Part shown: positions 1 through 34,338 of the stretch, in pieces
Layout: each line of letters starts with the position of its first letter
Numbering within the stretch: the stretch's first letter is position 1
Source: Desulfobacterales bacterium
GTDB taxonomy: Bacteria; Desulfobacterota; Desulfobacteria; Desulfobacterales; UBA2156
DNA: 34,338 nucleotides
Assembly: GCA_027025555.1 (NCBI GenBank)
Contig: JALVQN010000122.1
Span: 1 to 34,338 of the forward strand
Reading direction: 5' to 3'
The notes under the pieces: model-generated
What the model was told of the DNA's origin: nothing
The model's database searches: none
What the model saw: only the letters and a program-made list of their open reading frames with translations
Translations under genes and position numbers: made by a program

Positions 1-653
1 CCGTTGATCATGGGAGTGTGGGAGTCGGTCCCCACCAGGGTGTCCGGAAAGGCCCAAGGCCCTCCGGCGCCTTTTCGGGTCATCACCCCCCTCCCCAGAT
101 GCTCCAGGTTCACCTGGTGGCAGATCCCGGAGTTGGGAGGAACGACCCTGAAATTTTCAAAGTTTTCCTGGGCCCATTTCAAGAGCGCATAGCGTTCCCG
201 GTTCCGGGTATACTCCTTGGCCACATTCTTTTCCAGGGCGTTCGCCGTGCCGAAATAGTCGATCTGGACGGAATGATCCACCACAAGCTCCACCGGGATG
301 AGGGGATTGATCCGTTTGGGGTCATTTCCCAGCCGGCGGACGGCATCCCTCATGGCGGCAAGATCCACCACGGCCGGGACCCCCGTGAAATCCTGCATGA
401 GGACCCGTGCGGGGTGGAAGGGGATCTCCACCGGCGCCTCATACCGGCCGGCCCATCGGGCGACCTTGTCCAGGTCCGCTTCGGTGACGAGGCCGCCGTC
501 CATGTGTCGGAGCAGGTTCTCGCACAGGATCCGGAGGCAATAGGGCAATTCACCGACTCGAACGCCTTCCCGTTTTTCCAGCATCGTGATGTCATAATAG
601 GAAAAAGAGACGCCGTCTATCCGGAGGGTCTTGATGAATGCGTCTTTATTCAC
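1..653 (-). CDS. acnA: Aconitate hydratase A, N-terminal part (cut by window edge)
   Basis: Reads leftwards off the window; about 217 of the roughly 890 residues usual for the family are present. The product is the monomeric [4Fe-4S] aconitase that isomerises citrate to isocitrate in the cytoplasm. The translated minus strand shows AcnA hallmarks in order: QDFTGVPAVVDLAAMRDA (about residues 87-104), VELVVDHSVQID, and GTDSHTPMING at the edge. The cluster cysteines lie beyond the window. The start is a GTG at 653, chosen because AGAGAGG sits five bases upstream and the protein then begins at the family's usual place. A histidine kinase lies upstream on the same strand, and isocitrate dehydrogenase, the next enzyme of the pathway, lies 2.6 kb away. 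Product sure; start likely. Confidence 0.93.
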   Translation of the reverse strand, partial: MNKDAFIKTLRIDGVSFSYYDITMLEKREGVRVGELPYCLRILCENLLRHMDGGLVTEADLDKVARWAGRYEAPVEIPFHPARVLMQDFTGVPAVVDLAAMRDAVRRLGNDPKRINPLIPVELVVDHSVQIDYFGTANALEKNVAKEYTRNRERYALLKWAQENFENFRVVPPNSGICHQVNLEHLGRGVMTRKGAGGPWAFPDTLVGTDSHTPMIN

Positions 654-902
654 TGTTTCCTCTCTTTTGAAGCACCGGTACGCCCTTCATGGGGCACCGC
701 GGCCGGGCGGGGCACCCCTAGTGACCACAAGCCCACCCGGCTGTCAACCGTGAATCCGGCATCGGAAAAGGGCGCTCTCGGGCCGTCGGATCTTCCCTGA
801 AAAGGAAAAACGCGTTTTTTATAAGGAGGCCCTCCGGACTTTCAACAAAACGGGGCGAATGCCCGTTCGAAAGGCGGGAACCCGGGGCGGGCCTTCTTTA
901 TT
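654..902. other. Intergenic region between kinase and aconitase genes
   Basis: 249 bases without a credible gene. It must carry the 3' end of the kinase transcript and the aconitase leader, both on the minus strand. Around 694-741 there is a GC-rich inverted repeat (GCCGGG/CCCGGC arms with a long loop), and around 796-835 an AT-rich stretch. Neither gives a convincing terminator or promoter. Confidence 0.5.
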
Positions 903-3038
903 TCATCCCTTGCCATCCAGGGCGTCTCTGACGGCATGAAGGAGTTCGGAGAGTCGGTAGGGCTTGTCCACGAAGGCTTTGACCTTGGAACCCAGGACTT
1001 CTTGGTACCGCGCATCTTCCAAAAACCCGCTGGCCACGACGACTTTGACGTCAGGATCGATTTCGGTGAGCTGGGTGTAGCACTTGAATCCCCCCATGCC
1101 CGGCATGTTCAAATCCAGGATCACCAGGTGAATCCGGTCCTTTTTTTCCCGGTAAAGGGAGACCGCCGCTTCGCCGCTGTCGGCAAGCCACACGGTGTAT
1201 CCAAAGCGTTGCAGCATGGTCTTTCCGATCTCCCGCAGGGAGGCCTCATCCTCCACCAGAAGGATCGTTTCCTTTCCCCGGGGGATGTTTTCCCGGCCTT
1301 CGATCCCTCCGGCGGCTTCTTCGGATCCTTCCGGAAGCTTTGCAGGAAAATAGATATCGAACCGGGTGCCCTGGTGCACCCGGCTATGGCACGTGATGTA
1401 GCCTTTGTGGTTTTTCACGATCCCGTACACCATGGCAAGCCCCAGACCCGTCCCCTTGCCGCATTCCTTGGTGGTGAAAAAGGGTTCAAAGATCCGATCC
1501 AACAAGGCCTTTTCGATGCCACAGCCCGTATCTTGGACGGTCAGTTTGACGAACTTCCCGGGGACCGCCCCCATGTTTTCCCTGCAGAAGGCTTCATCCA
1601 GGATCACGTTCTGGGTCCGTATGGTGAGCTTTCCCCCTTCGGGCATGGCGTCTCTGGCATTGATGACAAGGTTCATGAGGATCTGCTCCAGCTGAACCGG
1701 GTCCGCATGGATGGGATGGAGGGGCCGGGTCAACGCCGTTTCGATCTGAATCATCTTGGGGATGGTCCTTTCCAAGAGTCTGCATGCCCCTTCCACTTCC
1801 CGGTTCAAATCCAAAACCTTGAGCTGGACGTCCACCTTTCGACCGAAAATCAACAGGCGCCGGGTGAGTTCCCGGGCCCTCTGGGCCGCCTTTTCAATGG
1901 CCTCCAGCTTGTTGCGTTCCGGATCGGCGGGGTCTTTCCCCATGAGAAGAAGCTGGGCAAACCCGGAGATGGCCTGGAGCAGGTTGTTGAAATCATGGGC
2001 CACGCCCCCGGCCAGGTTCCCGATGGCCTCCATCTTATGGGCCTGCCGGAGTCGGGCTTCCAGCCTCTTGTACCCCGTGAGGTCCCTCAAAATCATCAAT
2101 GTCCCGGCCGGGGTCCCCTCATGGTCGTGGTACCGCGAGGCACTGATGCTGACATCCAGAAGCCGCCCCTTTTTGGTCAAACGCCGGCTCTCGAACCCCT
2201 GGACCGGATTCCCGGTCTTAAGGAGCTCACGGATGACGCGAAACGTTTTCTTTTTTTCGGATTCGGGGACAAACGGAATGCGCCGCCCCTCCAGTTCTTC
2301 CTGGGTCCATCCGAATATTTTGGTGAAACCGGGATTGAGGTATTGAACCCTTCCCTCCAGGTCGTGGATGACGATGGCGTCTGCCGAAAAATGGAAAAGG
2401 GAGCGGTAGATGTCCCGGATCCGCCCGGTTTCAATGAAAAGGGCCCGGTAGCGGGATTCACTTTTCCGAAACGCCTCTTCCGTGCGGCGCTTTTCCTCGA
2501 TCTCCGCCCTCAACCGCGCGTTGGCTCTTTCCAGTTCGACGGTTCGTTCCCGCACCTGTTTCTCCAGGTCCAGACGATACGCTTCCACCGCTCCGGGGGC
2601 CTTTTCCGCGCCGATTTTCCGGCTGAAAACAGCCACGTGAGCGACCTTTCCGCCGGCGTTTGCGATGGGCAGAAGCCGTGTTTCCAGGCGCCGCCCTTCC
2701 ACAACCTCTTCATAAACCAGCGGGTGCCCGGTGCGGACCACGCTGTCGTGGTGTCTTTTTCGAATCTTTGCGAGTTCAGGCGAAACCAGTGAAAAGGCAT
2801 TGTTCCCGAGGAGATCCTCAACGGATCGGTTCAGGGCCGAAGCAGCCGGCGTGTTTGCGGCAAAGATGGTGCCACGGGCATCCAGGAGCATTGCCGGGTC
2901 CCCGGAGGCATTCAACAGCAGCTGAATAATCCTGTCCTTCTCCTGGAGGGCGGCCTCCAGCCGGGCAACGGTCTCAAGACGTTCCGCCAAGGCCTTCGGC
3001 GGTGGGTCCGGCAAATTTTCAACACCGGGATCCGGCAT
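903..3038 (-). CDS. Hybrid sensor histidine kinase (PAS-PAS-HisKA-HATPase-REC)
   Basis: A 711-residue hybrid two-component kinase with no obvious membrane segment, so probably a cytoplasmic sensor. Domains in order: an N-terminal PAS-like domain (about 38-140), a charged coiled coil (about 152-200), a second PAS domain (about 211-320), a HisKA domain with the phospho-accepting His348 in GGVAHDFNNLLQ, and an ATPase with N-box NLVINARDAM (about 457-465) and G-boxes DTGCGI and GKGTGLGL (503-534). It ends with a receiver domain (about 590-708) with phospho-acceptor Asp642 in LDLNMPGMGG and Lys691 in the VDKP motif. The start at 3038 has GGAG seven bases upstream. A separate response regulator or output protein is not visible nearby, so signal and target are unknown. 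It lies between icd and acnA on the same strand; a role in regulating them would be speculation. Confidence 0.93.
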   Translation of the reverse strand: MPDPGVENLPDPPPKALAERLETVARLEAALQEKDRIIQLLLNASGDPAMLLDARGTIFAANTPAASALNRSVEDLLGNNAFSLVSPELAKIRKRHHDSVVRTGHPLVYEEVVEGRRLETRLLPIANAGGKVAHVAVFSRKIGAEKAPGAVEAYRLDLEKQVRERTVELERANARLRAEIEEKRRTEEAFRKSESRYRALFIETGRIRDIYRSLFHFSADAIVIHDLEGRVQYLNPGFTKIFGWTQEELEGRRIPFVPESEKKKTFRVIRELLKTGNPVQGFESRRLTKKGRLLDVSISASRYHDHEGTPAGTLMILRDLTGYKRLEARLRQAHKMEAIGNLAGGVAHDFNNLLQAISGFAQLLLMGKDPADPERNKLEAIEKAAQRARELTRRLLIFGRKVDVQLKVLDLNREVEGACRLLERTIPKMIQIETALTRPLHPIHADPVQLEQILMNLVINARDAMPEGGKLTIRTQNVILDEAFCRENMGAVPGKFVKLTVQDTGCGIEKALLDRIFEPFFTTKECGKGTGLGLAMVYGIVKNHKGYITCHSRVHQGTRFDIYFPAKLPEGSEEAAGGIEGRENIPRGKETILLVEDEASLREIGKTMLQRFGYTVWLADSGEAAVSLYREKKDRIHLVILDLNMPGMGGFKCYTQLTEIDPDVKVVVASGFLEDARYQEVLGSKVKAFVDKPYRLSELLHAVRDALDGKG

Positions 3039-3083
3039 GGGAAATCTCCATTGTCTGAACCGAAATAAAGACTGAAAAATTAT

Positions 3084-3116
3084 ATTATAAATGGAATATT
3101 ATATGAATTTTGTCAA
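3084..3116 (-). promoter_or_regulatory. Possible promoter of the histidine kinase gene
   Basis: On the minus strand a perfect TTGACA (3111-3116) is followed by an AT-rich stretch containing a perfect TATAAT (3084-3089). The 21-base spacing is longer than ideal, so the exact -10 may be a neighbouring AT-rich hexamer. The contrast of this AT-rich block with the GC-rich surroundings supports a promoter here. Confidence 0.4.
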
Positions 3117-3208
3117 TGCCCGGCTTCGCCTTCCATCTCCTGCATAGCCGGGAAAGGACCGCCATGGCATCGGGAACGCCTGATGGCGCCCCTGTCGTCT
3201 TTATGGGC

Positions 3209-4432
3209 TCACCTGGACAAATCCTCCACGAGGGCCCGGGCGAATCCGGAACAGGAAAGGGTGACAGCCCCTTCCAGTTGCCGGGCCAGGTCGTAGGTCA
3301 CCTGTTTTCGCGAAACGACGCGGGCAAGGCTGCTGCGCACCAGGTCCGCTGCCTCTGTCCATCCCATGTGATCCAGCATGAGGGCCCCCGATAGAATGAG
3401 GGAGCCCGGGTTGACCTTGTCGAGCCCGGCGTATTTGGGCGCCGTCCCGTGGGTGGCTTCAAACACGGCGCATCCTTGTCCGATGTTGGCGCCCGGGGCC
3501 ATCCCGAGTCCCCCCACCATGGCGGCAAGGGCGTCGGACATATAATCCCCGTTCAGGTTCGGCAGGGCCAGGACATCGTATTCCTCGGGCCGCAGGAGGA
3601 TTTGCTGAAACATGGCGTCGGCGATCCGATCCTTGACCACAAGCCTCCCCTTCATAACGCCATCCGCATCTCCGGCGGACAAGGCCGCTTCCGTGACGGT
3701 GACCTCCGGAAATTCGTCCCGGGCCAGTTCGTACCCCCACCTGCAAAAGGCGCCCTCGGTGAATTTCATGATGTTGCCTTTGTGCACCAGGGTCAGGCTT
3801 TTCCGGCCCTGGTCCAGGGCGTATTGAAGGGCCATGCGCACCAGGCGGCGCGTTCCAAACCGGCTCATGGGTTTGAGACCGATGCCGGCATCCGGGCGGA
3901 TCGTCTTGCCCGTTTCCCGGCCCACCAGGCCGATGATCTTCTTGGCGACGGCGGAACCGGCCTCCCATTCCAGGCCGACATAGACGTCTTCGGTGTTCTC
4001 CCGGAAGACCACCATATCCACCTTTTCCGGATATCGCAGGGGGCTGGGCACCCCGGGGATGTACTGCACCGGGCGGACACAGGCGAAAAGGTCCAGTTCT
4101 CGACGCAAGGCGACATTGACGCTCCGGATCCCCTTTCCCACCGGCGTGGTCAAGGGTCCCTTGAGGGCGATGCCGTGCTCTCGAATGGCATCCAGCGTCG
4201 CTTCCGGGAGCACGCTTCCGGTTTCTGCCAAGGCTTTTTCGCCCGCCAGGATTTCCTTCCATTGAATGCCCCGGTTTCCGCCGTAGACACGGGCCACTGC
4301 GGCGTCCAGAACCAGGCGGGTGGCCTTCCAGATGTCCGGCCCCGTGCCATCGCCTTCAATAAACGGGATTTCCGGAAAATCCGGAAACCGGCTCCCCACC
4401 GCCTCCGAAGCAGGCCGGGATGGATTTTTCAT
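3209..4432 (-). CDS. icd: NADP-dependent isocitrate dehydrogenase
   Basis: Oxidatively decarboxylates isocitrate to 2-oxoglutarate in the TCA cycle. The 407-residue product has the substrate-binding [18 protein letters not shown] segment, [27 protein letters not shown], and [13 protein letters not shown] followed by [11 protein letters not shown]. The Lys-Tyr pair in APKYAG and the later TYDLAR are the residues that select NADP in the E. coli enzyme, so NADP use is inferred. The start at 4432 (MKNPSRP) is preferred over an in-frame ATG at 4501. It has AAAGGAG eight bases upstream, matches the family's N-terminus, and avoids overlap with the upstream gene. It lies 43 bases downstream of the larA-like gene, so the two are probably co-transcribed. 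Confidence 0.95.
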
Positions 4433-4475
4433 CGATTTCACTCCTTTACGTTCAGCGTTTTCGGAAATGGGACGG

Positions 4476-5708
4476 TCAAGAGCAAACCACCAGACCGGCA
4501 TTGGGAAGCACCGCCAGGGTCCCCTTGCGATTTTGAAGACACTTCAGCGCCTGTGCAAAGGAAACCTTCTCCACCCCTATCCGCCCACAGATGCTGTCAT
4601 CAAGTGCCGTCACCATGAGGATAGTGATGCGGGCGGTCTTTTTCATCATGGAAAGGGCCGTGCCGCCGTTTCCCTTGTACTGCCTCGAAAGCGCTTCAAA
4701 GGCCCGGGAAAAGCCTCCTGAAGAAAAATACGGCAAAAAGGCCCGGGAACCCACGCCGTCCGGACACCGGGCAAGGACCACCAGCGTTCCCCGGTCCTGG
4801 ACAAAACGGGAGGCATTTTCAATGCCCTTGTGACTCTGGATAAAATTGATATCCCGGGGATGCCCTCCGCATGAGGCCAGAACCCAAGGGTACCGCTTGC
4901 TGCAACGGACTTCACAATTACGGGCATGCGCGGCGCAGGCCTTTCGAAAATCGGCATGCCCCTTTCCCACAAGCAAGTCGCATACCTTTCCGTTGCGGTC
5001 CAGGATACCATGGACCGCCACATGGGCCTGGAAGAAGGTTTCGTATTCCTCCAGGTCTTCGGCCACGGGATTTCCCTCTAACCTTCCGGGCCGACAGCCA
5101 GGCGCCAATCGCTTCCGGGTTCGATCCAGGAAAAGGGCATGATTGTGATGGATGGCATCCCGGAAACCCAGTCCCGGAAAGATCAATTTCCGCCCGCCAC
5201 CGTAGCCTGCAAAATAATGATGCGACACCGCTCCGAAAGTTACCACAAAGGTGCATGCCAAAAGGTCTTTCCGGATCATCACGGGCGTTTTTCGCGAGGT
5301 TTCACCAAGGTATTGAAAGGCGGAGGGATCGGAAGCATCATGGTGCACGAACGAAAAACGGCCATAGACAGGACCATAGGCGTCCAGGCATTCCTGCTCA
5401 GTCTGTCGGACGTGGGCGCCGTAGGCAATAAAAAACCGAATCCGATCGTCATGGACGCCCTGCGCCTTGAAAGCCTTCAACAGCGCGGGAAGATAGGACG
5501 GATACCCGCACAACCGGGTCTTATCGGCCACAACGACGCCCACCCGATTCAAATCCGGCTGCATACGGTCCAAAACCCGTCTCACTTGCAAGAAAAAACC
5601 TTCCGGGTCGCATTGAGGCTCAGGGTCTTCAATGTCCCATAGATCAAACGCTCCGGGAATGTCCCAGTCAAGGGTTTCCTTGCCGTATTTCAGCTTCAGC
5701 CTGTCCAT
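4476..5708 (-). CDS. LarA-like nickel-pincer racemase/epimerase (DUF2088)
   Basis: A 410-residue member of the lactate racemase LarA family, which uses the covalently bound nickel-pincer nucleotide to racemise or epimerise 2-hydroxyacids. The visible signature is AYGAHVRQT with His99, then [16 protein letters not shown] with His164 and Lys174, then HHNH with His190. These correspond by spacing to His108, His174, Lys184 and His200 of the Lactobacillus plantarum enzyme. [12 protein letters not shown] further on is also typical. Larger family surveys show many substrates besides lactate, so lactate itself is not assured. No larB, larC or larE cofactor genes are in the window. It is divergent from the GcvT-SHMT gene and apparently heads a transcript with icd. 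The start at 5708 has only a weak ribosome-binding site. Confidence 0.85.
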
Positions 5709-5893
5709 GTTTCACTAGTACATGAGGGGCTTTGGAAAAGTCAATTCAAGGCCCCCTTCCTTTCCGGAAAAAGGGCAAAGGCAGACTTTGTCCTCAAAGG
5801 TCTTGACACCGACACCCATTTTTACGAGATTTTGAAGAAAGCCGACCAATGCGTTGAGGAGGGCGTCGGCGGGAGCCGGAAAGGGGCAAGGAA

Positions 5894-8542
5894 ATGGAAA
5901 CGCTAAAAAAGACCCCGCTGTACGGGCGCCATGCCTCCCTGGGGGCCACCCTGGTCCCGTTTGCCGGGTGGCACATGCCGCTGCATTACCGGCCGGGTAT
6001 TGTGCAGGAGCACCTGGCCACCCGAAGACACGCCGGCCTTTTCGATGTGTCCCACATGGGCCGGTTCACGGTCTCCGGAAAGGAGGCCCTGGCCTTTCTC
6101 CAGCACGTGCTCACCAACAATGCCGCCGCCCTCGACGTGGAGGAAAGCCAGTACACCCTCATCAGCGATCCTTACGGACATGCCATCGACGATGCCTACC
6201 TTTACCGCTTTGAAAAAGACCGGTACCTTCTGGTGGTCAACGCCGCCAACACCCAAAGGGACCGGGCCCACTTTCAAGAGGTCCTGAGCGCCTTTGAGGA
6301 CGTCTCCCTCCAAGACCACACCGAATCCCTTTCCATGCTCAGCCTCCAGGGCCCCCGGTCCAAGACCGTCTTGGCCGACCTTCTGGAGGGGGGACGGTTG
6401 CCCGAACCCCTCAGAAACGCCCTTTCCACGGCGGTCATCGCCGGTGCCCCCGTCCAAATCTCAAGGACGGGATATACGGGCGAACCCTTGTGCTTCGAAC
6501 TCTTCATGCCCCGGCAAGCCGCGCAGCAGGTATGGGATGGGATCCTTTCCAAGGGCGCCTTTCCCGTGGGCTTGGGCGCCCGCGACACCCTGCGCTTGGA
6601 AGCCGGGTTGCCCCTTTTCGGGCACGAGTTCGGCACGGATCCCGAAGGAAACGCCATCCCCGTCTTCGCCTGCCCCCTTGCCCGGTTTGCCGTCAGCTTC
6701 TCGCCTCTCAAAGGAGACTTTATCGGCCGGGCCGCCCTGGAAAAACAGTTTGACGCCTTCAAGCGGATCACCTTCAATGATTTTTCCGGCACAAAGCATC
6801 TCCCGAGAAGGATTCACCCCATGGCACTCATGGAAAAGGGCGTGCCCAGACAGGGTTTTCCGGTCTTTAAAAAAGGGGGCCTTGTAGGGTACGTGACCAG
6901 CGGCACCATGGTGCCCTATCATCTCTTTTCAAAAGAGGGCATCGACGGGCAGCCCACGGGTCAGACGGCCTTGCGGGGCATCTGCCTGGCCCTTGTCAAC
7001 AGCGACTGCCGCCAAGGCGATATCCTTGAAATGGACATCCGAGGCAGACGGGCCAAAGGGATCCTCGTGCCTTACCACCTGCGCAGCGAAGCCCCGCCCT
7101 TTGCCCGGCCCGTCCCGTGGAACCGGATCCACCAGGACAAAAAGCCTCCGCCCGAAGCGCCCTCCATCGAAAAGGCGCTGGCCCTCACCCAACAGGCCCT
7201 TTACAACACCCGGTGGCGCAGGCAGGCGTGTATCAACCTGATTCCTTCGGAGCAGACCCCCTCTTCCCTGGTGAAATACCTTTCCATGGCCGATCCCTCC
7301 GGCAGGTACGCCGAGCATAAGGCGCTGCCGGCCTTTTCCGAAACCGAAGTATTTTACTACCAGGGGACCGATTTCATCGCCCAGGTGGAATCTTTGCTCA
7401 AAGAAGAACTTTGCGCCTACCTGGGATGCCGGGAAGTGGAGCCCCGTGTCATTTCCGGGCAGATGGCCAACACCGCCGTCTTCAGCGCCATGGTGGACCA
7501 CCTCAACTGCGCCGATCGAAAGCACGAACAGCGTCGGATGCGGAAGGTCCTCCACCACCACATCATCAAGGGGGGCCATCTCAGCGCCCAGCCCATGGGG
7601 GCGCTGCGGGATTTCGTCATGCGGGATCCCAGGACGGAAAAGCCCGCCGTGGTCCCTTTCCCGGTGATGCCCCACGATCCCTTCAGGATCGACGTGGAGG
7701 CCTGCCGGCAAGTCCTCGAAGAACACCGCCCGGAACTCATCGTCTTCGGAAAAAGCATGACCCTCTACCGGGAACCGGTGGCTGCCATCCGGGAGATGGT
7801 GAAGGCCATGGGCCTGGACTGCACGATCCTGTACGACATGGCCCATGTCCTGGGACTGGTGGGCCCCCATTTCCAGGAACCCTTCAAGGAAGGGGCGGAC
7901 ATCGTGACCGGATCGACCCACAAGACCTTTTTCGGGACCCAGAGGGGCCTCATCGCCTGCGATTGGGCCCGGGAGGATCCCGGCTTTGCACTGTGGGAGG
8001 CCGTCGTGCGCCGCACCTTTCCCGGAAGCACCAGCAATCACCACCTGGGAACACTCCTGGGCCTCCTCATGGCCGCCTATGAAATGAACCATTTCAAAGA
8101 GCCCTACCAGAGGCAGGTGCTCGCGAACGCCAAGGCCTTTGCCCGGGCCCTTGCCGATTGCGGCCTGCATGTGGCGGGAGATCCCGACATTTCCCATACC
8201 GAAACCCACCAGGTGGTCCTTTACGTGGGATACGCCCAGGGGCCTGAAATCGCCCGGCGGCTGGAAGAAAGCAACATCATCGTCAACTATCAGGCCGCCC
8301 CCACGGATGAAGGCTTCACCGCCGCAGGCGCCCTGCGCATGGGGGTCCAGGAGATGACCCGTTTCGGCATGAAGGAAGCCCACTTTCAACAGGTGGCCCA
8401 GTTCCTTTCCGACGTTGTCAAGGGAAAGCCCTCGGTCAAGGAGGCGGTGGCGGCCTTCAGGAAAGACTTCCTTGAGATGGCCTATACTTTTCCTCCGGAG
8501 CGGTTCGATGGGCTTTTAACCCGGCTGTCTCGGTTGCTTTAG
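5894..8542 (+). CDS. GcvT-SHMT fusion: aminomethyltransferase plus serine hydroxymethyltransferase
   Basis: An 882-residue single frame joining two folate enzymes. Residues 1 to about 397 are glycine-cleavage T-protein: FDVSHMGRF (50-58), AIDDAYLYRF with the conserved Asp99/100, SRTGYTGEPLCFEL (190-203), GLGARDTLRLEAGL (227-239) and GYVTSGTM (332-339). The rest, about 411-882, is a PLP-dependent SHMT: INLIPSEQ with Glu453, RYAEHKA with Tyr472, KGGHLS with His562, DMAHVLGL with Asp648 and His651, and GSTHKTFFG with the Schiff-base Lys677. ALRMGVQEMTRFG carries the carboxylate-binding Arg815. Both halves therefore look active. T-protein yields 5,10-methylene-THF and ammonia; SHMT joins methylene-THF with glycine to give serine. 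No gcvH or gcvP is adjacent. The start has AAGGGG and AAGGAA just upstream. The SHMT half is divergent, so a related aldolase activity is possible. Confidence 0.93.
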   Translation: METLKKTPLYGRHASLGATLVPFAGWHMPLHYRPGIVQEHLATRRHAGLFDVSHMGRFTVSGKEALAFLQHVLTNNAAALDVEESQYTLISDPYGHAIDDAYLYRFEKDRYLLVVNAANTQRDRAHFQEVLSAFEDVSLQDHTESLSMLSLQGPRSKTVLADLLEGGRLPEPLRNALSTAVIAGAPVQISRTGYTGEPLCFELFMPRQAAQQVWDGILSKGAFPVGLGARDTLRLEAGLPLFGHEFGTDPEGNAIPVFACPLARFAVSFSPLKGDFIGRAALEKQFDAFKRITFNDFSGTKHLPRRIHPMALMEKGVPRQGFPVFKKGGLVGYVTSGTMVPYHLFSKEGIDGQPTGQTALRGICLALVNSDCRQGDILEMDIRGRRAKGILVPYHLRSEAPPFARPVPWNRIHQDKKPPPEAPSIEKALALTQQALYNTRWRRQACINLIPSEQTPSSLVKYLSMADPSGRYAEHKALPAFSETEVFYYQGTDFIAQVESLLKEELCAYLGCREVEPRVISGQMANTAVFSAMVDHLNCADRKHEQRRMRKVLHHHIIKGGHLSAQPMGALRDFVMRDPRTEKPAVVPFPVMPHDPFRIDVEACRQVLEEHRPELIVFGKSMTLYREPVAAIREMVKAMGLDCTILYDMAHVLGLVGPHFQEPFKEGADIVTGSTHKTFFGTQRGLIACDWAREDPGFALWEAVVRRTFPGSTSNHHLGTLLGLLMAAYEMNHFKEPYQRQVLANAKAFARALADCGLHVAGDPDISHTETHQVVLYVGYAQGPEIARRLEESNIIVNYQAAPTDEGFTAAGALRMGVQEMTRFGMKEAHFQQVAQFLSDVVKGKPSVKEAVAAFRKDFLEMAYTFPPERFDGLLTRLSRLL

Positions 8543-8563
8543 GGAGCCTTCGGCCCGGATCCT

Positions 8564-9595
8564 ATGGATGCACCCAAGAGATTCCAGCCCGGGGCCGCAG
8601 CCCTTTTCCTGGTCTTTTTCGTCTTTTGCGGCGCCGCCCTTTTTTTCATGGAAATTCACCGGTTTGCCCAAAGCCCGGCGGATCCGTCCGGCACGGTCAA
8701 ACCCTTCACCGTCTTTCCCGGCGAAACCTTCCGGGAGATCGCCCGGCGGCTTGATCAGGAAAACATCGTCCAAAGCGCCTGGAAGCTCCGCTGGTACGCC
8801 CGCTTGAAGGGCGATGAAAAGCGCATTCAGGCCGGGGAATACGCCCTTTCGGCCGCCCTCACCCCCGCCGCCATCCTGGAGTCCCTGGTCTCGGGGCGGG
8901 TCATACTGCACCGGGTCACCATCCCCGAAGGCTTCACCCTCTCCCGGATTGCGACCCTTCTGGCCCAAAAGGGCATCGTGGACAGGGATCGCTTCATTCA
9001 GGCCGCCACGGATCCGAACATCGCGAGGCGTTTGGGCGTCAACGCCCCCAGCCTCGAAGGATACCTCTTTCCGGAAACCTATTATTTCCCCCGGCCCGCT
9101 TCGCCGGAAACCGTGCTTTCTGCCATGGTGAAGGCCTTTTTCAGGGCCTTTAAACCGCAATGGAAAAGGGATGCGGCAAAAGCCGGGTTTTCCCTCCACC
9201 AGATCGTCATCCTGGCCTCCATGATCGAAAAAGAGACCGGCGCGGCCTTCGAGCGGCCCCTCATCGCCTCGGTCTTTTACAATCGGCTCAGGAAAAAGAT
9301 GCGCCTTCAAAGCGATCCCACCGTCATCTACGGCATGAAAAACTTTGACGGGAATCTCACGCGGAAAGACCTGGAGCGGCCCACTCCGTACAACACCTAT
9401 CAAATCTTCGGGTTGCCCCCCGGCCCCATCGCCAATCCGGGCGCCGGGGCCCTCCGTGCAGCCGTCTATCCCGCGAAAACCCGGTTTTTATACTTTGTTT
9501 CCAAAAACGACGGGACCCACTTTTTTTCCGAAAGCCTCCGGGAGCATCGGAGCGCCGTCTCCAAACACCAGAAAAAAAGGACATCCGCGCCATGA
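8564..9595 (+). CDS. mltG: Endolytic murein transglycosylase MltG
   Basis: A 343-residue inner-membrane lytic transglycosylase that cuts nascent peptidoglycan strands and releases 1,6-anhydro-MurNAc ends. Residues about 10-30 form the single membrane anchor. A LysM-like region follows (about 46-115: VFPGETFREIARRL, QAGEYALS), then the YceG catalytic domain with LEGYLFPETYYF (164-175) and ILASMIEKET, whose Glu222 matches catalytic Glu218 of E. coli. Further family motifs are SVFYNRL, LQSDPTVIYG and YNTY...GLPPGPI. It starts 21 bases after the fusion gene and overlaps nagZ by ATGA, so mltG and nagZ are translationally coupled. Confidence 0.95.
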   Translation: MDAPKRFQPGAAALFLVFFVFCGAALFFMEIHRFAQSPADPSGTVKPFTVFPGETFREIARRLDQENIVQSAWKLRWYARLKGDEKRIQAGEYALSAALTPAAILESLVSGRVILHRVTIPEGFTLSRIATLLAQKGIVDRDRFIQAATDPNIARRLGVNAPSLEGYLFPETYYFPRPASPETVLSAMVKAFFRAFKPQWKRDAAKAGFSLHQIVILASMIEKETGAAFERPLIASVFYNRLRKKMRLQSDPTVIYGMKNFDGNLTRKDLERPTPYNTYQIFGLPPGPIANPGAGALRAAVYPAKTRFLYFVSKNDGTHFFSESLREHRSAVSKHQKKRTSAP

Positions 9596-10596
9596 GTCAT
9601 GCCCCTTCGGATGCGATGCTGGCCGGCCAGCGCTTGATGGTGGGAGTCGATGGCACCTTCCTGGATGCCGACTTGAAATATCTCATCCGGGACATGGGGG
9701 TTTCCGGCATCATCCTGTTCAAAAAGAACATCGAGGCCCCGGCACAGCTCCGGGAAATGATCCAATCGGTCCAGAGATACGCGGCCGCCTGCAAGCGGGA
9801 TCCCGTCTTCGTGGCCGTGGATCAGGAAGGCGGAGTCGTGGCCCGGCTGCGCAAACCCTTCTTCACGGAGTTTCCGGGGAACCCCCACATCAAAACGTCT
9901 GCCCAGGCACGCCGATTCGCCCAAGTGACCGCTTCCGAGCTTCGCTCGGTGGGGATCAACATGAACATGGCCCCGGTTCTGGACGTGGTGCCGGCAGGCT
10001 TTTCCGGCGTCATGGCGGATCGATCCTTCGGGAGCGACCCGGTGCAGGTGTCGCGACTGGGCCGGACGATCATCGCCGTCTTCCAGGAAAACGGCATCCT
10101 TGCGGTGGCCAAGCACTTCCCGGGAATGGGCCGGGCCGAGAAGGATCCCCACGCCCATGCCACGACCCTTGAGGCCTCACTTTCGGAAATGGAATCTTCG
10201 GACCTGATCCCCTTCAAGGACGCCGTCGCAGCGGGGGTCTCGGGAGTCATGCTCTCCCATTTGATTTACAAGGGCCTCGATCCCCAATGGCCGGCCAGCC
10301 TGTCCCGGGGCATCGCTTCGGACCTGCTGCAACGCCGGATGGGATTTCCCGGGATCGTTTTCACCGACGACCTGGACATGGGCGCCATCGAGGGCCATTA
10401 CCCGGTGGAGCTTCTGGCGGAGCGGATCCTGGAAGCCCGGGTGGATATGGCCTTGATTTGTCACCGCAGTGAAAAGATGGAATCCCTGTTCCATAATATC
10501 CGAAACGCCTTTGAAAAATCGAGCCGGGCCAAGGAGGGCGCCCTTGCCGTTTTCCATAAGATCGCAAAAATCAAGCGGACGCGCCTAAGGGTCTAG
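9592..10596 (+). CDS. nagZ: Beta-N-acetylhexosaminidase, NagZ-type GH3
   Basis: A 334-residue glycoside hydrolase family 3 enzyme without a signal peptide. It most likely removes GlcNAc from anhydro-muropeptides during cytoplasmic peptidoglycan recycling. Visible motifs are AVDQEGGVVARL (75-86), MADRSFGSDP (141-150), AVAKHFPGMG (171-180), DPHAH (185-189, the acid/base His loop of NagZ) and IVFTDDLDM, whose Asp259/260 pair contains the nucleophile. KHFPGHG of most NagZ proteins reads KHFPGMG here, a minor change. It overlaps mltG upstream by four bases and tsaD by 12 bases in convergent orientation. Pairing with mltG fits a shared murein-turnover role. Confidence 0.93.
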   Translation: MSHAPSDAMLAGQRLMVGVDGTFLDADLKYLIRDMGVSGIILFKKNIEAPAQLREMIQSVQRYAAACKRDPVFVAVDQEGGVVARLRKPFFTEFPGNPHIKTSAQARRFAQVTASELRSVGINMNMAPVLDVVPAGFSGVMADRSFGSDPVQVSRLGRTIIAVFQENGILAVAKHFPGMGRAEKDPHAHATTLEASLSEMESSDLIPFKDAVAAGVSGVMLSHLIYKGLDPQWPASLSRGIASDLLQRRMGFPGIVFTDDLDMGAIEGHYPVELLAERILEARVDMALICHRSEKMESLFHNIRNAFEKSSRAKEGALAVFHKIAKIKRTRLRV

Positions 10597-11616
10597 ACGG
10601 TTTCCCGGAGTCCATCGCTTGACGGGCAGATGCCGGGAAAAAACGTCTTCTTGCAAGGGGCTCCGTTCGCCCCGGCGGAGACGATGGTATCCGGCATGGG
10701 CGATCATGACGGCGTTGTCCCCGCACAGGGACGCAGGCGGGATGGAGACGGCGATCCCCTTTTCGGCGGCCGCTGCCGCCATCCGTTCCCGGAGCCGGGC
10801 GTTTGCGGCCACTCCGCCCACCAGGGCCAGATGGCGGCATCCGGATACCCGGGCCGCCCGGACGGCCTTGCCCACCAGTACGTCCACGACGGCCTCCTGG
10901 AAGGCGGCCACCATGTGAGGGATCGTCTTTTTGAAGTCGGAATGGGTCTCGATGTGGCGTTTCACGGCCGTCTTGACACCGGAGAAGCTGAAATCAAAGG
11001 ACTCGGGATCGAGCCAGGCCCGGGGGAATCGGATGGCTCGGGGATCCCCTTCCCGGGCGATCCGGTCTATGGCGGGTCCGCCCGGGTATCCGAGCCCCAG
11101 CATCTTGGCCACCTTGTCAAAGGCCTCTCCCGCCGCATCGTCCCGGGTCTTTCCCATGAGGGCCCAGTCGAGGTGATGCGCCACCCGGTAAAGGGCGGTG
11201 TGCCCGCCGGATGCCAGCAGGGCCACAAAGGGAAACCGGGGAAGGGGATCTGCAAAAAAGGCGCTGTGGATGTGCCCTTCCAGGTGATTGACGCCGATAA
11301 AAGGGATTTTCAATCCGTAGGCCAGGGCCTTGGCAAAGGAAAACCCCACCAGGAGGGATCCCACCAGGCCGGGTCCCCGGGTCACCGCCACCCCTTCGAC
11401 CTGCCGGAGGGATAGGCCCGCCTCCTCCAGGGCCCTCCGGACCACGCCCACGATGGCCGCCACATGGTTCCGGGAGGCCAGTTCCGGCACCACGCCGCCG
11501 AAGGGATGGTGCACGGGGATCTGGGAGGCCACCACCGAGGACAGGATCCGCGCGCCGTCTCCCGTCACGGCCGCGGCGGTCTCATCACAGGAGGTTTCGA
11601 TGCCCAAGACGATCAC
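10585..11616 (-). CDS. tsaD: tRNA N6-adenosine threonylcarbamoyltransferase TsaD
   Basis: Transfers the threonylcarbamoyl group to A37 of ANN-decoding tRNAs, together with TsaB and TsaE. The product is 343 residues from the chosen GTG start (VIVLGIETSCDETAAAV). Seen in order: ETSCDETAAAV, the metal-binding HLEGH, LLASGGHTALY, DDAAGEAFDKVAKMLGLGYPG, FSFSGVKTAVKR and LVGGVAANARLRERM. An in-frame ATG at 11685 would add 23 residues unlike the family and overlap the preceding gene by 41 bases, so GTG at 11616 is preferred. Its AGGA lies about 12 bases upstream, somewhat far. The gene ends convergently inside nagZ and follows the glycosyltransferase fusion by 28 bases. Confidence 0.94.
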   Translation of the reverse strand: MIVLGIETSCDETAAAVTGDGARILSSVVASQIPVHHPFGGVVPELASRNHVAAIVGVVRRALEEAGLSLRQVEGVAVTRGPGLVGSLLVGFSFAKALAYGLKIPFIGVNHLEGHIHSAFFADPLPRFPFVALLASGGHTALYRVAHHLDWALMGKTRDDAAGEAFDKVAKMLGLGYPGGPAIDRIAREGDPRAIRFPRAWLDPESFDFSFSGVKTAVKRHIETHSDFKKTIPHMVAAFQEAVVDVLVGKAVRAARVSGCRHLALVGGVAANARLRERMAAAAAEKGIAVSIPPASLCGDNAVMIAHAGYHRLRRGERSPLQEDVFSRHLPVKRWTPGNRLDP

Positions 11617-11644
11617 GGCCGGCAGGTATCCTTTCCTAGAGATC

Positions 11645-13507
11645 TCATTTCCGGTCCATGGGCCGGCCTTCTTCTGTCTCTCCAAGATCCACGGGTTCCA
11701 GGTGCACGGAAAACCGCTTCAAAAAAAGGCCGTGGGTCCTGCAAAAGGCCTTGACCGCGTCCATCCGGGACGGTTCGGCATCCATGAAAGAGACCAAAAG
11801 CCCGCCCACGGGATGCTTCTTGAGGAGGGTTTCCAGGTCCGAAAAGGATCCCAGGATGGGGTATCCGTTTAATTTCCGACCCGCCTTCAGGGCATCATCG
11901 TCGATGAACCCGATGGGCCTGACGTTCAAACTGCGGTTGTTGAGGATTTCACGCAGCAGGATCTCGCCGCCCCGGCCGGCCCCGTAAATGAAGACGGCAT
12001 CCCCCTTGAGCCCCTTGCGCTTCACGGTATCCCTGAAAAGACGAAAGGAGCCCCGGGTCCCCAAGAGCAGCCCGGTGGTCAAGAACCAATCGATGACGAA
12101 GATTCCCTTGGAAAAATCCTGGAACCGGTAAAGGAACGTGACCACGGAGACCGACAGCACGGTCCCCACGGCCGTGGCCTTGAGATAAACAAAGACATCG
12201 GTGGCGGTCATGTAGCGCCAAATCCCCCGATAGACGCCGGTGGCGAAAAAGGCCAGAAACTTGCAGGCGATGACCGCCGGCAGGGATCGGAGAAAGACCT
12301 TGAAGTAAAGGCCGAAGACTTCGGCATCGAACCGGAGCCGGTAGGAGCTGTAATAGGAAAACGCGATGAGTCCGAAATCGAGGATGACCAGAAGGATCTG
12401 GCGCTTGTAGGTGAGTTCCAGCAAAATGGGCGTGTATGCCCGGTTGCGAAGGAGCGAAAACTCCTTTTCGGGATAGACGCGGATCTGGGCGAGATAGACG
12501 CCCATGAGGAGCACGGACAGGGCCAACGGAAGGATCACGCCGGGGGAGGTGAGGGTGTCGCTTTTGTCCACAAAGACGGCGGAAATCCCGGATACCGCAC
12601 CGATCCCGAAGAGAAAGAGGACGGCCCCGCGTTCGGAAAGGCCCATGAGGACCAGTCGATGGGAGGTGTGGTCCTGGCCGCCCACGGAGGCCTTGCGGCC
12701 GCTCAAAATCCGGATCAGCGTCACCAACGTGGTGTCCAGGATCGGGACCATGAGGGTCATCACCGGCACCGCATAGACAGAGATCCGGTTGCCGGTGCCG
12801 TTTTGGGTATAGAGCATGGCCAGCATGGCAAGGGAAAATCCGACGACAAGGCTCCCGCTGTCGCCCATGAAGATGGAGGCGGGATTGAAATTGTAAACCA
12901 AAAAGGCGGCCAGGGATCCGGCCGAGATCAGGGCCATGAAAAAGAGGCCTTCGGACCGCTTGAAAAACAACACCGCCAGGGTCAGGGCGGCCACCAAACC
13001 CACGCCGGCACAGAGGCCGTCCATGTTGTCCAACAGGTTGAAGGCATTGGTAATCCCCACAATCCAGACGATGGTCACCATGGTGTCCAGGGTCAGAGAA
13101 ACGAACCAGTGGAGCCGAAAACCGATAAAAGCGATGAAGGAAGCCACCACGATTTGCCCCACCAGCTTGGTATGGGGCTTGATTCCCACGAAGTCATCCA
13201 CGAGGCCCAGCAGAAAGAGCGCGGTGATCCCCAGCCACACCGCCGCCTCCGGAGAAGCGGGGACCTTAACGACGGCGGAGCGGGAGAGATGGGGAATGAG
13301 GGTGGAAAAGTCACACAGGAAAAAAAGGGGCACCGCCATCCCCGCATAGATGGCGACGCCTCCGAGCAGGGCGGTGGGCTTCTTGTGCCACCGTTGGTCG
13401 GATGGCTGGGCCAGCCAGCCCTTGTCCCGGGCCGTTCGCCGGACCAGGGGCGTCAGGACAAGGCAGATGAAAAAAGAAACCCCGAAAATACCGTACGCCG
13501 TCATCAT
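11645..13507 (-). CDS. WecA/TagO-type phosphoglycosyltransferase fused to FlaA1-like Rossmann membrane domain
   Basis: A 620-residue integral membrane protein in two parts. Residues 1 to about 345 are a polyprenyl-phosphate HexNAc-1-phosphate transferase of the WecA/MraY superfamily with many membrane segments. They carry LGLVDDFVGI (Asp104/Asp105), NAFNLLDNMDGL (154-165), FMGDSGSL (213-220) and GGQDHTSHRL (277-285). Such enzymes start undecaprenyl-linked glycan assembly at the membrane. Residues about 365-620 are another membrane block followed by a Rossmann-like segment with IYGAGRGGEILL (507-518) and GFIDDD (533-538). They resemble the N-terminal half of FlaA1/WbpM/CapD dehydratases but lack their catalytic SDR domain. 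The fused half probably senses or holds a nucleotide sugar; this is inference. The start is one of two adjacent ATGs (13507 or 13504). It is followed by tsaD. Confidence 0.9.
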   Translation of the reverse strand: MMTAYGIFGVSFFICLVLTPLVRRTARDKGWLAQPSDQRWHKKPTALLGGVAIYAGMAVPLFFLCDFSTLIPHLSRSAVVKVPASPEAAVWLGITALFLLGLVDDFVGIKPHTKLVGQIVVASFIAFIGFRLHWFVSLTLDTMVTIVWIVGITNAFNLLDNMDGLCAGVGLVAALTLAVLFFKRSEGLFFMALISAGSLAAFLVYNFNPASIFMGDSGSLVVGFSLAMLAMLYTQNGTGNRISVYAVPVMTLMVPILDTTLVTLIRILSGRKASVGGQDHTSHRLVLMGLSERGAVLFLFGIGAVSGISAVFVDKSDTLTSPGVILPLALSVLLMGVYLAQIRVYPEKEFSLLRNRAYTPILLELTYKRQILLVILDFGLIAFSYYSSYRLRFDAEVFGLYFKVFLRSLPAVIACKFLAFFATGVYRGIWRYMTATDVFVYLKATAVGTVLSVSVVTFLYRFQDFSKGIFVIDWFLTTGLLLGTRGSFRLFRDTVKRKGLKGDAVFIYGAGRGGEILLREILNNRSLNVRPIGFIDDDALKAGRKLNGYPILGSFSDLETLLKKHPVGGLLVSFMDAEPSRMDAVKAFCRTHGLFLKRFSVHLEPVDLGETEEGRPMDRK

Positions 13508-13616
13508 GTATTGTCCGGTGGATGAAGATGCGAATGGCGATGCATGGATCCGCGGAAAAGGCCGTGTCGACCGGAGCGGATCAGGGCACCCGACCGGTGC
13601 CTGGGGAGCCGGTCCC

Positions 13617-13769
13617 TCAGGCCTTGCACGGGGCTTTTCCCTTTTGTCCCTTCTCGATCCATTTCAACAGGGACAGGAAGGGGGCGGTCATTTTCCGCGC
13701 AAAAGCGGACCGGGCCTTGGAGGAGGACTTCCGCTGTTTGGCGTCTTCTCGGGTATCGGCTACTTCCAC
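13617..13769 (-). CDS. Probable small protein of 50 residues
   Basis: A short frame directly after purM, overlapping its 3' end by 10 bases. It starts at GTG 13769, with GAGGG four bases upstream. The product is charged and basic, with a central KARSAFARKM and a C-terminal LLKWIEKGQKGKAPCKA. It has one cysteine near the end and no membrane segment. The tight overlap, good ribosome-binding site and amphipathic C-terminal segment favour a real gene. I do not recognise a named family. An internal ATG (24 residues to the stop) is the alternative start. About 110 bases without a gene then separate it from the glycosyltransferase fusion. Confidence 0.5.
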   Translation of the reverse strand: MEVADTREDAKQRKSSSKARSAFARKMTAPFLSLLKWIEKGQKGKAPCKA

Positions 13770-14803
13770 TGAACCCTCGGTCCTTGTTTTGGGCGCTTGA
13801 CAATCTCGCCGATCACAAACCCCTTTTCCTGCAATCCGTCAAGGCGCGCCAGGACTTCCTTTTCGGCTTCTTTGGGGAGGACCGCCACCATGCCGATGCC
13901 GTTGTTGAAGGTCCGCAACATCTCCGCCTCGGACACCTTCCCGGCCTCTTTCAAAAAGGGGAAAATGGGCGGCACCTCCCAGCTGTCCCTGTAAAAGAGG
14001 ACACCGCAAGTCTCCGGAAGGATGCGCACCACGTTTCCCGGAATCCCCCCGCCGGTGATATGGGCAAGGCCGTGGACGGGCCCCTCCTTGAGCAGCGCCT
14101 GGATGGTTTTCACATAGATCCGCGTGGGGGTTAACAGCACCTCCCCGAGGCGGCCATTCAGTTGGGGCACGAAATCCGAAACATTGAATTTCAGGACTTC
14201 AAAGCAGATCTTCCGAACCAAAGAAAACCCGTTGGCGTGAAGACCGTTGGAGGCGATCCCCACGAGCCTGTCTCCCACGGCGATATCGCTCCCGTCGATG
14301 ATCTTTAACCGCTCCGCGATACCCACCGCAAACCCGGCCAGGTCATACTCGTTGGCGCGGTAAAAGCCCGGCATCTCCGCGGTCTCGCCCCCCAAAAGGG
14401 CGCACCGGGCTTCTTTGCACCCGTGAACAATGCCCTTGACGACGGCCGACGCCACGTCCGTGTCCAGGGATCCCATGGCCAGATAATCCAGGAAAAACAG
14501 GGGCTTTGCTCCCTGAACGGCGATATCGTTGACGCACATGGCCACCAGATCAATGCCCACCGTGTCATGGGTTTGGGTCATGAAGGCGATCTTGAGCTTG
14601 GTTCCCACCCCGTCGGTGGCGCTCACCAGGACCGGCCGGGCAGTCTCTTCCAGGTCGAGGGAGTAGAGTCCGCCGAAGCCCCCGATCCCACCGATGATCC
14701 GGGAATCGAAGGTTCCCCGGGCCAGGGCTTTGATCCGATCCACGAATCGGTCGCCCTTTTCGATATCCACGCCGGCGTCCGCATAGGTCAGCGGTTTGGT
14801 CAC
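13760..14803 (-). CDS. purM: Phosphoribosylformylglycinamidine cyclo-ligase (AIR synthetase)
   Basis: Makes aminoimidazole ribonucleotide from FGAM with ATP, the fifth step of purine synthesis. The 347-residue product matches the family length and shows TYADAGVDIEKGDRFV, IGGIGGFGGLYSLD, SATDGVGTKLKIA, DLVAMCVNDIAVQGAKPLFF, LLGGETAEMPGFY, GLHANGFSLVRK and HITGGGIPGNVVRILP. The start chosen is GTG 14803 (VTKPLTYADAG), with GGAG eight bases upstream. An upstream in-frame ATG at 14887 would add 28 residues that the family lacks. No other pur gene is in the window. It is divergent from alaC with 163 bases between them. Confidence 0.95.
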   Translation of the reverse strand: MTKPLTYADAGVDIEKGDRFVDRIKALARGTFDSRIIGGIGGFGGLYSLDLEETARPVLVSATDGVGTKLKIAFMTQTHDTVGIDLVAMCVNDIAVQGAKPLFFLDYLAMGSLDTDVASAVVKGIVHGCKEARCALLGGETAEMPGFYRANEYDLAGFAVGIAERLKIIDGSDIAVGDRLVGIASNGLHANGFSLVRKICFEVLKFNVSDFVPQLNGRLGEVLLTPTRIYVKTIQALLKEGPVHGLAHITGGGIPGNVVRILPETCGVLFYRDSWEVPPIFPFLKEAGKVSEAEMLRTFNNGIGMVAVLPKEAEKEVLARLDGLQEKGFVIGEIVKRPKQGPRVQWK

Positions 14804-14896
14804 GGTCTTTTCTCCAGGTGCTTCCACGACGAAAGGCAATGCTTTAATATATCGGTAAAAACTATCTCCAAGCCGTTTGAAAGTCAAAATATTTTT

Positions 14897-14925
14897 TTGA
14901 CAAGCCTTCAGGCCTATTGTATGGA
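14897..14925 (+). promoter_or_regulatory. Possible promoter for the alaC-hom operon
   Basis: A perfect TTGACA (14897-14902), a 17-base spacer, then TATGGA (14920-14925), which matches the -10 consensus at only three positions. It lies in the divergent gap between purM and alaC, preceded by a T-run. The -35 is convincing, the -10 weak. Confidence 0.4.
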
Positions 14926-14966
14926 AGACAATTTATCCGTCTTTCGAAAAAATGGATTGGAAGGTC

Positions 14967-16169
14967 ATGTCCCGTTTTGCACGATTGGATCGGCTTCCGC
15001 CCTATGTTTTTTCCCAGGTCAACCAGATCAAGGCCACGGCCCGGCGGGAGGGAAAGGACATCGTGGATCTGGGAATGGGAAACCCGGATATGGGAACGCC
15101 GCCGCACATCGTTGCCAAGCTCATTGACGCCGCTCAAAAGCCCCACAACCACCGGTATTCGGCCTCCATGGGCATCACCAAGCTCCGGGCGGCCATCTCG
15201 GGTTGGTACAAGCGCCGGTTCGATGTGGATATCGATCCGGATACCGAAGCCATCGTCACCATCGGGGTCAAGGAGGGGCTCTCCCACCTGATTCTGGTCA
15301 CCATCCGGCCGGGCGACGTGGTCTTCACCCCCAACCCCACCTATCCGATTCATCCATACTCGGCCATCATCGCCGGTGGAGACGTCCGGGGCATTCCCAC
15401 CGGGCCCGACGAGGACTTTTTCGACAACCTGGTCCGCGCCACCAAACAAACCTGGCCCAGGCCCAAGATCCTCATTCTTTCCTATCCCCACAATCCCACC
15501 ACCCAGGTCGTGGAAGGGGCCTTCTTCGACAAGATCGTGGCCTATGCCAAGGCGCACGACATGATGGTGATCCATGATTTCGCCTATGCCGACCTGGTCT
15601 TCGACGGGTACCGGGCACCCAGCTTCCTTCAGTCCGAAGGCGCCAAAGAGGTGGGCGTGGAGTTTTTCTCCCTTTCAAAAAGTTACTCCATGCCGGGATG
15701 GCGGGTGGGCTTCTGCGTGGGCAATGCGGAAATCATCGCCGCGTTGCGCAGGATCAAAAGTTACCTGGATTACGGCATCTTCCAGCCCATTCAGATCGCC
15801 GCCATCATCGCCTTGAACGGGGAAAACGAGGCGGACGCAAGAAACGGCCTCACGGGCCGCCAGCCTTGTGTGAAAGAGATCGTGGAGATTTACCGGCAAC
15901 GGCGGGACACCTTGATTTCCGGGCTTCAACGGATCGGATGGCATATTCCCCCGCCCAAAGGAACCATGTTCGTCTGGGGAAAGATCCCGGAACCCTACGC
16001 GAAGATGGGATCCGTTGAATTTTCCAAGATGCTGATTCAAAAGGCGCAAGTCGCTGTTTCTCCGGGTCTGGGGTTCGGAGAGTACGGGGATGATTATGTC
16101 CGTTTTGCCCTCATCGAAAATCCCATGCGCATCAACCAGGCGGTGAGGGGAATCCGGAAGATCCTTTAG
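14967..16169 (+). CDS. alaC: AlaC-type alanine/glutamate-pyruvate aminotransferase (class I/II PLP)
   Basis: A 400-residue PLP aminotransferase very like E. coli AlaC (YfdZ): [72 protein letters not shown], and [17 protein letters not shown] with the Schiff-base lysine at about 238. The end reads [18 protein letters not shown]. Likely reaction: pyruvate plus glutamate to alanine, possibly with other amino acids; annotation as LL-diaminopimelate aminotransferase is a common alternative. About 12 extra residues (near 285-297) interrupt the AlaC alignment before CVKEIVEIY. The start at 14967 is preferred because GGAAGG lies just upstream, whereas ATG 14952 has no ribosome-binding site. It is followed by hom after 12 bases. 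Confidence 0.9.
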
Positions 16170-16181
16170 GGGGAAGAATCG

Positions 16182-17498
16182 ATGCAATCGATCGGTGTGG
16201 GACTTCTGGGATGCGGTACCGTGGGAACGGGGGTGGCCCGGATCCTTCTGGAAAACGCCTCCCTGCTGAAAGCCCGCGTGGGGGCCGCCATCAAGCTGAA
16301 GCGCGTGGCCGACATCGACCTGGAAAAAGACCGGGGGATCCCCTTTAAAAAGGGCGTCCTCACGAAAGACGCCTTTGCAGTGGTCGAGGATCCGGCGATC
16401 CACATGGTGGTGGAGATGATCGGGGGGCTCGGGGTGGCCAAGGAGCTGATCCTGCGGGCCATTGAAAACGGAAAACACGTGGTGACCGCCAACAAGGCGC
16501 TGCTGGCTGTCCATGGAAACACCCTCTTTTCAGCCGCCGTGAAAAAAGGGGTGGACCTGGCCTTCGAGGCCAGCGTGGGGGGCTGCATGCCGGTGATCAA
16601 AACCCTGCGGGAGTCCCTGGTGGGCAACAAGATCGAGTCCATGATCGGGATCCTCAACGGGACCTGCAATTATATCCTGACCAAAATCACCCGGGAAGGG
16701 AGCACCTTCCAGGAAGCCCTCACCCAGGCCCAGGCCCGGGGCTTTGCCGAAGCGGACCCCACGTTGGATGTGGAAGGCCACGACACGGCGCACAAGCTGG
16801 CGATTCTTTCCGCCCTGGCTTACGGGATGAAGATCAACCTCAACGACATCTACGTGGAAGGGATTTCCGGCATCACGCCCCTGGACATCGACTTTGCCCG
16901 GCAGTTCGGGTACACGGTGAAACTTTTGGCCATCAGCAAGAACCTGGAGGACCGGGTGGAGGCGCGGATTCATCCCACCATGATCCCTGAAAACAACCTC
17001 CTTTCCAGTGTCAACGGCTCGGTGAACGCCCTGACCCTCACCGGGGACCGCGTGGGAGACATGATGCTTTACGGATACGGCGCCGGCATGATGCCCACGG
17101 CCAGCGCCGTGGTGGCGGACGTGGTGGACCTGGCCCGGAACATGCTCTCGGGCAGCCGCCCCTTACGGGTCCCCATCTTCTCCTACCAGAAGCGCCGCAT
17201 TCAAAGACTCCCGGTGGTGCCCATCGGCGACATCCACACCCATTACTATTTCCGGTTCTCCGCCCTGGACCGGCCCGGCGTCCTGTCCAAGATCGCCGGA
17301 GTGCTGGGCAACCACCGCATCAGCATTCAATCGGTGCACCAGAAAGGGAGAAAGACCAACGGATCGGTGCCGGTGGTGATGTTGACCCACCGGGCCAAGG
17401 AAAAGAATGTGGCGCGGGCCCTGTCGGAAATCGCCGCCATGGACGTGGTGGATGCCAAGCCGATCCTCATCCGCATCGAAGAGGAAGGCACCCCATGA
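16182..17498 (+). CDS. hom: Homoserine dehydrogenase with C-terminal ACT domain
   Basis: Reduces aspartate semialdehyde to homoserine, the branch point to threonine and methionine. The 438-residue product has an N-terminal Rossmann motif GLLGCGTVGTGVAR (7-20), VVTANKALLAVHG, FEASVGGCMPVI, GILNGTCNYILT, and DPTLDVEGHDTAHKLAIL containing the catalytic Asp/Lys pair. It ends in an ACT domain (from about 347: HYYFRFSALDRPGVLSKIAG), the usual site for threonine feedback inhibition. GGGGGAAG upstream gives a strong start. It overlaps thrH by ATGA, so homoserine synthesis and its phosphorylation are coupled. Confidence 0.96.
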   Translation: MQSIGVGLLGCGTVGTGVARILLENASLLKARVGAAIKLKRVADIDLEKDRGIPFKKGVLTKDAFAVVEDPAIHMVVEMIGGLGVAKELILRAIENGKHVVTANKALLAVHGNTLFSAAVKKGVDLAFEASVGGCMPVIKTLRESLVGNKIESMIGILNGTCNYILTKITREGSTFQEALTQAQARGFAEADPTLDVEGHDTAHKLAILSALAYGMKINLNDIYVEGISGITPLDIDFARQFGYTVKLLAISKNLEDRVEARIHPTMIPENNLLSSVNGSVNALTLTGDRVGDMMLYGYGAGMMPTASAVVADVVDLARNMLSGSRPLRVPIFSYQKRRIQRLPVVPIGDIHTHYYFRFSALDRPGVLSKIAGVLGNHRISIQSVHQKGRKTNGSVPVVMLTHRAKEKNVARALSEIAAMDVVDAKPILIRIEEEGTP

Positions 17499-18123
17499 GG
17501 ACCGGCAACAACCGTCTGAATATCATCTGCGCGGACATGGAGGGGATCTTCACCCCCGAGATCTGGATCAATGTGGCGAAAAAGACCGGCATCGAAGCCC
17601 TGAAGCTCACCACGCGGGACGTTCCGGATTATGACGTCCTCATGAGACACCGGCTGGACATCCTGAAACGACACGGCATCACCTTGAAAGATATCCAGAA
17701 GGTGATATCGGGCATGGATCCCCTTCCCGGTGCAGTGGCCTTTTTGGACTGGATGCGCTCCAAGTTTCAGGTCATCGTGGTTTCCGACACGTACGTGGAG
17801 TTTGCCGGACCCCTTTTGGAAAAACTCGGCGCCCCACCCTCTTCTGTCACCATCTCACGGTCAATGACAAAGGAATGATCGTGGATTACAACCTGCGGCA
17901 ACCCGAGGCAAAGAAACAAACGGTCCTTTCATTGAGAAGCCTCAATTTCCGGGTAATCGGCATCGGCGATTCTTACAACGACATCCACATGCTCAAGGCC
18001 GCCCACCGGGGCATCCTCTTCCATCCGCCGGAAAACGTGAAAAGGGAGTATCCGGATTTTCCGGTGACGGAAAGCTATCAGGAACTCAAAGAGACCCTCT
18101 TAAGGCTTACGGACGATACATGA
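17495..18123 (+). pseudogene. thrH: Frameshifted thrH: phosphoserine phosphatase/homoserine phosphotransferase
   Basis: Reads as two pieces: residues 1-127 from 17495, ending at a TGA at 17878, and a second frame ending at 18123. Together they cover the ThrH known from Pseudomonas: CADMEGIFTPEIW with nucleophile Asp14, TTRDVPDYDVLMRHRL, VVSDTYVEF, then GIGDSYNDIHMLKAAHRGILFH. Between about 17831 and 17876 the first frame is out of register, while the -1 frame reads TLFCHHLTVNDKGMIVDYNL, exactly what the family has. One missing C in the run GCCCC at 17831-17836 would explain it; a -1 slip there would also restore the protein. ThrH can serve as a homoserine kinase replacement in threonine synthesis, which fits its place after hom. 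It may be a true mutation, a sequencing error, or translational recoding. Confidence 0.88.
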
Positions 18124-18575
18124 CGGACGCAGACCTCACGAATCCGGCACAGCGGACCTCGGTCCGGGTCATTTACGGGGACACCGACACCATGGGCTTC
18201 GCTTATTACGGCAATTACATGCGCTGGTTTGAAATCGGCCGAACCGAATTTTTTCGTTCCCGGGGGCTGGCCTACAAAACCATCGAGGAAAAAGGGGTCT
18301 TTCTGCCGGTCTCGGAGGCCTTTTGCAAGTATGTGGCGCCGGTGAAGTACGACGACGTGTTGATCGTGGAGACCCGACTGGACCCGGCCGTAAAAGGGGG
18401 GATCAAGTTCGATTACAGGATCCTGACCGGCAAAAAAGAACGCCTGTGTGCGTCCGGATATACCCTGCACGCCTGCATGAACCCGGAAGGCCGCGTCATC
18501 CGGCCGCCCCGATTCCTGGCGCAACTGATCCGGGAGCTTACCGCCCCGTCGTCTCCCGAAACAAGGCACGCCTGA
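18120..18575 (+). CDS. YbgC-like acyl-CoA thioesterase (hotdog fold)
   Basis: A 151-residue hotdog-fold thioesterase of the 4-hydroxybenzoyl-CoA/YbgC group. The active-site motif is YGDTDTMGFAYYGNYMRWFE (residues 19-38) with Asp23 as the likely catalytic acid. GRTEFFRSRGL and PVKYDDVLIVETRL follow. The substrate is not predictable; E. coli YbgC acts on short acyl-CoAs or acyl-ACP and associates with cell-envelope functions. It overlaps thrH by ATGA and is followed two bases later by rfaE1, so it is part of the same operon. Confidence 0.9.
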   Translation: MTDADLTNPAQRTSVRVIYGDTDTMGFAYYGNYMRWFEIGRTEFFRSRGLAYKTIEEKGVFLPVSEAFCKYVAPVKYDDVLIVETRLDPAVKGGIKFDYRILTGKKERLCASGYTLHACMNPEGRVIRPPRFLAQLIRELTAPSSPETRHA

Positions 18576-18577
18576 AA

Positions 18578-19567
18578 ATGTCCCACTGCCTTCCCATCGA
18601 TTTCGAGCGCTTTTCAAAATGCCGGATCCTTGTGATCGGGGACTTGATGATCGACAAGTACATTTGGGGAGACGTGGAGCGCATTTCCCCGGAAGCACCG
18701 GTCCCCGTGGTCCTGGTGAAAGACGAAAGTTTCACCCTGGGGGGCTCGGGGAACGTGATTCACAACCTGGCCGCCCTGGGGGCCCGGGTCCATGCCGTGG
18801 GGGTGGTGGGGACCGGGAAAAACGGGACCTGGGTGTTAAAAAGGCTCGAACAACTCGGCGTGGAGACCGAGGGCGTGGTCCGGGATCCCGAACGGCCCAC
18901 CATCCAGAAAACGCGGATCATCGCCGTGAACCAGCATGTGCTGCGCATCGACCGGGAAGCGCCCGGAACCGTCTCCGGAAAAACCCGCAACAAACTGATC
19001 CGCACTGTTGAAAAGATTGTGGGGGGCGTGGACATGGTCCTTGTCTCCGACTATGGAAAAGGCCTGGTGAGCAAGACCCTTTTGTCCCAGACCCTGAAAG
19101 CCGCGCGCGCAAAAAAAAAGTACGTCATTGCCGACCCCAAGGGGTTCGACTTTTCCAAGTACGCCGGGGTCTCCCTCCTGACACCCAACAGGAAGGAGGC
19201 GGGGTTCGCCGCCGGGGTCGAAATTCTAGACGAACCTTCCCTGAAACAGGCAGCGGGAAAGATCCTTCGAAGCGTAAAAATCGACAACCTCCTGATTACC
19301 CTGGGCAAAGACGGCATGACCCTCTTTGAAAAAGGGCAAAACCCTTACAGCATCAAGGCCCAGGCCCTGCAGGTCTACGACGTCTCCGGGGCCGGCGATA
19401 CGGTCCTGGCCGTACTGGGTCTTGCCCTGGCTTCCGGTGCGCCGCTCAAGACAGCCGTCCACCTGGCCAACGCCGCAGCAGGCGTGGTGGTGGGCAAAGT
19501 GGGCACCGCGGCCATTACACCGGAAGAACTGGCAAGCGCCGCGGCCTCCGTCGCCGTTCCCCCATGA
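18578..19567 (+). CDS. rfaE1: D-glycero-beta-D-manno-heptose-7-phosphate kinase (RfaE domain I)
   Basis: A 329-residue PfkB-family sugar kinase corresponding to the kinase half of HldE. It phosphorylates heptose 7-phosphate at C1 on the way to ADP-heptose for lipopolysaccharide core. Seen: VIGDLMIDKYIWGDVERISP, EAPVPVVLV, GGSGNVIHNLAALGA, SDYGKGLVS, TPNRKEAG and the ATP/anion-hole motif YDVSGAGDTVLA with the catalytic Asp. The cytidylyl/adenylyltransferase half is absent, so it must be a separate gene elsewhere. The start is ATG 18578, directly after the thioesterase stop; longer in-frame readings run through the thioesterase and are not real. It overlaps the DUF167 gene by ATGA. Confidence 0.93.
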   Translation: MSHCLPIDFERFSKCRILVIGDLMIDKYIWGDVERISPEAPVPVVLVKDESFTLGGSGNVIHNLAALGARVHAVGVVGTGKNGTWVLKRLEQLGVETEGVVRDPERPTIQKTRIIAVNQHVLRIDREAPGTVSGKTRNKLIRTVEKIVGGVDMVLVSDYGKGLVSKTLLSQTLKAARAKKKYVIADPKGFDFSKYAGVSLLTPNRKEAGFAAGVEILDEPSLKQAAGKILRSVKIDNLLITLGKDGMTLFEKGQNPYSIKAQALQVYDVSGAGDTVLAVLGLALASGAPLKTAVHLANAAAGVVVGKVGTAAITPEELASAAASVAVPP

Positions 19568-19911
19568 CAGCCGAGCCTTTACTGGATATCCGGGATCACG
19601 AGACCCACCTTCTCTTCAAGATCCACGTCCTTCCCAGGTCCTCTAAAAATGCCGTGGCGGGGAGGCACCTGGATGCCCTGAAGGTCAAGCTCACCGCTCC
19701 CCCTGTGGGAGGCCTGGCCAACAAGATGGGCATCGAGTTTTTAGCCAAGCAGCTCAAGGTTTCGAAACGCTGCCTCAAAATCGTCTCCGGCGAAACCTCC
19801 CGCACCAAAATCCTCCGCTTCGATCCTCCCCCCGCCTCCGACAAGAAAATGGAGGTGCGTCGTGTCAAGGGGCGTTTGACCGCCCTGGCCCGCCTGGAAA
19901 AAAGCCCTTGA
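19564..19911 (+). CDS. DUF167 (YggU) family protein
   Basis: A 115-residue protein of the DUF167/YggU family, whose function is unknown. The signature is clear: KIHVLPRSSKNAVAG, LKVKLTAPPVGGLANK, IEFLAKQLKVSKRCLKIVSG, ETSRTKILRF. A C-terminal tail of about 25 residues goes beyond the usual domain. It overlaps rfaE1 by ATGA and is the last protein gene of the run starting at alaC. The promoter of the following tRNA overlaps its stop codon. Confidence 0.92.
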   Translation: MTAEPLLDIRDHETHLLFKIHVLPRSSKNAVAGRHLDALKVKLTAPPVGGLANKMGIEFLAKQLKVSKRCLKIVSGETSRTKILRFDPPPASDKKMEVRRVKGRLTALARLEKSP

Positions 19912-19936
19912 CAACGAGGAATTACTAAAATATACT
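19908..19936 (+). promoter_or_regulatory. Strong sigma-70 promoter of tRNA-fMet
   Basis: TTGACA (19908-19913), a 17-base spacer, TATACT (19931-19936): a near-consensus housekeeping promoter. The predicted transcription start is some 10 bases ahead of the tRNA's first base. It gives the tRNA its own expression independent of the upstream operon. Confidence 0.85.
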
Positions 19937-19954
19937 GAAAGTTCAAAATGCAGA

Positions 19955-20039
<85 letters not shown>

Positions 20040-20040
<1 letters not shown>

Positions 20041-20079
20041 AGGGGTGCCGGCCATACGCCGCGACCCCTTTTCTTTTTT
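20040..20079 (+). terminator. Intrinsic terminator after tRNA-fMet
   Basis: Arms AAGGGGT (20040-20046) and ACCCCTT (20064-20070) enclose a 17-base GC-rich loop and are followed by TTCTTTTTT. It is correctly placed to end the tRNA transcript. Confidence 0.8.
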
Positions 20080-20331
20080 GAGCAAATCGATCCCCTCATC
20101 GATGCCCTTTTGGAAAATTTTAAATTCCGGGCGTTGCGATTTTTTAATGGCCCGGCGCGTTAGAGCTTTGAAACACTCACTTCGGGTGTCTGTAATCATT
20201 ACGATTACATAACCCTTGCACCCCGTCTGGCAAGAGATCCCCCATCCGGCATTGCGTCGGTGATCTTGCACCGGCTATTTCTAAAATTACTGGGACGGAC
20301 TCATTCAGGGAAGTCCAGGAAGAGGATTAGA
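20080..20331. other. Non-coding stretch within the island
   Basis: No confident gene. A minus-strand frame of 77 codons (20038-20271) runs through the terminator and is only a weak candidate. The notable feature is a perfect 7-bp-arm inverted repeat at 20191-20209 (TGTAATC, five bases, GATTACA), preceded by a small hairpin at about 20174-20190 (ACACT/GGTGT). Confidence 0.5.
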
Positions 20332-21186
20332 CTAAGGGGATTGGCATTTGGAAACCAGTTCTCGAACGAAACCCACCACATCAGCCTGCAGTTCTTCATT
20401 GGGCCCTCCATATAGAAACTCCGCGACACGCCTCGGTCCCACACCGTTAGGGTCGGAAAAGTCTCCTTGCAGGATCCGGAGAGCGCGTTGCGTTTCCTGT
20501 TCTTCAAGAAGGGGCTTGAGATGGTCAAAGATATTGTCAACGCCTGCTCCATAATTTCGGATCACCCAGTAAAGGTCATATGCATCTTTATTTTCTCCTC
20601 TTTTCCCGAAGGCCAACGCCTTTAGGATTACAAACGCTCCCGGTCCGCATACCCATACATAACGCCTTGCTTTTTCCCCGGTAATCGTCATTCCTTCCAG
20701 TACAATTTTTTGCCTGTCCCTGAAAGCCAGATGAAGGCCCGGCGTTATCACGGCGGCGAAGTCTCTCTCAATATGCCGAAGACTACCGCCTTTATCCGAC
20801 TCAATACTTGGAGGTATGACAAAATCCACTGTGACCTTCAGGTCAGGGGACGGCTCAATCTTCCAGCGCTGAAATATGGGATTCCCCCTTTCACTGACAT
20901 CGGGTTCAAAACCCGCCCTGCGCAGTCTTAAAGTAAGTTCCTCATATCTACGGGCATCCAGCAAGTATAGGGAAAGCCCCAGATCAAGATCTGTGGTTCC
21001 CACATGAACCTCTTCACTCTTGGGAAGTGATTTGTCAGGAATCAAAAGGGTAGGCACAAGTCCACCAACAACAACAAATTCGTCAAGGAGGTCTCCAAGC
21101 TTTGTGGCAACATAAAGACAGGTCCGTCTTACAAGCTCTACCTGTTCTTTACGATATCCAGTGGCATAGGAAGGTTTTTCAGGCAT
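20332..21186 (-). CDS. AbiEii-like nucleotidyltransferase (putative toxin of a type IV TA pair)
   Basis: A 284-residue protein with a nucleotidyltransferase fold. GG at 41-42 and TTDLDLGLSL with Asp66 and Asp68 form the first metal site, and VTVDFVIPP gives the third acidic residue, Asp121. ILKALAFGKRGENKDAYDLY (187-206) matches the K...KxxDxYDL motif shared by AbiEii proteins (COG2253). In characterised AbiE systems the AbiEii enzyme is a nucleotidyltransferase toxin that arrests growth. The start at 21186 has GGAG six bases upstream and overlaps the regulator gene by eight bases, so the pair is translationally coupled with the antitoxin-like gene first. The enzyme substrate is unknown. Domain call fairly sure; toxin role inferred from pairing. 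Confidence 0.75.
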   Translation of the reverse strand: MPEKPSYATGYRKEQVELVRRTCLYVATKLGDLLDEFVVVGGLVPTLLIPDKSLPKSEEVHVGTTDLDLGLSLYLLDARRYEELTLRLRRAGFEPDVSERGNPIFQRWKIEPSPDLKVTVDFVIPPSIESDKGGSLRHIERDFAAVITPGLHLAFRDRQKIVLEGMTITGEKARRYVWVCGPGAFVILKALAFGKRGENKDAYDLYWVIRNYGAGVDNIFDHLKPLLEEQETQRALRILQGDFSDPNGVGPRRVAEFLYGGPNEELQADVVGFVRELVSKCQSP

Positions 21187-22252
21187 CTTTTCTCCAGTTC
21201 AAATATTCCTGGCGCAACCTGGATGCGGCTTCCTCGGATCTTTCAGGATGTGCTTTGAGATCCAGATAGAGCTGGACCGGGTGGACACATGCAATTTTAT
21301 CACGTTCGGCAGCGCCATGAAATACCCCTTCATCATCGGGAACAACCAGCCAGGTATTGGCACCCACTTCATCTTTGCGGAAATGAAGAGCAGCGAGCAT
21401 TTTTTCCGTTGGCAACTCTTTTAGATAGAAGGTCACAATTCGAAAGACAGCAAACTGGGTGTAGAGCCATGCCCCTGCAAGCCCGGTAAAGGCATGCTCT
21501 ATCCCGTTTTGGCTAAGGACAGGGGCTATCTTCTCAAGTAATTCATGGCCACTGCGGGCTGCAATGTGGCCTTTGATAAGATGATGTTTGGTAAAATCAT
21601 AGGCCTCATGCCACGCATCGAGCAATTGGTGCGGATCATAAGGCTTCAGACGGCCCTGATCATCTCTGACGATCAACCTGGTCTCTTCAAGCCTACGAAT
21701 GATACGGCTGGTATAACCCTCGTCAAGACCGGTACGCCGAGACAATTCCCGTTGAGTGAAGCCCCTGTATGGCTCGATGAGAAACCGGCGCGCAATGCGA
21801 GAGCTTTTCGGGGCGAATATGTTTGGGGGCCTGCCGGGTTTTTTAAAACGATTCGGTCGGCCCTCGACATGGATGAGGAGGCCGGGCCCTTTGATGTGGG
21901 CATTTCCGGAGAGATCCACCCATGCAATGCCATGTTCGTCGCAAAACCGGCGACCCGTCTCGCCCATGAAGGGAACGACCAAAAGGGGGATGCCATCGTC
22001 CCCCAAATCGCTTTTGATCCCTTCAAGGCGGTCAGCCGCCAGATTTAGTAACGCTCGATTACTCGCACTCCTGAATTCAACAAAAAATTTGTATTTACCT
22101 GCATCTATTACAAAATCAGGTCCGCGGTCTTTTCGGCGTTCCAGAATCCTTACCTCACTTTCAGGCATTTCCAGGAACGCGGCAAGTCTTCTCGGCAACT
22201 CGTTAATCATTTGTTTTTCGAATAAATACTTCATATTTGACAAAATAGCCAT
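21179..22252 (-). CDS. AbiEi-like winged-helix regulator (putative antitoxin)
   Basis: A 357-residue protein in three parts. The N-terminal part (about 1-130) looks like a nuclease-fold module, with PDFVID at 45-50 and FFVEFRS, and contains the WVDLSGNAHI motif (111-120) often seen in this family. A winged helix-turn-helix follows (about 152-205: FTQRELSRRTGLDEGYTSRI). A C-terminal domain (about 230-357) resembles that of AbiEi proteins, with FTGLAGAWLYTQF. AbiEi antitoxins bind inverted repeats in their own promoters; here a long inverted repeat covers the start codon. ATG 22252 is assumed; ATG 22234 (seven codons in) is the alternative. Neither has a visible ribosome-binding site. It precedes and overlaps the nucleotidyltransferase. 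Confidence 0.72.
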   Translation of the reverse strand: MAILSNMKYLFEKQMINELPRRLAAFLEMPESEVRILERRKDRGPDFVIDAGKYKFFVEFRSASNRALLNLAADRLEGIKSDLGDDGIPLLVVPFMGETGRRFCDEHGIAWVDLSGNAHIKGPGLLIHVEGRPNRFKKPGRPPNIFAPKSSRIARRFLIEPYRGFTQRELSRRTGLDEGYTSRIIRRLEETRLIVRDDQGRLKPYDPHQLLDAWHEAYDFTKHHLIKGHIAARSGHELLEKIAPVLSQNGIEHAFTGLAGAWLYTQFAVFRIVTFYLKELPTEKMLAALHFRKDEVGANTWLVVPDDEGVFHGAAERDKIACVHPVQLYLDLKAHPERSEEAASRLRQEYLNWRKDA

Positions 22253-22272
22253 ACTTGACTATTTTGTCAAGT
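22237..22272. promoter_or_regulatory. Operator-like inverted repeats over the AbiEi-like start codon
   Basis: TTGACAAAATAG (22237-22248) and CTATTTTGTCAA (22259-22270) are perfect 12-base arms around ten bases that contain the minus-strand start codon (22250-22252). A second repeat nests in it: ACTTGAC and GTCAAGT around TATTTT (22253-22272). Three TTGAC half-sites result, suiting binding by the winged-helix protein encoded here. Confidence 0.65.
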
Positions 22273-22474
22273 AGTATTATTTAATCATGTAAACAAGGCA
22301 TTGTACGGTTTGACCCAACAGGGCGACTTGTCCGAAAATACGAGCCGAATTATTGAGTCAACAATTGAAATGGAAAAGCGCAGCAGTGCGGTGAACATGG
22401 TGATCAACTGTCGCAGTTTGCCTCTTTTTCCCGTCTAAGTATCTGAACTCATTGAGTTCATTAGATCAATATGC

Positions 22475-22530
22475 GGCTCACAACCCGAAGGTCGTTGGTT
22501 CAAATCCAACCTTCGCTACCAATAAACTCA
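22475..22530 (+). repeat. Degenerate copy of the tRNA-fMet 3' half (right att copy)
   Basis: Matches 19985-20040 at 51 of 56 bases, including the anticodon loop (CAT changed to CAC), T-arm and CCA. The T-stem is fully paired here (GTTGG/CCAAC), unlike the wobble in the intact tRNA, so it may derive from another fMet allele. No 5' half precedes it, so it is not a functional tRNA. Confidence 0.7.
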
Positions 22531-22633
22531 GCCAAAGCCTTGATAGTCGCGCATGCACTGCCGCATCCAACGCTTAGGGTGCGGGAAGACTGGAAATTAC
22601 TCGCTTAGGGTGTTAGGGGGTCATAAAAAATAC

Positions 22634-22662
22634 TTGATATTGTATTTTGTATAATGTATTAA
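22634..22662 (+). promoter_or_regulatory. Promoter region of the gntR-type gene
   Basis: TTGATA (22634-22639), 17 bases, TATTAA (22657-22662). A perfect TATAAT also lies at 22650-22655 without a good -35. Repeated TTGTAT/TTTGTAT elements in the same AT-rich block could be sites for the encoded GntR protein. Either way the leader is very short. Confidence 0.45.
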
Positions 22663-22672
22663 AATAGGAATC

Positions 22673-23413
22673 ATGGTGCACCCTTCCACACAAGGGGCTT
22701 TATCCTTCCGGATAGAACCCAAAACACTCCATCAAGAGGTGGCGGCCCGCATCCGGGAAATGATCCATTCCGGGGCACTGGCCATGGGAGAAAAAATCCA
22801 GGAGAAATCCCTCTGCGACACCCTGGGGGTCAGTCGTACGCCCGTGAGGGAATCCTTACGCATCCTTCACTCCGAAGGCCTGGTGGACCTGGTTCCCCAT
22901 AAGGGGGCCTTTGTCCGCCGGCCCTCTATGCGGGAAATCCGCGACATGTTCGAGGTCATGGCGGTCCTTGAAGGCACCTGTGCAAGACTGACGGTTCAAA
23001 AAATGACACGAGCAGACCTTGAAAGTATCCGGGCACAGCACGAAAAGCTCGAAACCCACTGGGCCCACCGGGATCATAGGGCCTACCTCGAGACCAATCA
23101 CGATTTTCACGTGTTAATCCAGAAGCTCAGCGGCAATGCGGTTCTAAACGGCGTGATCAACGGATTGCGGCAAAAAATCCTCCTTTATAGACACCGGCAA
23201 CTCTATCAACCCAAACGGTTCAGGCAGTCCATGGAAGAACACAGGGCATTGATGGAAGCCTTGGAACGCATGGATGCCGATGAGGCAGAAGTGCTCATGC
23301 GGACCCATCTGCTCCGCCAATGTGAGGCCCTGATGGGACTCTTCCCAGAGTCCCAGCGCCCCATGGCGCCGCGGTTCGGGAAGCATGGTGACGAATATCG
23401 GCGGGGGTTTTAA
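22673..23413 (+). CDS. GntR-family transcriptional regulator, FCD (FadR-type) subfamily
   Basis: A 246-residue regulator. The N-terminal winged helix (about 18-85) has LHQEVAARIREMIHSGAL, EKSLCDTLGVSRTPVRESLR and LVPHKGAFV. The C-terminal all-helical FCD ligand domain (about 90-220) has FEVMAVLEGTCARL and NHDFHVLIQKLSGN, with histidines and acidic residues that usually bind a metal and a carboxylate effector. It lies just ahead of a TRAP transporter and acyl-CoA ligase on the same strand, so it probably controls their expression in response to the imported acid. It also marks the return to the host chromosome after the island. Confidence 0.93.
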   Translation: MVHPSTQGALSFRIEPKTLHQEVAARIREMIHSGALAMGEKIQEKSLCDTLGVSRTPVRESLRILHSEGLVDLVPHKGAFVRRPSMREIRDMFEVMAVLEGTCARLTVQKMTRADLESIRAQHEKLETHWAHRDHRAYLETNHDFHVLIQKLSGNAVLNGVINGLRQKILLYRHRQLYQPKRFRQSMEEHRALMEALERMDADEAEVLMRTHLLRQCEALMGLFPESQRPMAPRFGKHGDEYRRGF

Positions 23414-23448
23414 GCCCAACATCCACCCATAAAAAGAAGGAGGAGCCC

Positions 23449-24468
23449 ATGAAAAAAAGAATGCAGAAAGGGTTGGCGGTTTTAGGTCTGGCGGTAACCG
23501 TGATGTTCTTCTGGTATGTCGTCCCGGCGGCGGCGAAGACTATGGTCCTCAAGGTCTCCCACCAGTTCGCCCAAGGGGACGTGAGAGACCGGATGGCCAG
23601 GGTCTTCGGGGACATGGTAACCCAAAAGACCAACGGTGGGGTCAAATTTCGCTACTATCCGGCAAAATCCCTGTTCAAACCCAAGGAACAATGGGACGCC
23701 ATGCGCAAGGGGGCCCTGGACATGGCCGTCTTTCCCTTGGACTATGCATCAGGGAAGATCCCCCAGCTTTCCATCACGCTGATGCCCTGCTCGGTGGCCA
23801 ACATCCAGCAAGGGCTTACCTGGCGCAACAAGCCCATCGGGAAGAATGTGGAAGCCTTGATGGAAAAAAACGGCGTCAAGAACTTGGTTTGGGCCTGGTT
23901 TGACGGCGGCATCGGCAGCAAGATCCGTCAGATTCGTGTTCCTGCCGACGTGAAGGGCACCAAGCTTCGAGCGGCTGGAAAGAAGTTCGAACTCATGATG
24001 CGTATGGCCGGTGCCTCCATCACCAGCATGCCCTCTTCGGAGACTTATCATGCTCTGGCCACCGGGGTCCTGGATACCATGATGACCTCCTCGGCCTCTT
24101 TTGTGTCTTACCGCCTTTACGAAGTCTTGAAATACATCAACGTGCCGCGGGATTACTCCATCTGGTACATGGCGGAAAATCTGTGCATTTCAAAAAAGAC
24201 ATGGGATCGTCTCTCGGCGGAGCAGCAGAAGGCCTTCCTGGAAACAGCCCAATGGATGCATGAAAACTGGGTGTATCAGAATTTCAAGTCCCTGGTGGAA
24301 AAGCTTATCGACGCATACACCAAGGCGGGGGCGCAGATCCACTACATGACTCAGGACGAATTTAATACGTGGCTAGCCTTTGCCAAAAAGACCGCTTGGA
24401 AGGATTTCGCCGAAAACGTGGAAGGCGGCCAGAAATTGCTGGATATGGCCTTGGAGGCCATGAAATAG
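23449..24468 (+). CDS. dctP: TRAP transporter solute-binding protein (DctP type)
   Basis: A 339-residue periplasmic binding protein. The signal peptide covers about residues 1-29, ending VVPAAAK. Typical features are LKVSHQFAQGDVRDRMARVF, FRYYPAKSLF, GALDMAVFPLDYASG, VKGTKLRAAG with the arginine that usually clamps the substrate carboxylate, and a C-terminal MTQDEFNTWLAF. GGAGGAG a few bases upstream of the ATG gives a very strong start. It delivers an organic acid to the DctQM membrane unit encoded next. The ligand is not readable from sequence; a dicarboxylate such as malonate is suggested by the downstream ligase. Confidence 0.93.
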   Translation: MKKRMQKGLAVLGLAVTVMFFWYVVPAAAKTMVLKVSHQFAQGDVRDRMARVFGDMVTQKTNGGVKFRYYPAKSLFKPKEQWDAMRKGALDMAVFPLDYASGKIPQLSITLMPCSVANIQQGLTWRNKPIGKNVEALMEKNGVKNLVWAWFDGGIGSKIRQIRVPADVKGTKLRAAGKKFELMMRMAGASITSMPSSETYHALATGVLDTMMTSSASFVSYRLYEVLKYINVPRDYSIWYMAENLCISKKTWDRLSAEQQKAFLETAQWMHENWVYQNFKSLVEKLIDAYTKAGAQIHYMTQDEFNTWLAFAKKTAWKDFAENVEGGQKLLDMALEAMK

Positions 24469-24557
24469 GTTGCTGTTGCGGGATCTGTACGGGCGGCGGA
24501 CCGCTCCCACGGCGCCCCGCCGGATTCCGGCAGGCATCCTACAGCCCGGGAGAAACC

Positions 24558-25136
24558 ATGGGAAGAAGGCTCTGGAAGGCTTTTGAGAAAACCGTAGAAT
24601 GGATCAGCGGGGTGACCGGCGCAATCGCCGCCATGTGCATTCCAGCGGCAGCCTTGGTGGTCACCGAAGGGATCGTGGTGCGCAAGCTTTTCGGCATGTC
24701 GGCCATCTGGCAGATCGAGGCTTCCGTCTTTTTACTGATATTCGCCACCTTCGTGGGATCAGCCCTGATCCAGCGCAAGGAGAAGCATCTCAACGTGGAC
24801 CTGATTCTGGTTCATCTGACACCGAAAACCCGGGCGGTGGTGCTCATGATAGTGTCGGTGTTCAGCAGTCTCATATGCGCCGTACTGGCATGGTACGCCT
24901 GGCCCATGTGGTGGGAAGCCCTTGTCCGAAATGATCATTCCGAAAGTCTCTGGGGGCCGCCCTTGTGGATCCCCTACCTGTTTTTGCCGCTTGGCATGAC
25001 GCTTTTCTTCCTGCAGTCTTTGGTCAACGTCAAAAAGCAGATGCATGTGCTTAAGAATGGAGCCGACGTCAAGGAGGGCCCTCTTGACACGGGGACCCAT
25101 GCTCCGGATTCGCGGGAGGGAAGGTCCGGGAAATGA
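24558..25136 (+). CDS. dctQ: TRAP transporter small membrane subunit (DctQ type)
   Basis: A 192-residue protein with four predicted membrane helices (about 19-42, 52-72, 91-113, 133-153), matching the small DctQ subunit. ALIQRKEKHLNVDLI is the characteristic cytoplasmic-loop motif. The C-terminus is a hydrophilic tail of about 35 residues. The start at 24558 has GGAG six bases upstream; a longer in-frame reading would run into dctP. It overlaps dctM by ATGA. Confidence 0.9.
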   Translation: MGRRLWKAFEKTVEWISGVTGAIAAMCIPAAALVVTEGIVVRKLFGMSAIWQIEASVFLLIFATFVGSALIQRKEKHLNVDLILVHLTPKTRAVVLMIVSVFSSLICAVLAWYAWPMWWEALVRNDHSESLWGPPLWIPYLFLPLGMTLFFLQSLVNVKKQMHVLKNGADVKEGPLDTGTHAPDSREGRSGK

Positions 25137-26470
25137 ATGAATACCTGCTGGCTGTGGTGTTGTTTACCAGCGCATTGGTGCTGCTCATGTCCGGCATTCC
25201 TATCTGGGCGGGCCTTGCGGGCATCTCTTTGATTTTCATCTTTGTTTTTTCCCCTCATCTGCTCTCCACGGTGCCTTTTGTGATGTACGGCAGTATGGAC
25301 AGTTTTGCCCTTTTGGCCATTCCTCTGTTCATTCTGCTGAGCGCTCCCATTTCTGAAACCAACGCCAGCCGGGACCTGTACACCACCTTGCACAAGTGGC
25401 TGTACAGGATTCCCGGCGGATTGGGGATTGCCAACCTCATGGGATGCGCCATCTTCGCAGCTCTGTGCGGCTCCAGCCCTGCCACGGCAGCGGCCATCGG
25501 GGGCGTCGGCATCCCGGAAATGCGTCGTCACGGATATTCTCCGGCGCTGAGCACCGGGCTCATTGCCCACGGAGGCACCCTGGGCATCCTGATTCCGCCC
25601 AGCATCACCATGATTCTGTATGGAGTGGCCACCGAAACCTCCATCGGCAAGTGCTTCATCGCCGGCATCGTTCCCGGTCTTTTGCTGGTGCTTCTGAGCT
25701 GCATCTGGGTGGCTGCTGTGTTCTACTTCAGAAAGCTGGTACCGGGAAAGAGCGGTTCGGTCTATTACATCCGGGAGCACGCCATCGACGAGACCTACAC
25801 CTGGAAGGAACGCTTCGCCTCCACTGTCCACGTGTTGCCTTTCGTGCTGATCATCTTCGGCATCATGGGGTCCCTTTATGGCGGATGGGCCACCCCCAGC
25901 GAAGCCGCCGGGTTGGGAGCCGTCCTTTCACTCCTTTTCGTGATGCTCATCTACCGGGTTACCTCCCCGCTAAAACTGTGGGGCATCTTCGTGAAGGCCC
26001 TGGAGGAAAGTTCCATGATCCTGATGATCATGGCGGCCGCTCTGCTCTTCTCTTATGTCTCTTCGGACCTTTACGCCACCCAGGCCCTGGGCGAACTGAT
26101 TTTGAAACTGCCCCTGGGCAAGTGGGGCATCATTTTGCTGATCAACATCCTGTTGCTCATCCTGGGCTGCTTTATTCCTCCGGCGGCGGTGATTTTGATG
26201 GTCGCGCCCCTGTTGATGCCCATCATTAAGGGCCTGGGCTTTGATCCCATCTGGTTTGCAGTGATCATGACCATCAACTTGGAAATCGGCCTGGTGACAC
26301 CGCCGGTGGGGCTGAATCTTTACATCGTCAAGAACATTGCTCCGGACATCCCCATGGGACAGGTCCTGCTGGGGGTGGTGCCCTTCTTCGTTATAGACGG
26401 TATCGTCATCGTTCTGGTCTGCATCTGGCCGGAGTTGGCCCTGTGGCTGCCCAACAAAATGATCGGCTGA
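25133..26470 (+). CDS. dctM: TRAP transporter large permease (DctM type)
   Basis: A 445-residue permease with about 12 hydrophobic segments spread along its length. Family motifs are SGIPIWAGLAGISLIF, YGSMDSFALLAIPLFILL, CGSSPATAAAIGGVGIPEM, GTLGILIPPSITMILYG, GGWATPSEAAGLGAV and GLVTPPVGLNLYIVK. It forms the sodium-driven channel through which the DctP-bound acid enters. It is coupled to dctQ by ATGA, and the ligase gene follows within 30 bases. Confidence 0.96.
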   Translation: MNEYLLAVVLFTSALVLLMSGIPIWAGLAGISLIFIFVFSPHLLSTVPFVMYGSMDSFALLAIPLFILLSAPISETNASRDLYTTLHKWLYRIPGGLGIANLMGCAIFAALCGSSPATAAAIGGVGIPEMRRHGYSPALSTGLIAHGGTLGILIPPSITMILYGVATETSIGKCFIAGIVPGLLLVLLSCIWVAAVFYFRKLVPGKSGSVYYIREHAIDETYTWKERFASTVHVLPFVLIIFGIMGSLYGGWATPSEAAGLGAVLSLLFVMLIYRVTSPLKLWGIFVKALEESSMILMIMAAALLFSYVSSDLYATQALGELILKLPLGKWGIILLINILLLILGCFIPPAAVILMVAPLLMPIIKGLGFDPIWFAVIMTINLEIGLVTPPVGLNLYIVKNIAPDIPMGQVLLGVVPFFVIDGIVIVLVCIWPELALWLPNKMIG

Positions 26471-26496
26471 TGCTTGTAGAAATCAAGGAGGCGACT

Positions 26497-28044
26497 GTGG
26501 GAGGCTGTACGACGCTGAAAGAGTGTTTTGACCGAAGCTGCCGGCGTTTTGGAGAAAAGACCGCCATCACCTTTATCCGAAACGGCCGACCGGAAACCCA
26601 AATCGCCTACCGGGATCTCTGGGACGACGCCGCCCGGTTGGCCCATACCTTCATGGACAGGGGTGTGGGCCGGGGGGACCGTGTGATCCTTTTTCTCCCC
26701 AAGTCCCTGTTTTTCGTGACGGCCCACCTGGCCCTGCAACACCTGGGGGCGGTGGCCGTCCCTTTAAATCCGGGGTTCAAGGAAAACGAGGTGGCCTACC
26801 TGGCCGGTGACGCCGAGCCGGTGCTGGCCGTGGCCGGGCCCGCACAGGCCGGGATTCTCGAAAGCGCGGCGCCCGCTCTCGGACGGCTGATCATCGATAC
26901 CGGCAGGCCCTACCAGGAAATCGAATTCTTCCGAAAGGCCCGGACCCGGGCACCCGCCGTGGAAGTGCTCCCCGGGGACCCGGCCCTCATCATCTACACC
27001 TCGGGCACCACCGGCCGGCCCAAGGGGGCCGTGCTGACCCACCGGAACCTGGTGCACGATGCGGCCAACGTGATCCACATCTGGAAAATCCGCGATGCCG
27101 ACGTGCTGTGCCATGCCCTTCCCCTCTTTCACGTACACGGCCTCTGTTTCGCCCTGCACACCCTGCTGATGGCCGGAGGAAGCGTGGTGATGCTGGATGC
27201 CTTTAAACCGGAGCAGGTGATCGCCTGCCTGGCCCGCCGACAAGGATTTCCCGTGTGCACGGTCTTCATGGCGGTGCCGGCCATGTATACCAAGCTCATG
27301 GAAGCCCTGGGAGACCGGCGGTTCGATTTCAGCCACCTGCGCCTGCTCACCTCGGGATCGGCCCCCCTTCCGGCCAAGGACTTTGATGCCATTTTCCGGG
27401 TTTTCGGCCAGGAACCGGTGGAGCGGGAAGGCATGTCCGAGACCGGCATGAATTTCTCCAATCCCCTGGACGGCGTGCGGAAACCCGGCTCCATCGGGAA
27501 GCCCCTTCCCGGTGTCTCCGTGCGGCTCGTCGATCCCAACACCTTTGAAGACGTGCCGCCCGGCAAAGAAGGCGAGATCTGGCTCAAGAGTCCCTCCATC
27601 ATGCCCGCCTACTGGCGCAAGCCCGAAGAAACGGCAAAGGCCTTTCACGAGGGGTGGTTCAGAAGCGGGGACCTGGGGAGGGTGGATGAACAGGGATATT
27701 ACTACCTGACCGACCGTATCAAGCACATCATCATCTCGGGCGGCGAAAACATCTCGCCCAAGGAGGTGGAACAGGTCATCAACCAGATGCCGGAAGTGGT
27801 GGAATCCTGCGTCGTGGGCATCCCGGACCAAAGATGGGGCGAGAAGGTGGCTGCCGCCATCGTGCCGGTGCCGGGCGCCCGACTCGATCCGGAAGCCGTC
27901 CAACGCCACTGCCGCCGGTATCTGCACGACTGGAAATGTCCCCGGCACGTGGTCTTCGTGGAAGCTGTGCCGCGAAACACCATGGGAAAGGTGCTCAAAG
28001 AGAAAGTAAAGAACCTGCTTTTGGAAAGCCTTACCGCCGTTTAA
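26497..28044 (+). CDS. Malonyl-CoA synthetase-like acyl-CoA ligase (MatB-like)
   Basis: A 515-residue ANL-superfamily ligase that activates a carboxylic acid via acyl-AMP to acyl-CoA. Motifs: the P-loop YTSGTTGRPKGA (about 167-178), LPLFHVHGLCFALH, GMSETGMNFSNP, GWFRSGDLGRVDEQGYYYLTDR, ISGGENISPKEVE and NTMGKVLKEK with catalytic Lys498. The run MSETGMNFSNPLDGVRKPGS closely follows the MatB pattern (MTETGMNTSNPYDG in bacterial MatB), so malonate or methylmalonate is the best guess. The start GTG 26497 is chosen because AAGGAGG stands five bases before it; ATGs at 26443 and 26470 lack such a site. No malonyl-CoA decarboxylase is adjacent. Confidence 0.85.
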   Translation: MGGCTTLKECFDRSCRRFGEKTAITFIRNGRPETQIAYRDLWDDAARLAHTFMDRGVGRGDRVILFLPKSLFFVTAHLALQHLGAVAVPLNPGFKENEVAYLAGDAEPVLAVAGPAQAGILESAAPALGRLIIDTGRPYQEIEFFRKARTRAPAVEVLPGDPALIIYTSGTTGRPKGAVLTHRNLVHDAANVIHIWKIRDADVLCHALPLFHVHGLCFALHTLLMAGGSVVMLDAFKPEQVIACLARRQGFPVCTVFMAVPAMYTKLMEALGDRRFDFSHLRLLTSGSAPLPAKDFDAIFRVFGQEPVEREGMSETGMNFSNPLDGVRKPGSIGKPLPGVSVRLVDPNTFEDVPPGKEGEIWLKSPSIMPAYWRKPEETAKAFHEGWFRSGDLGRVDEQGYYYLTDRIKHIIISGGENISPKEVEQVINQMPEVVESCVVGIPDQRWGEKVAAAIVPVPGARLDPEAVQRHCRRYLHDWKCPRHVVFVEAVPRNTMGKVLKEKVKNLLLESLTAV

Positions 28045-28055
28045 AGATAAAATAT

Positions 28056-28081
28056 CCGGCACCCGCCGCCAACGGGTCCGG
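28056..28081 (+). terminator. Strong hairpin after the TRAP-ligase cluster
   Basis: CCGG-C-ACCCG pairs with CGGGT-CCGG around a seven-base loop: nine pairs with one bulge, 11 bases after the ligase stop. No T-run follows, so it may stabilise the mRNA end rather than terminate by itself. Confidence 0.45.
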
Positions 28082-28134
28082 CAAGCCCACCCCTTCCCTT
28101 CATCCCCACACGTTTCCAAGCTTTTAAAATGAAC

Positions 28135-28164
28135 TTGACACGCCCAAAGCGCTCCAAATACAAC
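28135..28164 (+). promoter_or_regulatory. Promoter of the sulfatase-fold gene
   Basis: Perfect TTGACA (28135-28140), 18-base spacer, TACAAC (28159-28164, four of six matches), 59 bases ahead of the start codon. It follows the hairpin ending the previous cluster. Confidence 0.55.
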
Positions 28165-28223
28165 CCCTTGAAACAGGCCATTTCCAAAAGCCGCCCGATC
28201 CTTCTGTCGGATGGAGGCTCTGA

Positions 28224-29762
28224 ATGGGCGCAGAAGAAAGGCAAACAAGCGGGAAAAACATGCCCAAGGCGCCCCCTTTTAAAATGACGTTGGGGTTGTG
28301 GCTGTTGTGCGGCCTCTATCCGGTGTTGCTCTTTTGCAGCACCAACTGGTACGCCTTTGCCTGGCCCCAGATCGGCTTTCTCCTTTCTTCGATTCCATCG
28401 GCCATGCTTGCCGCAGGGGCCCTTTGGCACCTCTTGTGCCGCCTCTACCCGGGCCGCCGAGATGGCCGGACCTCCCCGACCCCCTCCCTCCTGATGGGGC
28501 TTCCCCCTTTGATTCTCATGGGGATTCTCCTGAAAGAACCCCTTTCGGGGATCCCCGTGTCCGGATGGAAATTGGCGTTTGCCATCACCGTGCTGACGGT
28601 CCTTTTGGGGGTGCTGCTCCATCGAAAAGGCCTGAGACCCGTTGTGCTCATGATGCTGTTTCTCAACGGCGCGGCCCTTGCCCATTTCGGCTACGGGATT
28701 CTCCGGTATCTTCCCGAAGGAAACCGGCTCTGGTATACCCGGGAAAGGGCCCGCTTCGAGAAGGTGGTGCTGAAGCAAAGGCCCAACATCTATTTCATCC
28801 TCGCCGAAAGCTATCCCAGCCGCAAGCACTTGGAAACCTGTTTCCATGTGAAAAACGGCGCCTTTTACCGGAGACTCGAAAACTGGGGCTTTCACGTCAA
28901 TCACGCGTTTTTGAGCAATTACAACTATACCTTGGCGTCCCTGTCCTCCATCTTGACCATGACCCATCACCGGTTGAAAATCGCCGTCGGCGACAACGAG
29001 GCCGTCAGCGCCAGGGAGATCATTTCGGGCCTGCGATACAATCCGGTGCTGGATATCCTCAAGCGAAACGGCTACTATATCCAGTACCTGCATCAGACCG
29101 ATTATCAGCTCCGGAAAGGGGCGGAGGTCGACTTTTATGCCCCTCGATATTCCCTCTATCAGGCCCTTAAATATTTCTGGCACCCGGTCAGCGAACACAG
29201 GACTCCTGAAATCCCGGACGAAACCTTTTTGGACCTGATCCGTCAACGCATCCGTCACGCGGCGGCCCTTTCACAACCGGCCTTCACCTATATCTACACG
29301 CTGTGGCCGGGGCATTCCCCCACCCTGCAGGAGTTGAAGAACCCCTCGGATGCAAGCGACACCATGGAGGCCTTCTTCCGGGGATACCCAAAACGGCTTG
29401 AACACGCCAACGCCTTCCTGTCGCGTATCCTCGAGACGATCCGCCAGATTGACGGCGATGCCGTCATCGTCCTCTGCGGCGATCACGGACCCTGGGCGCT
29501 TAGGCGCTTCCACGACGTCAAAGGGGCACTCGATCCCGAACAGTTCTGCCAGGACATATTCGGGGTTCTGGCGGCCGTTCGGTGGCCTTTTAAAGAAAAC
29601 GCCGAGGCGGTGGCCGGCATCAAGACCAGCGTCAATCTTTTCCGAACCCTTTTCGCATTGCTGAGCCGGGACAGGGCGCTGCTGGAGGACAAAGAAGCCG
29701 ACGAAGGATACCGTCACGGGAAACTCTTTTACCGAAACGGCCGCGTGCTCGAGGTCCCCTGA
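28224..29762 (+). CDS. Membrane sulfatase-fold (LtaS/EptA-like) transferase or hydrolase
   Basis: A 512-residue protein with about five N-terminal membrane helices (residues about 21-43, 48-73, 88-104, 115-132, 138-160) followed by an alkaline-phosphatase-superfamily domain. Metal and catalytic elements are visible: NIYFILAESYPS with Glu195, LSNYNYTLASLSSILTM with a nucleophile Thr/Ser (Thr236 most likely), YTLWPGHSPT with His364, and VIVLCGDHGPW with Asp420-His421. This architecture is that of lipoteichoic-acid synthases, phosphoglycerol and phosphoethanolamine transferases, so a group transfer to an envelope glycan or lipid is likely. The substrate is unknown. GGAGG six bases before ATG 28224 fixes the start. 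Confidence 0.82.
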   Translation: MGAEERQTSGKNMPKAPPFKMTLGLWLLCGLYPVLLFCSTNWYAFAWPQIGFLLSSIPSAMLAAGALWHLLCRLYPGRRDGRTSPTPSLLMGLPPLILMGILLKEPLSGIPVSGWKLAFAITVLTVLLGVLLHRKGLRPVVLMMLFLNGAALAHFGYGILRYLPEGNRLWYTRERARFEKVVLKQRPNIYFILAESYPSRKHLETCFHVKNGAFYRRLENWGFHVNHAFLSNYNYTLASLSSILTMTHHRLKIAVGDNEAVSAREIISGLRYNPVLDILKRNGYYIQYLHQTDYQLRKGAEVDFYAPRYSLYQALKYFWHPVSEHRTPEIPDETFLDLIRQRIRHAAALSQPAFTYIYTLWPGHSPTLQELKNPSDASDTMEAFFRGYPKRLEHANAFLSRILETIRQIDGDAVIVLCGDHGPWALRRFHDVKGALDPEQFCQDIFGVLAAVRWPFKENAEAVAGIKTSVNLFRTLFALLSRDRALLEDKEADEGYRHGKLFYRNGRVLEVP

Positions 29763-29835
29763 CGGCCGGCAGGCCTTCCGCTGTTGAGCCTCGACCCGGA
29801 TCGTGCTACAAGCAATCAGGGGCGAGGTCCAAGCC

Positions 29836-30660
29836 ATGAAACACATGGATCCCAAATCGGCAAAGGCTTTCTTGAGGAGTCGGCCTGCAGGTGCCTGCAA
29901 CCTGGTCGATGTCCGGGAGCCCTGGGAGTACGAGGAGTCCCACCTCCCCGGCGCCACATTGATCCCCCTGGCAACCCTGGTGGAGTGCCTGGATACCATT
30001 TCACGCAAAAAACCGACCCTGGTCTATTGTCGATCAGGCAAGCGGAGCGCAGCCGCCGCCTCCCTTTTAACGGGCCAGGGATTTGACGAGGTCTACAACC
30101 TCACAGGCGGCATGCTGGCATGGAAAGGGGAAACGGCCGTGGGGCCCCGGGAAGCCGGTTTGTACCATTTCACGGGAAAGGAAACGCCCCTTGAAATCCT
30201 CAAGGTGGCCCATGCCATGGAGGCCCATCTCGGGGCCTTTTACGCAAGCCTGGCGGAATCGAGTAAAGACGCCGCACTGAAGAAAACATTTTCCCAACTG
30301 GCCGCTTTCGAAGCGGCCCATCGGCGCATCCTGGTGAAGATCGCCGAAGAACTGGGCCATCCCGGAGACATCCTGAAAGTCCTCGATACCTCAAGACAGG
30401 ACGCTTCTGCCGGAGAAGGCGGATGGGCGCCGGCGGAGCTTTTGAAGAAACGGCGTGCCTTTCTGGGGACCCCGCAAGAAGTCCTGGAGGCGGCCATGAT
30501 GTTCGAAACCCAGGCCCTGGACCTCTATCTCCGCAGCCAAAAAGGCATTGAAAATCCCCGGGGCCGCACCCTCCTGGGCAGGCTGGCAGACCAGGAAAAG
30601 GGCCATCTGGACACTCTGGCCAGGCTCATGGACAAAAAACGGCTTCCGGATATGCCATGA
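29836..30660 (+). CDS. Rhodanese-rubrerythrin (ferritin-like di-iron) fusion protein
   Basis: A 274-residue cytoplasmic fusion. Residues about 4-105 are a rhodanese domain: NLVDVREPWEYEESHLPGA, then VYCRSGKRSAAAA with active-site Cys65. Residues about 118-265 are a ferritin-like four-helix domain with a full di-iron set: Glu129, Glu159-x-x-His162 (FEAAH), Glu224 and Glu254-x-x-His257 (QEKGH). No rubredoxin-type Cys4 centre is present. The rhodanese part could pass sulfane sulfur while the di-iron part reduces peroxide or relays electrons; the combined role in oxidative or sulfur stress is inference. ATG 29836 with GAGG upstream is preferred over GTG 29803. The next gene overlaps by ATGA. Confidence 0.88.
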   Translation: MKHMDPKSAKAFLRSRPAGACNLVDVREPWEYEESHLPGATLIPLATLVECLDTISRKKPTLVYCRSGKRSAAAASLLTGQGFDEVYNLTGGMLAWKGETAVGPREAGLYHFTGKETPLEILKVAHAMEAHLGAFYASLAESSKDAALKKTFSQLAAFEAAHRRILVKIAEELGHPGDILKVLDTSRQDASAGEGGWAPAELLKKRRAFLGTPQEVLEAAMMFETQALDLYLRSQKGIENPRGRTLLGRLADQEKGHLDTLARLMDKKRLPDMP

Positions 30661-31040
30661 AACTCCCCCCAAAAGGAGAAGTGGTCCCCCTTGAACGGAT
30701 TCGTGAGATCTGCCTCCATTACGGCCTGAACGCCCTTTGGGAGAAGATCGAGAGGGATGTCCCTCCAAAGCCTTTCAAAAGCGACGGATGTACCCTTTGG
30801 TTTGACGCATGGAAAGGCGTGGAGCTTTATCCCGCCTGCTTTTTGCACGATTTGAAATACTGGGCCGGCTATCCCGGGGAGGATGTGGAGCGCCTGGTGG
30901 CGGACGCTGAACTCATGATCGACGTGGCCCGGCGCCTGAATGCCACGGCCATGGCCCAGGCCATGTTCTTCGGCGTGCGCGTGGGCGGCCACGGGGGGTT
31001 CAAGCGATCCTTTTCATGGGGCTTTGGCCGAAGCATCTGA
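30657..31040 (+). CDS. Uncharacterised protein with CxxHDxxY motif
   Basis: A 127-residue soluble protein that I do not recognise. It contains ELYPACFLHDLKYWAGY (56-72) with Cys61, His64, Asp65 and Tyr68, then VADAELMIDVARRL (81-94) and FFGVRVGGHGGFKRSFSWGF (104-123). The CxxHDxxY pattern followed by an acidic helix recalls phospholipase-A2-like His-Asp active sites and some phage-associated small proteins. That is a resemblance only. The four-base overlap with the rhodanese-rubrerythrin gene makes co-expression certain, so a shared process is plausible. Confidence 0.8.
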   Translation: MKLPPKGEVVPLERIREICLHYGLNALWEKIERDVPPKPFKSDGCTLWFDAWKGVELYPACFLHDLKYWAGYPGEDVERLVADAELMIDVARRLNATAMAQAMFFGVRVGGHGGFKRSFSWGFGRSI

Positions 31041-31078
31041 CGCTTCCCCCCCTTTTCGTCCCTCCAGGACCTCCCGCA

Positions 31079-31106
31079 CCTTCCCGGCGGGAAAAGGCGC
31101 TTTTTC
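31079..31106 (+). terminator. Possible intrinsic terminator
   Basis: TTCCC (31081-31085) and GGGAA (31089-31093) pair around GGC, extended weakly by CC and GG outside, and TTTTT follows at 31101-31105. It is placed 40 bases after the unknown gene. Confidence 0.4.
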
Positions 31107-31256
31107 AGGGTGTTCAGGATGACATGCATCTGGGGCTCATCGGCTCATTTGGGGTATATGCCCTATTAGACACGGCGCCTTAAAAAGCGACCCGGTTCGA
31201 ACACTCAGCCTCAAGCTGCGGGGGATGGGATTGCCGGGGCGGCTCAAACTCGGAAA

Positions 31257-31952
31257 TCAGCGAAAGAGGTTATATTTGAAAATGCACCTGATGGCCGAAA
31301 CCCCGTCTTTCCAGTTGATCTTCTTTCCTTCCTTATAGGTGCGGCCGCTGTAGGAGATGCCCACCTCGTAGATGCGGCATCCGAGCTTGGCCACCTTGGC
31401 GGTGACCTCGGGTTCGAACCCGAAACGGTCCTCCTCAATGGTAATGGACTGGATGATCTGCCGCTTGAAAACCTTGTAGCAAGTCTCCATGTCCGTGAGG
31501 TTGATGTTGGTCAGCATGTTGGAAAGGGTGGTCAAAATCCGATTGCCCACCATGTGCCAGTAATAGACCACCCGGTGGGGATCCCCGCCGCTGAAACGCG
31601 ACCCGAAGACCACATCCGCGCGGCCGTCCAAAATGGGGCCGAGCAATCGGGGATAATCATTGGGATCGTACTCCAGGTCCGCATCCTGAACCATGACGAT
31701 GTCCCCCGTCGCCGCCCGGAATCCGCTCCTTAAGGCCGCGCCCTTGCCCCGGTTTTCTTCATGGCAGATGACCTTTAAATGGGGTTTTGAGGGAACAATC
31801 TCCCGGAGGAGCTTTTCCCGGGTGCCGTCGGTGGAGCCGTCATCCACCAAGATGATCTCCTTGTCGGGAAACGGCGCGTCTTCAACGCGCTGGATGAGCG
31901 TTTCAACCGTTGCCACCTCGTTGAAACAGGGAATGACGACCGACAACCTCAT
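31257..31952 (-). CDS. Polyprenyl-phosphate-type family 2 glycosyltransferase (Dpm1-like)
   Basis: A 231-residue GT2 enzyme of the dolichol/undecaprenyl-phosphate sugar transferase type. Motifs: SVVIPCFNE (4-12), ILVDDGSTDGT (34-44), the metal-binding VQDADLEYDPNDYP, FGSRFSGG, and DMETCYKVFKR and DRFGFEPEVTAKVAKLG, which are typical of the Dpm1/ArnC group. No C-terminal membrane helices are present, so it resembles the soluble Dpm1 form. It transfers a hexose from a nucleotide sugar to a lipid phosphate at the inner membrane face; which sugar is unknown. It is a single minus-strand gene between plus-strand genes, divergent from the NlpC gene. Ribosome-binding site weak. Confidence 0.92.
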   Translation of the reverse strand: MRLSVVIPCFNEVATVETLIQRVEDAPFPDKEIILVDDGSTDGTREKLLREIVPSKPHLKVICHEENRGKGAALRSGFRAATGDIVMVQDADLEYDPNDYPRLLGPILDGRADVVFGSRFSGGDPHRVVYYWHMVGNRILTTLSNMLTNINLTDMETCYKVFKRQIIQSITIEEDRFGFEPEVTAKVAKLGCRIYEVGISYSGRTYKEGKKINWKDGVSAIRCIFKYNLFR

Positions 31953-32182
31953 GGCGCTTTGAATTCTTTGAAGTGCTCTTGTTTTGATCGAGGTGGACGC
32001 ATAACGACAATCCCGGGGTGGCCGAGATCCTCAACAAGGCTTCCTTGCTATCAGGAGAGCTTCCCCTCTGTCAACAAGACAACCCTTTTTTTCTTGTGTC
32101 CGGGGCGCCCCGAGGGGGACCGAATTCAGGCCCTGCAGCCGGATGACAGGCATTTTCAGGTTCGGGAATCCCTCCGAATCCA

Positions 32183-32211
32183 TTGACACGGGGATCCCAA
32201 ACGACTATGCT
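32183..32211 (+). promoter_or_regulatory. Promoter of the NlpC/P60 gene
   Basis: TTGACA (32183-32188), 17 bases, TATGCT (32206-32211). The start codon follows 11 bases after the -10 box, so the transcript would be leaderless or nearly so. Confidence 0.65.
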
Positions 32212-32222
32212 TTTGCCCTAAT

Positions 32223-32816
32223 ATGAACCGGTCCTTTCATCGTGAATTTTCATCGCCTCGCCGCCTCCGCCGCTCCGGGTTCCGGCCGTCCGTCTTCAGT
32301 CTTTTCAGCCTCCTTTTGGCCGTCGCCTTCCTTTTTGCCGGAATGGGTTGCGCCACGGCGCCCTACACCACCGTGCCGGCTCGATATCCCGGGCCTCGAA
32401 GGGGCGTGGCCCGGATTCCGTTTTCACGATCCCAGATCCGCACCAAACTGATGAAACAGTATCAGACCTGGAAGGGAACCGGCTACAGGCTGGGAGGGAT
32501 GTCCCGCAGGGGCGTCGACTGCTCCGGATTCGTCCATGTCACTTTCCGGGATCAGCTCAAGCTGAAACTGCCTAGGTCCACTCGGGACCTGGCCCAAACA
32601 GGGATCCCCATCCGGAAAAAGGACCTGGCCCCCGGCGACCTGGTCCTTTTTAAAACCGGATGGGGCGCAAGGCATGTGGGCATTTATGTCGGGCGCTCCC
32701 GTTTCATCCACGCCTCCAAATCGAAAGGGGTCACGCTTTCCAGCCTTCGCGACACTTACTGGTCCCGTCGTTTCTGGATGGCCCGGCGCGTGGCCGTCCC
32801 CGCCCGCGGCGGTTGA
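32223..32816 (+). CDS. NlpC/P60 family lipoprotein (cell-wall endopeptidase)
   Basis: A 197-residue exported peptidase. A long basic N-region (1-24) and hydrophobic stretch (25-42) end in FAGMGC, with Cys43 as probable lipidation site; the lipobox is not ideal. The NlpC/P60 domain (about 73-190) has the full triad: Cys100 in GVDCSGFVHVTF, His151 in ARHVGIYVG and His163 in RFIHASKS. APGDLVLFKTG is also typical. Such enzymes cut the D-Glu-diaminopimelate peptide bond of peptidoglycan. The start lacks a ribosome-binding site and no alternative in-frame start follows soon, which matches the very close promoter. Confidence 0.9.
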   Translation: MNRSFHREFSSPRRLRRSGFRPSVFSLFSLLLAVAFLFAGMGCATAPYTTVPARYPGPRRGVARIPFSRSQIRTKLMKQYQTWKGTGYRLGGMSRRGVDCSGFVHVTFRDQLKLKLPRSTRDLAQTGIPIRKKDLAPGDLVLFKTGWGARHVGIYVGRSRFIHASKSKGVTLSSLRDTYWSRRFWMARRVAVPARGG

Positions 32817-32924
32817 TGGCCGCTGAAAAATTTCAGTGAAACCGATAGGTTAAAGCGCATGAAGACCACATGATCTCCGCCAAAAAGCACTGATCCGGAT
32901 TGGATCTTAAAGGAAAATTCAGTC

Positions 32925-33935
32925 ATGAAAAAAGAATTGATCCTGCTGGACCACGGAAGCGGGGGCAAAATGGCCCACCGCCTCATCTCGGAAATGCTGG
33001 TTCCCTGCTTCGACAACCCCCTCCTCTCCCGTCTCGACGACGGGGCGGTTTTTCATCTGGAAGAAGGCAGGCTTGCCTTTTCCACGGATACCTACGTGGT
33101 GGATCCCCCCTTTTTCCCCGGGGGAAGCATCGGCGACCTGGCCATCAACGGGACGGTGAACGACCTGGCCATGTGCGGCGCCGAACCCCTCTATCTTTCC
33201 GTGGGGTTGATCCTGGAGGAGGGGTTCCCCCTTTCGGACCTGGAGCGTATCTGCCGGCATATGCGGGAAGCCGCCCGGCGTGCCCGGGTCACGGTGGTCA
33301 CCGGGGACACCAAGGTGGTGCCCCAGGGATCGGCGGATAAAATTTTCATCAACACCTCGGGCATCGGAAAAATTCCCGGAAACGTGGCGGTCTCGGGCCA
33401 AAACGCAAAAGCGGGGGACCGGATCCTGCTTTCCGGTGGCATTGCCGAGCACGGGATGGCCGTACTGGCGCAGCGGGAGGGCCTCGCCTTCGACACGACC
33501 ATCGTCAGCGACACCGCCCCCCTGAACCGTCTCGTGGGTCTTATGTTTGAAACCAAAAAGGAGATCCATGTCCTCAGGGACCCCACCCGGGGGGGGGTGG
33601 GCTCCACCTTGAACGAGATCGCCCTGGCTTCCCGGGTGGGTATCGAGATCCATGAAACGCGCATCCCGGTAAAACCGCAGGTCAAGGCCCTCTGTGATCT
33701 GCTGGGATTTGACCCCCTCTACGTGGCAAACGAGGGGAAACTCCTTGCCTTTCTGCCGGAAAAGGCCTGTGACAGCGTCCTTGAAGCCATGCAAAAGGAC
33801 CCCCTGGGAAAGGATGCCTGCATCATCGGCGAAGTCACCCGTGCGCATCCGGGGAAGGTGGTGATGAAAACATCCATCGGCGGGAGCCGATTCGTGGACA
33901 TGCTCACCGGCGAACAACTGCCCCGGATCTGCTGA
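32925..33935 (+). CDS. hypE: Hydrogenase maturation protein HypE
   Basis: A 336-residue ATP-dependent dehydratase that turns a carbamoyl group, received on its C-terminal cysteine from HypF, into thiocyanate. That thiocyanate becomes the CN ligand of [NiFe] hydrogenases. Seen: LLDHGSGGKMAHRLI, STDTYVVDPPFFPGG, IGDLAINGTVNDLAMCGAEP, VTGDTKVV, LRDPTRGGVGSTLNEIA and the required ending PRIC with Cys336. The gene is followed by apbE rather than other hyp genes, and an NlpC gene precedes it, so it is either detached from the hyp cluster or the cluster lies elsewhere. Its presence implies a [NiFe] hydrogenase in the organism. GGA lies ten bases before the ATG. Confidence 0.96.
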   Translation: MKKELILLDHGSGGKMAHRLISEMLVPCFDNPLLSRLDDGAVFHLEEGRLAFSTDTYVVDPPFFPGGSIGDLAINGTVNDLAMCGAEPLYLSVGLILEEGFPLSDLERICRHMREAARRARVTVVTGDTKVVPQGSADKIFINTSGIGKIPGNVAVSGQNAKAGDRILLSGGIAEHGMAVLAQREGLAFDTTIVSDTAPLNRLVGLMFETKKEIHVLRDPTRGGVGSTLNEIALASRVGIEIHETRIPVKPQVKALCDLLGFDPLYVANEGKLLAFLPEKACDSVLEAMQKDPLGKDACIIGEVTRAHPGKVVMKTSIGGSRFVDMLTGEQLPRIC

Positions 33936-33965
33936 CGCTTGCCGGCCCATGGAGCCTCAAACCGC

Positions 33966-34338
33966 ATGAAACGAACGCATCTGAAAAAATACCCGGCAGG
34001 CCTGGCCCTCCTTCTGCTGCTTTCGTTTCATGGCGCGGCCGCCCAGGCCCGCTCCGGCCCCCTTGTCTTCACCGGCCGCACCATGGGAACCACCTTCCAC
34101 GTCAAGGTTTTCCCCGGCCGGGTGCCGGCGCCTTCGAGTTTGGAGCAGGCCGTCCGCAACCGCCTGGAAGCCGTCAACCGGAGCATGTCCACCTTCCTGG
34201 CGGAAAGCGAGATCAGCCGATTCAACGCCATGAAGGCGGCCCACCGGCCCTTTCCCATCTCCAAGGATTTTGAAAAGGTGATGCAGCGCGCCCGCCACGT
34301 ATACGAGCTGACCGGCGGCGCCTGGGACGGCACGGTCA
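33966..34338 (+). CDS. apbE: ApbE-type FAD:protein FMN transferase, N-terminal part (cut by window edge)
   Basis: About 124 residues are visible; the family is usually 320-350. An N-terminal signal-like segment (about 8-27, ALLLLLSFHGAAAQA) implies export, as is usual for ApbE. Then come FTGRTMGTTFHVKVF, VNRSMSTFLAESEISRFN and GGAWDGTV, the last corresponding to GGAFDPTV in other members. The enzyme attaches FMN from FAD to threonine residues of Rnf, Nqr and related redox proteins. It lies 30 bases after hypE, so they may be co-transcribed. The frame is open to the window edge. Confidence 0.9.
   Translation, partial: MKRTHLKKYPAGLALLLLLSFHGAAAQARSGPLVFTGRTMGTTFHVKVFPGRVPAPSSLEQAVRNRLEAVNRSMSTFLAESEISRFNAMKAAHRPFPISKDFEKVMQRARHVYELTGGAWDGTV

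Follow-up and report, generated by a model that had tools for sequence, protein, structure and literature searches.

A single open reading frame joins a T-protein and an SHMT

The window (the whole stretch of DNA analysed, 34,338 nucleotides) carries a fused gcvT-SHMT gene at 5894..8542 on the + strand. The gene starts with ATG, encodes one chain of 882 amino acids, and was recognised by Pfam and NCBIfam matches and by its homologues. Translation of the window ORFs revealed no internal stop within the 882 codons, and since the stop-to-stop frame (894 amino acids) added just 12 codons upstream of the ATG, this start is nearly forced. In the encoded protein, Pfam matched GCV_T (PF01571) at residues 9-249 (E 9.6e-75; 251.6 bits against a cut-off of 25.6) and SHMT (PF00464) at residues 436-838 (E 3.4e-32; 112 bits against a cut-off of 27). 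GCV_T_C fell slightly below the Pfam cut-off in the window's member, and GCV_T, GCV_T_C, and SHMT were each matched at E <= 0.001 by 47/47 aligned fusion homologues. A preliminary description of this DNA had reported complete GcvT and SHMT domains within one frame, which the Pfam matches and the uninterrupted frame bore out. Neither a stop nor a frameshift, which it had named as counter-evidence, lay between the halves. The chain was open in 58 full-length homologues, among them one from the completely sequenced Formimonas warabiya (L083) and one from a 1.7-Mb contig (L045), and an assembly or frameshift artefact was therefore ruled out. Separately, a fusion from the same genus (L005; G002:C157:13518-16163) contained one in-frame TAG near its N-terminus, and its open frame begins at residue 28.

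The gene mltG, encoding an endolytic transglycosylase (TIGR00247 above cut-off), lies 21 bp downstream of the fusion at 8564..9595 (+), and directly follows it in the window and in three relatives of the same family. It is probably co-transcribed with the fusion, and its function is unrelated. The Rfam families found in the window comprised one tRNA only, with no glycine riboswitch or other family.

Conserved active-site residues in both halves

The GcvT half, defined by the Pfam GCV_T match and by structural similarity to the Bacillus subtilis T-protein (1yx2), covers residues 1-404 (5894..7105, +), and the fusion passed the NCBIfam gcvT equivalog TIGR00528 with 265 versus 236 bits. Within the pair Asp99-Asp100 (6188..6193, +), Asp100 aligned with Asp97 of the E. 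coli T-protein, the residue mutated in structure 3a8k according to its PDB title. Asp99, Asp100, Asn116, Tyr194, and Arg230 were invariant in the 58 full-length sequences; they include all of the key GcvT residues named in the preliminary description (Asp99/100, Tyr194, and Arg230). This conservation supports a predicted T-protein active site that is intact.

The SHMT half covers residues 424-882 (7163..8539, +), as judged by Pfam SHMT and a structural match to 4bhd. Since it scored 238 bits against a cut-off of 335 with the NCBIfam SHMT subfamily model NF000586, it is a divergent SHMT-family domain, as the preliminary description had noted, and not a standard GlyA. The Bacillus SHMT residues Tyr51/Glu53/Tyr61, His122, Ser172, Asp197, His200, Arg357, and the PLP lysine all had their equivalents in the fusion, namely Tyr472, Glu474, Tyr489, His562, Ser621, Asp648, His651, Arg815, and Lys677, and these, together with His676, were invariant in the 58 full-length sequences. 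By alignment, Tyr472-Ala-Glu474 (7307..7315, +) contains the counterparts of Tyr51 and of the catalytic Glu53, and His676-Lys677 (7919..7924, +) forms part of the PLP-binding lysine motif (STHKT). The key SHMT residues listed previously were thus all present and invariant, and no loss of key residues was seen among the 58 homologues, but one assignment was wrong: Glu453 belongs to the 'LIASEN' motif, and alignment with solved SHMTs placed the catalytic Glu at Glu474.

The second Asn of the SHMT 'NKN' motif was replaced by Gln800 (8291..8293, +) in every fusion when all homologues were aligned. The position corresponds to Bacillus Asn341 and E. coli Asn347; in SHMTs this Asn contacts the pterin, and structure 2vmn is of a mutant at Asn341. 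Unfused SHMT cousins within the same order kept the Asn, in contrast to the fusions. Three inserts near active-site motifs were confined to the fused half, being found neither in the compared solved SHMTs nor in the unfused cousins. Apart from Gln800, the alignments support an intact predicted active site in the SHMT half.

When solved relatives of the SHMT half were ranked by score, Methanocaldococcus SHMT (180 bits) preceded the L-threonine transaldolase ObaG (106 bits) and bacterial SHMTs (at most 85 bits), so that an L-threonine transaldolase was not the nearest kin. The fluorothreonine transaldolase model gave 125 bits against the fused protein. In a small-set tree, the fused halves adjoined the unfused SHMTs of genomes G003, G005, G012, and G033 with full support, and stood apart from canonical GlyA. 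In G003 and G005, the gene next to the unfused cousin is of SerB type. At two loci (L135 3683-6286 and L136 4958-7859), unfused cousins keeping the pterin Asn had as neighbour a SerB-type gene that also encodes ACT domains.

Predicted structure of the fusion

An AlphaFold2 model based on the homologue alignment had a pLDDT of 89 and a pTM of 0.87; confidence was intermediate in its short linker. This linker, residues 405-423 (7106..7162, +), was variable in sequence by column counts and had a pLDDT of about 72-88. Model residues 3-404 matched T-proteins (1yx2, Z 47.3, rmsd 1.9, 355 aligned), and residues 424-880 matched Methanocaldococcus SHMT (4bhd, Z 41.1, rmsd 2.5, 397 aligned); the SHMT half matched the L-threonine transaldolase 7k34 with Z 40.4. 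No solved chain with both halves was among the structural matches listed. One homologue (L127 5412-8315, +) is 967 amino acids long with its matched halves about 240 bases apart, and its linker seems much longer than usual.

Distribution of the fusion and its gene neighbourhoods

A scan of named genomes yielded the 58 full-length homologues, with 53-76% identity to the window protein. Their carriers included many Desulfobacterota and Deltaproteobacteria, Planctomycetota, 'Abyssobacteria', Nitrospiria, Clostridia (Oscillospiraceae among them), Formimonas warabiya, and a bacterium labelled Calditrichales. Genomes encoding GcvT and then SHMT in one chain, a listing proposed in the preliminary description, made up 20 of the 58 examined from the same order and extended to several other phyla; pieces at contig ends were found in 4 more of the same-order genomes, giving 24 fusion-bearing relatives. 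With the phylum sampled evenly, the fusion was present in 30/296 genomes. In a quick tree, the fusions fell into two branches, one of Clostridia, Calditrichales, and Nitrospiria and the other of Desulfobacterota and Planctomycetota, and labels were mixed between taxa, which may reflect transfer, binning, or taxonomy. The GcvT-SHMT fusion is real, recurrent, and widely kept among anaerobic bacteria.

The fusion was located within a glycine-cleavage (gcv) cluster at 39/74 loci. Of the 38 loci flanked by 4 kb or more on each side, 24 had gcvH or gcvP in the flank and 14 had no gcv gene nearby. The frequent order at gcv-cluster loci was fusion-gcvH-gcvPA-gcvPB, with gcvH on the same strand in 25, and these loci also carried lpd, lipB, lipA, and an Lrp-type regulator gene. 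Downstream of the fusion, a SerK-like gene was present at 7 loci (SerK model score 61 bits, below cut-off) and a SerB gene at 5. G003, of the same family as the host, has the order fusion-gcvH-gcvPA-gcvPB-lipB-lipA-(one gene)-mltG; in the window and three relatives the fusion stands directly before mltG, an arrangement that would arise if the gcv block had been relocated.

GDC-P was found in 24/24 fusion-bearing relatives versus 15/34 of those lacking the fusion (Fisher p 2e-6, with kinship ignored). The preliminary description had raised the question of whether such genomes also keep separate genes for the two activities. Of the 24 fusion-bearing relatives, 16 had no normal-sized gcvT apart from the fusion, and all 24 kept a separate SHMT, indicating that the fused SHMT is an additional, dedicated copy. 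For G046, it had been suggested that the fusion was the only SHMT of the cell; this was ruled out by a canonical glyA fragment at a contig end.

Glycine cleavage and one-carbon genes of the host

The host genome carries gcvH-gcvPA-gcvPB on contig C29, a contig other than that of the fusion, and no gcvT was found beside these genes. The gcvT model matched only the fusion above its cut-off across the host genome; an 815-amino-acid protein with a GcvT-like half scored below it. Given a gcvH-gcvPA-gcvPB set lacking gcvT and no other match above cut-off, the fusion is likely the host's only T-protein. Together with the placement of the fusion in gcv clusters elsewhere, this supports assigning it to glycine cleavage, in line with the preliminary description.

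The host also encodes formyl-THF ligase and acetyl-CoA synthase, as Wood-Ljungdahl anaerobes do. Formyl-THF ligase is THF-specific. In profile searches of the host genome, SerA was found, nothing passed the SerB cut-off, and an SDH_alpha serine deaminase was absent. Together with the two one-carbon genes, this pattern leans slightly toward serine synthesis from glycine; the role of SerB could be filled by other phosphatases.

A proposed link between glycine cleavage and serine

We consider it probable, with considerable room for doubt, that the fusion is the organism's T-protein joined to a dedicated SHMT, and that through methylene-THF it links glycine cleavage with the formation or breakdown of serine. 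This proposal follows from the conserved catalytic residues, the company of gcv genes, and the missing gcvT. The aminomethyl group would reach the GcvT half on lipoyl-GcvH, and its transfer to tetrahydrofolate would yield 5,10-methylene-THF and ammonia, and the SHMT half would combine methylene-THF with a further glycine to form serine. All of these steps would be reversible, and serine carbon could be fed the opposite way by the same enzyme. We infer that both halves are active and have THF as a common carrier; coupling, perhaps even channelling, of the one-carbon unit would be the purpose of the fusion. As to direction, we lean slightly toward synthesis of glycine and serine, in the setting of a Wood-Ljungdahl anaerobe. 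Several observations weigh against the proposal. A separate SHMT is always kept, and the fused SHMT is therefore not needed as such; in addition, the SHMT half scores below the NCBIfam cut-off, Gln800 takes the place of Asn, 14/38 loci are without gcv genes, and the host neighbour is mltG.

The recurrence of the fusion, often beside other glycine-cleavage genes, suggests that the one-carbon unit could move directly from glycine to serine or back. A specific form of channelling, in which methylene-THF derived from one glycine is handed from the GcvT half to the SHMT half and added to a second glycine, or in reverse, and the changed pterin site of a methanogen-type SHMT is adapted to receive the cofactor from the joined T-protein instead of from solution, is offered tentatively and is rather doubtful. 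Both halves might instead be active with no channelling, the fusion then serving only to keep T-protein and an extra SHMT co-expressed in equal amounts; we rate this a little short of an even chance, and as a sub-case of the coupling proposal its probability overlaps with that given above. The variable linker sequence, the longer linker of the 967-amino-acid member, and a free methylene-THF pool that is probably common to the Wood-Ljungdahl enzymes would all be consistent with such an arrangement, but the layout is kept across several phyla at nearly constant length, and persists even when the gene stands away from its former gcv neighbours, as it does in the window. The domain arrangement was also predicted confidently (pTM 0.87), though this is uninformative on a tunnel.

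Other readings concern the SHMT half itself. If it were a threonine/allo-threonine aldolase or L-threonine transaldolase and not a folate-dependent SHMT, glycine would be supplied to or taken from the cleavage system, and the second product would be acetaldehyde or some other aldehyde. The preliminary description had allowed for a different aldol acceptor, a doubt that keeps some weight, but we regard this reading as unlikely. Although 7k34 is the next solved relative after Methanocaldococcus SHMT (Z 40.4) and the fluorothreonine transaldolase model reaches 125 bits, the closest kin are SHMTs and not transaldolases; and although all homologues have Gln800 for the Asn341 equivalent and fusion-specific inserts adjoin the active-site motifs, the folate-step set of Tyr472, Glu474, and Tyr489 is invariant. 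Moreover, the SerK-like and SerB neighbours suggest serine, and in both G003 and G005 the unfused cousin that has Asn is neighbour to a gene of SerB type. Far less probable still is an SHMT half devoid of SHMT turnover that senses glycine/serine or PLP and regulates the T-protein half: the constant presence of a separate SHMT and the divergence of the fused half would suit a sensor, but PLP and catalytic residues invariant over 58 homologues would be needless for a pure one.

Comparison with known systems

The SHMT of Methanocaldococcus jannaschii works with tetrahydromethanopterin. It is the closest solved relative of the fused half (4bhd, 4uqv; 33-34% identity over about 400 residues) and has its catalytic residues in common with it; in contrast to the fusion, it is stand-alone, keeps the pterin Asn where the fusion has Gln800, and lacks the three inserts. 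The GcvT half resembles solved T-proteins (1yx2, 1wos, 3a8i) over the full-length fold (Z 47, 355 aligned) and in its catalytic Asp, and many carriers have gcvH and gcvP alongside the fusion gene, whereas the usual T-protein is a separate protein of about 360 residues that bears no C-terminal SHMT. ObaG (7k34; PMC5490192) shares the SHMT fold with a comparable structural match (Z 40.4), yet it is a stand-alone enzyme of secondary metabolism that uses L-threonine, and its sequence score is below that of the methanogen SHMT. In dimethylglycine oxidase/dehydrogenase and sarcosine oxidase alpha (1pj5, 5l46, 2gag), a GcvT-type domain is likewise fused and passes a one-carbon unit to THF within one protein, but the partner is a flavin amine oxidoreductase on the N-terminal side, with no SHMT. 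The reductive glycine pathway of Desulfovibrio desulfuricans also combines the glycine cleavage system with SHMT in an anaerobic sulphate reducer, and channelling was offered as one possible explanation of the labelling data; there, however, GCS_T and SHMT are given as separate enzymes (PMC7547702), as are GcvT and GlyA in the Dehalobacteriia genome paper. A literature search without subscription papers found no publication on a GcvT-SHMT fusion and no characterised enzyme of this layout, as the preliminary description had stated. Both families and GcvT fusions with other enzymes are known; the GcvT-SHMT chain is unreported in the literature searched.

Glycine cleavage and SHMT together interconvert two glycines and serine, and form the core of the reductive glycine route engineered for formate growth. 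A natural fusion maintained in several phyla of anaerobes offers a direct way to test whether coupling both steps brings any gain, and is a possible part for synthetic one-carbon assimilation. It also corrects the view of organisms that would otherwise seem to be without gcvT.

Other features of the window

Upstream of the fusion, 4476-5708 (-) encodes a lactate-racemase-type (LarA) protein that scored well under every curated LarA family cut-off. At 11645-13507 (-), a protein of 620 amino acids combines a WecA/MraY-type glycosyl transferase 4 domain with a CoA_binding_3 domain (Pfam), the usual setting of the latter being exopolysaccharide sugar transferases. An AbiEi-type antitoxin-like gene followed by a 284-amino-acid gene without a Pfam match (20332-22252, -) adjoins tRNA-Met (19955-20031), and is possibly a type IV toxin-antitoxin pair. 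Finally, rhodanese and rubrerythrin domains are joined in a single protein at 29803-30660 (+).
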